Assembly (NCBI GenBank): GCA_944389195.1
Contig: CALXLM010000002.1
Span: forward strand, 1 to 64,000
Length of the DNA stretch: 64,000 nt
Source of the DNA: an uncultured Opitutales bacterium
Lineage (GTDB): Bacteria; Verrucomicrobiota; Verrucomicrobiia; Opitutales; Intestinicryptomonadaceae
Direction of reading: 5' to 3'
The notes under the pieces are model-generated. The model was not told the origin of the DNA, ran no database searches, and saw only the letters and a list, made by a program, of their open reading frames with translations. Numbering within the stretch: the first letter of the stretch is position 1; each line of letters begins with the position of its first letter. Below, piece by piece: positions 1 through 64,000 of the stretch. A program made the position numbers and the translations under genes.

Positions 1-1
1 C

Positions 2-1477
2 ACGAGCAAGACCCTGAAGGTGAGCCGTCCGAACGTGTCGTTAAACGGAGCCAAGTACATGTGTTTGGTGTCGAACGCTGGGAACGCAAAGAACGAATAC
101 GCCTCCTCCAACGCGGCGACGCTTACCGTGAGGGCTTCGGCCACGATGTCGAAAGGGCCGGTTTCGGTGACTACGATTACCGGAAACAAAGCCGAGTTTA
201 GCGTTTCCGCCGCCGGATATAACGTAAAGTACACTTGGGAGATACGCGACTCTAAAAACAACGTCTTGTACAAGGTTGTCACTGACGAGCCTACTTTCTC
301 GTACGTATTCGATTCCGAGCTGAAAAGCGCCCGGGTTTATTGCACGGTGCAAAGCTATGACGACGACGGCGTGACGCTTTTGGGAACCGCTGTGACAAAA
401 CAGGCCACCATAAACGCCATGCAGGAAATTTCGGTAAAGGGATTGACAATCGGAGAGACCGGAGCCGAGAACGTCACGCTTACCGAGAACGGTTCGTTTA
501 GGGCATCGTACGGATTCACACTTTCGCTTACGGCCGAAGCGGAAGGATATTCCCCGCGCTACCAGTGGTATGAAAGCATTGACGGCGGCGCGTTTGCCGA
601 AATAAAGACCGGCAAGTCTAAGTTGTACAGGCCGTCCATAGCCGAAAAGGATTGGACGGGGGTTTCAAAGAAATCCTATTATTGCAAAGTGTACAATCAA
701 AACGCGGGGGGCGCGTCTGAGGATTACACCCCGATAGTGGACGTGTCGATCGGCGATCCCGCGGCTCCGGCCGACTGGGCAGGAAGGGGCTTGTTCTTTA
801 AAAACGAATCGGAAAACTTCGCGAACCTTACGCTGTTGTGTCTCGACAAAAGCCAAATCAGGATAATTCCGACAGATTCCGAAATGGCGAATTCCTATTT
901 CAAGTCGTCGACATACACGTACAGGCGTTTGGATTCGAAGCGGGCGAGCATAACGTTAAGATATACGCTTGTCACGCGCGATACCGAAACAGGAAAGGAA
1001 GTTTCGCAGGCATGTTCTTATACGGGGTCGGTTATTTTCGATTCTTCCGGAAATACGGCGGCGGTTGCGCTCATCGATTCGAACAGCGACGATATATATT
1101 ACGGGACGCTTTCGTACGCGACGCTGACGGGAGAGGCGCCGGCTTCGCTGCCGCTTGGCGTAGACATGTTGGCGTCGTTTAATGAGTCGGATACTGTTTC
1201 GATAAACATGTCGAGCGCGACCCAGTGCGTTGTTGATGACGGCAAAAGCCAAATCACGTACAGGTGCTCCTACGTCAGGAAGTCGAATTCCATCGGCGTT
1301 CTGACGCTGAACGGCACGGACGCCGGCGGAGCGACGGTGCAGCTTGAAATGGCGTTATGCTTTACCGACGCCGAAAACGCCATAGGGGTGGCCACGAAGA
1401 CAAGCACGCTTAACCGCGTCAAGACTGTGACGATGAGCCGTATTTTATTGTCTATTCCCTCCGGCGACGGGGAATAG
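2..1477 (+). CDS. Ig-like multi-domain surface protein, 5' truncated by the window edge
   Basis: The reading frame is open from the first bases, so the true start lies upstream; the GTG at 20 is internal. The visible part opens with the end of an Ig-like fold (Y-x-C-x-V-x-N-x-x-G, about residues 19-30). Two further Ig-like units follow at about 50-135 and 145-250; the second has the pattern YQWYES...YYCKVYN. The C-terminal 230 residues contain two beta-rich units (TYTYRRLDSKRASITLRY and a degenerate copy QITYRCSYVRKS), a pattern I associate with verrucomicrobial surface or exported proteins. No sortase, PEP-CTERM or autotransporter tail is visible. A strong terminator follows. It is probably an adhesin or cell-surface protein; a phage structural role cannot be excluded because the N-terminus is missing. 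Confidence 0.7.
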   Translation, partial: TSKTLKVSRPNVSLNGAKYMCLVSNAGNAKNEYASSNAATLTVRASATMSKGPVSVTTITGNKAEFSVSAAGYNVKYTWEIRDSKNNVLYKVVTDEPTFSYVFDSELKSARVYCTVQSYDDDGVTLLGTAVTKQATINAMQEISVKGLTIGETGAENVTLTENGSFRASYGFTLSLTAEAEGYSPRYQWYESIDGGAFAEIKTGKSKLYRPSIAEKDWTGVSKKSYYCKVYNQNAGGASEDYTPIVDVSIGDPAAPADWAGRGLFFKNESENFANLTLLCLDKSQIRIIPTDSEMANSYFKSSTYTYRRLDSKRASITLRYTLVTRDTETGKEVSQACSYTGSVIFDSSGNTAAVALIDSNSDDIYYGTLSYATLTGEAPASLPLGVDMLASFNESDTVSINMSSATQCVVDDGKSQITYRCSYVRKSNSIGVLTLNGTDAGGATVQLEMALCFTDAENAIGVATKTSTLNRVKTVTMSRILLSIPSGDGE

Positions 1478-1495
1478 CGGTTTTATTCCGATTCT

Positions 1496-1528
1496 AAAAA
1501 ACGGCCGCGCGAAAGCGGCCGTTTTTTT
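1496..1528 (+). terminator. Rho-independent terminator after the Ig-like gene
   Basis: A perfect 8-bp stem, ACGGCCGC (1501-1508) with GCGGCCGT (1515-1522), has a 6-base loop. Five A's precede it and seven T's follow, so it could work in both directions. It separates the surface-protein gene from squalene-hopene cyclase. Confidence 0.9.
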
Positions 1529-1583
1529 ATTTCAAAGCGTTGCGCTTTTCCCTGTTTTTGCGTTTTATGAGGTTAAACATCTG

Positions 1584-1610
1584 TTGACATTTGTGGGGAA
1601 ATGGTGTAAT
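1584..1610 (+). promoter_or_regulatory. Possible sigma70 promoter for squalene-hopene cyclase
   Basis: TTGACA (1584-1589) is followed after 15 bases by TGTAAT (1605-1610). The predicted transcript start is about 20 bases before the ATG at 1637. The spacer is shorter than the usual 16-18, so this is tentative. Confidence 0.35.
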
Positions 1611-1636
1611 CGTAGCATCAGAATATTTTTTTGAAA

Positions 1637-3685
1637 ATGTCGGAAAATAAACAATCGCAGGAAACGTTGAAGCAGTCCGTCAAAGGGCTCCGCGAAACAT
1701 TGCGCGCGGCTATCGACTGGGTGAAAATAAGGCAGGCCGACGACGGCATGTGGTGCGGCCCTCTCGAAACAAACTGCTGCATGGAGGCGCAGTGGGTGCT
1801 TGCGATGAATTTTATAGATTTCGACGATCCCAAAAAACCGAAAGTCCTCCAGTACATATTGGACAGGCAGCGCGAGGACGGCAGCTGGGACGTCTATTAC
1901 GGCTCTGAGCACGGGGACATAAACACGACGCTCGAATGTTATTTTGCGCTTCGGGTAAGCGGTTTCGACGTTGACGATCCCGCTATGGAGAAGGCGCGCA
2001 AGTGGCTTATTGAAAACAAGTGGACTGAGAGGATAAGGGTTTTTACAAAATACTGGCTTGCTTTGTTCGGCGAATGGCCGTGGGCGCACACTCCGGTGAT
2101 TCCGCCCGAGATGGTGTTTTTGCCCAAATGGTGCCCGTTTAACATATACGATTTTGCGGCGTGGGCGCGCGCGACGATGATGCCGATTTCAATCCTTTCG
2201 GCGAGGCGTCCGATAAAGGAGCTTCCCGAAAACTTGAGGCTCGACGAGCTCTTCCCCGAGGGCCGCGACAAAGTGGACTACAGGCTGCAGCGCAAGAGCA
2301 ACAAGGCGATAAGCTGGGACAATTTCTTTATGAAGCTCGACCATGCGCTTCACGCCTACAACCGCTCTCCCGTAAAGCCCTTTAGGGATTCGGCGATAAA
2401 GCTCGTTCTTCAATGGATGCTCGAGCATCAGGACGAGGACGGCGCATGGGGCGGAATTCAGCCACCGTGGATTTACGCAATAATAGTAATGTACGTCGAG
2501 GGCTTTTCGCTCGACCAGATAAACATGTCGAGGGCCATAGACGCGTTCAATTTGCATTGGCAGGTGCCGCGCGGAGAGGGGCTGATGCTGCAGGCGAGCG
2601 AAAGCCCCGTATGGGACACTTTCCTTACGATGACGGCTTTGATGGACGCCGGCGAAACTCCGGGAACGTCGCCCGAACTTCTGAAGGCGCTGGATTACGT
2701 TTTGGCGAAAGAAAACAGGTACCACGGCGATTGGTCGGTTATGGTCGGAAAGCATGTGGAGCCGGGAGGCTGGGCTTTTCAGCGCGCCAACAATTACTAT
2801 CCGGACATCGACGACGCGGCCATTGCAATATGCGCGCTCAAGCGCGTGCAAAAACTCCTTCCGAGGGAAAGCACGCGGGCCAGGCGTGTGGATTCGGCGA
2901 TACGCAGAACAGTCAACTGGATACTCGCAATGCAGAATCCAAACGGCGGCTGGGCGGCGTTCGACCGCGACAACACCCGCGCGCTCGTCACTAAAATACC
3001 ATTTGCGGATTTCGGAGAGATGCTCGATCCTCCCAGCGCCGATTTGACGGGGCATGTCGTTGAAGCTTTGGCAATGTGCGGATTTTCGCGCAACCATCCG
3101 GCCATTGCGCGCGCGGTGAAATATATGTACGACGAACAGGAGGACGACGGTTCTTGGTTCGGGAGGTGGGGCGTAAACTATATTTACGGGACGTGCGGCG
3201 TTCTGCCGGCCCTAATGGCTGTTGGGGATACCAAGGAAACGCCGCAGGTGCGCAGGGCGCTTGAATGGCTTGCGTCTAAGCAAAACAGCGACGGCGGTTG
3301 GGGCGAAAGCATAGCCTCATATATGGAGCCGAAATATTCCGGAACGGGAATTCCCTCGACAGCCTCCCAGACTGCTTGGGCGCTGATTGCGATAATGTCT
3401 GCAAACGACAAAAATTACGACGAATGCGTTTTGCGCGGCTGCAAATTCCTCGTTGATGCGCAGCGTTCCGACGGCACATGGGACGAGCCGTATTACACGG
3501 GCACGGGATTTCCGGGCTACGGTTTGGGCGCAAAGGTCGATTTGCGCAAAGGCGCGCCTCTCCCGCAGGGAAAGGAACTTGCGAGGGGGTTTATGCTAAA
3601 CTACAATTGGTATAGGCATTATTTCCCGATAACGGCCCTTGGAAGAGCCGAAAGATATTTCGCCTCCAGAAACAAAAAAATTTAG
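1637..3685 (+). CDS. shc: Squalene-hopene cyclase
   Basis: This 682-residue protein is full length for the family and should cyclise squalene to hopene or diplopterol at the membrane, giving hopanoids. The acid motif DIDD is at residue 390 inside GWAFQRANNYYPDIDDAA, the protonating site (usually DxDD). QW repeats of the form Q-x-x-DG-x-W recur along the chain (RQREDGSW, HQDEDGAWGG, MQNPNGGWAAFD, EQEDDGSWFGRWG, KQNSDGGWGE, AQRSDGTWDEPYYTGTGFPG). I chose the ATG at 1637; a TTG two codons upstream is the alternative. Its stop shares one base with the start of a PfkB kinase. The other hopanoid genes (hpnCDE, hpnH) are not in the window. Confidence 0.95.
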   Translation: MSENKQSQETLKQSVKGLRETLRAAIDWVKIRQADDGMWCGPLETNCCMEAQWVLAMNFIDFDDPKKPKVLQYILDRQREDGSWDVYYGSEHGDINTTLECYFALRVSGFDVDDPAMEKARKWLIENKWTERIRVFTKYWLALFGEWPWAHTPVIPPEMVFLPKWCPFNIYDFAAWARATMMPISILSARRPIKELPENLRLDELFPEGRDKVDYRLQRKSNKAISWDNFFMKLDHALHAYNRSPVKPFRDSAIKLVLQWMLEHQDEDGAWGGIQPPWIYAIIVMYVEGFSLDQINMSRAIDAFNLHWQVPRGEGLMLQASESPVWDTFLTMTALMDAGETPGTSPELLKALDYVLAKENRYHGDWSVMVGKHVEPGGWAFQRANNYYPDIDDAAIAICALKRVQKLLPRESTRARRVDSAIRRTVNWILAMQNPNGGWAAFDRDNTRALVTKIPFADFGEMLDPPSADLTGHVVEALAMCGFSRNHPAIARAVKYMYDEQEDDGSWFGRWGVNYIYGTCGVLPALMAVGDTKETPQVRRALEWLASKQNSDGGWGESIASYMEPKYSGTGIPSTASQTAWALIAIMSANDKNYDECVLRGCKFLVDAQRSDGTWDEPYYTGTGFPGYGLGAKVDLRKGAPLPQGKELARGFMLNYNWYRHYFPITALGRAERYFASRNKKI

Positions 3686-4533
3686 TGAAAAAGATCGTAT
3701 CGTTCGGAGAGATAGTCTGGGACACGTTTAGCGACGGCAGGGTTCTGGGCGGGGCTCCGCTGAATTTCGCGTACTACTGCTCGAGGCTCGGTATCGATGC
3801 GAAGCTGATAAGCGCCGTCGGGCGCGATGCAAAAGGCGCCGCCGCGCTCGAAACAATGGCGAGGTACGGGCTTTCGACCTCTTTGGTTTTGGAGAATGAA
3901 CATCCGACTGGGAAAGTTAATATTTCCCTCGACGGCGGCCGCGATGCCACCTATCGGATTTTGGAGAATTCGGCGTGGGACTATATCGAATGTTTTGATT
4001 CCGCCGCCGATGAGGTATCGTCGGCCGATGCATTCGTATTCGGAACTTTAGCGCAGCGTTCGGAAGTATCGAGCGGAGGTCTTTCGCGGCTTTTAGAGGC
4101 ATGCCCTTCCGGCTGTGTCAAGGCGGTGGACGTCAATTTGCGCTTAAATTTCTACACAAAAAAAACGATATGTTTTTCTTTGGAGAAGGCCGACGTTGTG
4201 AAGTTAAACGAGGCAGAACTCGATAAGATTTGCGACATCTTGGGATACGACGGGGACGCGCTAATGCGCGCAAAGTTTATATTCGACGCCTTTGGCCTGA
4301 AATATTTGATATTGACGCGTGGGGAGGACGGATACACGATTTTCGAAAAGGGAGGCATGTTTATAGGCAGGGCCAAGAAAGTCAAAATAGTCGATACGGT
4401 TGGCGCAGGAGACGCGTTTTTTGCCGCATTTATGGCTTCCGTTTTAAACGGCGCTTCTTCCGACGCGGCGGCCGAGAAGGGGGCCGAGTTGGCTGCGGAA
4501 GTGTGTTCGCGCCGCGGGGCGTTTTGTTTTTAA
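3685..4533 (+). CDS. PfkB-family sugar kinase (fructokinase-like)
   Basis: This is a 282-residue cytoplasmic ribokinase-family kinase that would phosphorylate a sugar with ATP. The N-terminal substrate glycines are in GGAPLNFAYYCSRLG with AVGRDAKG after them. The C-terminal signature DTVGAGDAFFAAF carries the catalytic Asp and the anion-hole GAGD. The protein is slightly short (family about 300-330) because the last helices are trimmed. The start is a GTG whose G is the last base of the upstream stop, so translation is probably coupled to the cyclase; no metabolic link between the two is obvious. Substrate is inferred; fructose is the best guess. Confidence 0.85.
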   Translation: MKKIVSFGEIVWDTFSDGRVLGGAPLNFAYYCSRLGIDAKLISAVGRDAKGAAALETMARYGLSTSLVLENEHPTGKVNISLDGGRDATYRILENSAWDYIECFDSAADEVSSADAFVFGTLAQRSEVSSGGLSRLLEACPSGCVKAVDVNLRLNFYTKKTICFSLEKADVVKLNEAELDKICDILGYDGDALMRAKFIFDAFGLKYLILTRGEDGYTIFEKGGMFIGRAKKVKIVDTVGAGDAFFAAFMASVLNGASSDAAAEKGAELAAEVCSRRGAFCF

Positions 4534-4685
4534 GTCGCGCCGCAAGCGCGCGGCGGGGCAAAGCAAGGCCCGCTTATGGGAGAGCGTTTCGAGGGGAATT
4601 TATGTTAGCGCATTTTGTGTCAATGCGCAACTGCTCCGAAAAACAGATTAGTACAGTCCTGTTTTGCTGCATTTTTTTCTGTGGG

Positions 4686-5660
4686 CTATTCCGACTTTTC
4701 CCGAACTATGAAGTGCGGGCGGCGCTTTGTCTCCAGATATATTTTTGACATATATTGCCCCAGCATGCCAAGGCAGAAAAGCTGCAGACCGCTAAGGAAG
4801 AAAATGACGCATATCATGGAGGTCCACCCGTATGCGGAATTGTGGAATATCAGCTGGCGGATTGAAAGCAGCACGATTGCTATGGACGAGAGTATGCAAA
4901 ACAGTATGCCCACAACCGCCGCGACCGCAAGTGGAATGGTTGAAAACGAAGTTAGCGCGTCGAGCGAATAGACTGCGAGGCCAAAGAACGACCATTTAGT
5001 AGAACCTGCCGGGCGCTCCACGTTGTCGTATTCAATCCACTTTGTTTTAAATCCAATCCATTCGTATATGCCTTTTGTGAACCTGTTGTATTCGGGCAAT
5101 TCAAGCACGGCGTCCAAAACTCTGCGCGTCATCAGGCGGTAGTCGCGCGCGCCTTCCGTAAATTTTAACGGAGACAGGGCGTTTAGTATTTTGTAAAACC
5201 ATTTCGCGCAGAACGTGCGCGCCGGAGGTTCGCCGTCTCGCGTTTTGCGCCTGGCCGCGACGGAGTCGAATCCGCCGTTTATGAGGGCGTCGAACATTTC
5301 GGGGAGCAGGGAGGGGGGATCCTGAAGGTCGGCGTCCATAACGGTTGCGAAGTCTCCCCTCGCGGCTTTCAATCCGGCGTACATTGCGGCCTCTTTACCG
5401 AAATTTCTGCTAAACGATATAAACCTTACGCGTTTGTCGTCGGCAGACATTTTCCTTAGGATTTCCAATGTTCCGTCGCTTGAACCGTCTTCGACGAATA
5501 TGAGTTCAAATTTCGGGTTTCCCATTTCCGACATGGCCTTGAGAAACTCCGCCTTGAATATTGGGAGCATTTCCTCCTCGTCGCGGCACGGCACTACGAC
5601 GCTCAACAGGCCGTCGAACAGCGGCTTGGCGATTTTGTTTTCCTCGGAAAGTTCGTCCAT
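4686..5660 (-). CDS. GT2 glycosyltransferase with C-terminal membrane anchor (GtrB/dolichol-phosphate mannosyltransferase type)
   Basis: This 324-residue protein would transfer a sugar from an NDP-sugar to a polyprenyl phosphate on the cytoplasmic face. A GT-A domain fills residues 1-230: LSVVVPCRDEEEMLP at the start, then EDGSSDGT, and DADLQDPP, which holds the DxD metal site plus the QDPP of this subfamily. Two membrane segments follow at about 235-260 and 275-300, as in GtrB/Csb303-like enzymes. It is divergent from the initiating phosphoglycosyl transferase at 5772 and opens the surface-glycan locus. Its product may feed a GT-C transferase not seen here. Confidence 0.88.
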   Translation of the reverse strand: MDELSEENKIAKPLFDGLLSVVVPCRDEEEMLPIFKAEFLKAMSEMGNPKFELIFVEDGSSDGTLEILRKMSADDKRVRFISFSRNFGKEAAMYAGLKAARGDFATVMDADLQDPPSLLPEMFDALINGGFDSVAARRKTRDGEPPARTFCAKWFYKILNALSPLKFTEGARDYRLMTRRVLDAVLELPEYNRFTKGIYEWIGFKTKWIEYDNVERPAGSTKWSFFGLAVYSLDALTSFSTIPLAVAAVVGILFCILSSIAIVLLSIRQLIFHNSAYGWTSMICVIFFLSGLQLFCLGMLGQYMSKIYLETKRRPHFIVREKSE

Positions 5661-5735
5661 CGTTTTTTCTGTATTTACACGTTATGTTTTTTTGGAGGAT
5701 TTGCAACAATATAAAACGGTTGCCTGCCTATTATG

Positions 5736-5763
5736 TTGACTTTCGGTTCGACATTTTTAACTT
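5736..5763 (+). promoter_or_regulatory. Candidate promoter of the phosphoglycosyl transferase gene
   Basis: TTGACT (5736-5741), a 16-base spacer and TAACTT (5758-5763) precede the ATG at 5772 by 8 bases, placing the transcript start almost at the start codon. The -10 box is weak. TAACTTTG (5758-5765) also happens to match the Bacteroidetes-type TAnnTTTG box. Confidence 0.3.
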
Positions 5764-5771
5764 TGCATGGA

Positions 5772-6425
5772 ATGTATAAATTCTTGAAAAGGGCTGAAGA
5801 CATAACGGTGTCGCTTGTGGTTTTGGCGGTATTGTCGCCTCTTATGGCCGCTGTTTGTATGGCGCTGTATTTTTCGGTGGGAAGCCCTATTTTTTACAAC
5901 CGCATGCGAGCCGGAAAGGGTGGAGCGCCGTTTAAGCTTTATAAGTTTCGCTCGATGACAGACGAAAAGGGGCCGGACGGTTTGGAGCTTCCAGACGATA
6001 AACGGATAACGCCCATCGGGAAATTCATACGCAAGACGAGCATCGACGAACTCCCGCAACTTTTTAACGTTCTTAAAGGCGACATGTCGCTCGTGGGACC
6101 CCGGCCTTTGCTGCTGGAATACAACGATATGTATTCGCCAAAGCATAAAAGGCGTCTCGACGTTCTTCCCGGAATAACGGGATACGCCGCGGTAAACGGG
6201 CGCAACGAAGTTTCGTTCAGCAAAAAGTTCGATATGGACGTGTATTACGTCGACAACGCCTCGTTTCTGCTCGACAATATCATATTGTTCAAGACGTTTT
6301 TTGCCGTTCTTGCCAGAAGGGGAAGTACGGAAACGACGGCTGTCGGGGAGGTTGACGATTTGGGTTTTGTAAAAAGGGTAGAGGAGATAAAAAGAAAAAA
6401 ATTAACCGGCGAACAAAAGCGCTAA
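5772..6425 (+). CDS. Initiating sugar phosphotransferase (PglC/WcaJ-type)
   Basis: This 217-residue monotopic phosphoglycosyl transferase would move a sugar-1-phosphate to undecaprenyl phosphate, the first step of a lipid-linked glycan. A re-entrant membrane helix lies at about residues 10-35. KFRSMT is followed by the catalytic Asp-Glu pair D92-E93 in TSIDELPQLFNVLKGDMSLVGPRPL, and then PGITGYAAVNGRNEVSF. It is the short form without the large N-terminal domains of WbaP/WcaJ. I chose the ATG at 5772 because the family starts directly before the hydrophobic helix; an ATG at 5733 adds 13 residues. No clear Shine-Dalgarno sequence is seen. Confidence 0.92.
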   Translation: MYKFLKRAEDITVSLVVLAVLSPLMAAVCMALYFSVGSPIFYNRMRAGKGGAPFKLYKFRSMTDEKGPDGLELPDDKRITPIGKFIRKTSIDELPQLFNVLKGDMSLVGPRPLLLEYNDMYSPKHKRRLDVLPGITGYAAVNGRNEVSFSKKFDMDVYYVDNASFLLDNIILFKTFFAVLARRGSTETTAVGEVDDLGFVKRVEEIKRKKLTGEQKR

Positions 6426-6700
6426 TGTTGCGCTCAAGCCGGGTTTGCGCGCAATTTGCAATGTTTTTGCCGCGTTTTTGCGGCGGCGTCCGGACAGCGC
6501 GCGAAGCAGGAAATTTCGGCGGCGGAACGCGCCCGGCAATATTGCCGCCAAAAAATCGGGCGTTATGCAGTGTGTGGATGCGCTTATGCGCGGGCGCGTT
6601 TTTTATGCGCGCCGTGGAGATTTGGGCCGCTTCCGACTGCTGATGCCGGAGGTTATCGCATCGCATATGGCAACCGGAGTGGCGCGCGGCAGGCGCTGGG

Positions 6701-8971
6701 CTATCTACCCTCAGATATCTTTGCGTCGTCGATATACAGCGACGAAGACGAGTCCAAGTTTCCGACAAATACGGACAAGCTCGCAAGGCGCGTTCCTTTT
6801 GGGGATTTTGCAACTATGCGCAGTTTTCCGAAATCGAAGAATCCCGACGGCAGTTGTTGGCGCTTCGACATAATCGTCTTTCCACGCTTGTCGTAAAAAG
6901 AGAGGCGCAGATAACATACGTCGCCAGCCTTCAGCTCTCCGTAAACTTTAGCTTCGGCAACGCAGGTTTTACCTTCGGAAATAGCTGCAGCTTGGGTAAG
7001 GCCGACAAAATTTTTTGAGGACATTTTCACGGAATATTTTCCAGAACTGGATAGTTTGTCGGTTATGACCAGCTTTTCCGAGCATCCTCCGGTTTTATAG
7101 GGACTCCATTTTTCGATTCCGTTTTCAAAATCGGAATTCAGTGTCTTTTCTGAGGCGTTTCTTGCCCTGCATGCGGTTTCCGCAAATTCCGCCCCGAACA
7201 ATTCCACGATGCGATTTGATATTTCTGGAATTTCGAGCGCCAGTAAATCCTCCGCTGCGTTTTCGGTTGCGTCTATGAAACTCATTTTTTCCCATATTGA
7301 AAAGTTGGATTTAGGATATTTTGTATTTTCATGATAGCGCCTTAGTGCGAGCCGCTTGCGGAGTTGCGCTATCTTGACCGCTTCGACAGTCGAAAGAATT
7401 TCTGCCGAATTTGCACGCGTGGCGCCAGGACGGAAAAAAAGTTTTTTTTGGAGATTATAGGTGTCGATAAAGGCCTTTGTAATATCGAAAACGAGCCGTA
7501 TTTCCATGATTCTATCGCGCGCGGTTCGGCATAGATAGGGAAGGCGTTCCGCGGCAGAAAGGGCGGCCTCCATCTTGGAGATGCTGCCGGAGTCGAGAAC
7601 CTCGGCTTGCGATTCCCGCTTAAACAATTTAAGCCATGAGTTTTTTACGTTTCTTTTGGTCCATGCGGCTTCGGCTACGGAGAAAAATTCCCTAATGTAC
7701 GGGGCGGCCTCTTTATAGTATGAGTCGAAAAATTCGCTTTCGATTTTCCCAGCGTCGGCGTCGGCGTTTTTTAGCATGGAGGTAATCACCCACATTTTGT
7801 GGGCGTCGTACGCCCATACGGGGGTGCTTTCGCATGTGTATAGGGTTGCGCCGCATTCGCACGCGAATTTAATAGATTCAGCCTCTATGCGCGCCGATCC
7901 GCGCGGAACAAAATAATGCAATCCGTAGTTATAGCTGTATATCCCGAGCCGCCCAACGCCTGAAGCCGCCCAACTTCTTATGAGTTCAGAGTCGATTTTT
8001 TTTTGGGTTTCGTCGAAGTTTTTGGAGCGATCCACGCAGAGGTATATGGCTGTGTTCGGGTGCATTTTGAAATCTGGCGGAGTTTCGGTGTACAGATATG
8101 CGAGCTCGCCGACGAATTTTCCGGGAAAATCCGTAGAGGCGCGCGCAGCAACCGAGTTTGTAAACGAGAACACGGCGTTTCCGTAATCTTCGTACCCGTG
8201 GGGGGTGGGGCGCCGGCGCAACATGAGCGTTTTTTGCGTGTCGTCGAAAGTGGGGGCGTCGGAATACGATGCGGAAAAAATTTTTTTCGACGGATTTTTC
8301 CTGAAAAAAACCCTTGCGTGCCAAGCCACAAATGCGCTGACGTCCCTGTTTAGAAAATCTATCTGCGGGTGTTTGCTTTCCGAGAAGCCTTTTCTGGCTC
8401 CTCCGCGCATCGCCAACCACTCAGGGTGCTTTTGCGCCACTTTTGGGTTTACGATTTTTCTTATGTTGTGGTTTTCCACAAGATAGGAGTCATTTTCCCC
8501 GTTGGCGAGATTGTAGGTTTTGTTTCTCGACGGGCTGAAATCGAAAAAACGGCCTAAATAAGAGAACTTTTTTGAGATTTTTCCGACCGGAATTTTTGTG
8601 CGTCCGTCTCGTTCCAAGCCCAGAGGGGGCGGCGCCATCACTTTTAGGCCGAGAAACTCTCTTGCGAATTCCCCGACGGCGGCTGGGGCGTCGTTTTCGT
8701 CGGAGTATTTTATCGACGCTTTTTTGCAAGACGCGCTCAAGATTATTTTTCCCTCTTGGCCTGAAAATTTTCCTAACTCTATTTCGTATCCTTCCGGCGT
8801 GTCCACACCGCTGGCAAATCCGAGCTTTTGCAGCAGATTAACGGCTTCGAGCTCCGGTTTCGAAATGCGGTCAGCGTGCAAGACGCGGGCATTCCAGCCT
8901 TTGCCCTTGCCGCCGGCCAAACAAACGACCGCGGCGCACGCGCAGGCAAGCGCTGTGAAGAAAATACGCAT
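6701..8971 (-). CDS. Secreted DUF4838-family putative glycoside hydrolase with C-terminal carbohydrate-binding-like domain
   Basis: This 756-residue protein starts with a Sec signal (MRIFFTALACACAAVVCLAG). The middle, about residues 80-500, fits the DUF4838 family of exported alpha-glucuronidase-like proteins: LGIYSYNYGLHYFVPRG, CESTPVWAYDAHKMWVIT, and a helical tail EFFDSYYKEAAPYIREFF. The last 150 residues (NSDFENGIEKWSPYKTG... to LYIDDAKISEG) have the shape of a CBM4/9-like beta-sandwich. It lies divergent from the fibre-like gene at 9137 and the two share a short regulatory region with an inverted repeat. It is the one predicted degradative enzyme in the glycan synthesis locus. The start is set by the signal peptide; 30 extra in-frame codons upstream look non-coding. 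Confidence 0.8.
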   Translation of the reverse strand: MRIFFTALACACAAVVCLAGGKGKGWNARVLHADRISKPELEAVNLLQKLGFASGVDTPEGYEIELGKFSGQEGKIILSASCKKASIKYSDENDAPAAVGEFAREFLGLKVMAPPPLGLERDGRTKIPVGKISKKFSYLGRFFDFSPSRNKTYNLANGENDSYLVENHNIRKIVNPKVAQKHPEWLAMRGGARKGFSESKHPQIDFLNRDVSAFVAWHARVFFRKNPSKKIFSASYSDAPTFDDTQKTLMLRRRPTPHGYEDYGNAVFSFTNSVAARASTDFPGKFVGELAYLYTETPPDFKMHPNTAIYLCVDRSKNFDETQKKIDSELIRSWAASGVGRLGIYSYNYGLHYFVPRGSARIEAESIKFACECGATLYTCESTPVWAYDAHKMWVITSMLKNADADAGKIESEFFDSYYKEAAPYIREFFSVAEAAWTKRNVKNSWLKLFKRESQAEVLDSGSISKMEAALSAAERLPYLCRTARDRIMEIRLVFDITKAFIDTYNLQKKLFFRPGATRANSAEILSTVEAVKIAQLRKRLALRRYHENTKYPKSNFSIWEKMSFIDATENAAEDLLALEIPEISNRIVELFGAEFAETACRARNASEKTLNSDFENGIEKWSPYKTGGCSEKLVITDKLSSSGKYSVKMSSKNFVGLTQAAAISEGKTCVAEAKVYGELKAGDVCYLRLSFYDKRGKTIMSKRQQLPSGFFDFGKLRIVAKSPKGTRLASLSVFVGNLDSSSSLYIDDAKISEGR

Positions 8972-9085
8972 GTTTGCAAATATTGGGCGGACTCGTAATT
9001 TTGTCAAACATAACGGCCTTTCCCCGCGCAAAAATCGCCGCTTGCGCCTGCATGCGCGCAAGCGGTTGGTACCCTTTTATCAAAA

Positions 9086-9107
9086 GTTTCAAAAGTTCTT
9101 TTGAAAC
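9086..9107. promoter_or_regulatory. 10-bp inverted repeat, likely operator
   Basis: GTTTCAAAAG (9086-9095) and CTTTTGAAAC (9098-9107) are perfect inverse copies separated by TT. The right arm covers the -35 box (9101-9106) of the fibre-like gene, and the site lies between divergent genes. Position and symmetry suggest a dimeric regulator site; a hairpin is less likely because no T-run follows. Confidence 0.55.
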
Positions 9108-9128
9108 GCCGGCCGAGGGAAATATAAT
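9101..9128 (+). promoter_or_regulatory. Sigma70-like promoter of the fibre-like gene
   Basis: TTGAAA (9101-9106), 16 bases, then a perfect TATAAT (9123-9128). The expected transcript start, about 7 bases on, is within two or three bases of the ATG at 9137, implying a leaderless or nearly leaderless message. Confidence 0.6.
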
Positions 9129-9136
9129 TGTCGGCA

Positions 9137-11383
9137 ATGAACTCGATAAGCGATACAGAAAACATAGTCAGGATAACGGCGGACGCAAAAAAATTCGATT
9201 CGCCGTCGGACGCCGACACGGGATCGACCGTAAAATTTAGGCAGTTCGACGGAGTGCGCGTGGACGTCGTTTTCAGAATCAACGGCGCGCTTGCCGACTT
9301 GTCCAAAGCGGCGTACGCGGAACTTGAAATAGCCGACATCGGAACGCTCAACGCTCCCGAGCCGCGCACGGCAAGGGTTTTAGCCAGAAAACGCGTCGAG
9401 GCTTCGGAATTAAACGTCTCCATAGGCGAAGATGCGATTCTCAGCGGCGCCAGCCATGCGTCGTTTTTGCTGAAAAGGGAAGAGACCTCCATGGACGCCG
9501 GGGAAAAATGGATGCGCATATATGTGGTGGATTCTGAAGGTTCCAGAACGTCTTTTGCAAACGGTTGGGTTTTTGTGGAACCCACATACGGTGAAGATGC
9601 GAATGTAGTGCCGCCTGACGATTACAGGTTCGTTTTGAAGGCGCGTGAAACCGCCTTGATGTCCGAAGGGTACGCACTTGGGGAGCAGGACGGCATAGGC
9701 GTCGGAAGCGATTCGGTATATTTTGAAAAAAATTCGAGGTATTTTGCGCAGTCGGCCGAGGAAAATGCAAAAAACGTGCATCTTTTCAGCGAGTCCGCCC
9801 AGTCCTACGCCAAGAGCGCGGAGGAGTATTCTAAAAAGGCGGGGTCATATTCGTCCGAATCGTCGAGCAACGCCACGTTGGCGCGCAACTATTCCAAAAG
9901 CGCCGGCGAATCCGCTTCAGAAGCTGCCGAACTATTGGCCAGCGTTTCTCAGATAGCCGATCCGTCGGGCATATTGCCGCTTGTTCAGAAACAGCTTCAC
10001 CGCATGGAAAACGTCGGATTCTTTGAGCTCGAACACGGCAGCATGGAATCAGAAGAATTTGTTTCGCCCACATGCTTTTCGTTTTGTATAACCGTTTCGG
10101 AAGACTATACGGGGCGCCTGTTTAAAAAGGGAAGATTGGAACTTTCGATAAATTCCGACCGCAAGGTGGTATTGTCGGACGGCATTGACGAGGAGCAATC
10201 TTCCAATCCGCTTCCGCTGGCGGAGACTGCCATCGTATTAATCGCAAACAGGGAAAGCGTCAGCGTGTTGGCAAACGGGAAAACATACATTGAGGGGTTT
10301 ATATTTATGCCGGACGGGCTGTCCAACAGGCTTTATATCGGTTCTGACGATACCGTCGGAAGGCTGAGCAGAATTAAAATGTTCAATTTCGACATGTCTG
10401 ACGGGCGATTTCCGTATTGCGCCGACGACTATTTCGCCTCTTTGGACGAGAACCCGCGCCTAAATTGCCAACCTTCAAACTCAGGCCATCGGTATTTCGC
10501 AAAGTTAAACAGGGGAGAAATATCCGAGGACGGGCGGACGTTTTCGTTTTCAAATATCACGACGCAAACGGCGGTTTATGTACGCAATACAAACGAACCG
10601 GAAAACTACTCTCCATCGTATTTCAAAAATTTCGGGGGGAAATTTCACATAAGGATTCGCATACGTGTCGATGCCGTGTCGAGCGTGATGATTCAGTATT
10701 ATACAAACGGAGATATGAATTCGTTAGAGGGAATGGACTATGTTGTGACAGACACGTCCGATTCCACCGTTAAAAGGGGATACATGTCGGCTTCAACGGC
10801 AGGCGTGATTTACTTCGGATCGCTGCTGAATCCTGGGAGGGAAATGGTGCTTGATATGGTCTTCAGGCAAAAAGAGGAACTGTTTTTCGAAGGCGATATA
10901 GATTCGTTTTTTAGGTTTACGGTATCTTCCACCGGAGGGGTTTCGGGTTATTTTGCCCTTGATGATTTTTCATTCGCATCTTCGGAGATTTCTTTGCCCG
11001 ATAGTTCGGGGTTGTTTCAGATAAGCGACAACTCTTACAATAACAGAAATTTTACGTTAAAAGGAAACGCCTTTTCCCAAAAGGAAAGCAACCCGGCATT
11101 GTGCAGGGAAAGTTTTTCATGGGCTTCAACCGCCTCTACGCAGGCGTTTTTTAACGGTAAAGAGCTGCCTAAAAACTGTTTCGTTGAAATTTACGCAAGA
11201 CCTTCCGCCGATGGCGAGTTTTCGTATCAATTAAACGGCATGGAAACGTCGGCGGATCTCGTCGCGGGCGAAATGAAGATGGTCGGTTCTTTTGCGACAA
11301 ACGGCGATTCGCAATTGCTTGTGTGCCCGACGGGAATATATGCCGGTACACTTGAGTCGTTTGTGTCGGTAAAGCGCTTTTAA
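9137..11383 (+). CDS. Phage tail-fibre/baseplate-like protein with LamG-type domain
   Basis: I do not recognise a close family. The 748-residue protein has no signal peptide. Residues 1-155 form a beta-rich module (VDVVFRINGALADLSKAAYAELEIADIG... FANGWVFVEPTYG) resembling N-terminal baseplate/tail attachment domains of phages. Residues about 195-275 are a coiled-coil stretch rich in Ser/Ala with heptad-like repeats (SAEEYSKKAGSYSSESSSN, ARNYSKSAGESASEAAELL), typical of tail fibres. Residues about 295-430 fit a LamG/concanavalin-like sandwich, followed by more beta-rich receptor-binding-like sequence. The ATG is preferred because the promoter leaves almost no leader; a TTG at 9128 with AGGGA seven bases upstream is the alternative. 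A small gene follows 21 bases on. A role as an exported binding protein of the glycan locus is equally possible. Confidence 0.6.
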   Translation: MNSISDTENIVRITADAKKFDSPSDADTGSTVKFRQFDGVRVDVVFRINGALADLSKAAYAELEIADIGTLNAPEPRTARVLARKRVEASELNVSIGEDAILSGASHASFLLKREETSMDAGEKWMRIYVVDSEGSRTSFANGWVFVEPTYGEDANVVPPDDYRFVLKARETALMSEGYALGEQDGIGVGSDSVYFEKNSRYFAQSAEENAKNVHLFSESAQSYAKSAEEYSKKAGSYSSESSSNATLARNYSKSAGESASEAAELLASVSQIADPSGILPLVQKQLHRMENVGFFELEHGSMESEEFVSPTCFSFCITVSEDYTGRLFKKGRLELSINSDRKVVLSDGIDEEQSSNPLPLAETAIVLIANRESVSVLANGKTYIEGFIFMPDGLSNRLYIGSDDTVGRLSRIKMFNFDMSDGRFPYCADDYFASLDENPRLNCQPSNSGHRYFAKLNRGEISEDGRTFSFSNITTQTAVYVRNTNEPENYSPSYFKNFGGKFHIRIRIRVDAVSSVMIQYYTNGDMNSLEGMDYVVTDTSDSTVKRGYMSASTAGVIYFGSLLNPGREMVLDMVFRQKEELFFEGDIDSFFRFTVSSTGGVSGYFALDDFSFASSEISLPDSSGLFQISDNSYNNRNFTLKGNAFSQKESNPALCRESFSWASTASTQAFFNGKELPKNCFVEIYARPSADGEFSYQLNGMETSADLVAGEMKMVGSFATNGDSQLLVCPTGIYAGTLESFVSVKRF

Positions 11384-11404
11384 CTCTAACTGAAAGGCAA
11401 AACA

Positions 11405-11659
11405 ATGTCAGATGAAAACGCGCCTGCCGCAGAATTTAAAGCGGCTGATAAAATGATAATGCTGAAGGAGGGAGTATTCGCGTCGGTAAAAAACGCGAAA
11501 ATAACCTTCGATCTTGTGGATTCCGAGGGGAAGCCTATAATGTCGGGAGGAAACGTACAATCTCCGGGGTCTCTGGCGGAATTTTCGGGGGTGTCTCTTT
11601 CGGGGATCGGAGTGTCGGGGAATGCGCTGTGCGAGCGCGTATTCCCGCAATCCGAATAG
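11405..11659 (+). CDS. Small acidic protein of unknown function
   Basis: This 84-residue protein (MSDENAPAAEFKAADK...) has no signal peptide, no membrane segment and one Cys. It reads as a short beta-rich unit (KEGVFASVKNAKITFDLVDSEGKPIMSGGNV). It starts 21 bases after the fibre-like gene with AAGG (11394-11397) at fair spacing, and a terminator follows, so the two form one transcript. In phage-like settings such a gene could be a fibre chaperone or a small tail protein; I see no direct evidence for either. Confidence 0.6.
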   Translation: MSDENAPAAEFKAADKMIMLKEGVFASVKNAKITFDLVDSEGKPIMSGGNVQSPGSLAEFSGVSLSGIGVSGNALCERVFPQSE

Positions 11660-11672
11660 TGCCGGTTTCCAC

Positions 11673-11703
11673 GGTCCGTCCCAATGCGGGACGGATCTTT
11701 TTT
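11673..11703 (+). terminator. Rho-independent terminator after the fibre-like operon
   Basis: The stem TCCGTCCC (11675-11682) with GGGACGGA (11688-11695), extendable by G-U and G-C pairs, has a 5-base loop and is followed by six T's (11698-11703). Confidence 0.9.
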
Positions 11704-11757
11704 GGCTTTACTTGGTGGCGAGGTAATACAAAATGTCGGAAAGTTTAAAGTGTAAAA

Positions 11758-12522
11758 ATGCAGGATACAAACGGCATAACTGTTGGAATAGTCGGCTGCG
11801 GCTTTGTGGGCGGAGCGTTGAAGCGTTGGCTCGGAGAACATAATCCAGGCGTGAAGGTTCTTGTTCAAGACCCGCCGAAAGGCATGAACGACGATCTATC
11901 TTCTGCAGATGTGATTTTTATAAGCATTCACATCCCTACGGAGGACGATGGCACTCAGAATTTGGATTTGCTGAAAGAGATAATATCGAGACTTCCCGAC
12001 AAACCCATATTTGTTCGCACCACGATACTCCCGGGCACAAGCGGGGCTCTTTCCGCGGAATCCGGGAAACGCGTGTATTTTCTTCCAGAGTTCCTCACAG
12101 AACGCACCGCCTACGACGACTTTTGCGCGCAACCGATGATCTTTACCGCCGAACGGGATTTGCTTGAAAGGATATTTGTCGGAAAGCGCTTTATAGAAAT
12201 GTCGTCGCTTGAGGCTGAAATCGCAAAATATACGCATAATGTTTTCGGGGCGCTGAAAGTCACGTATTTCAACGGCATATACGAGCTTTGCAAAAAATAT
12301 TCCGCAAACTACAAAAAGATACAGGAGGGAATACTTCTAAGCGGCTATATAAATCCGCCGCATACGCAGGTTCCCGGTCCCGACGGAAAATTCGGATACG
12401 GCGGGAAATGTTTTCCTAAAGACGTCAACGCGTTTACAAAAATGTGCGAAGGTCTTCCGATCCATTCGCTTTTGGAGACGCTCAGGCCCTTAAATCTGCA
12501 TTACAGGGGCGAGGATAAATAA
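11758..12522 (+). CDS. Short UDP-glucose/GDP-mannose dehydrogenase-family protein lacking the C-terminal domain
   Basis: This 254-residue protein should oxidise a UDP-hexose (likely UDP-glucose to UDP-glucuronate) with NAD. The Rossmann motif GIVGCGFVG is at residues 9-17. The central helical domain has AEIAKYTHNVFGALKVTYFNGIYE, and the catalytic Cys is C218 in GYGGKCFPKD. The usual family length is 390-450; the C-terminal UDP-binding domain is absent. The stop overlaps the next start by one base, so this is not a local frameshift but an organised short form. It precedes a UDP-glucuronate 4-epimerase, which supports the substrate guess. If it is inactive, UDP-GlcA must come from elsewhere. 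Confidence 0.82.
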   Translation: MQDTNGITVGIVGCGFVGGALKRWLGEHNPGVKVLVQDPPKGMNDDLSSADVIFISIHIPTEDDGTQNLDLLKEIISRLPDKPIFVRTTILPGTSGALSAESGKRVYFLPEFLTERTAYDDFCAQPMIFTAERDLLERIFVGKRFIEMSSLEAEIAKYTHNVFGALKVTYFNGIYELCKKYSANYKKIQEGILLSGYINPPHTQVPGPDGKFGYGGKCFPKDVNAFTKMCEGLPIHSLLETLRPLNLHYRGEDK

Positions 12523-13541
12523 TGAAAATAGCTCTGACCGGAACAGCCGGGTTTATCGCGTACTTTGTCGCTAAAAGGCTTTTGGAGGACGGACACGAAG
12601 TCGCCGGAATTGACAATGTAAATCCGTACTACGACGTTAAACTTAAGGAGGCTCGCGTGGCCAACCTTAAAAAGTTTCCGAATTTTACGGAGGCGCGCAT
12701 TGATTTGCACGATAATGAAGCGGTGGCTTGCCTTTTTAAGAGCTTTAAACCCGCCAGGGTCGCAAATTTGGCGGCGCAGGCGGGCGTCAGATACAGTTTT
12801 GAAAATCCGTACTGCTATATCGATTCCAATATATCCGGTTTTTTAAACATACTCGAGGGGTGCAGGCACAATCCCGTTGAGCATTTGGTGTTTGCGTCCA
12901 CCGCTTCGGTGTACGGAGCCAACGGAAAAATGCCGTGGGCGGAAACCGACGGTTGCAACCATCAGTTAAGCCTTTATGCCGCCACAAAGAAGGCGAACGA
13001 GGCAATGGCGCATTCATATTCGCACCTGTTTGACATACCGACCACGGGCCTGCGTTTCTTTAACGTTTACGGGCCGTGGGGAAGGCCCGACATGGCGCTT
13101 TTTATTTTTGTCAGAAATATAATCGAAGGCAAGCCGATAGACGTATTTAATAACGGCAATATGGTTCGTGATTTTACATATGTGGAAGACATTGCCGAAG
13201 GCGTGGCGCGCGTGTTGCTCGGCGCGCCGCCTAAAAAGGATTCTTCATGGAAAGCCGACGTTCCGGTTCCGGATCCGTCAAATAGCGGAGTTGCGCCCTT
13301 CAAACTTTACAACATAGGCAATTCTCACCCCGTCAACCTGATGCGCTATATAGAAATTATGGAGGACGAAATAGGCAAAAAGGCCGTCATAAATTTTATG
13401 CCGATTCAGCCCGGCGAGATAGAAAAGTCGGAAGCCGACAACTCACGCCTTTACAAAGATTACGGTTTCAAACCGAAAACAAACGTGGACGAGGGCGTCA
13501 GGAATTTTGTAAGGTGGTACAGGCGGTTTTACGGTGTTTGA
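12522..13541 (+). CDS. UDP-glucuronate 4-epimerase (extended SDR)
   Basis: This 339-residue cytoplasmic NAD-dependent epimerase would convert UDP-GlcA to UDP-GalA for the surface glycan. The nucleotide motif is TGTAGFIAYF, where the third glycine of GxxGxxG is Ala. The catalytic pair is Y152/K156 in YAATKKANEAMAHSYSHLF, followed by TTGLRFFNVYGPWGRPDMA, which is diagnostic for the UDP-glucuronate epimerase branch rather than GalE. The ATG overlaps the stop of the dehydrogenase (TAATG), giving coupled translation of the enzyme pair that makes and uses UDP-GlcA. Confidence 0.92.
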   Translation: MKIALTGTAGFIAYFVAKRLLEDGHEVAGIDNVNPYYDVKLKEARVANLKKFPNFTEARIDLHDNEAVACLFKSFKPARVANLAAQAGVRYSFENPYCYIDSNISGFLNILEGCRHNPVEHLVFASTASVYGANGKMPWAETDGCNHQLSLYAATKKANEAMAHSYSHLFDIPTTGLRFFNVYGPWGRPDMALFIFVRNIIEGKPIDVFNNGNMVRDFTYVEDIAEGVARVLLGAPPKKDSSWKADVPVPDPSNSGVAPFKLYNIGNSHPVNLMRYIEIMEDEIGKKAVINFMPIQPGEIEKSEADNSRLYKDYGFKPKTNVDEGVRNFVRWYRRFYGV

Positions 13542-13544
13542 TTG

Positions 13545-14678
13545 ATGATTCCCAAAACCAGAGTATTAATGGCTATAGGCAGGCTGTATAAAGGCGGCGC
13601 CGAAACGCAGTGCCGCCTTTTGTGCGAAGCTTTAGACAGAAAACGCTTCGAGGTCGGGGTGGTGACGTTTTCGGAGGACGGAAAACAAAATTATCCGAAA
13701 GACGTTTCCTTTTATTGCGCTGGTACGAGAGGCGAATGCTGCTTGCCGGTTCGCATGGGTAAAATTTTTCGAGGCGCGAGCGATTTTAAGCCTGATATAA
13801 TCCACGCATGGCTTCCCGAAATCATGGCTCTTACGGTTGCCCTTTACGGCAGCATTCGCGGAATACCGGTGATAACATCGCGTCGCACGACTTACATGTC
13901 CATTTTTAAGGGCGGGTCTCTGCGCGATTATTTGAATATTCCGGCGGAATTGCTTTCAAAGACGGTTGTTTCAAACGCGGATGTTGACGTCGCAAATTCT
14001 CTCCTTTACGGAAGCGTATTCAAATTCAAGCGCGGAAAGGTTGTTAGAAACGCATTTAGGCTCTTTCCCGAAAAAAATGCCGGCAAAATTTTGGAAATTT
14101 CAAAAGATAGGAATTTTAAGATTGTTTACGTCGGCAGATTTATTCCGTCAAAACGCCTTGACATACTTTTTGAAACTTATGCGCGTCTTAAGTCTGGGGG
14201 CACGCGGGTTTCCCTGTACCTTTGCGGCGGCACGGCGTGCGATTTCCCTGAAAGCGAAAGGATTCTTGCAAAATACGGTGCCGACTCTTCGGACGTCCAT
14301 TTTATGGGATTTGTGCAAGATTGGACTTCTTTCGGCGAGGCGTTCGATCTGTTCGCATTCCCGAGCGTGTTGGAGGGCATGTCGAATGCTGTCGTCGAGG
14401 CGTTTTCGTGTGGTCTGCCGGTGGTGGCGTGCGATATTCCCGCAAACTCGTCAATTTGCAAAAACGGCCGCGACGCTGTTCTCGTGCCGCCTAACGATGC
14501 CGGCGCTTTTTTCAAGGCTGTTAAATTGCTCGTTTCGGATTCAAATCGCAGGGAAGAACTCGCAAAATCCGCGCGCATAGTCACCGAAAATTTTACTCTT
14601 GAAAAAATGGTTTCAGAGTATGTGTCGATTTATTCTAACTATCTTCCGGACACTCTGGGATCGGCGAGAGAATCTTGA
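13545..14678 (+). CDS. GT4-family glycosyltransferase
   Basis: This 377-residue GT-B enzyme would add a sugar to the lipid-linked repeat. The N-terminal domain has the acceptor loop IGRLYKGGAETQCRLLCEAL. The C-terminal domain begins near residue 190 with FKIVYVGRFIPSKRLDIL and carries the E-x7-E motif in FPSVLEGMSNAVVEAFSCGLPVVACDIPANS, which binds the nucleotide sugar. It follows the epimerase by three bases, extending that operon. A TTG directly before the ATG is an alternative start. The donor is not determined; UDP-GalA is plausible from context. Confidence 0.9.
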   Translation: MIPKTRVLMAIGRLYKGGAETQCRLLCEALDRKRFEVGVVTFSEDGKQNYPKDVSFYCAGTRGECCLPVRMGKIFRGASDFKPDIIHAWLPEIMALTVALYGSIRGIPVITSRRTTYMSIFKGGSLRDYLNIPAELLSKTVVSNADVDVANSLLYGSVFKFKRGKVVRNAFRLFPEKNAGKILEISKDRNFKIVYVGRFIPSKRLDILFETYARLKSGGTRVSLYLCGGTACDFPESERILAKYGADSSDVHFMGFVQDWTSFGEAFDLFAFPSVLEGMSNAVVEAFSCGLPVVACDIPANSSICKNGRDAVLVPPNDAGAFFKAVKLLVSDSNRREELAKSARIVTENFTLEKMVSEYVSIYSNYLPDTLGSARES

Positions 14679-14838
14679 TGCGTGGCGCGCGGTAGGTATT
14701 TTCCGCGTTGGAAAATTGCTGTGATAATCGCTATTTGTGCGCGGTTTGCGGCATTGTTGAACATGCGTTCCGCCGTGCGGCGGCAAGAGCTTTCTTTAGG
14801 CGTTGAAGTCGATAATGCCCTGGAAAACATTAGGTTCT

Positions 14839-16329
14839 TTACGGGGAAGCCTTCGCGGGGCGTACGCCCTGTTTTTGCGGTTTGCCCCTTGCGGTATTTC
14901 GCAAAATCCGCGCGCGGCGCACAAATTCTATGTAATTTAGCGCTGCCACCGATAAAACGACAAGGTTAACAGCCGTGAAAAATTTGTATATGGGGTGGTC
15001 GAAAACGCTGTAAGCAACCAATATGATTACGGCAAAAAATGGCGGAATCATCTCGTATTTTAAACCACCGGATGCGGCGGTGCCAAGAAGCTTTGCCGCA
15101 AACCACAAGAGCCATGCTGCGATTGCAAGCGATCCGAGTATTCCGAATTCGAACAGTATTTGAAGGGGATCGCAGTGCGCGTGGCCTGCGGTATAGCGAA
15201 GTCCGGCTGGATTTTTTTGCTGTATCTGGCTGTTGTTTACGGAGTACGGGTCGGAAAGGCTTTCATAGGAGCCGAGACCGCGGCCAAATACGACGTTGTT
15301 CCAATCGCCAGTTTGGCCGTTTAAAAATTTGTTGTAGTCTCCGCCGCTTGCAATCATGTCTGACGATATCTTCCAGATATGCATTCTCGACTCTATCGAA
15401 TCGTTTGAACTTATTCGCTGTGAGAGCCTTTCAACGGCGCTTTCAATGGTTTGTGCCCCCGATTTATACGCGCATGCTCCCGCGCATGCGATAAATACTG
15501 CGCCTGCGGCTATGAAAGCCGGATAATAATATTTTTGTCGGAATATTGACTGTATTAGCGTGGACAGCGCGATAACGGCGGCGATTGCGCATCCGGCAAC
15601 GGTTCCACCCATTCCGCCCGATATGGCGATTGCCCCCAATACGACGGCAATGCCCGCAAGTATTGAAATTTCTCGGACGGGGCGGTTTATCCGCGAGTTC
15701 AAAGATATCGCAAGCCGCATTCCTCCGAATCCGAGCGAGACTGCGAAAAACGAGTTTATACTTACATGTCTGCTTGCTAATTCAAGGGTGTCGGAATGCC
15801 ACGGCACAATCCACATTCCGGTCATTCGTTCCAGTACGGTCACCGCAGCCGCAGTTGCGGCTGCAAAAAACACTAAGGTGCAAAACGACTTTATCCTTTC
15901 GATATCAGATAAAACAATCCTTGCGCATACAAGGGCTGCAAATGCCGCCGTTAGAGAGGGAAGGTCCGAGTATAGCGTGTTTTTCGGATATGCGGCCGCT
16001 ACCGACGACGGTAGAAACTTTGCAAAATCAAACTGATAAAAAGACCATATGCCGTCGTTTTTTACGTATTCTGCCGACACGTTTATCGACTGAATTGCAA
16101 CATACGCGCATAATGCCAAACAAAAATAAAACGGGGGAAAACATTTTATGGAAGAAAAGTTTTTTATCGACGCATCTATGGAACAAAACGGATAAAAGGC
16201 CAATAATGCGGATAATCCGAGCAACACCGACACAGCAGTCTTAATTTGCAATTCCATGCCGAAAAGCATAAACGGAGCCGCTGAACATACGGCGCAGAAA
16301 ATTATAAATGATGCGCTATTGTTTTTCAT
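14839..16329 (-). CDS. O-antigen ligase/polymerase-like membrane protein (Wzy_C family)
   Basis: This 496-residue inner-membrane protein has about 11-12 hydrophobic segments. Between late segments lies a large periplasmic loop with GRGLGSYESLSDPY and then GHAHCDPLQILFEFGILGS, the position of the conserved H-x-D-x-L-Q-x-x-x-E-x-G signature of O-antigen ligases and polymerases. It would join or polymerise polyprenyl-linked glycans on the periplasmic side. It is translated after the TPR-like gene, overlapping it by 14 bases, so the two are coupled. A second polymerase-like gene lies at 18727, so this one is more likely the ligase. Confidence 0.85.
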   Translation of the reverse strand: MKNNSASFIIFCAVCSAAPFMLFGMELQIKTAVSVLLGLSALLAFYPFCSIDASIKNFSSIKCFPPFYFCLALCAYVAIQSINVSAEYVKNDGIWSFYQFDFAKFLPSSVAAAYPKNTLYSDLPSLTAAFAALVCARIVLSDIERIKSFCTLVFFAAATAAAVTVLERMTGMWIVPWHSDTLELASRHVSINSFFAVSLGFGGMRLAISLNSRINRPVREISILAGIAVVLGAIAISGGMGGTVAGCAIAAVIALSTLIQSIFRQKYYYPAFIAAGAVFIACAGACAYKSGAQTIESAVERLSQRISSNDSIESRMHIWKISSDMIASGGDYNKFLNGQTGDWNNVVFGRGLGSYESLSDPYSVNNSQIQQKNPAGLRYTAGHAHCDPLQILFEFGILGSLAIAAWLLWFAAKLLGTAASGGLKYEMIPPFFAVIILVAYSVFDHPIYKFFTAVNLVVLSVAALNYIEFVRRARILRNTARGKPQKQGVRPAKASP

Positions 16330-17491
16330 CGAACGGTATGCCGTATAATATTTTTAATCTTCCAACAACTGAATTTCCGTATTCGGATAGTCTTGCGGCG
16401 CGCGCGGGATTTGATTCTGAAGCTCCTTCCGCCAAATTCGAAAAAGCCTCGATACGGCGCATAAAATTACCGTGGGTGAATACGGCTTCAACGGCTTTGT
16501 CGTGCATTCCCATCGCTTCGTATGCGCGGGCGGCTTTTGAAACCTTGAGAAATTTATAGAATTGCAGTCCCATGCCGGTTCCCTTTGTATTGTCGGCAAG
16601 CATGGTTTCAAGAAATTGCGCGGCTTTGTCGGTCTCGCCTATTTTGTGGAGAAATATAGCGATTTCATCCATTATAAATATTAGGAGATATCTGCCGTTT
16701 ACCAACCATTTTTGCAGCTCGGATTCAGCAAGCTTTAAGGCTTGTTCGCGCGTGATATTTCCGGATTTGAAAGCGTTGAAAATCGGTCTGAAAAATATGG
16801 CACGCGAGTAAATAACGCGCTTTTTTGCCCACTTGGGGGAATTTTTGTCCGAATATATTTTTGATGCGTCAGCCGAGTCGATATCAAATTTGGCCGGAGA
16901 AACCTCCTCCCAGAATTTCAAGTTTTCGAGGTACATCGATTTGCCTTCAAACTCGGGGGTTAAAATGCGCGACAGGTTTCTGCATTCGGCAACGCCGGCC
17001 TTTTTTGCGAATGCTACCGCAGCGTCAAAACGCCTCTTGTCTTTCGTTTCGGCATATATAAGGGCGTTTGTAAGCGAGCGGTTGTAGGGCGACGAAAAAA
17101 AATAGTAGGCGTCGGCGCCCGGTTTTTTCGCCAATGTTTTGTATGCGCCGATATATGCGGCGGCGGCATCGCGGTTTATACCCGGCAGAAGCTTGGAATA
17201 GGCTTTTTCAGCCGCTTCAAAATCTCCGGCCTTTGAATACTTTATTGCCAAGATAAGCCCGAGGTTTTCGGTTGCGCATATGGAAGTTCGCTTTGCCGCA
17301 TTTTTAAAGGCCGTATCCGGAGACTCTTCCGCCATTAGCGAAAGTATGCGGGCATATGAAAGTTCCGCGTCGGCAACGGGAATTTTAAGCGGTGCTAAGA
17401 CCGCCGCACAATATATAACGGCGGTAAGCAATAAGATACCAACCGTCAGAAATTTTGCAGTAAGACAACCCAATGTGCGTTTTTCGAACAC
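16316..17491 (-). CDS. Membrane-anchored TPR-like protein
   Basis: This 391-residue protein begins with a membrane anchor at about residues 12-34 (LTVGILLLTAVIYCAAVLAPL). The rest is helical with TPR-like repeats (YSKAGDFEAAEKAYSKLLPG, ARAYEAMGMHDKAVEAVFTHG). I do not know its function. It starts with GTG, has no Shine-Dalgarno sequence, and its likely promoter sits only eight bases upstream. Its 14-base overlap with the ligase-like gene suggests a partner or scaffold for glycan polymerisation in the periplasm. Confidence 0.75.
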   Translation of the reverse strand: MFEKRTLGCLTAKFLTVGILLLTAVIYCAAVLAPLKIPVADAELSYARILSLMAEESPDTAFKNAAKRTSICATENLGLILAIKYSKAGDFEAAEKAYSKLLPGINRDAAAAYIGAYKTLAKKPGADAYYFFSSPYNRSLTNALIYAETKDKRRFDAAVAFAKKAGVAECRNLSRILTPEFEGKSMYLENLKFWEEVSPAKFDIDSADASKIYSDKNSPKWAKKRVIYSRAIFFRPIFNAFKSGNITREQALKLAESELQKWLVNGRYLLIFIMDEIAIFLHKIGETDKAAQFLETMLADNTKGTGMGLQFYKFLKVSKAARAYEAMGMHDKAVEAVFTHGNFMRRIEAFSNLAEGASESNPARAARLSEYGNSVVGRLKILYGIPFDEKQ

Positions 17492-17499
17492 TTGGGGAA

Positions 17500-17529
17500 A
17501 TTATTTTCGCGTGCAGAAGGCGTTGTCAA
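17500..17529 (-). promoter_or_regulatory. Candidate promoter for the TPR-ligase operon
   Basis: On the minus strand TTGACA (17529-17524), 18 bases, then AATAAT (17505-17500). The GTG start at 17491 is eight bases beyond the -10, so the transcript would begin at or next to the start codon. Confidence 0.45.
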
Positions 17530-17605
17530 GTATTGAATTTTCTTGACTGGAGTTAGTCGATGCGCCTTATTTTCTGAACTTCGGGCATTTGGCGTCGCTT
17601 TTTAT

Positions 17606-18637
17606 ATGGACAAGTCAGAACATCCGTTTTTTTCGGTCGTGATACCGCTTTACAACAATGCGGATACGATAGAGGCGACGCTAAGGTCTGTTCTTGCGCA
17701 GACCTTCTCGGATTTTGAGGTGATTGTGGTCAACAATCATTCCACCGACGGCGGGGAAAAAATCGCCGAGTCTTTAAAATCCGACAAAATAGTGGTTTTG
17801 TCAATCCCCCAAAAGGGCGTTTGCTTCGCCAGAAACGCCGGAATACACGCTGCCCGCGGGGAAATAGTGGCATTCCTCGACGCCGACGATCTGTGGCACC
17901 CTTCTCATCTGTCGGACTTACGGAAACTTTTCGATGTGTTCGGCGGTGATCCTTCAGTGGGAATGTTCGCAACGGCGTACAGAATTGTCATGCCAATCTC
18001 GAAAGTTTCAATGTCTGTCGTGTTGTCGGGGGCGGGGGATTGCGCGTTAATTGATAATTATTTTAAATATTCCGTTCCTGACGGATTTATATGCAGCGAT
18101 TCAGTGTCGGTTCCGAAAAAAATTTTAGAAGATATTGGAATGTTTAACGAGTCCTCGAACGGCCACGGCGAGGATTTGGAACTTTGGGCAAAGTTATCGC
18201 TTAAATATAAAATGGCATATTGTCCGCGCGTTTCGGCTGATTATATTTGGCAGAGGGCCGGGCAGGCCACGCGTTCAAACAAGGTTGAAATTCTCTACCA
18301 TTCTACGCTTTTGGATATGCTTTATGGCGTATTAAACAAGGGAAACATTAAAGAAGATATTAGGAAGTTTGCGTACCAGTATGGCAGATGTAAATGTATT
18401 GAGATATTGCGTCGGGCTGTCTTAACGAATAATGCGGATTTTCAAAAAGTGTTGAATGCCATACACTGCGATTTTTTTGCGCCAAATTATATATGGTATT
18501 TTAATAGCCGGTTTGGAATCATTCTTTTTAAAATTATGGCCTTTTTTAACAAGGTTTACAATTCATACGCTTTTAACCGTATATTTCCATTTGCAAAATG
18601 GAACCGGAGAGTGGTAAAGAAATTTAATAAACTGTGA
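17606..18637 (+). CDS. GT2-family glycosyltransferase
   Basis: This 343-residue GT-A enzyme starts FFSVVIPLYNNADTIEATLRSVLAQTFSDFEVIVVNNHSTDGG, the classic GT2 opening, with the metal-binding DADD in VAFLDADDLWHPSHL and GHGEDLELWAKL as the catalytic-base region. It is cytoplasmic and probably adds a side sugar to the repeat unit. I start at the ATG at 17606, which places the family domain at residue 7; 21 upstream in-frame codons look spurious. The 3' third is clearly more AT-rich than the 5' part, continuing into the next gene. Confidence 0.9.
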   Translation: MDKSEHPFFSVVIPLYNNADTIEATLRSVLAQTFSDFEVIVVNNHSTDGGEKIAESLKSDKIVVLSIPQKGVCFARNAGIHAARGEIVAFLDADDLWHPSHLSDLRKLFDVFGGDPSVGMFATAYRIVMPISKVSMSVVLSGAGDCALIDNYFKYSVPDGFICSDSVSVPKKILEDIGMFNESSNGHGEDLELWAKLSLKYKMAYCPRVSADYIWQRAGQATRSNKVEILYHSTLLDMLYGVLNKGNIKEDIRKFAYQYGRCKCIEILRRAVLTNNADFQKVLNAIHCDFFAPNYIWYFNSRFGIILFKIMAFFNKVYNSYAFNRIFPFAKWNRRVVKKFNKL

Positions 18638-18726
18638 TTTTCCCGAATGCGGACAATTGAACTTGATTTATCTAAAACAATCGTGCATTGTGTCTGTTTT
18701 ATCCGCTGAATGTATTCTTTATATCT

Positions 18727-20124
18727 ATGGTACAAATTTATTTAGCAGTCGGTTTTTTGTTTTTGCTGTTGTCTATATTTACAAATATCGGATTCAATAC
18801 ATATGTGATCTTTTTTTCCGCGCTTCTTATCGTAGCCGCGTATGTAGTTGCACTGATATACCGTAAAAAAGTAATGGGGATAATTCAGTGGATAGACTTT
18901 TTCAACCTATTCTCCATTTCCTTTATAATAGTATTCTGTCAGATCGCATTGTTGACGCCGCTATATCCTGAATTATCCGCAGTTGATGTGTGGTTTGGCG
19001 GTGATAGGGCGTGTACGGGAATGTTTTTATCGCTTTCCGGTTATTGTTTCTTTTGTTCCGGATACTTTTACGCAATGCGGCGCTACTATTCTCCGCGACA
19101 AGTTTTAAACAATGTCATCATTAAGAGGAACGTGCTTGAATTTTTAATTTATACGTGTTCAGTTCTTTCATTTATAGCCAATATAGTATTTATAAGTGTG
19201 GCCGACGAGTATTTTTGGAGTAATATCGGTAAAATAGGGGCTACATATGCGTATGTTTCCATTGTGAGGAATGTTTTTATAATGAGCGCGCTTTGCCTTG
19301 AGTTCTACCGCCTTAGAAACTTTGTTCCCAACAAGAATATTTTGACGTTCGCATTAAATTTTAACAAGATTCTTGCATTGTCTATTGCCTTTATTGTGTG
19401 TGTGCATATTTACGCAGGCGATAGGGGCTTTATCATAGTGCTATTTTCGGCGATTGGTTGCGGTTATAGCCTTTATTTTAAACCGTTTTCAGCATTGTCA
19501 TTCTTATCAATGCTTGTTTTTTGCGTTATAGTATTATCTTTTATCATGCGTTATAGAGGTTATTCCGACTACGGAAATACGGCTTCGATTCGTTTTGATG
19601 AGGCTTCTTATATTATGTCGCAGTCGAGATGGTACGATTTTACCGGGGAGTTCGCATATTCCGTTTCGACGTTGAATATCGCATTAAATGCATGTCCAAA
19701 GAACATTCCCCATCAGATGGGATGTATTAGACTTGCGGAGATATTTTCGATAATACCTTTTGCTAACAGTCGTATTTTTGTGTCGGAAGGTTCTGCAAAT
19801 CTAATTACCAAGTATATTATGGGGCCACATCCCAGATACGGTTTGGGTTCGTCGTTAATAGGAGATTTATATATTGATATGTCGTATTACGGCGTTTTGC
19901 TGTTATTGCCTTTCGGATTTATGATTTCGTATATTGAGTTTAAAAGCGTCGCCGGTAATTCTCTTTATTTGCTTACGTTGTATTTGAATTTCTGCGCATG
20001 GAATGCTGTTTATATGAATAGGTCGAGTTTATTCCCGAACATACAGTCTCTTGCATGGATATTCTTGTTCATAGTTATATTGAACGTTATGTTTGGAATT
20101 GTTCAGCCTCGAAGGACATCATAA
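18727..20124 (+). CDS. Wzy-like oligosaccharide repeat-unit polymerase
   Basis: This 465-residue polytopic membrane protein has roughly 10-12 hydrophobic segments and few conserved residues, as usual for Wzy. A periplasmic loop with SRWYDFTGEFAYSVSTLNIALN and a late PHPRYGLGSSLIGDLYIDMSYYGVLLLLPFGF resembles the loop that carries the G-x-S-x-x-x-E-x-Y-x-D pattern of O-antigen polymerases. It is AT-rich, rich in Phe/Ile/Tyr, and unlike its neighbours in base use, a common mark of transferred polymerase genes. The ATG at 18727 is preferred over a TTG at 18688. Confidence 0.75.
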   Translation: MVQIYLAVGFLFLLLSIFTNIGFNTYVIFFSALLIVAAYVVALIYRKKVMGIIQWIDFFNLFSISFIIVFCQIALLTPLYPELSAVDVWFGGDRACTGMFLSLSGYCFFCSGYFYAMRRYYSPRQVLNNVIIKRNVLEFLIYTCSVLSFIANIVFISVADEYFWSNIGKIGATYAYVSIVRNVFIMSALCLEFYRLRNFVPNKNILTFALNFNKILALSIAFIVCVHIYAGDRGFIIVLFSAIGCGYSLYFKPFSALSFLSMLVFCVIVLSFIMRYRGYSDYGNTASIRFDEASYIMSQSRWYDFTGEFAYSVSTLNIALNACPKNIPHQMGCIRLAEIFSIIPFANSRIFVSEGSANLITKYIMGPHPRYGLGSSLIGDLYIDMSYYGVLLLLPFGFMISYIEFKSVAGNSLYLLTLYLNFCAWNAVYMNRSSLFPNIQSLAWIFLFIVILNVMFGIVQPRRTS

Positions 20125-20478
20125 AATAAGGAGAAGATTAATTTTTCTGATGGGATATATATTATAAGCATGTGTTAGTGTCCTTTTCTGTATAATTTTA
20201 AAATGATGGCGCTTTGATTGTGCTGTTGCATCCCGATGTTGGGCGTCGATATGTTATTATTATCCTATTTTAGGCGGTTCAATAAATGATTCTGCAATGT
20301 TTGCGTTTATTGATTGCATGGGCGGCTTTTTATTTGCACGGTAAACATATAAATATATTGGAAGCCTTTGGAGTATGAAAACAAATAGGTTTGCAATGTA
20401 AAATACATCTGTCATTTTTTATATTATTTTATGCGCTACAGTTCGGTTTTAATGCGTATAAAAGCGTTATGAAATAGC
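20125..20478. other. AT-rich gene-free spacer
   Basis: The 354 bases between the polymerase and the acyltransferase hold no credible open frame, no stem with a T-run and no repeat that I can see. TATAAA at 20457-20462 lies 16 bases before the next start but has no convincing -35 partner. Confidence 0.6.
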
Positions 20479-21984
20479 ATGCTTTTCAATTCCATAGAAT
20501 TTATATTTTTCTTTTTGCCGATCACCTTTGCGGCGTTTTATTCTTGCATGCGCTATGCCGGGAAAAGCGTCGGTCTGTTCGTGCTGCTGGCGGCGTCGCT
20601 GTTTTTTTACGCGTGGTGGAATCCACGATATATCGCTCTTTTATTCGGGAGCATAGTGTTCAACTATTGGGTATCCCGCGTGATTCTCGCATTCCCGCAG
20701 CGCGGCAAGCTTGCATTCGCAACGCTTTTGTTCGGTATAGGGGCCGATTTGGCGCTTATAGGATATTTTAAGTATTTTAATTTCTTTATAAGCAACGTAA
20801 ACCTTTTCCTCAAAGACGGATTTTCTATAGAGGAGATAATATTGCCTCTCGGCATATCATTCTTCTCATTTCAGCAGATAATATATCTTGTCGATTCCTA
20901 TTCGGGAAAATGCGTGAAGTCTTCCTTTATGGAATACGCACTTTTTGTTTCGTTCTTTCCTCAGCTTATAGCTGGGCCCATCGTGCAGCCGAACGATCTT
21001 CTGCCGCAAATTTTAAAATACGACCACAAAAACGCCTTTTGCCAATTGACGTTCGACGGGATTGCCTACTTTCTTTTAGGGCTTTTTAAAAAGGTGGTTT
21101 TGGCGGATTCGTTGTCGATGTTTTTAAGGGGCCCTTTCCGCGCGGCGGATTCCGGATGCGATTTTACATTTTTTGAATCCTTGTATGCTATGCTCGGATA
21201 TACTTTTCAGCTGTATTTCGATTTTTCGGGATATTGCGATATGGCCATCGGGCTCGGTATGATATTCGGGGTGCATCTTCCCACTAATTTCAATTCTCCG
21301 TATAAGGCTAAAAGTATAATCGACTTCTGGCGGCGTTGGCATATCACTCTTTCGCGTTTTTTGCGCGACTATGTTTATATACCTTTGGGTGGAAACCGGA
21401 GGGGGGCGTTTAGACGGTATCAAAATTTAATTCTTACTATGCTCATAGGCGGATTGTGGCACGGAGCCAACTGGACGTTTGTTTTTTGGGGGGGATTGCA
21501 CGGAGTTTATTTGGCTGCAAACCACATATTTGTTTCCGCATTAAAGAGGTTTGATTTGGAGTCGATAAGGGACTCTAAAATTTATGGCGTTTTTGCATGG
21601 GCGCTGACGTTTTTTTGCGTTGCGGTCGCTTGGGTGTTTTTTAGGGCTGAAACATTCAAGGGCGCGGCAGGAATATTGGAGGGGTTGGCGTTCGTGAATG
21701 GAATTGCCCTTCCTTCCCAGTTGTTAAGCTTGCTTCCGCAATTCGTTGGCGGGTTTGTGGAGCCGGTCGGAAGTCTCGCCTATGCGGGGAACTCGACGCT
21801 CCTTGGCTTTATATTTGAAACTTTGCTGATTCTGCTGAGCTTTATTCTCGTCCTTTTTTCTCCAAACATTCCTGAGATGTCCAATAGAAGAAAATATTTG
21901 CTGGTGTTTTTCACGTTCGCGTTTTCCCTGCAAAAAGTATTGTTTGGCATGGAGATGTCCGAATTTATTTATTTCCAATTTTGA
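20479..21984 (+). CDS. MBOAT-family O-acyltransferase (AlgI/DltB-like)
   Basis: This 501-residue membrane protein would pass an acyl (probably acetyl) group across the membrane to decorate a surface polysaccharide. It opens MLFNSIEFIFFFLPITFAAFYS, the usual AlgI start. It continues with SFFPQLIAGPIV, FQLYFDFSGYCDMAIGLGMIFG and FWRRWHITLSRFLRDYVYIPLGGNR, all family signatures. The catalytic His is H328 in GGLWHGANWTFVFWGGLHG. It is followed after six bases by an SGNH-like gene, the expected partner. Base use returns toward that of the flanking genome. Confidence 0.95.
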   Translation: MLFNSIEFIFFFLPITFAAFYSCMRYAGKSVGLFVLLAASLFFYAWWNPRYIALLFGSIVFNYWVSRVILAFPQRGKLAFATLLFGIGADLALIGYFKYFNFFISNVNLFLKDGFSIEEIILPLGISFFSFQQIIYLVDSYSGKCVKSSFMEYALFVSFFPQLIAGPIVQPNDLLPQILKYDHKNAFCQLTFDGIAYFLLGLFKKVVLADSLSMFLRGPFRAADSGCDFTFFESLYAMLGYTFQLYFDFSGYCDMAIGLGMIFGVHLPTNFNSPYKAKSIIDFWRRWHITLSRFLRDYVYIPLGGNRRGAFRRYQNLILTMLIGGLWHGANWTFVFWGGLHGVYLAANHIFVSALKRFDLESIRDSKIYGVFAWALTFFCVAVAWVFFRAETFKGAAGILEGLAFVNGIALPSQLLSLLPQFVGGFVEPVGSLAYAGNSTLLGFIFETLLILLSFILVLFSPNIPEMSNRRKYLLVFFTFAFSLQKVLFGMEMSEFIYFQF

Positions 21985-21990
21985 TGCGAT

Positions 21991-22935
21991 ATGAAACTCA
22001 GATACATAGTCGTGGCATGTTTGGCGTCTTTGGCCGCGTATGTTTGTATATATGCTTTTTGGGTTAAAAAACCGGTCACTTTCGGTTGGCTGCACGACAG
22101 CATGTTGGCCAAATATGGCAGGCTTGCTTCGCTTAAGAATGTTCGCAAACTCGTAATTTTGGCGGGAAGCAACGGCAGGTACAGCCATTCGGCTAAGGTG
22201 TTCTCGGAAAAACTCGGGATAAATGCCGTAAATATGTCGATAGCGGCGAGCATATCTGTTCCCTACCAAATTGAACAAATCAAGCCTTATCTATCGCGCG
22301 GCGATATTGTGTACTTGCCGCTTGAAACTTTTAACTACTGCGCCCCGGAAAAAAGTTATCTTAGATCTACTGAAGGGTTCTTCAATCTTTTATACGACAA
22401 GCACGCCTTTTTTCAAATGGATATAAAAAAACAATATTATGCCTTTTCGCACACCAATATCGACGTCATAGTCGAAGACGCCATAGAAAAAATTATGGTC
22501 GTTGCGGGTATAAAAAAGAGGGACGACCTTCAAAACGAATACGGGGATCAAATAGGGCATACGCCGGAAATCGCAAAAAAATACAAAAAATATTTAAAGT
22601 CCCAATGGCACAACTACAAAGCATTTGTTTTCGATCCGAATTCATATGGCACTGTTAAAATAGGAGAATTTCTTAAATGGGCGAAAGAAAGGGGCATTAC
22701 CGTCATAGGCGGATTGCCGACAACTCCCACCGCATGGAAAATTGACGATTCGTTCATTTCTGCCTTGAAAGATTTTTATTTGAAAAACGGACAAAAGTTT
22801 GTCGAGCTGCCATGCCGCTCCCAATACGGTATCGAGGCGTTTTTCGACACCACAATGCACCTGAATGAAAAATGGCAAAAGATTCACTCCGAATCGGTGT
22901 GCGATGCTATAAAACAGCAGATTGAAATACGTTGA
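21991..22935 (+). CDS. SGNH-like membrane-anchored partner of the MBOAT protein
   Basis: This 314-residue protein has one N-terminal membrane helix (about residues 4-24) and an extracytoplasmic domain. LVILAGSNGRYS, near residue 52, matches the first block of SGNH esterases and transferases, and FFDTTMHLNEKWQKIHSE near the C-terminus matches the D-x-x-H block. By analogy with DltD, AlgJ/AlgX or PatB it would transfer acyl groups received by the MBOAT protein to the glycan. The family is not certain from sequence alone. It starts six bases after the MBOAT stop and closes the glycan locus. Confidence 0.7.
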   Translation: MKLRYIVVACLASLAAYVCIYAFWVKKPVTFGWLHDSMLAKYGRLASLKNVRKLVILAGSNGRYSHSAKVFSEKLGINAVNMSIAASISVPYQIEQIKPYLSRGDIVYLPLETFNYCAPEKSYLRSTEGFFNLLYDKHAFFQMDIKKQYYAFSHTNIDVIVEDAIEKIMVVAGIKKRDDLQNEYGDQIGHTPEIAKKYKKYLKSQWHNYKAFVFDPNSYGTVKIGEFLKWAKERGITVIGGLPTTPTAWKIDDSFISALKDFYLKNGQKFVELPCRSQYGIEAFFDTTMHLNEKWQKIHSESVCDAIKQQIEIR

Positions 22936-23166
22936 CAAAGTCAGATGTTGGGCGCGTAAATGCCGCTTGAAGGCTGCGCTGCCGATTTACATCAACGTTA
23001 GCGCTTAGGCTTTTAGGCGAAAGTCAAGATATTGTTTTCCCGCCGCTGATTTAGTCTTTTTTATTTGCCGGTGGTGGGACATTATTTTTAAGAGCCGGCA
23101 TTGCCTCCGGAATTGCGCGAATTCAGGCATACGCCGCGCGGACGGTATTTTTGCCTGCGGACAGAT

Positions 23167-23195
23167 AAAAAACGCTCCGGGGAAATCCCGGAGCG
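23167..23195 (-). terminator. Terminator of the rpsP-trmD-rplS operon
   Basis: CGCTCCGGG (23173-23181) and CCCGGAGCG (23187-23195) pair perfectly around a five-base loop. The A-run 23167-23172 is a T-run on the minus strand. Confidence 0.92.
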
Positions 23196-23216
23196 GAATT
23201 AGAGTTGTACGAAAAT

Positions 23217-23576
23217 TTATTGCATTAGGCGAGCCTCTTTGACTTTCGAGGCTTCCTTGCCGACGCGGTCGCGCAGATAATAGAGTCTTGCGCGCATCGG
23301 AACGGATTCGCGGTCCACTTCTATTTTTGCTATGTTCGGCGAGTTTACAGGGAACACGCGCTCAACTCCTTCGCCGTACGATATGCGCCTGACGGTAAAA
23401 GTTTCGTGTATTCCGCTGCCCTTGCGCGCAATTACGATGCCTGCAAAAATCTGTATGCGTTCCTTGTCGCCTTCGCGCACTTTGGTGTGGACCTTTACGC
23501 CGTCGCCGACTTTAAATTTTGCGGTGTCGGTTTTTATTTGGTCTTTGGTTATTTCTTTTAACAAGTCTTGGTTCAT
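23217..23576 (-). CDS. rplS: 50S ribosomal protein L19
   Basis: This 119-residue protein sits at the 30S-50S interface. Family features visible are [61 protein letters not shown] and RAKLYYLRD-like [13 protein letters not shown]. The ATG at 23576 overlaps the trmD stop as ATGA on the minus strand. Longer in-frame versions run back through trmD and are not real. Confidence 0.97.
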
Positions 23577-24271
23577 TGTATTTCTTCTTTCTGATTTAAA
23601 ATATCTGCCCTGCGGTCTCTCGTTTTTTGGATCTGCTGTTCGCGTCTCCATGCGGCTATTTTTTCGTGGTCGCCCGACATTAGAACTTCGGGGACTCCCA
23701 TCCCCCTAAATTCAGCCGGCCTTGTATATTGTGGAAAAGAAAGCAGATTGCCGTTAAACGAGTCGGACGTCAAGGAATTTTCTTCTCCGAGGACTCCTTT
23801 GACATATCTTGCGGTGGCGTCGGCTATTACCGCCGCCGGCAGCGTGCCGTTCGTAAGAACGTAATCCCCTATGGATATTTCCCTGTCAATAAGGCAATCT
23901 CTCACCCGCTGATCGATTCCCTCGTAATGTCCGCTGAGAATTATGAGATGTCCGGCTTCGGCGAATTCCGCAGCGTGCCTTGGCGAGAACTTTTCGCCGT
24001 CGGGACACATGTATATTCTCGTGCAGTTCGGTGTCTGAAGCTCCTCTATGGCCGCAAATATGGGTTCGGGTTTCATCAGCATTCCGGGCCCGCCTCCGAA
24101 CGGGCGGTCGTCGGTGTTTTTATGCTTCGAGAACGCCCAGTTGCGTATATCGTGAACGCCTATTTCCAATATTCCCGCCTCGCGGGCCCTCCCGATCATG
24201 CTTTCGCTCAAAAAACCTTCCAACATTTTGGGAAACAGGGTCAGAAAGTCTATTTTGAGGTGACCGGCCAT
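23573..24271 (-). CDS. trmD: tRNA (guanine-37-N1)-methyltransferase
   Basis: This 232-residue SPOUT methyltransferase makes m1G37 in tRNAs to prevent frameshifting. It starts [29 protein letters not shown]. The knot region that binds SAM has [26 protein letters not shown] and [31 protein letters not shown]. The rpsP gene lies 45 bases upstream and rplS overlaps by four bases downstream. In most bacteria rimM sits between rpsP and trmD; there is no room for it here. Confidence 0.97.
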
Positions 24272-24316
24272 ATTTTTAAGCAAAAACCGCTGCTTTTGCA
24301 AAATGCAAAGCAGTGT

Positions 24317-24583
24317 TTATTGATCGGCTTTTGATTTCGCCAAGCGCGCTTTTTTTATCACTGTTTTTGCGGTGTCGCTCGGAAGCGCCCCCACGCCCAG
24401 CCAGTAATCTACGCGGTCGAGATTGACTTGTGTTTCGACGTCCTTGCCGCGCGGCTTCGGATTGTACAGGCCGAGATTTTCTACAAATTTGCCGTTGCGG
24501 CGCGATGTGCTTTCCGCAACAACCATTCTGTACATCGGGTTGTGTACGGATCCGTGTCTTTGTAATCTTATTCTTAGTGCCAT
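24317..24583 (-). CDS. rpsP: 30S ribosomal protein S16
   Basis: This 88-residue protein, MALRIRLQRHGSVHNPMYRMVVAES, then RRNGKFVENLGLYNP and DRVDYWLGVGALPSDTAKTVIKKA, matches S16 along its length. It is the first gene of the rpsP-trmD-rplS operon. Confidence 0.97.
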   Translation of the reverse strand: MALRIRLQRHGSVHNPMYRMVVAESTSRRNGKFVENLGLYNPKPRGKDVETQVNLDRVDYWLGVGALPSDTAKTVIKKARLAKSKADQ

Positions 24584-24868
24584 ATCGGGTTTTTTATTTT
24601 TGAAAGCGTTTCATTTCAGCCTAATTTTTTTTTTTGTAAAGCTTATTTTTCACCTTATTTACGAAAAAACCCATCTCTGTTGGCGGAGTGTTTTTTTGGG
24701 GGCAAATAGGAGCCTGCTTGAAGTCCATAATGCGGGAAATGAGGGTCTCAGGTTCGGAAATTTTTTTGTATTTTTACAATATCTCCGCATTTTTGCGCCC
24801 CGCTTTCAGTGGAATGCGGGCAAAGCGGCTTTTCCTTAATGCAGTGGGCTATACGCTGATGTATTGCC
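24584..24868. other. Gene-free spacer upstream of rpsP
   Basis: This stretch runs from the rpsP start to the terminator of the rhamnosidase-like gene and should hold the rpsP promoter on the minus strand. I see long T-runs and a loose CCCGC/GCGGG stem near 24801-24825 but no clear promoter pair or leader motif. Confidence 0.5.
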
Positions 24869-24898
24869 AAAAAGCGCCCCATCGTAATGGAGCGCTTT
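24869..24898 (-). terminator. Terminator of the rhamnosidase-like gene
   Basis: AAAGCGCCCCAT (24871-24882) faces ATGGAGCGCTTT (24887-24898), pairing with one C-A mismatch around a CGTA loop. Extra A's on the left give a T-run for minus-strand transcripts. Confidence 0.85.
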
Positions 24899-24935
24899 CG
24901 GGTGCATCTTCGGCCTTTTGCGGAATTTATGCGTT

Positions 24936-27311
24936 TTATCTTACGACTTCTATCGCGTCTGGTTTCGATATTTGGCTCGAATACCCCTCGTCGGCTTTTT
25001 TCTTCCACGATACGCTGATGTCCCCGCGCGGGGTCGGGAAGGTTATTTGCGCGAAATCTTCGAAGTAATTGGGCCTAAAAGAGACTTTTTTCCAGCCCGG
25101 CGCCTCCTGCCTTATGCCCCCGAGTATTTGGGGAAGCAGAAAGGCCGGATGCGCGCTCCATGCGTGCGAATGTGTGTTGTTTCCGTTTTCTTTATACCCC
25201 TCAAAGGTTGTTCCATATTCGGCGAAATCTTTCCAGTTGCGCTTTATGAATTCGTAAACCTCCCTGTCGTAGCCTTCGTCGGACATCAATTTTAAAACAT
25301 ACACAACCCAGAAAGACGATGGTTCGTTTTTAAATTTCTTTTCGCCCTTCAAGAACGGGAGAAGTATTTCTTCCTTTGCCTTTTTGAAATTAAACCCCTT
25401 TATGTCCGTGATTTTTCCGAGCACCTGCGCTTGTATTCCCGTAGACGGGTTCTGTTTGCCGTCGGGCATGATGCCGTCCGACATAAGGCCATCCTTGGTA
25501 AGCAGGTTTTCGGTTATGGCTTTGCGCATTTTTGCGGCAAAGTCCCCGTATTTTTTTGCGTCGCCGTCCAGTCCGTTGTCCGAGCACAGCTTGACGATTT
25601 TATCCACGGCGTCAAGATACCAGAAGTTGAGAAGCGCCGGCTGGCCGTTTTTCTGGACTCCGCACCAGTCGAGGAAAAGCCAGTAGCGAGGATCGTATTT
25701 CACAAGCCCCGTTTGGGGGTCTTTTACACCCTCGAAATACGACAGAATCGAATCTACGGTGTCGCGGTGCGACATGAACGCCTCTATGCTTCCCGTTTGC
25801 CAGTAGTGGTCCCACAAAGTGAGAATCCAAGTCAGGGAGAAGTCGGGGAGTATGCAGTTGTGAGCCATCGTCGGGGCGTGGCCGTATGTCAGGCCGTTCG
25901 GGACTTTCTGCATTGAAATGGAGCGTATGCCGCGGCGCAGGAGGCGGTCGTCTCCCGATATGAAAAAGGTGTTCCATGCCTGGACGCGGGCGTCGCCCCA
26001 CCATTGCGCCTGTTCGCGGTACGGGGTGTCAACATAGGCGTCGAGGGCGCATATTTTCTGCGTTTGCTTGCATGTTTCCCATATTTTGTTGACATACGCG
26101 TTGGAGGTCTTGAATTTCCCGCGGTCGCCGAGCGGGTAGGCGCTCCACATAAGAGACGGCGTTATTTTAAGGGTTGATTCCGGATTGTTTCTGACACGTA
26201 TTGTGATGTATCTTACGCCCAAAAGGTGGTAGAACATGTGCGTTTGGTCGCCCGCGCGGCATATGAGGCGGTTGGCGGGCGCGAGCTTGCTTCCGCACGA
26301 CACCGAGCCGGTGCCGTTTTTGGTAATTTCCGTAAGAAGTATGTCGATTATTTCGCCGCCTTTTGCTCCTTCTATTTTTAGGATTGGCATGCCTACTGAC
26401 ATTTTTCCCATGTCGAACACAAACGAGCGCACCTCCGACTTGGAGGGCTCTGCGACGGCCGTGCCGGTGTTTTCAAGGTTTTCAGCATGGGGTATCTGTT
26501 CCGTCTCAAAAAGTTTTGCGGCGTCGAAAATCCTCTCGTCGAGCGTCGATGCTTTGCCGCTGCCCTTTGACACGAGGGAAACGGGTTTTATTTCAAACTC
26601 TTCGAGCATGGGTATCATTCTCGACTCCATTGAATAGTATGGCATGGCGTTGTATGGTTTCAGCGACGGCGGTAGCCATGCGGAGTCGTCGTAGTCCAAT
26701 TTCATCCAGTTCGGATCCTCCCTGCGCAAGTCGATATGCTCCTGGTTGTTCATTTGAATCGAGAATTGCGCCGACGCGCGGTCGCAGCCGTCCTGGAGGC
26801 GCACTTTCACGGAGGAGTCGGAGAGCACATATTTTCCGCCGCCGAGATCGAGCGCGAACAAGATGCCGGCGTTGCTTTGCGACAGGTATGAAAACGTGTT
26901 TCTGCCCGCGTTGTAGGCGCGCACGGCAATTACATTTTTGCCTTTTTTAAGGTATTTTGCCGCGTCTATTTCGTCGAAGGGCCACGAATGCTGGTAGCCG
27001 CGCGCGGGTCCGGAACACACGAACTTTCCGTTTATAAACAGGCGGTAGGATTGGTCGGCCGTTATGAAAAGCGGCGCTTTTTTGGGGACTTCCGCCAGTT
27101 GGAAGGTTTTGCGCGCCAGGCAGTAAACGTTTGTTATTTCGTAAAAATTGTACGGATAGCCCGCCCAAACCCATTTTGCCGATTTTAACGCTTCCGGAAC
27201 GTTGCTCCAAACCGACGGCGTTTCCTTTATGGGTGTAAATTTGTTTTCCGAAGCGGACGAGCATGCCGCAAAGGAAGCCGCCATGATTAGTATTGCTGCA
27301 ATTTTTTTCAT
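24936..27311 (-). CDS. Exported GH78-like alpha-L-rhamnosidase (lipoprotein)
   Basis: This 791-residue enzyme would release terminal alpha-L-rhamnose. A lipoprotein signal, MKKIAAILIMAASFAAC, has its lipobox ending at Cys17. An N-terminal beta-sandwich with ITADQSYRLFINGKFVCSGPARGY is the accessory jelly-roll of GH78 proteins. The (alpha/alpha)6 domain starts near residue 410; DTPYREQAQWWGDAR at about 427-441 aligns with the CP-RDER-W-GDA region that supplies the acid and base in GH78, and a beta-sandwich closes the protein. The start is set by the signal peptide; 25 upstream codons overlap the divergent holA leader. The substrate is inferred from family resemblance. Confidence 0.82.
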   Translation of the reverse strand: MKKIAAILIMAASFAACSSASENKFTPIKETPSVWSNVPEALKSAKWVWAGYPYNFYEITNVYCLARKTFQLAEVPKKAPLFITADQSYRLFINGKFVCSGPARGYQHSWPFDEIDAAKYLKKGKNVIAVRAYNAGRNTFSYLSQSNAGILFALDLGGGKYVLSDSSVKVRLQDGCDRASAQFSIQMNNQEHIDLRREDPNWMKLDYDDSAWLPPSLKPYNAMPYYSMESRMIPMLEEFEIKPVSLVSKGSGKASTLDERIFDAAKLFETEQIPHAENLENTGTAVAEPSKSEVRSFVFDMGKMSVGMPILKIEGAKGGEIIDILLTEITKNGTGSVSCGSKLAPANRLICRAGDQTHMFYHLLGVRYITIRVRNNPESTLKITPSLMWSAYPLGDRGKFKTSNAYVNKIWETCKQTQKICALDAYVDTPYREQAQWWGDARVQAWNTFFISGDDRLLRRGIRSISMQKVPNGLTYGHAPTMAHNCILPDFSLTWILTLWDHYWQTGSIEAFMSHRDTVDSILSYFEGVKDPQTGLVKYDPRYWLFLDWCGVQKNGQPALLNFWYLDAVDKIVKLCSDNGLDGDAKKYGDFAAKMRKAITENLLTKDGLMSDGIMPDGKQNPSTGIQAQVLGKITDIKGFNFKKAKEEILLPFLKGEKKFKNEPSSFWVVYVLKLMSDEGYDREVYEFIKRNWKDFAEYGTTFEGYKENGNNTHSHAWSAHPAFLLPQILGGIRQEAPGWKKVSFRPNYFEDFAQITFPTPRGDISVSWKKKADEGYSSQISKPDAIEVVR

Positions 27312-27483
27312 ATTCGTTTTGATTTTGAGCCGTGCAAACCGCGGAAGGCGGCTCGCCGGGCGGATTTGATTGTGCGCATACGCCATGCCTAAAAAACGGT
27401 ATAGTTTCGGAGAATTTCGGCAAGCAATAAAAAAAGTTTGTTTGTGGTTGACAAATCCGCGATTGAAAAAAACATCGTATGCG

Positions 27484-28587
27484 ATGAGTTCAAAGGCGGT
27501 TTATTTCATTACTGCCGACGATGATTTTATCGCGGCGGACAGGGCCCGTGCGATATTCGACGGGCTGTCGGCGGGCGTGGCCGACGATATGTCCAGGGAG
27601 ATTGTCGAGGGAAGCGCCGGTAGGGCGGACGAGGCGATTTCGGCCTGTTCGGATACGATAGCCGCCGCCGCAACGCTTTCGCTGTTCGGAGGCTCGAAGG
27701 CGGTGTGGCTGAGGGGCGTTAATTTTCTTTCCGACGCGGCGCAATGGAAGTCAGAGGGCGTAAAGTCGGCGCTCGAAAAACTGTCCGATTTTCTGTCGAA
27801 ACTCGAACCTGAAACGGCGTCGGTGGTCATAAGCGCGTATCCGGTTGACAGGCGCAAGCCGTTTTACAAGAAAATGCAGGAGTTTGCCGAATGCGAGGAT
27901 TTTAAAAGCAAAGATCCGATATCGGGCTGCGTGGACGTTCTAATGCGCAAAAGCCGCGCCGAAAAAATTCCGATAGAAGAGGGGGCTGCCGAAGTTTTGG
28001 CTTCAGTTGTTGCGGGCAATCCGCGCATGGCGGTGTCTGAGCTTGAAAAGCTGGCAGCATACGTCAACGGCGAACGCCCCATATCCGAGCGCGATGTTGC
28101 AGAACTCGTTCCCATATTCGGAGAGGGCGATTTTTTCGACATTTCAAACGCCTTCTATTCAGGCGATTTAAACGCCGCCCTGTCGGCGTTAAAACGCTAC
28201 TTTTTCGCCAACAAAAAGGCTTCGGCGCGCCCGATAATATCGGCGTTGCAGAGGCAAAATTCGATGCTGATACAGCTGCGGTCGATGATGGACGGCGGTG
28301 TTCTGACAAAATCGGTGCGCCCCCAGCCGAAGGCTTCCATGGACGGGGCGGCGGAGCGTTTTTCGGCGTTTTTTGAAGATGCGGACCAGAAAAGCTGCTA
28401 CAACGTGTTTTCCCAAAACCCGTGGTACGCGGGGTCAAAGCTCGCGCCTATTGCGGGGGGAATTTCGTTAAAAAAGCTTATCGACTGCCAGATGAACCTT
28501 GCCAAAGCTTTTCAGGACTTGATTTCAAGGCCGAATTCTGACGAGCAGGTCATGCGCGACCTTTTCGTCTTGTGCATGTCGAAATAA
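27484..28587 (+). CDS. holA: DNA polymerase III delta subunit
   Basis: This 367-residue clamp-loader subunit starts MSSKAVYFITADDDFIAADRARAIFDGL, the usual HolA opening. Family features follow: LFGGSKAVWLRGVNFL, SASP-like VVISAYPVDRRKPFYKKMQEFAECEDFK, and VVAGNPRMAVSELEKLAAYV with the helical collar domain after it. The weakly conserved Walker region is expected for delta. The ATG at 27484 is chosen over upstream in-frame starts that run into the divergent rhamnosidase gene. It is followed eight bases later by a SanA-like gene. Confidence 0.88.
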   Translation: MSSKAVYFITADDDFIAADRARAIFDGLSAGVADDMSREIVEGSAGRADEAISACSDTIAAAATLSLFGGSKAVWLRGVNFLSDAAQWKSEGVKSALEKLSDFLSKLEPETASVVISAYPVDRRKPFYKKMQEFAECEDFKSKDPISGCVDVLMRKSRAEKIPIEEGAAEVLASVVAGNPRMAVSELEKLAAYVNGERPISERDVAELVPIFGEGDFFDISNAFYSGDLNAALSALKRYFFANKKASARPIISALQRQNSMLIQLRSMMDGGVLTKSVRPQPKASMDGAAERFSAFFEDADQKSCYNVFSQNPWYAGSKLAPIAGGISLKKLIDCQMNLAKAFQDLISRPNSDEQVMRDLFVLCMSK

Positions 28588-28595
28588 ACACCGTT

Positions 28596-29222
28596 ATGCG
28601 CCATCTTGTTAAGCTTGTGTTTTGGATTGCGGCGTCTTTGGCGCTTGCCGCAGCGGCGTTCTTTGTTTTTGCAAACTGTTTGATGCTGTCGTACGCGCCC
28701 GCGGATTCGATTGACAAGGTCGTTCCGAGAAACTATGCGCTGCTTTTAGGGACGTCAAAATTTACATACGGTGGAATGATAAACCCGTATTACAGGTACA
28801 GGATTGTGGCGGCTGTCGAGTTGTACAAAGCGGGGAAGGTTCGGAAAATCATAGCCAGCGGCGACAATTCATCGAAATATTACAATGAACCCGCCGCAAT
28901 GCGCGACGATCTCGTTTCAATGGGCGTTCCGAAAGAGGATATAATTTTGGATTTTGCTGGGCTGCGCACTCTCGATTCGGTGGCAAGGTGCAGGTCTAAA
29001 TTCGGCGTATCGGATCCCGTCGTAGTCACTCAGAGGTACCATGCGGGGCGGGCGTTGTATCTTGCGGAAAAGCTCGGCCTCGACGGCGCGGTCGCCTATG
29101 CGGCAAAGACTCCGGACAGCGCGTCATACAGGTTTAGAAACGAAATAAGGGAGTCTTTCGCCAGGGCGCTCGCGTTAATGGACGTGATAATTTTGGGTAC
29201 GCGCCCAAAGTACGAAAAATAA
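28596..29222 (+). CDS. SanA/YdcF-like (DUF218) membrane protein
   Basis: This 208-residue protein has one N-terminal membrane helix (about residues 3-28) and a periplasmic DUF218 domain: YALLLGTSKFTYGGMINPYYRYRIVAAVELYKAGKVRKIIASGDN, then EPAAMRDDLVSMGVPKEDIILDFAGLRTLDSVARCRSKFG and VVTQRYHAGRALYLAEKLGLDG. SanA proteins affect envelope barrier function and vancomycin tolerance in enterobacteria; the biochemical reaction is unclear. It lies eight bases after holA, so it is probably co-transcribed. Confidence 0.9.
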   Translation: MRHLVKLVFWIAASLALAAAAFFVFANCLMLSYAPADSIDKVVPRNYALLLGTSKFTYGGMINPYYRYRIVAAVELYKAGKVRKIIASGDNSSKYYNEPAAMRDDLVSMGVPKEDIILDFAGLRTLDSVARCRSKFGVSDPVVVTQRYHAGRALYLAEKLGLDGAVAYAAKTPDSASYRFRNEIRESFARALALMDVIILGTRPKYEK

Positions 29223-29291
29223 ATCGGCGTTCCTATGCGCCCGCCTTTCGAATAGGCGCGAGTGTGGCGGACAGCTGTGATGCAAATATTG

Positions 29292-29319
29292 TTGAAAAGT
29301 ATGCGGAGGCTCGGATAAT
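29292..29319 (+). promoter_or_regulatory. Sigma70-like promoter of the GH5-like gene
   Basis: TTGAAA (29292-29297), 16 bases, GATAAT (29314-29319). Seven bases beyond the -10 is the A of the ATG at 29326, so the message would be leaderless. Confidence 0.5.
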
Positions 29320-29325
29320 GCGTCT

Positions 29326-30771
29326 ATGAAATATACATTGTTGTCCATGTTTTGCATTTTGGCGTTTTGTTCGTGCGGCATTGCCGGCGACGGGCATTTT
29401 GTTGGGGTTTCCAGGGAAAATCCGAATTACTTGTGTCTCGACAACGGCGAGGCCTTCGTCCCCAGAGGGTACAACATGTGCTTCCCGCGCCACTATAAAA
29501 AGCTTTCGGAAGACGAATGTTTTGTGCTCATAGAGGAGCATTTCAAAATGCTGTCCGAAAACGGCGGAAACTATACGCGCATATGGCTGTCGCATCCGTT
29601 TTACGAGATAGAGGACGAACAGGCGGGAAAATACAATCCGGCAAAGATTGCCCGCATAGACAGATTTATGGCGCTTGCAAAAAAATACGGCGTCCGGGTT
29701 AAAATGTGCATAGAGCACTTTAGAAACATAAAGGACTACAAGCCCAACGAAAACGAGCGCGGCCTAAACGCGTTTTTGTTCGCCCGGCCGGCGTACGACG
29801 GCGAGTTCAAAAGCATGGACGAATATTTCTCCTCTCCCAAGGGGCGCGAGCTTTTCTTGAAACGCTTCAAGGTTTTTGCCGACAAGTACGGAAACGACCC
29901 CATCGTTTTCGGCTGGGAGCTTTGGAACGAAAACAACTGCGTTTCCGCCAAGCCCGAAATTGTCAGGGAATGGCAGAAGTTTATGATGTCTAAAATTAGG
30001 CAAATGTGCCCGAAACAAATGGTCATGAACAGCTATGGCAGCTTTGACGGCGACGTGGCCAAAAGCGCCTACGAGTTCTATATGGACGGCTATTCGGGAG
30101 ATATTGCCCAAATACACAGATACCTCGACGAGGGCGCAAAATATGAAATATGCAAGGGCCCTGCCGATTTGTTTTCGGCCGACGCTATTGCGCAAATCCG
30201 CAAAATTTCGCCGGACCGCCCGGCATTTCTTGCCGAAACTGGCGGCGTTCTTCCCAAGCACTCCGGGCCGTGGCGCTTTTACGACAATGATTCCGACGGC
30301 GTTCTGTTCCACGACACGTTTTACACTCCGTTTTTCTGCGGGGCGGCAGGGCCTGGACAGCCGTGGCATTGGGATTTATACGTGCTTCCGCACAAACTTT
30401 GGCGGCATGTCGGGATATTTTCAAAGTTTATAGACGGGACGGATCCGGTAAGCGAGAAATTCAAACCTGTTAGAGCCGATTCGGGCGAATTGCGCGTTTA
30501 TGCGCTTAAAGGCTCGAAGACTGTATTGGCGTTCATAAGGGATTCTAAAAACGATTGGAAGACCGAGTTCGTAAACGGCGTTGCCCCGCGCACTGTTTCG
30601 AAGGCGGAGGTGGATTTGTCGCCTTTGGTTGGAGGGCGGAGGATCGCCAGGGCCGAGGTGTTCGACCTTTGGAAGGGCGGTTCTGTTGACGTTGACGCGT
30701 CGAAGTCTGCAAAAGTTTCGCTTCCGGATTTTAAGCGTTCGTGCGGCTTAAAAATAACTCTTTCGGATTAA
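29326..30771 (+). CDS. Exported GH5-like endo-glycanase (mannanase/cellulase type)
   Basis: This 481-residue protein has a lipoprotein-like signal (MKYTLLSMFCILAFCSCGIAG). A TIM-barrel follows: VPRGYNMCFPRHYKKLSEDE, ENGGNYTRIWLSH, and VFGWELWNENN with the probable acid/base E202. FLAETGG holds the probable nucleophile E304. GH5 subfamilies of this type act on beta-mannan or related hemicelluloses; the precise substrate is not readable. About 100 C-terminal residues form a beta-sandwich ending in IARAEVFDLWKGG. It has its own promoter and terminator. Confidence 0.8.
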   Translation: MKYTLLSMFCILAFCSCGIAGDGHFVGVSRENPNYLCLDNGEAFVPRGYNMCFPRHYKKLSEDECFVLIEEHFKMLSENGGNYTRIWLSHPFYEIEDEQAGKYNPAKIARIDRFMALAKKYGVRVKMCIEHFRNIKDYKPNENERGLNAFLFARPAYDGEFKSMDEYFSSPKGRELFLKRFKVFADKYGNDPIVFGWELWNENNCVSAKPEIVREWQKFMMSKIRQMCPKQMVMNSYGSFDGDVAKSAYEFYMDGYSGDIAQIHRYLDEGAKYEICKGPADLFSADAIAQIRKISPDRPAFLAETGGVLPKHSGPWRFYDNDSDGVLFHDTFYTPFFCGAAGPGQPWHWDLYVLPHKLWRHVGIFSKFIDGTDPVSEKFKPVRADSGELRVYALKGSKTVLAFIRDSKNDWKTEFVNGVAPRTVSKAEVDLSPLVGGRRIARAEVFDLWKGGSVDVDASKSAKVSLPDFKRSCGLKITLSD

Positions 30772-30788
30772 GCGTACGGAAAGACACG

Positions 30789-30824
30789 AAAAAGCGTGCC
30801 CGGATACAGGGCGCGCTTTTTTTT
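30789..30824 (+). terminator. Terminator after the GH5-like gene
   Basis: AGCGTGCCC (30793-30801) pairs with GGGCGCGCT (30809-30817), one G-U pair included, around a seven-base loop containing GGATACA. Eight T's follow. Confidence 0.9.
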
Positions 30825-31168
30825 AGGTATGTTTGCATGTGCGGGCGTTTTCAATTGGGAAGCGCATTTTTTGCATGTTGCAAGCGGATCCGCGGCAGTT
30901 TGAGCGGTGCGCGGCATTTGCGGCCGCTCCCCCGTTTTCCCGCCGGGCGGAGCGCCGTTTGTGCAACTGCAGGCGACGGACGCGGCGCGCATGTTTTATT
31001 TATTTTGTGCGACACGCAATCTCTTGCGGATGCGGGATAGAGATGGGGGCCGCGCGCGGCATGAGTTTCCGGCGGGATATTCTATGGGATTTCTCGAAGT
31101 GGGATTTTTGTTTTTTCCAATGGGCTGGCGCGGAGCATTTGTCTTTTAAAATTGCGCGTACTGCGGAA
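30825..31168. other. GC-rich gene-free spacer between convergent genes
   Basis: This stretch lies between the terminators of the GH5-like (plus) and GH10 (minus) genes. Short open frames exist in several frames, but none has a Shine-Dalgarno sequence or a recognisable domain. I see no tRNA-like fold. Confidence 0.6.
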
Positions 31169-31199
31169 TAAAAAAGCGCGCCGGATACCCGGGCGCGCC
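31169..31199 (-). terminator. Terminator of the GH10 operon
   Basis: GCGCGCCGG (31176-31184) faces CCGGGCGCGC (31189-31198), pairing with a one-base bulge around a GATAC-containing loop. The A-run at its left is a T-run on the minus strand. Its core resembles the terminator at 30789-30824. Confidence 0.82.
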
Positions 31200-31221
31200 T
31201 GTCCGCCGCCGCAAAGCGTGA

Positions 31222-32805
31222 CTATTTTACATGCACTATCTTAAAGCGCTCCGCGCCGTCTGCGTCGGTCCAAGATATGCGGTATTTGCCTTTAAAACCC
31301 CTGAATTTTACGTTGCCGTCGGCGTCGGGCTTGGCGGAGATGTTGGTTTTCCATTCCTTATTTATAAGTTCGTCGAGCGCGTAGTACGCGGGTTTGGGGT
31401 TCATTCCGCGCGTAAACAGACCCGACAGCGACGGTTCACCCGGAGCGCCGCAGTCGTCGACTACGTTCCACCAAGTAATGCCCATCATCGGCTTTATGCT
31501 GAACCACAGGCGGTACATGTTGCGCGCTATTATCGCCTGGATCATTCTTCCGCGATCCGTCGTGTCCGCAGCGGTAATGGTGATTTCGCTCAGATGTATC
31601 GGTTTGCCGACGTCTATCATTTCCATTATGCGCCACACGTCGTCGGGATTGATTTTTTCTGGTATCTTGCCTTCTGATACTGCTCGGCTTTCCTTGGGGT
31701 TGAACAAATGCATTTGCGAGCCGACTATGTCTATCTTACACCCGCGCGATATTAGCTCCTTCACCTGTTTCGGATATGCGGGTTTCATGTGGTAGTCGTT
31801 GATGTTGAGCTTTACGCTTTGCGGAAAGTTCTTTTGAGCCACTTGGAAAGCTTCGTAAGTGAAGTCGCCTGGCATAAGCCCCCAAGCTTTCATGAGCTTG
31901 TCGCCTTCGGCGAACTTGCCTCTGTCGTAGGCGCCCGCGCTCTCGTTTACGACGTCCCAGCTGTCGACGGTGTCGCCGTAGTATTGCGCGATTTCGGTTA
32001 TGCGCTTGGCGAAGGCCTTTTTAAGATTTTCGGCAAACACGGGAAATTTTTCGGAAATCTGCTTTGGGGTGAGTTTTTTGTATGCCTCTTTATATTTTTC
32101 CGGAAGGCTCTTGTTGGCGTGAACCGGGAATTCCTCGAGGATTTCATTCAAGAACAGTTCGCGTTCCTTCGGGTCCGTCAGGCAGCTGTCGAAAAGCCAT
32201 GTCGGCATGTGCCACGAGCGGTTGTCCCAAATCAGGGGGTGGCCGTGTATGCGTATGCCCATTTCCTTGCAGTATCTGATTACGTTTTCGGGTGCTGGGC
32301 GGCGCCAGTGCGGCTGGGTTTTGGGTGAATCTATGCCGTTCCAGTATTTTGCGCTGTCCCAGTATTCGCTTTTGAAGCGGGGGCGGTTTGGCTGCATCTC
32401 GAATTTCTGCCAATAAAACGACACGGTTGCGGAATTGAAGAGCGAGCCGTAAAGCGACTTGTATTTGGCGTTGAGGGCGTCGTCGCCGAGCTGGTCAAAG
32501 TTGAAGATGTGCGCGCCGAATATGAAGTCGTGCGAAATCTGCTCGATTGCCACGTCGGTGCCGTCCTTTATTTTGCCGACGTTCACGGTGGCGTCCGCTT
32601 TGCGGTTGGCTTCGATGTCTTCGTCGATTTTCTTTTGGACTTCGGGATTCCACACGTCCCAATACTTTTGCGACATTATTTTATCGGTGTCCTCCGCCGC
32701 GTTTTTTGGCACATTGACCCCGTGGGAGGCTGCGGCTTCCGCAGCGAAAAGAACCGTTGCTGCGGAAACTCCCAATATCATATATATTTTTTTGATTTTT
32801 TCCAT
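31222..32805 (-). CDS. Secreted GH10 endo-beta-1,4-xylanase, copy 1
   Basis: This 527-residue protein has a Sec signal (MEKIKKIYMILGVSAATVLFAAEAAA). The GH10 TIM-barrel runs from about residue 60 to 480: FGAHIFNFDQLG, GIRIHGHPLIWD, DSWDVVNESAG with acid/base E288, and PIHLSEITIT with nucleophile E407, then MMGITWWNVVD. A 45-residue C-terminal tail (NVKFRGFKGKYRISW) is shared with copy 2. It would cut internal xylan bonds. It lies 20 bases downstream of copy 2 on the same strand, and the two form an operon ended by the terminator at 31169. The first 95 mature residues are identical to copy 2. Confidence 0.95.
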   Translation of the reverse strand: MEKIKKIYMILGVSAATVLFAAEAAASHGVNVPKNAAEDTDKIMSQKYWDVWNPEVQKKIDEDIEANRKADATVNVGKIKDGTDVAIEQISHDFIFGAHIFNFDQLGDDALNAKYKSLYGSLFNSATVSFYWQKFEMQPNRPRFKSEYWDSAKYWNGIDSPKTQPHWRRPAPENVIRYCKEMGIRIHGHPLIWDNRSWHMPTWLFDSCLTDPKERELFLNEILEEFPVHANKSLPEKYKEAYKKLTPKQISEKFPVFAENLKKAFAKRITEIAQYYGDTVDSWDVVNESAGAYDRGKFAEGDKLMKAWGLMPGDFTYEAFQVAQKNFPQSVKLNINDYHMKPAYPKQVKELISRGCKIDIVGSQMHLFNPKESRAVSEGKIPEKINPDDVWRIMEMIDVGKPIHLSEITITAADTTDRGRMIQAIIARNMYRLWFSIKPMMGITWWNVVDDCGAPGEPSLSGLFTRGMNPKPAYYALDELINKEWKTNISAKPDADGNVKFRGFKGKYRISWTDADGAERFKIVHVK

Positions 32806-32825
32806 TTTGATTCCGTTGTTGTGGT

Positions 32826-34406
32826 TTATTTTACATATACAATTTTAAAGCGCTCCGCGCCGTCGGCGCCTGTCCAAGAGATGCGGTATTTGCCTTTAAA
32901 GCCCCTGAATTTTACGTTGCCGTCGGCGTCGGGCTTGGCGGAGATGTTGGTTTTCCATTCCTTATTTATAAGTTCGTCGAGCGCGTAGAACGCGGGTTTG
33001 GGGTTCATTCCGCGCGTAAACAGGCCCGACAACGACGGCTCTTTGGGGGCGCCGCATCCGTCAACGACGTTCCACCATGTGATGCCCATCATCGGCTTTA
33101 TGCTGAACCATGTCCGGTACATGTTGCGCGCGACTATCGCCTGGATCATTTTACCCCTTTCCGTATTGTCCGGCGCGGTGATTGTGACTTCGCTCAGATG
33201 TATAGGTTTGCCGACGTCCACAATTTTTATGATTTCGCGTATGCCGTCCGGCTCCGTTCGTTCCGAGGTTATGCCCTTCGATATGTCGAGTATGCTTTTG
33301 GGGTTCATGAAGTGCATCTGCTGGCCGACTATGTCTATTTTGCATCCGCGCGATACCAGCTCCTCTATTTGTCTGCGGTAGGCCTGGTGTTTATAGTAGT
33401 AGTCGTTGATGTTGAGTTTTACGTTTTTGGGAAAATTCTTTTGGGCGGTTTGAAAGGCGTCGTACACGAAGTCGGCGGGCATGATTACGCCCATGCGCGA
33501 TTTCATCATGACGTCTCCGTCGGAAAATCCGCCGTTTTTATGGGCTTCGGCGGCTTCGTTTACAACGTCCCAGCTGTCGATTGTGTCGCCGTAGTATTGC
33601 GCGATTTCGGTTATGCGCTTGGCAAAGGCCTTTTTCATGTTGGCCGCCATGACGGGAAACATTTTAGAGAGGTCTTTTCCTGTAAGCTTTTTGTATTTTT
33701 CGGTGTATTTTTCGGGAGTTGCGCGCTGGCCGAATACCGGAAGTTCGGTTATTATCTCGCCCATGAACAGTTCGCGTTCCTTCGGGTCTGTAAGGCACGA
33801 TTCCAACAGCCATACGGGAATGTGGAATAGGCGGATATCCCAAATTAGTGGGTGGCCGTGTATGCGTATGCCCATTTCCTTGCAATACTTGATTGCGTTT
33901 TCGGGTGCTGGGCGGCGCCAGTGCGGCTGGGTCTGGGGGGAATCGATGTTGTTCCAGTATTTTGCGCTGTCCCAGTATTCGCTCTTGAAGCGGGGGCGGT
34001 CTTTTTGGAGTTCGAAAGTGTACCAGTAGAACGCCACCGTGGCGGAATTGAAGAGCGAGCCGTAAAGCGACTTGTACTTTGCGTTGAGGGCGTCGTCGCC
34101 GAGCTGGTCGAAGTTGAAGATGTGCGCGCCGAATATAAAGTCGTGTGAAATCTGCTCGATTGCCACGTCGGTGCCGTCCTTTATTTTGCCTACGTTCACA
34201 GTGGCGTCCGCCTTGCGGTTGGCTTCGATGTCTTCGTCGATTTTCTTTTGGACTTCGGGGTTCCACACGTCCCAATACTTTTGCGACATTATTTTATCGG
34301 TGTCCTCCGCCGCGTTTTTTGGTATGCGAACAGAGCAAAATGCTGACGTTGCAAAATAGAAAATCGCTATTGTTGAAATAGCAAATATAGCAAATGTGTT
34401 TTTCAT
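32826..34406 (-). CDS. Secreted GH10 endo-beta-1,4-xylanase, copy 2
   Basis: This 526-residue paralogue of the downstream gene has a Sec signal, MKNTFAIFAISTIAIFYFATSAFC. Acid/base E284 is in DSWDVVNEAAE and nucleophile E406 is in PIHLSEVTIT. The N-terminal 95 and C-terminal 45 mature residues are almost the same as in copy 1, while the middle has clearly diverged, including the +/- subsite loops (DIRLFHIPVWLLES versus DNRSWHMPTWLFDS). I chose the ATG at 34406 because TATAAT at 34448-34443 lies about 30 bases upstream, within the codons of a longer version starting at 34463. The two copies probably differ in substrate preference. Confidence 0.93.
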   Translation of the reverse strand: MKNTFAIFAISTIAIFYFATSAFCSVRIPKNAAEDTDKIMSQKYWDVWNPEVQKKIDEDIEANRKADATVNVGKIKDGTDVAIEQISHDFIFGAHIFNFDQLGDDALNAKYKSLYGSLFNSATVAFYWYTFELQKDRPRFKSEYWDSAKYWNNIDSPQTQPHWRRPAPENAIKYCKEMGIRIHGHPLIWDIRLFHIPVWLLESCLTDPKERELFMGEIITELPVFGQRATPEKYTEKYKKLTGKDLSKMFPVMAANMKKAFAKRITEIAQYYGDTIDSWDVVNEAAEAHKNGGFSDGDVMMKSRMGVIMPADFVYDAFQTAQKNFPKNVKLNINDYYYKHQAYRRQIEELVSRGCKIDIVGQQMHFMNPKSILDISKGITSERTEPDGIREIIKIVDVGKPIHLSEVTITAPDNTERGKMIQAIVARNMYRTWFSIKPMMGITWWNVVDGCGAPKEPSLSGLFTRGMNPKPAFYALDELINKEWKTNISAKPDADGNVKFRGFKGKYRISWTGADGAERFKIVYVK

Positions 34407-34442
34407 GGAAAAAATCGAGGTATTTTTGTTTTTACGCATATT

Positions 34443-34448
34443 ATTATA
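34443..34448 (-). promoter_or_regulatory. -10 box upstream of the GH10 operon
   Basis: A perfect TATAAT on the minus strand would give a leader of about 30 bases to the ATG at 34406. I see no good -35; TTGAAA lies 14 bases upstream. Confidence 0.35.
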
Positions 34449-34607
34449 GACATTGCCCGCCATTTCAAATATAAAAGCGGTTAAAAAAGGTAAACAGTTT
34501 TCTACAATCCGGCTCTGGCGGGATTTTATTTTGGCTTGACAGAAAAACTTATGTTTTTAACTTCCGCTGAAACTAATACGCTATTTCACAACACACAAAT
34601 TTACGAT

Positions 34608-36653
34608 ATGTCAAGTTATGTTTTTTGCTTTTCGTTAAGGCGGTTTGCATGCGCCGCAATTATTGCGCATTTTCTCGTTTCGGCGGCATTTTCTGCGGAA
34701 TACGCGCGCGCTTTTGAAACCGGCTCGCTTCCGAGGCCCCCGAGCTTCAAGTACGGTGGAAGCGCCTTTCCCTCGGGCGGGTGGAAAAAGGATGTAAAAA
34801 AGATTGCCGATTCTCCCGAATCGAGTTCTGAAGTGGTTTCGTACACTTCTCCGGACGGTTTGGTAAGGGTTGTGCAGAACGCCACTTTTTACAAGAAGTT
34901 CGGCATTTGTGAATGTAAGACAAAAATAGAGAACGTAGGAACCGAGCGTTCAAAGATCATTGAAGATTTCAAGCCCTACCGCCTTGAGTTGGAAAATAAG
35001 CCGAAGAAAACTAAACTTGACGGCGTAAACATTAGAAGATTGAGGGGGTCCGACACTTCATATACCGATTTTTGCCCGGACGATTTCTTCCTTGAACGCC
35101 GTTCCGGCGCCGATAAAATGTCAATGGAAAACGTGTGCGGCTATTCTTCGTCAGAGTGGATGCCGTATATCGGAATTGATTTTGACTCGTTTAACGGATT
35201 GAACTTGGCCGTGGGGTGGTCGGGTGGCTGGCGAGCCGATTTTGCCATATCGGATTTCAAATTCGAGGCGGAAATAGGCATGCGCGCAACAAGGTTTTAT
35301 CTCGAGCCGAAAGAATCGCTGATGCAGCCGTCGATTCTCGAGATGCGCAGGGCGAATATGAGAATAGCCGACGCGCAGAACGTATGGCGCAGGTTTATTC
35401 TGAAGCATAAGACGCCGAAGGGCGCCGACGGCAAGCCATATATCACCCCGATGGTGGTGTCTGGCGGGGGAAGCTCGCCGGACGGCATGTTCGCTAAAAC
35501 GGCGGAGGCGGTGCGCGAGTTCGGAATCGAAGCCGAGCTTTTGGGCGTCGATGCGGGCTGGTACGGCGGCGACCACATGCCCAAACGCAAGACAAGTTTC
35601 GGCGACTGGGTAGAAAGGGCGGGAGATTGGCGCGTAAACAGCAAGGTTCGCCCTGATGGCCTCAAAAATATATCCGAAGCCGCCCATAAGTCGGGAATGG
35701 TTTTTTCTTTGTGGTGCGAAATAGAGCGGGTAATGCCGCTGGCGCCCCTCCATTCTGAACATCCGGAATATTTGCTTCCTTCGGCGGCGGATCCGAATAT
35801 GTTGACGCTTCTTAACCTCGGAAACCCGGACGCGTGGAAATGGGCTTTCGACACAATATCGGACATCGTTGACAAGCACGGCATAGACGTGTGGCGCATA
35901 GATTCGCACGGCAGCTATCGCATGGGCAGGGCGTGGGAAAGGGAGAACGAAAAGAATCCCGACCGCGTCGGCGTTGCCGAAATGAAGCATGTAGCCGGAT
36001 TTTACGCGCTTTGGGACGAGTTGAAAAAGAAATATCCTCACCTTCAGTTTGACAACTGCGCAAGCGGGGGGAAGCGCCTCGACTACGAATCTATGTCGCG
36101 GGCTTTCAGCGTTTGGCGTTCGGACGTTCAATGCCACCGCGACGACGAGGTTGCGGAGGCAAGCCAAATCCAAAACTATTATCTGCACATGTGGCTGCCT
36201 TCGCATTCCGGAGGAAACGGTTCGAACATAGACGACACATATAAGTATGTAAGCTCGATTTCGAGCGGCATGATGGTTGGCGCGGCGCTTGTGGCTTCGG
36301 GCAAGCACACCGAAAGGGTGAAAAAGCTTTTTAGCACAGCAAAACGCATTCGGAAATATATCACGCGCGATTTTTACCAGCTTCTTTCATCTCCGGAAAA
36401 GATGGAGAACTGGTGCGCCTACCAGGGCCACGACCCAGACTCCGATTCCGGATTTTTTATAGCGTTCCGGAGAAAAGCCAGCCCTGCGGAAAAGGTTATG
36501 CTAAACCTTTCTGCCATCGACGGCAAAGCTGTTTACGAGCTTGAAGACAGGGACGGCAAAAAGGCGGAAATATCCGGGAAACGGCTAAAAGACATTGTCG
36601 TGGCACTTCCTCCGCGCGATTACGCTCTTTTCTTTTACTCTAAAAAGAAATGA
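34608..36653 (+). CDS. Exported GH36-like alpha-galactosidase
   Basis: This 681-residue protein has a Sec signal (FACAAIIAHFLVSAAFSA). A beta-sandwich (about 30-280) precedes the TIM-barrel. The barrel has ELLGVDAGWYGG, the nucleophile D432 in DVWRIDSHGSYRMG, and FDNCASGGKRLDYESMSRAFSVWRSDVQCHRDD with acid/base D506. These are the GH36 hallmark blocks. It would remove alpha-galactosyl side groups from galactomannan, xylan decorations or raffinose sugars. I use the ATG at 34608 because the signal peptide follows it; 24 codons upstream overlap a TTGACA box at 34536. A complex stem structure follows the gene. Confidence 0.88.
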   Translation: MSSYVFCFSLRRFACAAIIAHFLVSAAFSAEYARAFETGSLPRPPSFKYGGSAFPSGGWKKDVKKIADSPESSSEVVSYTSPDGLVRVVQNATFYKKFGICECKTKIENVGTERSKIIEDFKPYRLELENKPKKTKLDGVNIRRLRGSDTSYTDFCPDDFFLERRSGADKMSMENVCGYSSSEWMPYIGIDFDSFNGLNLAVGWSGGWRADFAISDFKFEAEIGMRATRFYLEPKESLMQPSILEMRRANMRIADAQNVWRRFILKHKTPKGADGKPYITPMVVSGGGSSPDGMFAKTAEAVREFGIEAELLGVDAGWYGGDHMPKRKTSFGDWVERAGDWRVNSKVRPDGLKNISEAAHKSGMVFSLWCEIERVMPLAPLHSEHPEYLLPSAADPNMLTLLNLGNPDAWKWAFDTISDIVDKHGIDVWRIDSHGSYRMGRAWERENEKNPDRVGVAEMKHVAGFYALWDELKKKYPHLQFDNCASGGKRLDYESMSRAFSVWRSDVQCHRDDEVAEASQIQNYYLHMWLPSHSGGNGSNIDDTYKYVSSISSGMMVGAALVASGKHTERVKKLFSTAKRIRKYITRDFYQLLSSPEKMENWCAYQGHDPDSDSGFFIAFRRKASPAEKVMLNLSAIDGKAVYELEDRDGKKAEISGKRLKDIVVALPPRDYALFFYSKKK

Positions 36654-36734
36654 GTTTTGCGCATTTATTCACGGGCCTTGTGAATGGTTGACGCGGCCGC
36701 ATTGTTCGGCTTTACCGTTTTTTTTGCCTGCCCG

Positions 36735-36835
36735 ACTGGCGCGCGTTTGCCCGGGGGTTGGTGGCCCGCATGGCTTTTGCTTTGCGGGATAAATTTACCC
36801 GGTCTGTTTTTGCGTGAAAGCGCGCCAGTTTTTTT
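36735..36835 (+). terminator. Nested 101-base stem structure ending in a T-run, probable elaborate terminator
   Basis: ACTGGCGCGC (36735-36744) and GCGCGCCAGT (36820-36829) pair perfectly and seven T's follow. After a one-base bulge three T-A pairs extend the stem inward. Inside are CCGGG (36751-36755) with CCCGG (36798-36802), and CCCGCA (36765-36770) with TGCGGG (36783-36788). It lies 80 bases after the alpha-galactosidase stop and just before the promoter of the next gene. An unknown structured RNA is possible. Confidence 0.6.
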
Positions 36836-36851
36836 GTAAAAATATTGTTGC

Positions 36852-36881
36852 TTTACAGATTTTGGTAAATCAGTGTATTAT
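36852..36881 (+). promoter_or_regulatory. Sigma70-like promoter of the 740-residue glycosidase gene
   Basis: TTTACA (36852-36857), 18 bases, TATTAT (36876-36881); a second TATAAT lies at 36885-36890. The leader of about 25-30 bases contains AGGGA (36911-36915) before the ATG at 36920. Confidence 0.5.
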
Positions 36882-36919
36882 ATTTATAATATTCGAACTG
36901 CTAAACACACAGGGAAAAT

Positions 36920-39142
36920 ATGGTTAAAATCATAGCGTTTTTTATGTTTGCGGCGCTTTTGTCGGCGCATGCGGCTTTTGCAAAATGGTCGAACACAACA
37001 AGCGGAATCGGGGATAAGACAGACGGCGGAAAATACGCGTGCGCGTTGATTTCCAACGGCAGCATATCGACCCAAATAGACAATCTCGGGGTTCAGAAAC
37101 AAAACAAGTATGTTTCGTTTTATCCTGCGGTGGCATGGGAGGGGCGCAGATACGGGGTTCCAAATGACGCGCTAATATCGCACGGGTATTTCGACACGAC
37201 TTTTAGCGTTGACGGAAAAGTTCAGGACAAGCCTTTGAAATGGTCGCAGACTCTCCATAACAAGGAGGCGTTTTCCGAAAACGATGTGGAATATCCGGAC
37301 GCGGCCGTAAAGACTATCGCTTTTGTCCCCATGGGGCTCGATATGCTTGTCGTCAAAAAGATAATTTCACCAAAAAAATCTGGGCGCATAAGCTTCGACT
37401 TTGTCTATAAGTTTGCGCCAAAGACAAAATTTAAGGAGCGCGAGCGCGTCCAGACTGTCAACCGCATTTTAAAGCGGAACGGCGCGGCGTTCGAATATAT
37501 AGCCTTTGGGCATAAGGTTTATAGGGGCATGATATCCGTGTTGTCCGACAGGCCGTCAGAGCCGTCGTTTCCCGATGCTGATACGGCAAAACTTTCCTCA
37601 AGCGCCGATGTTTCCGCCGGGGAGCCCTTTGAAATGACGTATTTTGTGACATTCAACGACGATTTTGAAGGCGCCAAATATAAGGAGGCCGATTCTGCCG
37701 CTGAAAAGATTGTGTCAGAATGCGGTTTTGAAAAAATTTTTAACGGCCACAGGGCCGCTTGGGCAAAATATTGGGAGGGCTCGTACATCGACATTCCCGA
37801 CAAGGAAATTGAAAAGACATACTATACCGGTCTGTACCACCAGCGTTGCAATTCTACAAAGTGGTCTTTGCCGGTTGGCATATTCAGCGATTCCCATTGG
37901 AACGGAAGGTTCTTCGCATGGGACGAGGCGTTTAACGCCATGGCGTTCGCCACGAGCGGAAAATTCGAGCACTCGAGAAAGCCGACTGATTTCCGCGTAA
38001 AGAATCTCAATAGCGCGATATTTAGAGTCAATAAAAACGGCGCGAAACGCCGGAGCGGAGCGCGGTATGTCTGGCAATCGCTGGAGGACGGGCACGAAGG
38101 GTCGCCTCTCGGCTTTTGGATTGACCATATTTTTCATATGTCGAACATGGTCATGGCCACATGGAACCATTATCTTTATACGAACGACAGGGATTTTCTA
38201 AAAAAGAGCTACGAACTCATGGTGGAGTCGTCGCTCTATTATGTTAAAAACCACGTTTATGAGATGGACGGCAAGTTCGTGATAGGCCGCTGTACCGATC
38301 TTGAACGCATGGGAGAGGCAAAATTTAACGCCTTTATGACATCTTGCGGCGTGATATATACCCTCGAAAAAACCGCCGCCGCCGCCGATATACTCGGCGT
38401 TGACCCGGAGCTTGCCGCGGAATGGCGAAAGATAGCCGCGGAACTGCGCAAGAGCCTTCCCAACGACGGGCAAAAATACGTTCCGTACGAGGGCAGCAGG
38501 GACTATTCAATCGGAAGCGTCGGAGGATTTTATCCGTATCTGGTGCTTGATGCGGGCGATGAATTTGCAAGAAACGCGGTGTACGATTTCCATAAGAATA
38601 TAGAAAAGGGCGGGAACATGTATTCCATGGGAAAGGGTGTCAACGCATGGTACGCCGGGTGGATGGCGTCGGCTCTCGTCAATTTTAACGACAAGGCAAA
38701 CCCCGCGATGCTGCTTGCCGGGGCAGCTAAAGAGACGGGCGCTTTCTACGATACATACGAGATCAACGAACCCGATATTAAAGTGCAAAGATGTCCATGG
38801 TTTTCCACGGGTTCCGGAAATTATATATACGCCGTAAACCAGATGCTTTTGCGCCCGACGGAAAGCGGCGACATTATGGTTTGTTCGTCCGTTCCCGATT
38901 CATGGAACGATATAAGCTTTAATCTGCCGTCATACGGCGGGCTCTGGCTGAAAGCCGACATTCGCAAAGGAAAGATAGCTTCCATTAAGCTCTATGCGGC
39001 TGACGGCGGCGCAAATGGTGCAAAAAGGACAGTGGTAGTGCCTGAAAGATTCGTTGACAAATCAAGAATCCTTTGCAAATGGAGCGAGTCGGACGGCTAC
39101 TTCCGTATTTCGGCAGAAGCGGGAAAAGACTTTTACAAATAA
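36920..39142 (+). CDS. Exported (alpha/alpha)6-barrel glycoside hydrolase, family unresolved (GH65/GH95-like architecture)
   Basis: This 740-residue protein has a Sec signal (MVKIIAFFMFAALLSAHAAFA). An N-terminal beta-sandwich (about 25-270) is followed by a helical-barrel domain. The latter has YYTGLYHQRCNSTKW, GRFFAWDEAFNAMAFATSG, SPLGFWIDHIFHMSNMVMATWNHYLYTNDRDFLKKSYELMVESSLYYVKNH and GVNAWYAGWMASALVNFNDKANPAMLL. A small C-terminal sandwich (SFNLPSYGGLWLKADIRKGKIASIKLYA) closes it. The layout matches GH65, GH95 or related six-hairpin enzymes, but I could not fix the catalytic residues. A usable AGGGA ribosome site is present. Confidence 0.7.
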   Translation: MVKIIAFFMFAALLSAHAAFAKWSNTTSGIGDKTDGGKYACALISNGSISTQIDNLGVQKQNKYVSFYPAVAWEGRRYGVPNDALISHGYFDTTFSVDGKVQDKPLKWSQTLHNKEAFSENDVEYPDAAVKTIAFVPMGLDMLVVKKIISPKKSGRISFDFVYKFAPKTKFKERERVQTVNRILKRNGAAFEYIAFGHKVYRGMISVLSDRPSEPSFPDADTAKLSSSADVSAGEPFEMTYFVTFNDDFEGAKYKEADSAAEKIVSECGFEKIFNGHRAAWAKYWEGSYIDIPDKEIEKTYYTGLYHQRCNSTKWSLPVGIFSDSHWNGRFFAWDEAFNAMAFATSGKFEHSRKPTDFRVKNLNSAIFRVNKNGAKRRSGARYVWQSLEDGHEGSPLGFWIDHIFHMSNMVMATWNHYLYTNDRDFLKKSYELMVESSLYYVKNHVYEMDGKFVIGRCTDLERMGEAKFNAFMTSCGVIYTLEKTAAAADILGVDPELAAEWRKIAAELRKSLPNDGQKYVPYEGSRDYSIGSVGGFYPYLVLDAGDEFARNAVYDFHKNIEKGGNMYSMGKGVNAWYAGWMASALVNFNDKANPAMLLAGAAKETGAFYDTYEINEPDIKVQRCPWFSTGSGNYIYAVNQMLLRPTESGDIMVCSSVPDSWNDISFNLPSYGGLWLKADIRKGKIASIKLYAADGGANGAKRTVVVPERFVDKSRILCKWSESDGYFRISAEAGKDFYK

Positions 39143-39529
39143 ACTCTTTCCGCAAACATACGCAGAGCTTGGGAGCGAATATATAAGCTGTCCCTGGATA
39201 AATGCTTTTGCGCTTGTGCTGCCGGAGGTAAATTTCTTGCAAGCGTCTGCGGCCGAGCAACGCTCATTCCGGGAAATGTTCGCACCGTCAATGGAACGGG
39301 CTAGCAGCGGAATGGCCGCTTTAAACCGTTTTTTAACAGCATGGCGCGTTTTATTCCTTCTTGCGGAAGCATAGAAACTCTATTTTATTTTTTTATGCGG
39401 TTTTTGCGGAGCGGATTCGTGCAGAGCGGTTTCGCTCGCTTGCAAACAGCGGGGAATTTTTTTAACGAAGTGGGGCGGTTTTTTGGTTTGCACCCGCGCG
39501 GTTAATCTACAAAGTTTTGCACTTTGGAT
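39143..39529. other. Gene-free spacer before the ABC-F gene
   Basis: This stretch has a short weak stem AGCGG/CCGCT (39306-39320) followed by three T's, and GAGCG/CGCTC near 39434-39447. Neither is a convincing terminator. I see no real open frame and no clear promoter pair. Confidence 0.5.
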
Positions 39530-41437
39530 ATGAATTTGGTTTCTTTGGGCGGCGTTTGCTTGCGATACGGCGCTAATACGGTTCTCGACGGCGTTGATTT
39601 GAACGTCATGCGGGGTGAGTCGGTCGCGCTCATAGGCCGCAACGGATGCGGAAAAACTTCCCTGCTCGGGGTGATTGCCGGAACTGTTGTGCCGGACGGC
39701 GGCCGTGTGGAGCGCATGCGGGGGTTGCGCGCGGCATATCTGCCGCAGGAGGTTCCAGGCAATCTTTGCGGCACTGCATATTCGGTAGTCGCTGGCGGAT
39801 TGGGTGAAACAGGCTCTATGATGGCGCGCTATGCGGAACTTTCGAGCGTCCGCGCGAAGGGTGAGTCTAATGCCGAAGAAATGGCTTCCCTTTCCGCCCG
39901 CATCAGCGAAGGCGGCTTATGGGATGCTGATTCCAAAATCAGGGCGGTTTTGGAAATTCTTGAAATGCCTCCTGATTTGGAGATGTCTGATGCGTCAGCA
40001 GGTATTAGGCGGCGCGCGCTGCTCGGGCGCGGCATAGTGTCGCGCCCCGACATTCTGCTTCTCGACGAGCCAACAAACCATTTGGATATAGATTCCGTTT
40101 TATGGCTCGAAAAATTTTTGAAAACGCAGGTTGAAACGCTCGTATTTGTGTCGCACGACCGTACTTTTCTCGGGCGGGTGACCGACAGGGTGGTCGAGAT
40201 AGACAGGGGGAAACTTGTTGCCTTCGACTGCGGCTTCGACGAGTTTATGCGCCGCCGCGACGCCGTATGCAGGGCGCGCGAACGCAGCGAAGCCGTCTTT
40301 GACAAAAAGCTCGCGCGCGAGGAGGAATGGCTTAGGCGCGGAGTAAAGGCGCGCCGCACGAGAAACGAGGGCAGGGTGCGCGAGCTTGAAAGGCTGAGGG
40401 AGATTAGGCGCGGCCGCCGCGAAAAGCCGGGAGTGGTCAATTTCTGCGCCCAAGACTCGCTATCGGGAGGCCAAAAAGTTCTCGATGTAAAGGGAGTGTC
40501 GCTGTCTTTTGGCGGCGTTCCGATTGTAAAAGACTTTTCAACGACTATATTCCGTGGCGATAAAATAGGAATTATAAGGCGCAATGGTGTCGGGAAAACA
40601 AGTCTCCTAAACGTGCTGCTCGGAAATATAAAACCTGATTGCGGCTCGGTGGTTCGCGGAACGTCGTTTCGGGTGGCGTATTTCGACCAGCTCAGAAGCG
40701 AACTCGATGACAACGCAAAGGTTTTCGATTTTGTCGGCGGCGGTTCGGACTTTGTCGAAGTAAACGGACAAAAACAGAGCGTAATGGGATATCTTCAAAA
40801 TTTTCTTTTTGAGCCGCGCCGGGCCTTATGCGATATAGGGACGCTTTCCGGAGGCGAAAAAAGCCGACTTATGCTCGCTAAAATGTTCGCGTCTCCGGCA
40901 AATCTTCTCGTTCTCGACGAACCCACAAACGATCTCGACCTACAGACTATCGATGTCCTTGAGAAGTCTCTGGCGGACTTTAAGGGTACGGTGCTTCTGG
41001 TGTCGCACGACCGAGCATTTTTAAACAATGTCGTAAACGGAGTATTTTGTCTGGACGGAAACGGCAAAATCGTCGAGCTTGCGGGGGGATATGACGAATG
41101 GGAGAATTTCAGGCCGCGCTTCTCGTCTTGCGCGCCACAGGTCGCGGATCTGCGCCCTGCAAAACCTGCGCCAAATACCGGCGCGCCGCGCAAATTTACA
41201 AACCGAGAGCGCGAGGAGCTTAAGAGCCTTCCTTCGCGCATAGAGGCGGTTGAGGCGGAGCGCGGGAAGCTTTCGGCAAAACTTCAAGACCAGAAGTTTG
41301 TAATGGAAAACTTCGACAAACTTGAAGGCATAAACGCACGCCTTCGCGAGTTGGCCGCCGAGGACGACGCATTGATGGAAAGGTGGGCCGAACTTGAGGA
41401 GCGGCGCATGCTCATCGAAAATTTGAAGCGCAAATAA
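39530..41437 (+). CDS. uup: ABC-F ATPase of the Uup group with altered ATP-site residues
   Basis: This 635-residue cytoplasmic protein has two ATP-binding domains and a C-terminal coiled coil (about 555-635, REREELKSLPSRIEAVEAERGKL), typical of Uup, which acts on ribosomes or branched DNA. Domain 1: Walker A GRNGCGKT (36-43) and LLLDEPTNHLDID, but the signature reads ASAGIRRR instead of LSGG. Domain 2: signature LSGGEKSR and LDEPTNDLDLQTIDVLE, a Uup-specific string, but Walker A reads RRNGVGKT with R350 where Gly is expected. Each composite ATP site therefore has one or more odd residues. The ATG at 39530 is preferred over a TTG two codons earlier. Confidence 0.88.
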   Translation: MNLVSLGGVCLRYGANTVLDGVDLNVMRGESVALIGRNGCGKTSLLGVIAGTVVPDGGRVERMRGLRAAYLPQEVPGNLCGTAYSVVAGGLGETGSMMARYAELSSVRAKGESNAEEMASLSARISEGGLWDADSKIRAVLEILEMPPDLEMSDASAGIRRRALLGRGIVSRPDILLLDEPTNHLDIDSVLWLEKFLKTQVETLVFVSHDRTFLGRVTDRVVEIDRGKLVAFDCGFDEFMRRRDAVCRARERSEAVFDKKLAREEEWLRRGVKARRTRNEGRVRELERLREIRRGRREKPGVVNFCAQDSLSGGQKVLDVKGVSLSFGGVPIVKDFSTTIFRGDKIGIIRRNGVGKTSLLNVLLGNIKPDCGSVVRGTSFRVAYFDQLRSELDDNAKVFDFVGGGSDFVEVNGQKQSVMGYLQNFLFEPRRALCDIGTLSGGEKSRLMLAKMFASPANLLVLDEPTNDLDLQTIDVLEKSLADFKGTVLLVSHDRAFLNNVVNGVFCLDGNGKIVELAGGYDEWENFRPRFSSCAPQVADLRPAKPAPNTGAPRKFTNREREELKSLPSRIEAVEAERGKLSAKLQDQKFVMENFDKLEGINARLRELAAEDDALMERWAELEERRMLIENLKRK

Positions 41438-41511
41438 CTTCCCAACGCAGCGTTTTAGCGGCCTCAATCCGCCCCGCATCTTTCCGCGTTTTTTTCGCCG
41501 CGCTTTGAGGG

Positions 41512-44208
41512 TCAAATGCCAGGTTCTTCGGAGGTTTTGTTCTGAATGGCGGCGTTCCCAGTTCCCATTCTGAAAAATCTGCAGTCTCCCTTTTTCAATT
41601 CCATTTTAAGCAGGCGCGTCTTTGCGATTTTATTTCCGGTAAGGGCGTTGTAAATGTCGGTTTCGCGCCCGAAGTCTATTTCGTGTTCCCCGTCTTCGGT
41701 CGCGGTTATCGACAAGTAGGCTCCATTGGCGTATGCGGCGGCGTTTTTTGAACAGTAAACGTGGGCGCCCGCAAGGCGCGCCATGTAGCGGTACAGTTCA
41801 GCCGGTATTTCGAGGACCCCGCAAAAAAGCTGCGGGTGTTTCCCGTTTGTCCGAAGCACGACTGCGGGGGACCCGTCGGAATATTTCGCAAAAACTACGT
41901 CTTCGCTTTCGAGCTCCGGAATGAAAACTGGATCTATCACATGTTTTGAACCAAACTCCTTTTTAAGCCCTATTTTTTCGCCTTCAGGCGTCGGGAATGC
42001 AACGGCTTCAAGCTTTGCGCTTGGGCGTTTCAATTTGAAGCCGGAGGTTTGACTTGCCGCCTCAATGCTGAAACGCCTGTTGTCAAGGTCGATGTAGCCG
42101 GGCGCCCATGCCCATATGTTCGCCGATTTTTCGCGCAACTGTTTGAGGGCGTTTCTCTGTTCTGAGTCGAGGGCGAATATCGACAGGAATACATTGAGCT
42201 TCGCTCCTTCGGGATTTTTGAGCACGTCGCCAATCAGATATTGTCCGAATGAAACGCCCGACCTGTTTGCGTCCATTCTGCCGTCTTGCATCAGATTCAA
42301 TGTAGTTATGCCCGAAGCCCCTTTTGCGCCCAACATGCACATGGACCTTTCGTCCATAACCAAGCGCATCGGAGGGCGGTAGGGCAGGGGATTTTTTATG
42401 ATGTCGCGTTCGGGTTTTGCAAAGCTCTTCATTTCCTTCCAAAGACGGCTGTCGTCGAACCACCCCTGGCCGAACAGATCCATCCACCATACCCCGTTGT
42501 TGCGCACTGTTTCTTGGGCGAGATTGCGCTTTAGAACCTCGCGCGAGTCTTTCAGATTGTAGAGCCCGGAATATTTTCCGGGATAGTTCCTGCCTGTGCG
42601 CGGAGCCAGATACGTCGACGTGTCGTCTTCGTCTATCCAGAGTTTTCCAGCGTCGGTTATCGACTCCGTGGCGCCCATGGTGGTTTTACATTCCCCGAAA
42701 TTTCTGTCGGTGTAGGAAATCGGGCCGGATATGGCGTCGACATCCTTCGATGCCAGTATCTTTGACAGTCCGTAGTGACCGGAAAAAGCCGGGCCGTTTC
42801 TTACCGATGAAAATTCGAACCCGTATCCGAAAAAGAATACCGACAGGCGCCGTGGAGCATGTTCGCGTATGACTTTTGCCAGCGACAGCACCATGTCTGC
42901 CATTTCGTCCTGAAGGAAAAAGTTAAAGTCTGCTATCTTCCATTCGCGCTCCGGGTCTATGAGGAAAGAAGGGCCCTTGCGCTCGTCTTCGGTCGGAATT
43001 TTTATGTCGTCGAAGGACTCCGCTTTTTCGCCAATCCAGAATTTTTTCAAGTTTTCCATGCTTGAGTATTTTCTTTTCAGCCATGCTCTCCACGCTTTTA
43101 GGGTGTTTGCGTCGTATCCGCTGAATTGCGCCTTCCAAGTTCCGCCGTAAAACCATTCGCGCGAATTTCCGCCGGCGGGGTGGTAGCCGGCCATGTTTTC
43201 GGGATAGTTCTTTTCGCAATAGTCTATAAATTTGGCGAGCGACTCCGCCGCTTCTCTGCGGTATTTCGGCGACGATATCGAAATATATTGTTCGTTTAGA
43301 GAACCGTCGCTATTTTTCATTATTTCATCGGGATGCGATTCGCGCCACCATTTGTGTATTTGCGGATCCATGCGCACGCGCGGTATGAGTTTCGCATTGG
43401 GGTTTTCCCTCAATATGGGGCGGAATATGCTGTCTATGTATGACAGGTTTTCGGGCTCTCCGGGCTTTGTCCACACGCTGTTTATTTCAAAAGACACAAA
43501 ATCCACCCCTGCATTTGCGGCGTGGCGTATTTGTGAAAGATGCGTTGAAGAGTCGGACGCGACCTTGATGAAATCGCCGTTTTCGTAGTTGTAAACAGAC
43601 GTCGAAAAAGGCCGCGGAGCATCGCACTTGGCACGAAGAAGTACCTTGTATTTTTTATCCTTCTCTGCCGGAATGGAGCCGGTGTATATGTGGAAGCCGT
43701 CGAGTTTTTTATCCGCCTTAATCGAAATTTCGAGGACGCTCTCGCCGTCGATTTTTTTGTTTTTGATGGACAGCGGGGGATTGTCTCTGTGCCCCGAGCA
43801 CCAGTACGAAAGATTTTTATCGACGCTTTCGCCGTCAAAACGTATCGAGCGCAGAATCCTTCCGCTGTCGGATTCGACTATGTCGAATTTTGAAAAAAGT
43901 ATGGTTCCGTCGCCTTCGCCCATGCGGAGTTGCACTATTATGGGCAGGTTGTTTTGCGCCTTGAATTCAAACTCCCAGTCGCGCCATTTGCCGGCTTTTT
44001 TCAGCAGGGGGTGGCTTTTCGACGGGTTCGTCCCGCCGGCGGCGACCCACACTATGCGGTTTCTGACCGGTTTGCCGTCAACGGTGATGAATGGCACGCC
44101 GTTGAATGTTTCGACTTTGTATTCCGAATCTTTAATGCTTTCGGAATGGGCGTAAAAAACTCCCAAGAGCATAATCAGAATTGCGGTTATGGCATTTGTT
44201 GTTCTCAT
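41512..44208 (-). CDS. Secreted GH42-like putative beta-galactosidase, paralogue A
   Basis: This 898-residue protein has a Sec signal (MRTTNAITAILIMLLGVFYA). About 200 N-terminal residues form a beta-rich carbohydrate-binding-like part. A TIM-barrel follows: AANAGVDFVSFEIN, NPNAKLIPRVRMDP, GYHPAGGNSREWFYGG with E351, and KLWIDEDDTSTYLAPR with E527; these two Glu are candidates for acid/base and nucleophile. ETVRNNGVWWMDLFGQGWFDD and a Rossmann-like trimerisation region (LNVFLSIFALDSEQRNALKQL...) then match GH42 or related clan GH-A enzymes. It lies 49 bases downstream of a paralogue with the same layout, so the two form an operon. The substrate is inferred only. Confidence 0.7.
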   Translation of the reverse strand: MRTTNAITAILIMLLGVFYAHSESIKDSEYKVETFNGVPFITVDGKPVRNRIVWVAAGGTNPSKSHPLLKKAGKWRDWEFEFKAQNNLPIIVQLRMGEGDGTILFSKFDIVESDSGRILRSIRFDGESVDKNLSYWCSGHRDNPPLSIKNKKIDGESVLEISIKADKKLDGFHIYTGSIPAEKDKKYKVLLRAKCDAPRPFSTSVYNYENGDFIKVASDSSTHLSQIRHAANAGVDFVSFEINSVWTKPGEPENLSYIDSIFRPILRENPNAKLIPRVRMDPQIHKWWRESHPDEIMKNSDGSLNEQYISISSPKYRREAAESLAKFIDYCEKNYPENMAGYHPAGGNSREWFYGGTWKAQFSGYDANTLKAWRAWLKRKYSSMENLKKFWIGEKAESFDDIKIPTEDERKGPSFLIDPEREWKIADFNFFLQDEMADMVLSLAKVIREHAPRRLSVFFFGYGFEFSSVRNGPAFSGHYGLSKILASKDVDAISGPISYTDRNFGECKTTMGATESITDAGKLWIDEDDTSTYLAPRTGRNYPGKYSGLYNLKDSREVLKRNLAQETVRNNGVWWMDLFGQGWFDDSRLWKEMKSFAKPERDIIKNPLPYRPPMRLVMDERSMCMLGAKGASGITTLNLMQDGRMDANRSGVSFGQYLIGDVLKNPEGAKLNVFLSIFALDSEQRNALKQLREKSANIWAWAPGYIDLDNRRFSIEAASQTSGFKLKRPSAKLEAVAFPTPEGEKIGLKKEFGSKHVIDPVFIPELESEDVVFAKYSDGSPAVVLRTNGKHPQLFCGVLEIPAELYRYMARLAGAHVYCSKNAAAYANGAYLSITATEDGEHEIDFGRETDIYNALTGNKIAKTRLLKMELKKGDCRFFRMGTGNAAIQNKTSEEPGI

Positions 44209-44220
44209 GCGTTTTTTATA

Positions 44221-44246
44221 TTATTATTTTATGTTATTATTTTATG
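44221..44246. repeat. 13-bp tandem direct repeat between the GH42-like paralogues
   Basis: TTATTATTTTATG occurs twice in immediate succession (44221-44233 and 44234-44246), filling half of the 49-base gap between the two genes. It is directly upstream of the start at 44208 on the minus strand. Confidence 0.85.
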
Positions 44247-44257
44247 GTATGTGAGTT

Positions 44258-46921
44258 TTATTTCGCAGTCTTTAAAAGGACGTTTTCGCCTTTTTTCATT
44301 TTAAGGCTGATTTTCGGCCCCGTACCGAGCATTTCTCCGGTAAGCGCGTTGAAAACATCGGCGCTGCTGTGAACATCGACCGCCACGTCGCGCGTTTCGC
44401 CGTCGGGTATGTCCACTGGTGTGACGTGGATATACGTCCCGTTGGCGTAAACGGCCGCGGGAGAATCGGTGTATATCCGCACCCCAGCAATGCGCGCCAT
44501 GTGGCGGAATAGCTCGGCGGGTATGTTGCCGATGCCGCAAAAGAGCTTTTTCCCGCGCAGCACGACGGCCGGTTTGCCGTTTGAATATTTTGCAAGAACC
44601 AAGTCTCCAGCTTCCGCAATCGGCGACAACAACGGGTTGGCTTTTGCCCTTCTTTCAGTTTTGAAAGATTCCGGCAGGCCTATTCTTTTGCCGGCTTCGG
44701 TCGCAAAGGCTTCCGGAAGCAGTCCGCCGTTTTGGGCGTTTTCCACTTTGAAGCCTGTGGCTTCCTCGACGGCGCTTTCCGAAAACTCGTGTTTGTCGAG
44801 GTCTATGTATCCGCACGCCCATACGAATATGGCCGCTGACTTTTCGGAACGCTCCCTTATGGCGCGGCGTTTTTTCCCGTCGAGGGCGTAGGCCACCGCA
44901 TATACGTCGAGTTTCGATTTGACGGGTTTGCCGAAAAGAAAGTCGTCAAGCAGGTAGTGCCCGAACGGGGCGCCGACTCTGTTTAGCGTGCCCCGGGATA
45001 TTCCGAAAACATGCGTAATGTGCCTGGAGGCGCCGCGCGCGGCGCAATACAGCCCCGATGTCTCGTCGAATACGAGCGCTATTTCCGGCTCGTAAGGCGA
45101 CGGATTCGACGCCATGTCGCCTTCAATCTTTTTGAACGCTGCCTTCAATTCCCAAAGCTTTGGGTCGTTAAACCAGCCGTTTCCGCCGAGGTCCATCCAC
45201 CATGAGCCTATGTTTCTGACGGCCTCGTGCGACATGTTGCGCTTTAGGACGTTGAGGGTTTTTTCGCGGGTGTCGAGTTCGGCTTCAATGCCGGGATAGT
45301 TCCCTAATTTTGGGGCAAGATATGTTGACGTGTCGTCTTCGTCTATCCAGAGCTTGCCGGAGCGCAATATGGTTTCTGTAGCTCCCATAGTCGTTTTGCC
45401 ATCGCCGAGTTTTCTGTCAAAGTAGGAAATTGGGCCGCATAGGGCGTCTATTTTGTCGTTTTTGAGAAGTTTCCCCAAACCGAGGTGCCCGGAGTATGCG
45501 GGCCCGTTGTACATGCCCGAAAATTCGCCGGCGTATCCGTAAAAAAACACGCAGAGCTTTTGCGGCACTTTTTGGCGTATGACCGCCGCGAGGCAGTCTA
45601 TCATGTCGAGCATTTCGTCCTGCCAGAATTCGTTGAAGTCGGCGATGCGCCTTTCGGTTTTCGGGTTGATTATGCAGTTCGGACTTTCGCGTTCCTCTTT
45701 GCTCGGAACATTTTCCGCGTCTATTTTCGCCGAAGGATTACCCCAAGCGGACTGAAGGGCACCGTCGGTTTTATATTTTTTTCTAAGCCAAGCTTTCCAC
45801 GCATCTGCGGTCGATTTGTCGTAGCCCTGCCATTTGGGGTTCCACGAGTCGCCGTAAAACCATTCGCATGAATTTCCGCCTCCGGGGTGGTATCCGATTA
45901 TGTTCCCGCCGAAATTTTTTTCGGCGTAGTCTATGATCATGGAGAGCGCCTTTTGAGAGTCGGTTCTAAATTTTTTTGAGGATATCGAGGCGTGAATGGG
46001 GCTTTTGCTTCCGTCAAAATATGTAAGCGTCGAATCGGGATTCTCATTTAGCCATTTTTTTGGAGGATAGAAGCGTATTCTTACAAGTATTTTTGCATTC
46101 GGATTATTCTCCACAATCGACTTTAAGGCCCCGTCAAGATATGAGTAGTCGGGCGTTTCGCCTTCCGCGACATAGTAGTCGGCCGCCTGCACCGGAAACG
46201 TCACAATGTCTATGCCCGCATCTTTTGCCAATCGCACTTGCGGCTCGACATACGATTTCCCCTTTGGCCCTATGAATTTGTAGTTGCCGTCCTGCCTGTC
46301 GTACATAATATAAGAGAACATCATTCCGCGGCATTTTTCAGATGCCCTTATGCGCATTCTTACTTTGTAATTTTTGTTTTTGCCGAGTTTTATATCCTTA
46401 AAATATATGTGAAAGAGTTTCAGCAGGGGCGAATTTTTTTCTATCGCTACGCGCAAGGCTCCGTTCGGCGCGCCGTCGATTTTTACGTTTTCAATCGATA
46501 TCGGAAGCTTTTTGCCCTTTCCGGCGCACCAAAAATCAACGCGACTGTCTGGCGTGGCCCCGTCGAAGTTTATAGAGTATATTTTTTCCCCCGTGTCCTT
46601 TTCCAATATCTCGAATTTTGAAACAAAGTACTCGTTAGGGAGGATTTCGGTCCTGAATTGGCAGACGGCGTTGTCGGTTTCCTTTGACGTTTTTTCCACG
46701 TCAAAGGATATGTTGCGCCATTTGGAATCGAGCTTTTCCGTGTTGTTTGGGGCGGGCGTAAAATAAGTCGGAGAAACGTAAAGTATGCGCGCCCGCTGGA
46801 TTTTTCCGTTGTAAGTAATGCGCGGAATTTCGCATATGCTTTCAACCCTGTATTTGATTTCCTCGGCCCTCACAAAGAAAACAGAGCATAAAGCCGCAAT
46901 GGCAGATATAAATTTTTTCAT
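44258..46921 (-). CDS. Secreted GH42-like putative beta-galactosidase, paralogue B
   Basis: This 887-residue protein has a Sec signal (MKKFISAIAALCSVFFVRA) and the same plan as paralogue A. It has KDAGIDIVTFPVQ, NPNAKILVRIRF, GYHPGGGNSCEWFYGD with E353, KLWIDEDDTSTYLAPK with E528, and EAVRNIGSWWMDLGGNGWFND. The two proteins share long blocks but are clearly diverged overall, more than the GH10 pair. It is the first gene of the operon and has a near-consensus promoter. Both catalytic Glu candidates are kept, so both copies should be active. Confidence 0.7.
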   Translation of the reverse strand: MKKFISAIAALCSVFFVRAEEIKYRVESICEIPRITYNGKIQRARILYVSPTYFTPAPNNTEKLDSKWRNISFDVEKTSKETDNAVCQFRTEILPNEYFVSKFEILEKDTGEKIYSINFDGATPDSRVDFWCAGKGKKLPISIENVKIDGAPNGALRVAIEKNSPLLKLFHIYFKDIKLGKNKNYKVRMRIRASEKCRGMMFSYIMYDRQDGNYKFIGPKGKSYVEPQVRLAKDAGIDIVTFPVQAADYYVAEGETPDYSYLDGALKSIVENNPNAKILVRIRFYPPKKWLNENPDSTLTYFDGSKSPIHASISSKKFRTDSQKALSMIIDYAEKNFGGNIIGYHPGGGNSCEWFYGDSWNPKWQGYDKSTADAWKAWLRKKYKTDGALQSAWGNPSAKIDAENVPSKEERESPNCIINPKTERRIADFNEFWQDEMLDMIDCLAAVIRQKVPQKLCVFFYGYAGEFSGMYNGPAYSGHLGLGKLLKNDKIDALCGPISYFDRKLGDGKTTMGATETILRSGKLWIDEDDTSTYLAPKLGNYPGIEAELDTREKTLNVLKRNMSHEAVRNIGSWWMDLGGNGWFNDPKLWELKAAFKKIEGDMASNPSPYEPEIALVFDETSGLYCAARGASRHITHVFGISRGTLNRVGAPFGHYLLDDFLFGKPVKSKLDVYAVAYALDGKKRRAIRERSEKSAAIFVWACGYIDLDKHEFSESAVEEATGFKVENAQNGGLLPEAFATEAGKRIGLPESFKTERRAKANPLLSPIAEAGDLVLAKYSNGKPAVVLRGKKLFCGIGNIPAELFRHMARIAGVRIYTDSPAAVYANGTYIHVTPVDIPDGETRDVAVDVHSSADVFNALTGEMLGTGPKISLKMKKGENVLLKTAK

Positions 46922-46932
46922 AACTATGAAAA

Positions 46933-46960
46933 ATTCTAAATAATGGGCATATTATGTCAA
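46933..46960 (-). promoter_or_regulatory. Near-consensus promoter of the GH42-like operon
   Basis: On the minus strand TTGACA (46960-46955), 16 bases, TAGAAT (46938-46933). The start codon at 46921 is 11 bases past the -10, leaving a leader of about five bases and no ribosome-binding site. Confidence 0.6.
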
Positions 46961-47522
46961 TATGTTTATGTTAATTTGGGATAATTTTGTTTTTTTATAA
47001 GAAACGGGAGATAATTTTTTGCCATTTAAGCCGTGGGCTTAAAACGCGGCTGTCCGTATTGCGAATTGTAATATGCTGCCATTGGAAGAAAGGCGGCAAA
47101 ATAGCTTTTTGCGTTGTCTCTTTGCCGGTGGCGTTTTTTAGGCAAAAAAGGCGCGTTTAAAATGGGTTTTGCCGTTAATTAAAAAGTTTTTTACCGCTTT
47201 TCCGGTTTTTCCCGCATTTTTAACGCCAAACCCTAAAAAAGCGACGTCTAAACTCAAACGTACTACGGCGCTGCGCCCTCCGGGATTTATGCGCAGGCAA
47301 AGAGCCCGCCGCACGCTGCGCCGACAAATGCGCGCACTTTTGCAAATTGCGTATAAAATGTGGCTGCAGCGCAGGGGAATCGCATCAGATAGCGTAATAA
47401 ATGCCGCAGTCCTCCGCTTTTGAAAAACCGCGCGCGTTGGCCGCGCCGACATTTTAATGCGCAGGCGTTTTGGCGCCCATTGTACGCCGCGCCGACAAAT
47501 GCGCGCAAATGCGCAGGCAGGG
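46961..47522. other. 562-base gene-free region with degenerate repeats
   Basis: This region lies between the topB 3' end and the GH42-like promoter. The left part is AT-rich with no signal I can name. The right part (47289-47518) holds imperfect GC-rich repeats. A 176-codon frame on the minus strand is open here but has no start signal or domain and reads as Arg-rich low-complexity noise. Confidence 0.6.
47289..47518. repeat. Degenerate intergenic repeat unit, two full and one partial copy
   Basis: ATGCGCAGGC (47289-47298) and GCGCCGACAAATGCGCGCA (47318-47336) recur as ATGCGCAGGC (47457-47466) and the same 19-mer (47489-47507). A third ATGCGCAGGC (47509-47518) follows at once. The unit is about 50 bases and the copies are about 170 bases apart. 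CCGCGCCGACA also occurs at 47441-47451. Confidence 0.75.
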
Positions 47523-50027
47523 CTAAGCTTTATTTTTTTCTGGGCTTTGTTTGGCTTCGGCGCGTTTTCCCGCCCGTTTTTCAAATTCGAACGAAATGCT
47601 TCCGCGGGCGTCGAGCGCGAGATACGCCGAAAATTTCTTTTTTGTGCGTTTCGATACAAAGTCGTCAATAACCGGCGTCTTACCGGTGTTTATGAGGCTT
47701 TCTATTTCCGCATGCGTGACGGTGTGCGACAGCATGGTCTTTCCGAGTCTAAACGAGCAATTGCGTTCCTCGCCTTTCGGGCAGCGGCATACGTATGCGT
47801 TTTCGGTCTCGACAAGCTCGCCCGTTTTGCAGCTGCACAAGCCCATTGCCGATTTCGGACATCTGCCGACTACCGGCGCGTTTTCAAGATTTTCCGGCCT
47901 TCTCTCCGCGCCGTCGCCGCTGTCGCCGAACTGGAATTTAACGGAGAAATTCTCGTCGAGCTTGAGAGTGGCAGAGTAGGGGCGTCCCATTTTGCTTTTA
48001 AATCCGTCAAGCGGGCCAACTTTGCCCTTCGTGACAAGTTCCCTGACTTCCTCTTCTGATATTTTTCTGTTGCCTATCGTTTTATAGACGGTGAATTTTC
48101 CGTCTTTTGATTTGTATGCGCGGAATGTCTCTATTAAGTTTGTTCCATCTATCGGGCTTGGAATGTCGATTTCATGCGACTCAACTTCCTCGTCGTTGAA
48201 ATTGCGCGCCTTTTCGACAATTTGCGTTGTCATTGCGCCTATGCCTTCCATGAATTCTTTTCTCGAAAGCTTGCGGCGCTCAATAAGCCTTAACTTCTGT
48301 TCCCATTCGCCGGTCATCGATGGGCTTGTAAGCGAGTCTATCGAAAGTGCGTTTAAAAAGCGTATCAAGCTGTCGGCGCGCGCCGTCGGAACAAGGTCTC
48401 TGCGCTTGCGCTCCACAAATTTGTGCGCTATCAGGTTTTCTATTATTTGCGCCCGCGTTGCCGGAGTTCCAAGACCTTTATCTTTCATCGCATCTGCCAG
48501 CTCTTCGTCGTCGAGAAGTTTTCCGGCTCCTTCCATCGCGGAGAGTAGGGTGGCTTCATTATAGCGCGCGGGCGGTTTTGTGGACTCTTCCTTAAGCTTT
48601 GCCTCGACAAGCTCTGCCAGTTCCTTGTCTCCAGAGAGCGTGGGAAGAATCTCCTTTTCCGATCCTTCCTTGTCGTAAACGTCGAGCCAACCAGGAGACC
48701 TCAACACTTTGCCTTCGGTTTTAAATACGTTCGACCCTACAACCGACAGCCGCGTGGTGACGTCGAACACCGCTTCCGGATAGAAGGCCGCCACAAATCT
48801 CCGCGCTATCATGTCGTATATTTTCGCTTCGTCTTCGGAGAGTTTTTTGCCCGAAACGTCAGTTGGTATGATGGCAAAGTGGTCGCTTACTTGTTTGGAG
48901 TCGAATATTCTTTTGCCCGCTTTTTTTACATAGCCCTCGCCGATGGCCTTTTTTGCAAATTCGAGATATATTCCGCTAAGCGATTCCAAAGTGTGCAGAA
49001 CAACTCCCCTGTAGTCGTCCGGCAGCGCGCGCGAATCCGTTCTCGGATATGTTATCATTTTATGCTTTTCGTAAAGCGACTGCGCTATTCCGAGGGTTTT
49101 ATTGGCGGGAAACGAAAATTTATTGTTGGCCTCGCGCTGCAGCGTCGTAAGGTCGTAGAGGCGCGGAGCCGCCTGTTTCGACTGGGTCTTTTTGTCGGTC
49201 GCCTTCGCTTTTCCCGACATGCGCACGTCGTTGAGTATCTTTTCAGCGTCGGTGTGCAGCCAGATCCTGTCGGCCTTGTCGTTCGCGTTTTTTCCCGACT
49301 GTTTAAAGTCGGGGCGCTGGTAAACGCCCTCGTAGGTGCCGCTTTCGATTTGAAATTTGGCGGTTATTCTCCAATACGGCGTGGGCTTAAAATTCTGTAT
49401 TTCGCGCTCTCTTTCCACTATCATGGCAAGCGTAGGAGTCTGCACGCGGCCCACCGACGCCAGATTTTTGCCCTTAGAGCCGTACATTCTGCTCGTGATG
49501 GCGCGGGTTCCGTTTATCCCGACAAGCCAGTCGGATTCGCTGCGGCACCGCGCGGCGTCCTGAAGCGGTTCCATTTCGCTTTGGGACTTAAGGTTTTTAA
49601 ATGCCTCCCTTATCGCCGTAGGCGTCATCGACGAAACCCACAAGCGCTGGCGGGGAAGGCGGCATTTGGTTATCTCGTATATATATGTAAAAATCAGTTC
49701 GCCCTCGCGGCCGGCGTCGCAAGCATTGATGACGCCGTCTATGTCTTTGCGGGCGAAAAGCTTCTTGATAGCCGACAGCTTGTTCTTTGTTTTTTCTATT
49801 GGCTTGAGCTTGAATGTTTCGGGTATAATGGGAAGGTTTGACAGTGTCCAGCGCGCGTATTTTTTGTCTATGTCTGCCGGCATATTCAATTCCACAAGAT
49901 GGCCGAGCGCCGAGGCGATGACGTATTCGTCGTTCTCATAGCAATCGTCGCATTTTTTTGCTTTGCCCAAAACCTTAGCGATGTCGGCCGCAACCGACGG
50001 CTTTTCCGAAATAATCAGCTTCTTCAT
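47523..50027 (-). CDS. topB: DNA topoisomerase III
   Basis: This 834-residue type IA topoisomerase cuts single strands to decatenate DNA. It starts MKKLIISEKPSVAADIAKVLG (Toprim) with DAGREGELIF as the metal site. The catalytic Tyr is Y327 in MITYPRTDSRALPDD. TVGRVQTPTLAMIVERE-like SVGRVQTPTLAMIVERE confirms the TopB branch. The C-terminus has a Cys cluster (CPKSAMGLCSCKTGELVETEN... VCRCPKGEERNC) between two small repeated modules (EEEVRELVTKGKVGPLDGFKSKMG and HAEIESLINTGKTPVIDDFVSKRTKK). Length and order fit TopB rather than TopA. It lies downstream of a terminator, so it is probably a single unit. Confidence 0.95.
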   Translation of the reverse strand: MKKLIISEKPSVAADIAKVLGKAKKCDDCYENDEYVIASALGHLVELNMPADIDKKYARWTLSNLPIIPETFKLKPIEKTKNKLSAIKKLFARKDIDGVINACDAGREGELIFTYIYEITKCRLPRQRLWVSSMTPTAIREAFKNLKSQSEMEPLQDAARCRSESDWLVGINGTRAITSRMYGSKGKNLASVGRVQTPTLAMIVEREREIQNFKPTPYWRITAKFQIESGTYEGVYQRPDFKQSGKNANDKADRIWLHTDAEKILNDVRMSGKAKATDKKTQSKQAAPRLYDLTTLQREANNKFSFPANKTLGIAQSLYEKHKMITYPRTDSRALPDDYRGVVLHTLESLSGIYLEFAKKAIGEGYVKKAGKRIFDSKQVSDHFAIIPTDVSGKKLSEDEAKIYDMIARRFVAAFYPEAVFDVTTRLSVVGSNVFKTEGKVLRSPGWLDVYDKEGSEKEILPTLSGDKELAELVEAKLKEESTKPPARYNEATLLSAMEGAGKLLDDEELADAMKDKGLGTPATRAQIIENLIAHKFVERKRRDLVPTARADSLIRFLNALSIDSLTSPSMTGEWEQKLRLIERRKLSRKEFMEGIGAMTTQIVEKARNFNDEEVESHEIDIPSPIDGTNLIETFRAYKSKDGKFTVYKTIGNRKISEEEVRELVTKGKVGPLDGFKSKMGRPYSATLKLDENFSVKFQFGDSGDGAERRPENLENAPVVGRCPKSAMGLCSCKTGELVETENAYVCRCPKGEERNCSFRLGKTMLSHTVTHAEIESLINTGKTPVIDDFVSKRTKKKFSAYLALDARGSISFEFEKRAGKRAEAKQSPEKNKA

Positions 50028-50064
50028 TTTTTATACAATGCAATTACATGGAACGGCGCGCGTT

Positions 50065-50103
50065 AAAAAATCAGTGTGCGCTCCGGACCGGCGAAGCGCA
50101 CAC
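50065..50103 (-). terminator. Terminator of the panD/aminotransferase genes
   Basis: GTGTGCGCT (50074-50082) and AGCGCACAC (50095-50103) pair perfectly around a 12-base loop. The A-run 50065-50070 gives the T-run on the minus strand. Confidence 0.88.
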
Positions 50104-50117
50104 CGCACCCGCGGCTT

Positions 50118-51200
50118 TTATTTATTGATATAATTCGGTAATATGACGTCTATATTGTCGAGAAGTTCCCTCATTGTTTCAGGGGTTTCGTCTCCCATAT
50201 TCGAAATTCTGAAGGTAGTCCCCTTAATTTTTCCGTATCCGCCGTTGAAAACCATGGCGAAACGCTTTTTCAACTCGTCGAGCAGAGCCGGAAGATCGAT
50301 ATTCAAGTTGTTTTTAAAGCAGTTAAGCGTTATTGACCCGTATTTCTCTTCCGGGAAAAGCTCGAATCCGTGCGAATAGCCCCATTGGCGGACGATTTTA
50401 TTGTTTTCGGCGTGTCGCGCGTATCTGTTTTCGACACCCTCTTCGAAAATGTCGTCGAGCTTGCTTTTGAGGGCGAACAACATGGAAATAATCGGGGTTG
50501 ACGGGGTTTGCGACTTGTCGTAGAACTTTTTAAATTCGAGGAAGTCGAAATAATAGCCCCTACCTTCGACCGTCTCGGCGCGCTTCATGGCCTTTTCGGA
50601 AACGGAGCAGAAAGACAGTCCCGGAGGAATTGCGAGCGCCTTTTGGCAGCCCGTTATCATGACGTCTATGCCGAGCTCGTCTTTCTTGATGGGCATTGCC
50701 GAGAACGAACTTACCGTGTCGACGATAGACACCACGTCGGGGAATTTTTTGAGAACTTCGGATACCGCGCGTATGTCGGTCATCGTGCCGGTCGACGTCT
50801 CGTTGTGTATGATTGTCACGGCGTCGTACTTGTTTGTTGAAAGCTCCTTTTCAAGCGCCTCCGGATCGACCGGCTTGCCCCAGTCGAATTTCAATTCTCC
50901 GGCGGCCTTGCCGCAGCGCTTGGAAACGTCGTACCATTTGTCCGAGAATGCTCCGTTGCAGCAGTTCAAAACGCCCTTCTTTACCACGTTGCGTATTGCG
51001 CCCTCCATTACACCCCACGACGAACTTGTGCTCAGGAAAACGGGGTCGTTCGTGTAGAATAACTGTTTTAAGCGGGGCATGATTTCGTCCACAAGCTTTG
51101 TGAAGTCTTTGCTTCTGTGACCCATAATCGGCGTAGTCATTGCCTTGTATGTTTTTTCGGAGACCTCCACGGGTCCGGGTATGAACAGTTTGTATGCCAT
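50118..51200 (-). CDS. Class V PLP aminotransferase (alanine-glyoxylate / phosphoserine aminotransferase type)
   Basis: This 360-residue cytoplasmic enzyme starts KLFIPGPVEVSEKTYKAMTTPIMGHRSKDF, typical of the alanine-glyoxylate and archaeal-type phosphoserine aminotransferase branch. The PLP site has IVDTVSSFSAMPIKKDELGIDVMITGCQKALAIPPG with Lys187 as the Schiff-base residue. NETSTGTMTDI before it binds the cofactor and substrate. Transamination of phosphohydroxypyruvate (serine synthesis) or glyoxylate is plausible; the sequence alone does not decide. It follows panD by 58 bases on the same strand and ends at a strong terminator. Confidence 0.88.
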   Translation of the reverse strand: MAYKLFIPGPVEVSEKTYKAMTTPIMGHRSKDFTKLVDEIMPRLKQLFYTNDPVFLSTSSSWGVMEGAIRNVVKKGVLNCCNGAFSDKWYDVSKRCGKAAGELKFDWGKPVDPEALEKELSTNKYDAVTIIHNETSTGTMTDIRAVSEVLKKFPDVVSIVDTVSSFSAMPIKKDELGIDVMITGCQKALAIPPGLSFCSVSEKAMKRAETVEGRGYYFDFLEFKKFYDKSQTPSTPIISMLFALKSKLDDIFEEGVENRYARHAENNKIVRQWGYSHGFELFPEEKYGSITLNCFKNNLNIDLPALLDELKKRFAMVFNGGYGKIKGTTFRISNMGDETPETMRELLDNIDVILPNYINK

Positions 51201-51258
51201 ATGTCTATTATTGTTTAATGTTGGAATTGGGAAATTGGTGGAATATCGACGGAAAGAT

Positions 51259-51630
51259 TCAATCTAAGGCGTTTTGGGATTTTATGATTTTTGTATTTCT
51301 GTCGGCTAAAGTTATAGTGCGGGGTTTTGCGCTTTTGGCTTCCTTTTCGTCCATTTGCGCAAAGGACATTATTACCAGCAGGTCGCCTACGTTCCCCAAA
51401 TGGGCCGCTGCCCCCCTTACAGAAAACGTTCCGCTTCCCCTCGGCGCCGGTATGGCGTATGTTTCAAAGCGGTGCCCGTTCGATATGTTCCCCACCAGAA
51501 TTTTTTCGTATGGCAGCATGCCCACCTTGTCCATAAGGGCCTGGTCTATCGCCAGGGAGCCCTCGTAATCTATGCGGGAGTCGGTCGTTTCCGCGCGCAG
51601 AATTTTAGACTTTAACATTTCAACTAACAT
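51259..51630 (-). CDS. panD: Aspartate 1-decarboxylase proenzyme
   Basis: This 123-residue pyruvoyl enzyme makes beta-alanine from aspartate for pantothenate and CoA. The self-cleavage site is Gly24-Ser25 in [11 protein letters not shown], exactly at the family position. [20 protein letters not shown] and [21 protein letters not shown] complete the fold. GGAGGAG lies just upstream of the ATG at 51630, which fixes the start; in-frame codons before it are not used. The aminotransferase downstream is likely co-transcribed. Confidence 0.97.
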
Positions 51631-51741
51631 GGATTTCTCCTCCAATACTTTCAGTAAAAGCCGGCAGAAATATAAAAAAAACCGATATAGTCAACTCTTT
51701 TTTGGGAGAGGCTCGCGGAAACGCAAATTGAAATGGGGCTG

Positions 51742-54348
51742 TCAGTCAAGAAAGATGTCGCGTTGGCCCTGGCCTTTGTCCGGGCCTATAAGTCCTCTTT
51801 CCTCAAGCTCTTCCACTATCTCGGCTGCGCGGTTGTAGCCTACTTTTAGCTTGCGCTGCAAAAACGATATGCTCGTCTTGTTTGTCTCGCGGATTATCGA
51901 TACGGCCTTCGCCACAAGGGGGTCTCCGAATTCGCCTCCGCCGGCATCGTCAGAGTCGTCCTCTTCGGTGGCTCTGTCTATTTGCGACTGCACGTCTTCG
52001 GCGTATTGCGGTTCTCCATTTATTTTTAGGGCTTCTACAATCGCTTCTATTTCTCCGTCCGAAAGAAAAGCCCCTTGGGCGCGGACCGGATCAGAAGTAC
52101 CGTTGTTTAGGAAAAGCATGTCCCCCCAGCCGATAAGCGCCTCCGCGCCCTTTCTGTCGAGAATCGTGCGGCTATCTATTTGCGATGTCACCTTGAAGGC
52201 TATTCGCGTGGGCAGGTTGTTCTTTATAAGCCCGGTTATGACCTTTACGTCCGGGCGCTGCGTGGCTATTATCATGTGTATTCCCGCCGCTCTCGCGAGT
52301 TGCGTTATGCGCGCAATATAGTGCTCCACCTCTTTGCCGACAACGCTCATCAGATCGGCGAGTTCGTCGATTATGCATACGATATACGGCAGCTTTTCGT
52401 CGGGTATTTCCACGCTGGAGTCCCCGCCGCTTTCGGCGTTTGTTGACAGGGCGGCTTGGCGCTCTTCGGCGGTCATGTCGGCGAAATCTTCTTCGGCTCT
52501 TAGCATTTGCTCTTTGTCCCTCAGAATCTTGGCGTTGAAACCGTCTATGTTTCTGACTCCGGCCTTATTGAAAATTTGATAGCGGCGCATCATTTCGGAG
52601 GTGAGCCATTTTAATGCCGCCGCGGCTTTTTTGACGTCGCTTACGACGGGTATTAGCATGTGCGGCAGCGAGTTGTAAACTTGAAGCTCGACCATTTTCG
52701 GGTCTATCATTATTAGCCTGAGGTCCTGGGGCGTCATTTTGTAGAGCATGGATACGATTATCGTGTTTATGCAGACGCTCTTGCCCGAATTTGTGGATCC
52801 CGCGATGAGGGCGTGGGTCATCTTTTTTAGATTTGCCACAATAGGCACTCCTGTCGCGTCTTTGCCGAGGGCTATCGGTATTTCGAATTTGTTGTCGCGC
52901 CATTGTTTGGACTGCAGAACCTCGCGCATGGTCACGTTTATTCTGTGCCTGTTCGGAACTTCTATGCCCACTGTGCCGCGCCCGGGCACGGGGGCGATTA
53001 TTCTTACTTTTTCGGCTTTTATGCCTGCGGTAATGTCGTCTTCAAGGTTTGCTATGCGGCTGATTTTAACCCCGGTTGCCGGCTTTACCTCGTAGCGGGT
53101 GATGACCGGTCCCGAATACGCTTTGTCGGGAATGACCTTTACGCCGAACGATCCGATAACCTCGACGATTTCGGCAATTCTGGCGTTGTAGTCTTCGTCC
53201 GGTATTTCGCCTCTATCCACAGGTTCGGAGAGAAGTTTTAGGGAGGGGAAAACGTATCCGTTTTTCTTTTTTGGAGTCGCCGGAGCGTCGATTTTTTCAT
53301 CTATCGCCTTTGAGACTTCGATTTTCGTGGGTTCGGACGCGCTTGGCGCCGTGCCCGCCGCGGGCGCGCTGTCTGTGCGCGTTTTGGCATGCGCCGTTTC
53401 GTCAGCCCCGTCGAAATTTTCGGCGTTTTCGGGCGCGTCGAATTCTACGACTTTCGGCGGGATATCGTCGAAACGCGACGTAAAGTCGCTGATAGGCTCG
53501 TTTATAGAATCACCGTCTTCGCCGTCTGGCTCGGGCGATTCGCCGCCGCTTTCCGCCGGCTGGGAGCTTTGCGCGTTTTCGGTTTGGCTGCGCATCGATA
53601 TTTTTATGCGCCGCGGCAGGGCTGCGATTTGCCCGTCGTCTTCGTCCTCGCCGCCATCGCTTTTGCGGGAGAACAGGGCTTTAGGAAGCCATGTTAGCGC
53701 TGCCCAAGTTATCTTTGCCACGCGCACGAAGACGTGCGGGGACTTTTTCGCCGCCCCCGCCAGCTCCTTTGCCGCCTCCATCGGGCTGTCGACAAACACT
53801 ATCACCATGCATATAAAATACAGCGTTCCGACAAGCAGGCCGCTGCCGGCAGTGTTCAGAAACGGCCGCAAGAGGTTGAAGAAAACCGTTTCCCCGAATT
53901 TCCCGCCCCAACCTGACGGAAAATGCGCCGATTGAAGCGCTCCGCCGCTTGCGGCGGTTTGAATGATTGAGCACAATATAGAGAACAGGAGTAGTCCGGA
54001 AAGAGTGGCAGTTATGGTTCCTTTTGACACGGCCGACGCGCTGCGTTGAAAGCACATCGCCCCAAGCCACAGCAAATAAACGGGCACCATGTAAGAGGCC
54101 GCACCGAACAGAAGAAAAGTTGCGGAACAGAAAGTGGCGCCGAACTTGCCGCATATGTTGTCGCCCGCGCTTTGGGTGGAGGCCGTGAAAGGCTCAAAGT
54201 AGTGGCTCAAGAATATTTCCTGCCCGGGAACATAGTCGAGCATGGACAGCCCTGTCACTACTCCCGTAAAAATAAGAATAGCCGCCGCCGCCAGATGCCG
54301 GCGCCCCACTATTTCTCCCAATTTTTCGCCTCTTTTGATTTTTGCCAT
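51742..54348 (-). CDS. ftsK: DNA translocase FtsK/SpoIIIE
   Basis: This 868-residue septal motor clears and unlinks chromosomes at division. Four N-terminal membrane segments lie at about 18-210, followed by an acidic, Pro/Ala-rich linker (about 240-370). The motor has Walker A GSTNSGKS near residue 517 and Walker B VCIIDELADLM, with IATQRPDVKVITGLIKNNLPTRIAF. The C-terminal winged-helix gamma domain (AVSIIRETNKTSISFLQRKLKVGYNRAAEIVEELEERGLIGP) reads polar DNA motifs and signals to XerCD. AAGGA ten bases before the ATG at 54348 and TATAAT-like boxes upstream support the start. Confidence 0.96.
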   Translation of the reverse strand: MAKIKRGEKLGEIVGRRHLAAAAILIFTGVVTGLSMLDYVPGQEIFLSHYFEPFTASTQSAGDNICGKFGATFCSATFLLFGAASYMVPVYLLWLGAMCFQRSASAVSKGTITATLSGLLLFSILCSIIQTAASGGALQSAHFPSGWGGKFGETVFFNLLRPFLNTAGSGLLVGTLYFICMVIVFVDSPMEAAKELAGAAKKSPHVFVRVAKITWAALTWLPKALFSRKSDGGEDEDDGQIAALPRRIKISMRSQTENAQSSQPAESGGESPEPDGEDGDSINEPISDFTSRFDDIPPKVVEFDAPENAENFDGADETAHAKTRTDSAPAAGTAPSASEPTKIEVSKAIDEKIDAPATPKKKNGYVFPSLKLLSEPVDRGEIPDEDYNARIAEIVEVIGSFGVKVIPDKAYSGPVITRYEVKPATGVKISRIANLEDDITAGIKAEKVRIIAPVPGRGTVGIEVPNRHRINVTMREVLQSKQWRDNKFEIPIALGKDATGVPIVANLKKMTHALIAGSTNSGKSVCINTIIVSMLYKMTPQDLRLIMIDPKMVELQVYNSLPHMLIPVVSDVKKAAAALKWLTSEMMRRYQIFNKAGVRNIDGFNAKILRDKEQMLRAEEDFADMTAEERQAALSTNAESGGDSSVEIPDEKLPYIVCIIDELADLMSVVGKEVEHYIARITQLARAAGIHMIIATQRPDVKVITGLIKNNLPTRIAFKVTSQIDSRTILDRKGAEALIGWGDMLFLNNGTSDPVRAQGAFLSDGEIEAIVEALKINGEPQYAEDVQSQIDRATEEDDSDDAGGGEFGDPLVAKAVSIIRETNKTSISFLQRKLKVGYNRAAEIVEELEERGLIGPDKGQGQRDIFLD

Positions 54349-54423
54349 TCGGTTCAATTCCTTATATTATATATATAATACAGCAGTTCTCGTGGAATAT
54401 GACAAACAAATATTGCCGCGGTT

Positions 54424-56091
54424 TTAAAGCCGGTTTTCCAAAAGCTTTTCGGCATGGGCGAGCGCCGAAGGCGAGGACCTGTCTCCGAGCATTCTTGCCA
54501 GCTCGCATATGCGCCTGTTTCTGTCGGCGTCGATTGCGCTTATGCGCACGCTTGTGGAGTCTTTCGTTTGCGTTTTTTCAACAAGCAGGTGTCCGTTCGC
54601 GCGGGCCGCGACCTGGGGAAGGTGTGTGACGCAAAACACCTGCCTTTTTAGGGAGAGTCCGGCGAGGGCCTTCCCGACTTCCATGCCTATTTCGCCCCCG
54701 ACGTTTGCGTCCACTTCGTCGAATACGAGCACGGGGGTGTTGTCGGCCTCCGCAAGCACCGTCTTTAAAGCCAGCATCACCCGCGCAAGCTCTCCGCTTG
54801 AGGCTATTTTTGCGAGCGGCTGGGGGCGGTGCCCGGCGTTTGCAGTAAACATAAATTCCGCCGTGCTACCGCAGTCGGGCGACGGCTCTTTTGCGCGTGC
54901 CGCCTCTATTTTAAGCGAGGCGTTTTTAAAGCCGAGGCGCGAAAGCATTTTTTCGGCGGCTTCGGCGAGCGCCTTTGCGCCCCTCTTTCTTGACTCGAAA
55001 ATTTCGTCCGCCAGGGGCGACAGTTTTTTGAGTATTTCTTTTTCGGCTTTGTCGAGCCTGCGTATCGACGCGCCTATGTCGGACTGCATTTCGAGCCTTT
55101 TTGCCATTTCGCCGCGGGCCTTTCTCACAAGCTCCGGCGTGGGGCCGTACTTTCTGGAAAGCGCGAGCCATTCGGACATTTTTGCCCGCACGTCTTCGAT
55201 GCGGCTTTCGTCCATGTCGCACGAGCGCGCCAGCCGCGCGTATTCCTCCGCGACGTCCGACAGCTCCACGGCGGCGTCTTCGAGCCTTCGGGCGAGCGCC
55301 TCCGCGGCTTCGTCCGCGGCGCCGATGCCGTCGGCCAGCCTTTTTGCGCGCGCTATCGATGCGTTCGCCCCGTTTTCACCTTCGAGAAGCTCGTAAATTT
55401 CCCCCGCGTTTTCCACGATTTGGCTCGACATTTCCGCAATCCTTGAAAGCCGTTCAAGTTCCGATATGGATTCGTCGGTCGGGTTTACCGCGTCTATGGC
55501 TTCTATTTGTGAACTGATAAATTCCGCCTCGTCTGCCGACAGGCTCTTAGAGTTTTTCAGCGATTCCATTTCGGAGAGTATCCGCGCCCTTTCGGAATAC
55601 AGCCGCATGTATTCGGCGCGCGTCGCGTCGTTTCGGCAGTAGTTGTCGAGAAGCAAAAGCTGGTTTTTTGCAGAGAAGAGCTTTTGCGGCTCTTGCGGGC
55701 CGTGGAAGTCTATCCAAAGCGGGCCGAGCTCCGCCAGCGCCGACAGCGGCGCGAGCGTTCCGTTTATGAACACTCTTCCGGATTTTTCACGGCTTATCAC
55801 CCTCGACACCACAAGTGAGCCGTCGTCGCATTTTCTGAGCCCGTTCTTTTCGAGAAATGCGTCTATTTCGGAGGTGTCTGAAAAAGAGATTAAGGCCTCC
55901 ACTTTGCAAGAGTCGGCGCCTTCGCGTATAATTTCCCTGCCGCGCCTGTTTCCCGCAAGCAGCGATAGTGCCCCGAGCATGACGCTTTTCCCCGCGCCCG
56001 TCTCCCCAGTCACGGCAGTGAAGCCTTCGGAAAACTCGACGCGCGCCTCGTCCATAAGCGCGAGGTTTGAAATCTTTAAAAATTCAATCAT
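54424..56091 (-). CDS. recN: DNA repair protein RecN
   Basis: This 555-residue SMC-like ATPase acts at double-strand breaks. It begins MIEFLKISNLALMDEARVEF with Walker A GETGAGKS (29-36). A long coiled coil with the central apex lies at about 165-365. The C-terminal head has SSGELARVMLALKTVLAEADNTPVLVFDEVDANVGGEIGMEVGKAL (signature and Walker B) and CVTHLPQVAARANGHLLVEK. AAGGAA directly before the ATG at 56091 fixes the start; 76 in-frame codons upstream run into the divergent lpxC gene and are not real. The stop lies 75 bases before ftsK. Confidence 0.96.
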   Translation of the reverse strand: MIEFLKISNLALMDEARVEFSEGFTAVTGETGAGKSVMLGALSLLAGNRRGREIIREGADSCKVEALISFSDTSEIDAFLEKNGLRKCDDGSLVVSRVISREKSGRVFINGTLAPLSALAELGPLWIDFHGPQEPQKLFSAKNQLLLLDNYCRNDATRAEYMRLYSERARILSEMESLKNSKSLSADEAEFISSQIEAIDAVNPTDESISELERLSRIAEMSSQIVENAGEIYELLEGENGANASIARAKRLADGIGAADEAAEALARRLEDAAVELSDVAEEYARLARSCDMDESRIEDVRAKMSEWLALSRKYGPTPELVRKARGEMAKRLEMQSDIGASIRRLDKAEKEILKKLSPLADEIFESRKRGAKALAEAAEKMLSRLGFKNASLKIEAARAKEPSPDCGSTAEFMFTANAGHRPQPLAKIASSGELARVMLALKTVLAEADNTPVLVFDEVDANVGGEIGMEVGKALAGLSLKRQVFCVTHLPQVAARANGHLLVEKTQTKDSTSVRISAIDADRNRRICELARMLGDRSSPSALAHAEKLLENRL

Positions 56092-56288
56092 TTCCTTTTG
56101 GAATGTTTCTGCGGCGATGTTTGCATTTTTCCGGCGATTTTCCAAGCACGATTTTTGCCTGCGGCGCGGAGCCAATATTTCCCATGCGTTCGCGCATTTG
56201 CGTGATTCCGCTTTGAATAACCTTGACAAACAAGCGCATAAGATAAGAATCGGCCGTTTGATTTTTTTATACCTGGACGGATTTTCAG

Positions 56289-57641
56289 ATGAAACAAAGA
56301 ACCATTTTAAGGGAAGCATCGATAAGCGGCACGGCTTTGCACAGCGCCGCCGAAGTCACTTTGACGTTAAAGCCCGCGCCGGAGAACACGGGCATAGTTT
56401 TCCGCCGCAAAGACATTTACGCAAAGCCGGAGCTTCGTCCGCATATTTCCCTGATATCTCAGGATTTGGTCAGGAACACGGGGGTGTCGGAGGGCCACGT
56501 TAAACTCCACACGATAGAGCACGTTGTAAGCGCGTTGAACGGCATGAACGTCGACAACTGCATCATCGAGATGAACGCCGACGAGCCGCCGATTCTCGAC
56601 GGCTCCTCCAAGTTTTTTGTGAACCTGATACAGCAGGCCGAACCCGTCGAGCAGGAGGCGGAGCGCGCGGAGTTTTCCCTTGTGGAGCCCGTTTCCGTGT
56701 CGGACGGAAACCGCTCGCTGATAGCGCTGCCGTACGACGGCTTGAAAATAACCTGCACTTCGGCGGACGACAGGGGCATCCACACGCAGCATCTTTCGAT
56801 AGACATAGATCCGGAAACGTATCAGGCTTCGATTGCTCCGGCGAGGACGTTTACCATTTACGAGGACATCGAGCCCCTTTTAAAAATGGGGAAAATCCAG
56901 GGGGGAAGCTTGGATTCGGCGATTGTCATAAAGGGGAACAAGATTTTATCCAAGGAGCCGCTGCGTTTTCAGGACGAATTTGTAAGGCATAAGATTCTCG
57001 ACATAATCGGCGATATCGCGCTTTTGGGCGTAAAGTTAAAGGCGCACATAGTGGCGGTGCGCCCGGGGCACGCTCTCAACGCAAAGCTTACCGAAAAGAT
57101 ATACCGCCAGATGGAGGCTCTGAAGAATGCTCCAAAGGCGCAGTCCAAACAGAAGGGAGGCGCGCCTGAGCAGCACCATAAGATATTTACCGAGGCCACT
57201 CTCGACGCGCGCAGGATTCTCGAGCTGCTTCCGCACAGGTATCCGTTCGTGCTTATCGACCGCATAACGGAGACGCGCGGGAACACGGAGCTTACCGCCA
57301 TAAAAAATGTCACCTTAAACGAGCAGTTCTTTCAGGGCCATTTTCCCGGAAATCCGGTAATGCCGGGCGTGCTGCAGCTTGAGGCGATGGCGCAGGCTGC
57401 CGGGATTCTGATGCTGAGGCAGATAGACGGCGAGGACAAGCTTGCGTTTTTTATGAGCGCCGACAAGGTGAAGTTCAGGCGCGCCGTAAAGCCCGGGGAC
57501 CAGCTGCAAATAGACGTTAAAATAACGAAGTCGAGAGGGGAAAAAATAGCCTGCGCCGAGGCCACATGCAAGGTTGCCGGAAAAGTGGTTTCGTCGGCCG
57601 ACCTGATGTTTGCAGTTCTCGACGCTGCGGACGCCCCTTAA
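56289..57641 (+). CDS. lpxC-fabZ: Fused UDP-3-O-acyl-GlcNAc deacetylase / hydroxyacyl-ACP dehydratase
   Basis: This 450-residue bifunctional enzyme combines lipid A step 2 with fatty-acid dehydration. LpxC (about 1-280): [17 protein letters not shown], zinc ligands in [13 protein letters not shown] (H74, H78) and [15 protein letters not shown]. FabZ (about 305-450): [13 protein letters not shown] with H316, and [26 protein letters not shown] with E365. A Lys/Gln-rich linker joins them. Such fusions are known in Bacteroidetes and PVC bacteria. The gene lies divergent from recN and 26 bases upstream of lpxA. Both active sites look intact. Confidence 0.97.
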
Positions 57642-57667
57642 AACCAAAAAACTATGACGACGTTGAA

Positions 57668-58447
57668 ATGACGAAAATTCATCCAACCGCAATTGTTGAA
57701 AAGGGAGCCGAATTGGACGACGGCGTGGAGGTGGGCGCTTACGCCTACATAGGGCCGGAGGTCAGGATAGGGAAAAATACGGTCGTCGCCCACCACGCAA
57801 CGGTGGACGGCAACACGTCATTGGGCTGCGACAACTCGGTTTTCCCGTACGCCTTTATCGGCGGCAAGACACACGATTTGAAATACCGCGGCGGAAAGCC
57901 CGGCCTTGTGATAGGCGATAGAAACGTGTTTCGCGAATACACCACCGCCCACCTCGCCACGTCGGACGGGCGCAATACCGTTATCGGGAACGACAACAAT
58001 ATTTTGGCGTACAGCCACATTGCACACGACTGTGTCGTGGGAAACAAAATCGTCATGAGCTCGCACGCCGCGCTCGGCGGGCACGTGGTTCTTGAAGACA
58101 ACGCCGTAATCGGCTGGGGAAGCGGGGCGCATCAATTTTGCCGGATAGGGGCTTATGCCATGCTCAGCGCAAGTTCAAAACTCGTAAAGGATTTGCCTCC
58201 GTTTTTTATGGCGGACGGTTCGCCCGCCGAGGTGTGCGCGATAAACAAAATAAACATGCAGCGCAACGGTTTTTCAGTCGAGGAGATAGACGTGGCGTAC
58301 AGCGCGTTCAAGCTGATTTACAGGCAGAGGCTTTCGAGGACTCACGCCATAGAGGAGTTGGCAAAGCGCGAAAACGCCGCCGGAAGCCGCGTGGTGTCCG
58401 CCATACTGGAATTCGCGTGCGGAGAGAGCGAGCGCGGATTGGCGTAG
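57668..58447 (+). CDS. lpxA: UDP-GlcNAc acyltransferase
   Basis: This 259-residue left-handed beta-helix protein acylates UDP-GlcNAc, the first step of lipid A. Hexapeptide repeats run from THPTAIVEKGAELDDGVEVGAYAYIGPEVRIG-like MTKIHPTAIVEKGAEL through NILAYSHIAHDCVVGNKIVMSSHAALGGHV, where the His of SHIAHDC is the catalytic base region. The C-terminal helices have YRQRLSRTHAIEEL. I start at the ATG at 57668; a 5-codon frame (57653-57670) overlaps it as ATGA and could couple translation to lpxC-fabZ. lpxD and lpxB are not in the window. Confidence 0.96.
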   Translation: MTKIHPTAIVEKGAELDDGVEVGAYAYIGPEVRIGKNTVVAHHATVDGNTSLGCDNSVFPYAFIGGKTHDLKYRGGKPGLVIGDRNVFREYTTAHLATSDGRNTVIGNDNNILAYSHIAHDCVVGNKIVMSSHAALGGHVVLEDNAVIGWGSGAHQFCRIGAYAMLSASSKLVKDLPPFFMADGSPAEVCAINKINMQRNGFSVEEIDVAYSAFKLIYRQRLSRTHAIEELAKRENAAGSRVVSAILEFACGESERGLA

Positions 58448-58508
58448 CCGGATTATAGGCGCGCCAGATGCCGGCCGCGGAGTTGCATTTGCGCCTTTCT
58501 TTAATTTT

Positions 58509-59081
58509 ATGGGAACAAGCCTTGTAAAGCTCGCTCACAGTATTGCGCGCGATTTTTTGTCGGGGGTCGAGCCATTGTACGCCGTTGACGCCACTGTCGG
58601 GAACGGGTATGACACCCTTTTTTTGGCGGGGCTTGCCGGGGCGTCGGGAAGGGTATTCGGATTTGACGTGCAGGCGGAGGCGATTGCGCGCGCGCGCGGG
58701 CTTTTGGAAAAAAACGCGCTGTCGGGCGTTGCCGACTTGTTTCTTTGCGGGCACGAGCGCATGGAGGATTTTATTCCTCCGGAGTTATCCGGAAGGATAG
58801 GCTGCGTTTTTTTCAATCTCGGCTGGCTTCCGGGTTCCGACAAATCGACGATAACGAAACCGGATACGACGCTTGCGGCACTCAGGGCTTCCATGCGCCT
58901 TTTGGGGGGCGGGCGCTGCATGCTTTCCGCGCTGTGCTATCGCGGGCACGCGGGGGGGCAGGAGGAGTATGAGGCGGTGGAGTCGTTTTTTTGCGAAACT
59001 TTCGGGACGGCTTTCGATTCGTTTTCCGACCTCGCCAACAAAGTTTCGCCCGTGCTGTTGGCTGCAAAGTTTTCCTCGTGA
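58509..59081 (+). CDS. mnmM: MnmM/YtqB-like SAM-dependent methyltransferase
   Basis: This 190-residue Rossmann methyltransferase has motif I in AVDATVGNGYDTLFLAGLAG, motif II in GFDVQAEAIARARGLL, and CVFFNLGWLPGSDKSTITKPDTTLAALR, which matches the FNLGYLPGGDK signature of YtqB. YtqB (MnmM) puts the last methyl group on mnm5s2U34 of tRNAs in Gram-positive bacteria. Here the role is inferred from motif likeness. It follows lpxA by 61 bases. Confidence 0.85.
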   Translation: MGTSLVKLAHSIARDFLSGVEPLYAVDATVGNGYDTLFLAGLAGASGRVFGFDVQAEAIARARGLLEKNALSGVADLFLCGHERMEDFIPPELSGRIGCVFFNLGWLPGSDKSTITKPDTTLAALRASMRLLGGGRCMLSALCYRGHAGGQEEYEAVESFFCETFGTAFDSFSDLANKVSPVLLAAKFSS

Positions 59082-59137
59082 AATAAATTGTAAAAAAATG
59101 TTTAAAAAAAAATACAACTGATTCATCTTATAAAAAT

Positions 59138-59617
59138 ATGGAAAAACTTTTAAGACTCATGCTTGACGGCGAAGCGCTGTCCACGGAACAAATGGGAAGG
59201 ATTCTCGGATACACGCGCGAGGAACTGGACGCCGAGCTGAAAAAGATGTACGACGAGGGGATTTTGCTCGGCTGGCGCCCGGTGATAAATCCGGACGTCG
59301 AAGATTCCACCGTGCACGCGGCGATAGAGCTGCGCATAAACCCGGAGCGCGACGGCGGATTCGACAGGCTCGCGCAGCGCATAAGCAGGTTCGACCAGGT
59401 TGATTCGTGCTACCTGATGAGCGGGGCGTACGATCTCCTTTTGTTCGTAAAGGCGAAATCTCTGCGCGGAGTGGCGAGCTTTGTTTACGAGAAGCTCGCG
59501 ACAATCGGAGGTGTCACTTCGACTGCCACGCATTTCTTCTTGAAGACGTACAAGCAGCAGGGTTTTCTCATTCAAAAGGACGTTAACGGAGGGGACAGGC
59601 TTTTTTATTCCCCGTAG
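59138..59617 (+). CDS. Lrp/AsnC-family transcriptional regulator
   Basis: This 159-residue protein has an N-terminal winged-helix region (LRLMLDGEALSTEQMGRILGYTREELDAELKKMYDEGILLGWRPVINP) and a C-terminal RAM domain (VHAAIELRINPERDGGFDRLAQRISRFDQVDSCYLMSGAYDLLLFVKAKSL) that senses amino acids. It lies just upstream of an aminotransferase on the same strand, the usual arrangement for a local regulator of amino-acid metabolism. A TATAAA at 59129-59134 is only three bases before the ATG, so the real promoter is unclear. Confidence 0.92.
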   Translation: MEKLLRLMLDGEALSTEQMGRILGYTREELDAELKKMYDEGILLGWRPVINPDVEDSTVHAAIELRINPERDGGFDRLAQRISRFDQVDSCYLMSGAYDLLLFVKAKSLRGVASFVYEKLATIGGVTSTATHFFLKTYKQQGFLIQKDVNGGDRLFYSP

Positions 59618-59704
59618 CGGCCGCCTTTGCGGATTTCTCGCGCCTGGCGCAGAAAGCCGCGTGCCCCGGTCTATTTTACAATACTCAATTTGCAATACAA
59701 AGAA

Positions 59705-60871
59705 ATGAAAGATCCAAGGGAATTTGTGGCAAGCCATGTAGGAGCCATTCCGCGTTCCGGAATACGTGAGTTTTTTGCCATAGCCGCAACAATGGAAGAC
59801 GCCATATCTCTCGGAATAGGCGAGCCCGATTTCGTCACGCCGTGGCATATACGCGAGGCCGCCATTTTCGCGCTCGAAAAGGGAAAGACGTCTTATACCG
59901 ACAATCTCGGCCTTCGTAGGCTGCGCGGCGAAATATCGAAGTATGTGGCAAAAAACTTTGGGGTTGAATACGATCCCGTTTCGGAGATAATGGTCGGGGT
60001 GGGGGTTTCGGAGGTGTTTGATTGCGCCATAAGGGCAATCGTAAACCCCGGCGACAAAATCATGTACCACGAGCCGTGTTTTGTGTCGTATTCTCCGAGC
60101 GTGCGTCTGTGCCACGGGATACCCGTGGCGGTAAGGACGCGCGGAGAGGACGGATTCTCGTTCAATATGGACGAAGTCCGCAAATCGTGGGAGCCGGGGT
60201 GCAAGGCGATAGTCATAAATTTTCCGACAAACCCCACGGGGGGTGTTGCCGACGCGGAGAGGCTCAAAGAGCTTGCCGAATTTGCCGCCGAAAAAGACAT
60301 GCTCGTAATAACCGACGAAATATATTCCGAGCTCACATACGACGGAGGGCACGTTTCCATCGCGTCGTTTGACGGAATGAAAGACAGGTGCGTGTTTTTG
60401 CACGGATTTTCGAAGGCTTTTGCCATGACCGGATTCAGGATAGGATACGCATGCGCCCCGAAGGCGGTGATAGAGGCGATGATGAAGGTTCACCAATACG
60501 CGATCATGTGCGCGCCAATCGTTTCGCAGGAGGCCGCTGTTGAGGCGCTCGCGAACGGGCGCGAATCTATGGAAAAAATGCGCGAACAATACCGCCGGCG
60601 CCGCGACTATATCGTCGGGCGATTTAACGGAATGGGTTTGGATTGCCATTGCCCGAAGGGGACGTTTTACGCCTTTCCCTCCGTAAAAAGATTCGGAATG
60701 AGCTCGATGGACTTTGCGAAGAAAATTTTGGAAGATTCAAAGGTGGCGGTCGTTCCGGGTTCGGCTTTCGGCGAGTCCGGTGAGGGGTATGTGAGGGCGA
60801 GCTTTTCTACAAGCTATGAAAACCTCGTCGAGGCCGCCGACAGAATGGAGGCGGCAATTTCAAAATGGTAG
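59705..60871 (+). CDS. Class I/II PLP aminotransferase (aspartate/aromatic type)
   Basis: This 388-residue cytoplasmic enzyme has TDNLGLRRLRGEISKYVAKNFGVEYDP, NFPTNPTGGVADAERLKELAEFA, and the PLP-binding Lys237 in LHGFSKAFAMTGFRIGYACAP. FSTSYENLVEAADRM near the end is typical of the MalY/AspC-like fold-type I group. It is probably regulated by the Lrp protein 88 bases upstream. I start at the ATG at 59705, where homology-like sequence begins. The substrate is not clear. Confidence 0.92.
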   Translation: MKDPREFVASHVGAIPRSGIREFFAIAATMEDAISLGIGEPDFVTPWHIREAAIFALEKGKTSYTDNLGLRRLRGEISKYVAKNFGVEYDPVSEIMVGVGVSEVFDCAIRAIVNPGDKIMYHEPCFVSYSPSVRLCHGIPVAVRTRGEDGFSFNMDEVRKSWEPGCKAIVINFPTNPTGGVADAERLKELAEFAAEKDMLVITDEIYSELTYDGGHVSIASFDGMKDRCVFLHGFSKAFAMTGFRIGYACAPKAVIEAMMKVHQYAIMCAPIVSQEAAVEALANGRESMEKMREQYRRRRDYIVGRFNGMGLDCHCPKGTFYAFPSVKRFGMSSMDFAKKILEDSKVAVVPGSAFGESGEGYVRASFSTSYENLVEAADRMEAAISKW

Positions 60872-60874
60872 CGC

Positions 60875-62293
60875 ATGGGCTCTGAATCGTCAGGCAAAAG
60901 CGTCGTATTGGTCGGCAGGCCGAACGTCGGGAAGAGCAGGCTTTTCAACAGGCTGCTTGGCAGGCGGGTTTCCATAGTTCACGACCAGCCGGGCGTCACG
61001 CGCGACGTTGTTGTCGAAAGGCTTGCGGGGGGTAATTTGCTGATGGATACCGGCGGAATGGGGGCTGCGCCCGACGCTGCGCAGAAGGACATCGCCGAGG
61101 CCACTGGCGCGCAGGCCCGTTTTGCGGCGCTCGCGGCCGACATCATCGTGTTTGTCGCGGATTCGCAGGCGGGGCTCACCCCGCTCGACGAGGAGATAGC
61201 CCAGCTTTTGCGGGCGTCCGGCAAGAAGGTTGTCCTTGCGGTGAACAAGGTCGATCTCCCGCAGCACGAAAACCGCGCGGCAGAGTTTCACAAGCTCGGG
61301 TTTGCGGACGTTGTGGAAGTTTCCGCGGAGCACGGATACGGCGTTGACGCGCTCGAAAGGATTCTTGAAACAGAGTGCGGATGCCCCTTGAAACCGCTTG
61401 ACGGCGACGGCGACGGCCGCGTAAAAATTTGCGTCGCGGGCAGGCCGAACGTCGGGAAAAGCTCGCTGTTAAACAGGATTCTTGGGGAGGACAGGCTGAT
61501 AGTAAGCGATCTTGCGGGAACCACCCGCGACAGCGTAAAATGCGACATCGACGCTCCGCTGAAAAACGGGGGCGTAATGAAGTTCCGCCTTTTTGACACT
61601 GCTGGATTGAGGTTAAAGCGCAAGACAAATACGTCTCTTGACTATCTTTCGTCGCTTCGCACGCGAAAGGCAATCGGGGCTTCTGACATAGTGTTTCTCG
61701 TTCTCGACGCCATGGAGGGAGTCTCCGAACTCGACAAGCGTTTGGCCGGGGAGATCCTCGATGCGGGGGCGTCGCTGATAGTCGTGGTGAACAAGTGGGA
61801 TTACGCGACTGAGACGTTTTCCCAAAGGCCGCTGCGCGGTTATTCCGACATCGCCGAATTCGGAAAGAAATTCGACGAGGCAGTGCGCAAGAAATTGTAT
61901 GCTATCGGGGATTCTCCCATATATTTCGTTTCCGCAAAGGACGGTTCGGGAGTGGGCAGGCTGCTCGGGGCGGCTTGGCGCATGCATGAAAAAATGAACG
62001 GGCCGGTTGCGACTTCAAAGCTTAACGCGTGCGTTCAAAAGCTTATAGACGACAACCCACCGAAGTATGTGTGCGGCAAACGCTTTAAAGTGTATTATTG
62101 CGTAAAGACTGCGTCGCGGCCGTTTTCGATAAGAATGTATTGCAACACTGCGAACGCGCTTGCCGAATCCTACAGGCGCTATCTCGTAAACGGTATCCGC
62201 GACAGACTCGGGCTTGGCGGGGTGTCAATACGCCTCGAATTTGTGGGGAAGGCGCCGCAGGATTTGCGGGGGAAGGAAAAAGGGCGGAAATGA
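60875..62293 (+). CDS. der: Ribosome assembly GTPase Der (EngA)
   Basis: This 472-residue protein has two GTPase domains in tandem and a KH-like C-terminal domain, needed for 50S assembly. G1: GRPNVGKSRLFNRLLG and GRPNVGKSSLLNRILG with LAGTTRDSVK between. G4: VNKVD and VNKWD. The C-terminus has NPPKYVCGKRFKVYYCVKTASRPFSIRMYCNTANALAESYRRYLVNGIRDRLGLGGVSIRLEFVGK, the usual Der tail. It starts three bases after the aminotransferase stop and its TGA overlaps the fmt ATG. Confidence 0.97.
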   Translation: MGSESSGKSVVLVGRPNVGKSRLFNRLLGRRVSIVHDQPGVTRDVVVERLAGGNLLMDTGGMGAAPDAAQKDIAEATGAQARFAALAADIIVFVADSQAGLTPLDEEIAQLLRASGKKVVLAVNKVDLPQHENRAAEFHKLGFADVVEVSAEHGYGVDALERILETECGCPLKPLDGDGDGRVKICVAGRPNVGKSSLLNRILGEDRLIVSDLAGTTRDSVKCDIDAPLKNGGVMKFRLFDTAGLRLKRKTNTSLDYLSSLRTRKAIGASDIVFLVLDAMEGVSELDKRLAGEILDAGASLIVVVNKWDYATETFSQRPLRGYSDIAEFGKKFDEAVRKKLYAIGDSPIYFVSAKDGSGVGRLLGAAWRMHEKMNGPVATSKLNACVQKLIDDNPPKYVCGKRFKVYYCVKTASRPFSIRMYCNTANALAESYRRYLVNGIRDRLGLGGVSIRLEFVGKAPQDLRGKEKGRK

Positions 62294-63243
62294 GGACTGC
62301 TTTTTTTTCTTCGGACGACATATCGCTTGACGCTTTAGAGTTTTTGCTCGCGTCGGAGGAATTCAGGCTTGCGTGCGTTGTGAGCAATCCGGACAGGCCG
62401 AAAGGCAGGGGAAAAAAACTTTCGCCCAACGCAGTTTCGGCGTGGGCTCTCGAGCGCGGAGTGGAGCTTTTGCGGCCCGAAGGCGGCGTTGGCGACGCAA
62501 CCGTGGCAAGAATGCGCGACATCGGAGTCGAGGCCGTCATTGTAATGGCATACGGCAGCATGCTAAAAAACAACGTTCTCGAATACGGAAAATATCCGTG
62601 CCTAAACATTCACGGATCTCTGCTTCCCAAATACCGCGGGGCGTCTCCGGTGGAGACGGCGATAGCTCTCGGGGACGGCGAGACCGGATTGAGCCTGATG
62701 CGCGTCGTAAAAAAAATGGATTCAGGCCCCGTTTGCGATTCGATAAAAATCCCGATAGAAAAAGACGATACAGTCGAGTCATTGAGGGAAAAAATGCGAA
62801 AGGCGTCCCCGCTTATTCTCGAAAGAAATTTGCCTTCCATAAAAAATGGCTCGGCAAAATTTGTCGAGCAGGACGAATCGCTTGCGACATACACGCGCAA
62901 GCTCGACAAATCTGATGCGGCGGTCGATTTTTCGGCTGGCGGAAAGACGATATGCAACCGCATCCGCGCTTTTGGTTTCGGTATTTTAAATTGGGGTACC
63001 GACGCGTTAAAAGTGAAAGACGCATCTTTCAGCGCATGCTGCGGAGCTAGCCGCCGCGCCGGAACAATTCTCGATGCTTCGCCGCGCGGATTGAGGGTTG
63101 CGTGCGCTGACGGCTCTGTCTCATTCATGTCGCTGCAGCGTCCGTGCGCGCGCATGATGTGTGCGGGAGATTTTTTTGCTGGATATAAAATGGAGGCGGG
63201 TGGGGTATTAAAATTTTCTCCGTATAAAAGTTTGTTGAAATAA
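62290..63243 (+). CDS. fmt: Methionyl-tRNA formyltransferase
   Basis: This 317-residue enzyme formylates initiator Met-tRNA. It starts MRTAFFSSDDISLDALEFLLAS, followed by VVSNPDRPKGRGKKLSPNAVSAWAL. The catalytic motif is NIHGSLLPKYRGASPVETAIALGDGETGLSLM, with N-x-H-x-SLLP-x-YRG. The C-terminal OB-like domain ends in AGDFFAGYKMEAGGVLKF. The ATG overlaps the der stop (ATGA). 64 in-frame codons upstream lie wholly inside der and are rejected. Confidence 0.97.
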   Translation: MRTAFFSSDDISLDALEFLLASEEFRLACVVSNPDRPKGRGKKLSPNAVSAWALERGVELLRPEGGVGDATVARMRDIGVEAVIVMAYGSMLKNNVLEYGKYPCLNIHGSLLPKYRGASPVETAIALGDGETGLSLMRVVKKMDSGPVCDSIKIPIEKDDTVESLREKMRKASPLILERNLPSIKNGSAKFVEQDESLATYTRKLDKSDAAVDFSAGGKTICNRIRAFGFGILNWGTDALKVKDASFSACCGASRRAGTILDASPRGLRVACADGSVSFMSLQRPCARMMCAGDFFAGYKMEAGGVLKFSPYKSLLK

Positions 63244-63606
63244 AAAATTTAAAAACAAAAAAAATATATTGCAAAGCAGAGAAAAAAAGTTCAAAAACGA
63301 AACATAGAAAATTTCTGTCGCACGACGTTATTTTTAATACGCAAAAAAGAGAGATGATATTACCCGTATATTCGCCGTTAAGAGAGGTATTTAAAAGAAA
63401 TACTTTCGCAGATTCTCTCTCTCTCTCTATCAAACGTGCCATAATTTCATATAGAAAAAATTTTGCGGGACATGCTTATTGTGGCCTGCTGGGATTCGCA
63501 AAATTTTATTGTTATATTTCGGATAATTCATTGCGCGGTTCTTCGCCGACATCTCTTTACGGCGGTGTTTGCGAAGGGCAATGTTAACAAACGAACAAAA
63601 CCAAAA
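63244..63606. other. AT-rich spacer between fmt and the histone-like gene
   Basis: This stretch has no credible gene. It contains a (TC)n run (63414-63428), a small stem GTATTT/AAATAC (63388-63404), and nested stems CTTCGC/GCGAAG (63541-63576) and CGCCG/CGGCG (63544-63564). The last part overlaps the candidate promoter. Confidence 0.5.
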
Positions 63607-63612
63607 TATATA
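63584..63612 (+). promoter_or_regulatory. Candidate promoter of the histone-like gene
   Basis: TTAACA (63584-63589), 17 bases, TATATA (63607-63612); TATAAT at 63609-63614 is an overlapping alternative with 19 bases. The ATG at 63621 is six to eight bases past the -10, leaving little or no leader. Confidence 0.4.
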
Positions 63613-63620
63613 ATAATATT

Positions 63621-63875
63621 ATGGCAAAAACAGTAGTAAAAAAAGCGGCGGTGAAAAAGGTTCCCGCCAAGAAAGCAGTAAAAAAAGTCGCGGCCAAGAA
63701 AGTCGTAGCCAAGAAGGCTCCGGCCAAGAAAGTCGTAGCCAAGAAGGCTCCGGCCAAGAAGGTTGCAGCCAAGAAGGCTCCAGCCAAAAAGGCTTGCGCA
63801 AAAAAAGCGTGCCCCAAGAAGGCTCCGGCCAAAAAGGCTTGCGCAAAAAAATGCGCCTGCAAAGCTAAGAAATAA
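63621..63875 (+). CDS. Histone H1-like Lys/Ala-rich DNA-binding protein
   Basis: This 84-residue, very basic protein consists of [10 protein letters not shown]-like repeats, as in chlamydial Hc1/Hc2 and other H1-like tails of PVC bacteria. It should bind DNA without sequence preference and compact the nucleoid. The last 27 residues carry five Cys ([10 protein letters not shown] ... KKCACKAKK), which is unusual and could bind metal or form disulfides. Near-identical 30-base units (gccaagaaagtcgta...) repeat in the DNA, so copy number may vary. It has no partner gene in the window; a terminator follows at 63937. Confidence 0.9.
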
Positions 63876-63936
63876 AATTTATATGGAGGATTTCGCGCCC
63901 GCGTTTTAGGCGCGCAAACTCCGTTGTTTTTCAATC

Positions 63937-63966
63937 CGCTACGCGTTCGCGCGTAGCGTTTTTTTT
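63937..63966 (+). terminator. Terminator after the histone-like gene
   Basis: CGCTACGCG (63937-63945) and CGCGTAGCG (63950-63958) pair perfectly around a TTCG tetraloop and are followed by eight T's. Confidence 0.95.
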
Positions 63967-64000
63967 GGGCGCGTTTGTATCATTACTTGCGGAGTTTGGA

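Follow-up and report, generated by a model that had tools for sequence, protein, structure and literature searches.

A phage-type fibre gene in a glycan locus and a proposed dispersed gene-transfer-agent-like element in an Opitutales bacterium

What does a tail-fibre-like gene do among polysaccharide genes, with no other phage gene beside it? Such a gene and a small companion lie in the window, that is, the stretch of 64,000 nucleotides at the start of contig C2 (CALXLM010000002.1, assembly GCA_944389195.1) of an uncultured Opitutales bacterium. Below, the genome that carries the window is called G000, and its family is called f1. The explanation that we consider probable is that the pair forms a detached fibre locus of a domesticated phage-derived particle resembling a gene transfer agent (GTA), whose genes are dispersed in the genome and inherited vertically.

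The fibre-companion locus and its product

The fibre gene (9137-11383, plus strand) encodes a protein of 748 aa, and the companion gene (11405-11659, plus strand) encodes a protein of 84 aa. Both score as coding; the longest reading of the fibre frame starts at a TTG at 9128. The first-pass annotation had placed the pair at these coordinates, amid glycan genes and away from phage genes, with a promoter, an operator-like site and a terminator of its own, and each part of this description was borne out. The neighbours are a GT2 gene, a Bac_transf sugar transferase, a member of the UDP-glucose dehydrogenase family and an NAD epimerase, and no phage genes were recognised among the genes neighbouring the pair in the window. 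A sigma-70-like promoter, TTGAAA-16-TATAAT (9101-9128, plus strand), agrees with the consensus at 11 of 12 positions. Since its -10 ends 8 nt 5' of the ATG, the fibre transcript is probably leaderless. The perfect inverted repeat GTTTCAAAAGTTCTTTTGAAAC (9086-9107, unstranded) is unique in the window, with 0 expected from shuffles, and it overlaps the shared motif described below. A predicted intrinsic terminator with a 10-bp stem (11673-11697, plus strand) closes the two-gene unit. On the minus strand, a strong stem-loop followed by T-rich sequence is located at 9038-9065, close to where the divergent gene at 6701-8971 begins; it may act as an attenuator or mark where a short transcript ends.

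To describe the fibre protein, we used an AlphaFold model built with a 14-sequence alignment. The model has an N-terminal attachment domain (9137-9616, plus strand, residues ~1-160) whose beta fold covers residues ~10-150 with a pLDDT of 81-96, apart from one weaker loop. Structure comparison matched this domain to the N-domain of the TP901-1 protein BppU (ORF48; 3uh8, Z 10.6, rmsd 2.6 over 112 residues), to the TP901-1 baseplate (4v96, Z 11.2) and to the baseplate of phage 80alpha (6v8i, Z 9.3). The match to the baseplate-anchor domain of BppU agrees with the earlier reading of the protein as a phage-type fibre. No similarity to the BppU family could be recognised by sequence in Pfam or the PDB. 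Therefore, we call the modelled domain BppU-like by fold and do not file the protein as a member of that family. It is followed by a Ser/Ala-rich helical (coiled-coil) shaft, seen in both sequence and model (9704-10009, plus strand, residues ~190-291), with helices at residues 194-237, 243-273 and 276-291 in the modelled helical stretch 194-291. The C-terminal receptor-binding region (10013-11380, plus strand, residues 293-748) is fast evolving in the alignments and has a conserved block that ends in the motif RIKxFNFDxS. Beyond residue 292 the pLDDT is mostly <50, and AlphaFold does not resolve the fold. Thus, of the domain order proposed at first, the beta N-domain and the helical stretch stand. 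The LamG-like label could not be confirmed: residues ~293-452 have no Pfam match to a LamG fold, and the model is unreliable there. A weak resemblance of residues 472-601 to picornavirus capsids (Z ~6) was taken as a common jelly-roll arrangement and set aside.

Searches with the fibre sequence returned nothing useful in Pfam, PHROGs, the PDB, the GenBank phage collection or IMG/VR, and the C-terminal region as the sole query had no match in IMG/VR. In relatives, the tail-fibre repeat NLxDLxDxxxARxNLG can be read from the sequences after the N-domain. Because of this repeat and the match of the BppU-type N-domain, the protein is a baseplate-anchored receptor-binding fibre. The companion is modelled as a small beta protein with a pLDDT of 64.

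The structural cluster and the shared promoter motif

The first-pass annotation had asked whether tail genes are encoded elsewhere in the genome. It turned out that contig C20 of G000 carries a compact phage-like cluster of a Mu-type portal, a protease, a cement protein, a capsid, connectors and a hub-like gene, and this cluster has no fibre. The portal gene was found by profile at C20:53646-54653, and the capsid gene lies at C20:56227-57144. The TerL gene (C20:48815-50155) is located ~3 kb from the cluster on the opposite strand. Matching of the cluster homologues to Pfam and PHROG profiles gave Portal_Mu, Terminase_6C, a Mu-like protease, cement and a major head protein. A holin-like gene on contig C53 (54709-55164) is a homologue of the gene that heads the main cluster in families f10, f20, f21 and f26. 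Portal_Mu and the capsid each have a single match in G000, so there is no second Mu-like phage in this genome for the fibre to serve. The flanks of the C20 cluster are metabolic (ApbE, cupin, HU, polyprenyl synthetase, GlutR and similar), and neither an integrase or transposase nor an early region is present in them. Thus, the genes of the element are spread over several host loci, with the fibre on C2, the portal operon and TerL on C20 and the holin-like gene on C53. In the relative G036, TerL is separated from the main block by 1.6 Mb of contig. Next to the TerL block, G016, G036 and G102 have the neighbour seen in G000, a lipoprotein-like ORF (3-keto-disaccharide hydrolase by Pfam in G000).

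TerL is also adjoined by a gene of the HU/IHF family in G000, G016, G036, G102 and G155, confirmed by Pfam in G000 and assigned by sequence elsewhere. Genes of this type were located at 12212-12481 of L065, 9836-10108 of L251, 11986-12261 of L252, 10442-10732 of L253 and 11473-11754 of L254. By analogy, this gene may be functional for the element, because IHF co-activates the Caulobacter GTA.

Comparison with other families shows where a fibre could belong in the cluster. In f7, f25, f27 and f28, which include reduced genomes of 0.7-1.1 Mb, a gene with the same N-domain lies inside the compact cluster, in the order TerS-TerL-portal-protease-cement-capsid-c6-c2-c3-fibre-(40-50 aa)-c4-c15. In G000 and f1 the slot between c3 and c4 is empty and the fibre is elsewhere. 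The slot in G000 is marked by a short coiled-coil gene (C20:58453-58602) directly after c3 and before c4. Coiled-coil peptides of 40-54 aa are found in the clusters between c3 or the fibre and c4, a position usually taken by a gene of 500-1100 aa in related phages; possibly this peptide is a minimal spacer or a tail-length element. Neither a tape measure nor a tail tube was recognised in the element. A search of f1 for the tail-tube-like gene of related phages found nothing, but it was run without a positive control and by itself shows nothing; a short tail, or one of another construction, is possible.

The fibre, portal, TerL and holin-like genes have a common 25-bp element, TCAAAANNNNCMAAAGTWNNTTTGC, upstream. 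In relatives, the motif at most of the fibre and portal sites ends 31-34 nt upstream of the ATG, with a -10-like hexamer in between. Discovery of the motif was not blind, as G000 was inspected when it was first seen; the position weight matrix (PWM) was then trained on other species only, and the G000 sequences were left out of it. Over 214,720 positions (~107 kb) of G000, the top match was the fibre site (9080-9104, plus strand; score 34.4), followed by the portal (29.0), TerL (28.9) and holin-like (28.8) sites; the next match scored 14.4. None of 200 column-shuffled matrices placed more than one of the four sites in its top four. A pattern scan of the whole 2.37 Mb of G000 gave five sites with 0 mismatches, namely these four and one near a contig end. 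Sites outside the training set were also found in other species: at the fibres of G189 and G016, the TerL operons of G016, G036, G102, G155 and G081, the portals of G203 and G081 and the holin-like genes of G127 and G197. The motif is absent from the Mu-like prophages of G036, G115, G081 and G102, where the maximum score is 13. Other families reach at best 17, which is the background level, and the motif is therefore taken as specific to f1 on the present sequences.

The fifth perfect site (C34:94142-94163; 8141-8226 in L247) starts 84 bases before the contig end. The ORF after it begins METRIKTQF and is cut by the end of C34, and a second, weaker copy of the motif is located 27 bp upstream. 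Judging from this arrangement, the ORF is likely a further member of the regulon.

Two observations link the fibre with the C20 element. In f7, f25, f27 and f28 it fills the position that is empty in f1, and in f1 its locus has the promoter motif of the portal, TerL and holin-like loci. The cassette is also tied to the element because in some f1 genomes (G036, G182, G102 and G115) it includes a second element gene, the holin-like one. The first-pass annotation had proposed a domesticated binding device. A domesticated fibre of phage type in a glycan locus agrees with our results, but the device does not stand alone, as the rest of the phage-like particle is encoded on C20 and C53. The isolation of the gene in a glycan locus, with its own promoter and terminator, would also suit a stand-alone adhesin or defence lectin at the cell surface, unconnected with the C20 cluster. 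We give this explanation hardly any credence: no signal peptide or surface anchor was seen in the fibre sequence, the N-domain is of the baseplate-anchor type, the motif and the swapped position are common with the cluster, and the companion occurs beside a prophage fibre as well.

Inheritance, selection and phage origin

If the fibre is a part of a domesticated element, how is it kept in the family? The N-domain profile found exactly one copy in 15 of the 18 searchable f1 genomes. G203 has a C-terminal fragment of the fibre at a contig edge, and in G145 and G197 the profile search did not find the fibre, though both have the capsid. The genome G067 was left out of the searchable set; its apparent joint absence of capsid and fibre was dropped as evidence, since even a TopA search gave no candidate there. 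Being a single copy that the family has retained throughout, with a lineage-specific promoter, the fibre can be called domesticated, as was suggested at first. We also looked in relatives for a complete prophage immediately beside the region and saw a different picture: the f1 fibre and companion are separate from phage genes and always away from the structural cluster.

The f1 fibres have seven distinct contexts. They adjoin a single GT2 gene (G000, G081 and G016), UDP-sugar dehydrogenase/WecB-type genes (G155 and G136) or GT2/GT1 genes (G165 and G127). The neighbour is a RidA-like gene in G036, G182, G051 and G189, and G036 and G182 also have a gene read as rhamnulokinase there. In the three remaining contexts the neighbours were read from sequence as a sigma-54-type regulator (G115 and G102), a Tex-like gene (G173, with downstream genes common to G203) and OmpH/BamA-like genes (G208). 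Surface-glycan genes are thus next to the fibre in three of the seven contexts. In f1 genomes, the fibre is directly followed by a homologue of the companion. The holin-like gene of G165 lies beside the RidA-like gene and the gene read as rhamnulokinase, with the fibre elsewhere; G036 and G182 have fibre, companion and holin-like gene at this place. The arrangement of G165 reads as a relocation of the fibre.

The capsid gene is present in all 18 searchable f1 genomes and is 57-77% identical to that of G000 in a cross-family alignment. Beyond certain families of the order its occurrence is patchy, the pattern expected of a phage gene. The capsid+portal tree shares 22 of 39 splits with the TopA tree (shuffles: mean 0.25, maximum 3), and all families with at least two members are monophyletic in both trees. 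Distances correlate strongly within f1 (Mantel r 0.92). The structural genes are thus inherited vertically with the host within f1; at the deepest level, between families, this is uncertain because r falls to 0.24. The element genes are under purifying selection, with dN/dS of 0.03-0.30 where dS is finite (it is saturated for many pairs), and the fibre evolves fastest. The tree of the fibre N-domain agrees weakly with the host (r 0.22, permutation p 0.07) and with the capsid (r 0.26, p 0.05), which is expected of a fast or exchanged gene and is not proof. The fibre of G036 has a C-terminal part with 85% identity over 213 residues to the corresponding part in a resident Mu-like prophage, and the N-termini differ. 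This sequence match indicates that the receptor-binding parts have been exchanged.

The element has larger relatives among phages. Phages in IMG/VR (L102, L104, L106-L112 and L123) have the same gene order, TerL-portal-protease-cement-capsid-c6-c2-...-c3-fibre-...-c4, and the same fibre N-domain. Mu-like siphophages of Verrucomicrobiota differ from the compact element in having an extra gene of ~313 aa, usually the large gene between the fibre and c4, and many more genes; Mu-like prophages have additional early-region genes, which the element does not. In the G036 prophage (L069/L070), the fibre is followed by the companion, as in the unit described here. From such larger phages the compact element appears to have descended by reduction. 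Larger Mu-like prophages were seen in G036, G115 and G081 (L069/L070, L073/L074 and L084). Many IMG/VR contigs (L090-L125) have capsids with 35-58% identity, and L090 (58%) has the N-domain gene; some of the short ones may have been classed as viruses although they are fragments of domesticated clusters.

Could the fibre and the C20 cluster be functionless leftovers of a decayed Mu-like prophage? The cluster does derive from Mu-type phages, to judge by Portal_Mu, the Mu-like protease and cement; its gene order is found in bona fide phages too; and the tape measure is not recognised. Nevertheless, we find decay very unlikely. The frames are open in nearly all f1 species, dN/dS is well below 1, the capsid is present in all 18 searchable f1 genomes, sites are syntenic, the tree is host-congruent, and a common promoter motif is kept at four separate loci. 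Decay would not preserve such features.

Proposed function and comparison with known systems

Several features of GTAs that can be tested in sequence are present, and we name the element GTA-like on these grounds. TerL, portal, capsid and protease are phage-derived, the genes occupy several host loci, there is no integration or self-replication module, inheritance is vertical, and the shared promoter motif suggests coordinated control. We propose that one activator would bind the motif and turn on the portal-to-hub and terminase operons on C20, the holin-like gene on C53 and the fibre-companion pair together. Capsids would assemble, and the terminase would fill them with DNA, presumably that of the host. 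The BppU-like N-domain of the fibre would dock on the tail or hub, and the helical shaft would project the variable C-terminal region, which could bind a surface glycan on a recipient cell, probably a related one. Lysis by the holin-like protein would release the particles, and genes could be transferred in this way.

A domesticated phage particle that is not a GTA, one that serves killing or signalling or packages something besides random host DNA, would use the same conserved genes. Packaging specificity cannot be read from sequence, and the tail parts look minimal. We consider such a particle unlikely: TerL, portal, protease and capsid are conserved under selection, which points to DNA packaging. 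Tailocins have no heads.

Under the GTA-like reading, the position of the fibre can be given a meaning. Possibly, and we suggest this only tentatively, the fibre was repeatedly moved beside glycan genes so that it would be passed on jointly with the glycan that it recognises. This would amount to kin recognition, with DNA delivered preferentially to cells with the same glycan. If so, the kin-recognition element would be the first GTA in Verrucomicrobiota, and a single promoter motif could define its regulon; a literature search, thin on subscription papers and preprints, found no report of a GTA in this phylum. With the fibre located among glycan genes, it becomes possible to test directly how recipient recognition is tied to the surface glycan. 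It is also worth asking what benefit the element brings, since related, mostly single-copy clusters are kept in streamlined genomes of 0.7-1.1 Mb within this order, from which DNA without a use should disappear. Few lineages are known to have GTAs, and their likeness to broken prophages makes them difficult to recognise (PMC11841831). The position swap, co-conservation and the promoter motif tie the dispersed pieces together here, and they make a sequence test that could find a whole regulon.

Known GTAs offer the closest comparison. They typically have a multi-locus layout with accessory loci of one or two genes (PMC11841831). The course of events proposed above is that of RcGTA (Rhodobacter capsulatus), in which a tail fibre encoded outside the cluster binds capsule polysaccharide (PMC7296036, PMC10218006). 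The element described here is like RcGTA in its host-inherited head-tail cluster with other parts at other loci, which in RcGTA are the tail fibre Rcc00171 and the head spikes Rcc01079/01080 (PMC7296036, PMC10218006, PMC11841831). It differs in its phage ancestor (with a Mu-type portal here), its phylum, the BppU-type anchor and the lineage-specific promoter motif. In Caulobacter crescentus, one activator system (GafY/GafZ) with IHF binds the main cluster and ~18 accessory promoters (PMC11150451). Similarly, one motif marks the dispersed loci here, and an HU/IHF-family gene lies beside TerL; however, the motif adjoins the promoter and overlaps the -35, whereas that of Caulobacter is far upstream. 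Finally, the fibre resembles BppU (ORF48) of TP901-1 and baseplate proteins of phages of Gram-positive bacteria in having the same N-domain fold followed by a helical shaft. In contrast to BppU, with which no sequence similarity was detected, the fibre carries its presumed receptor-binding part on the same chain.
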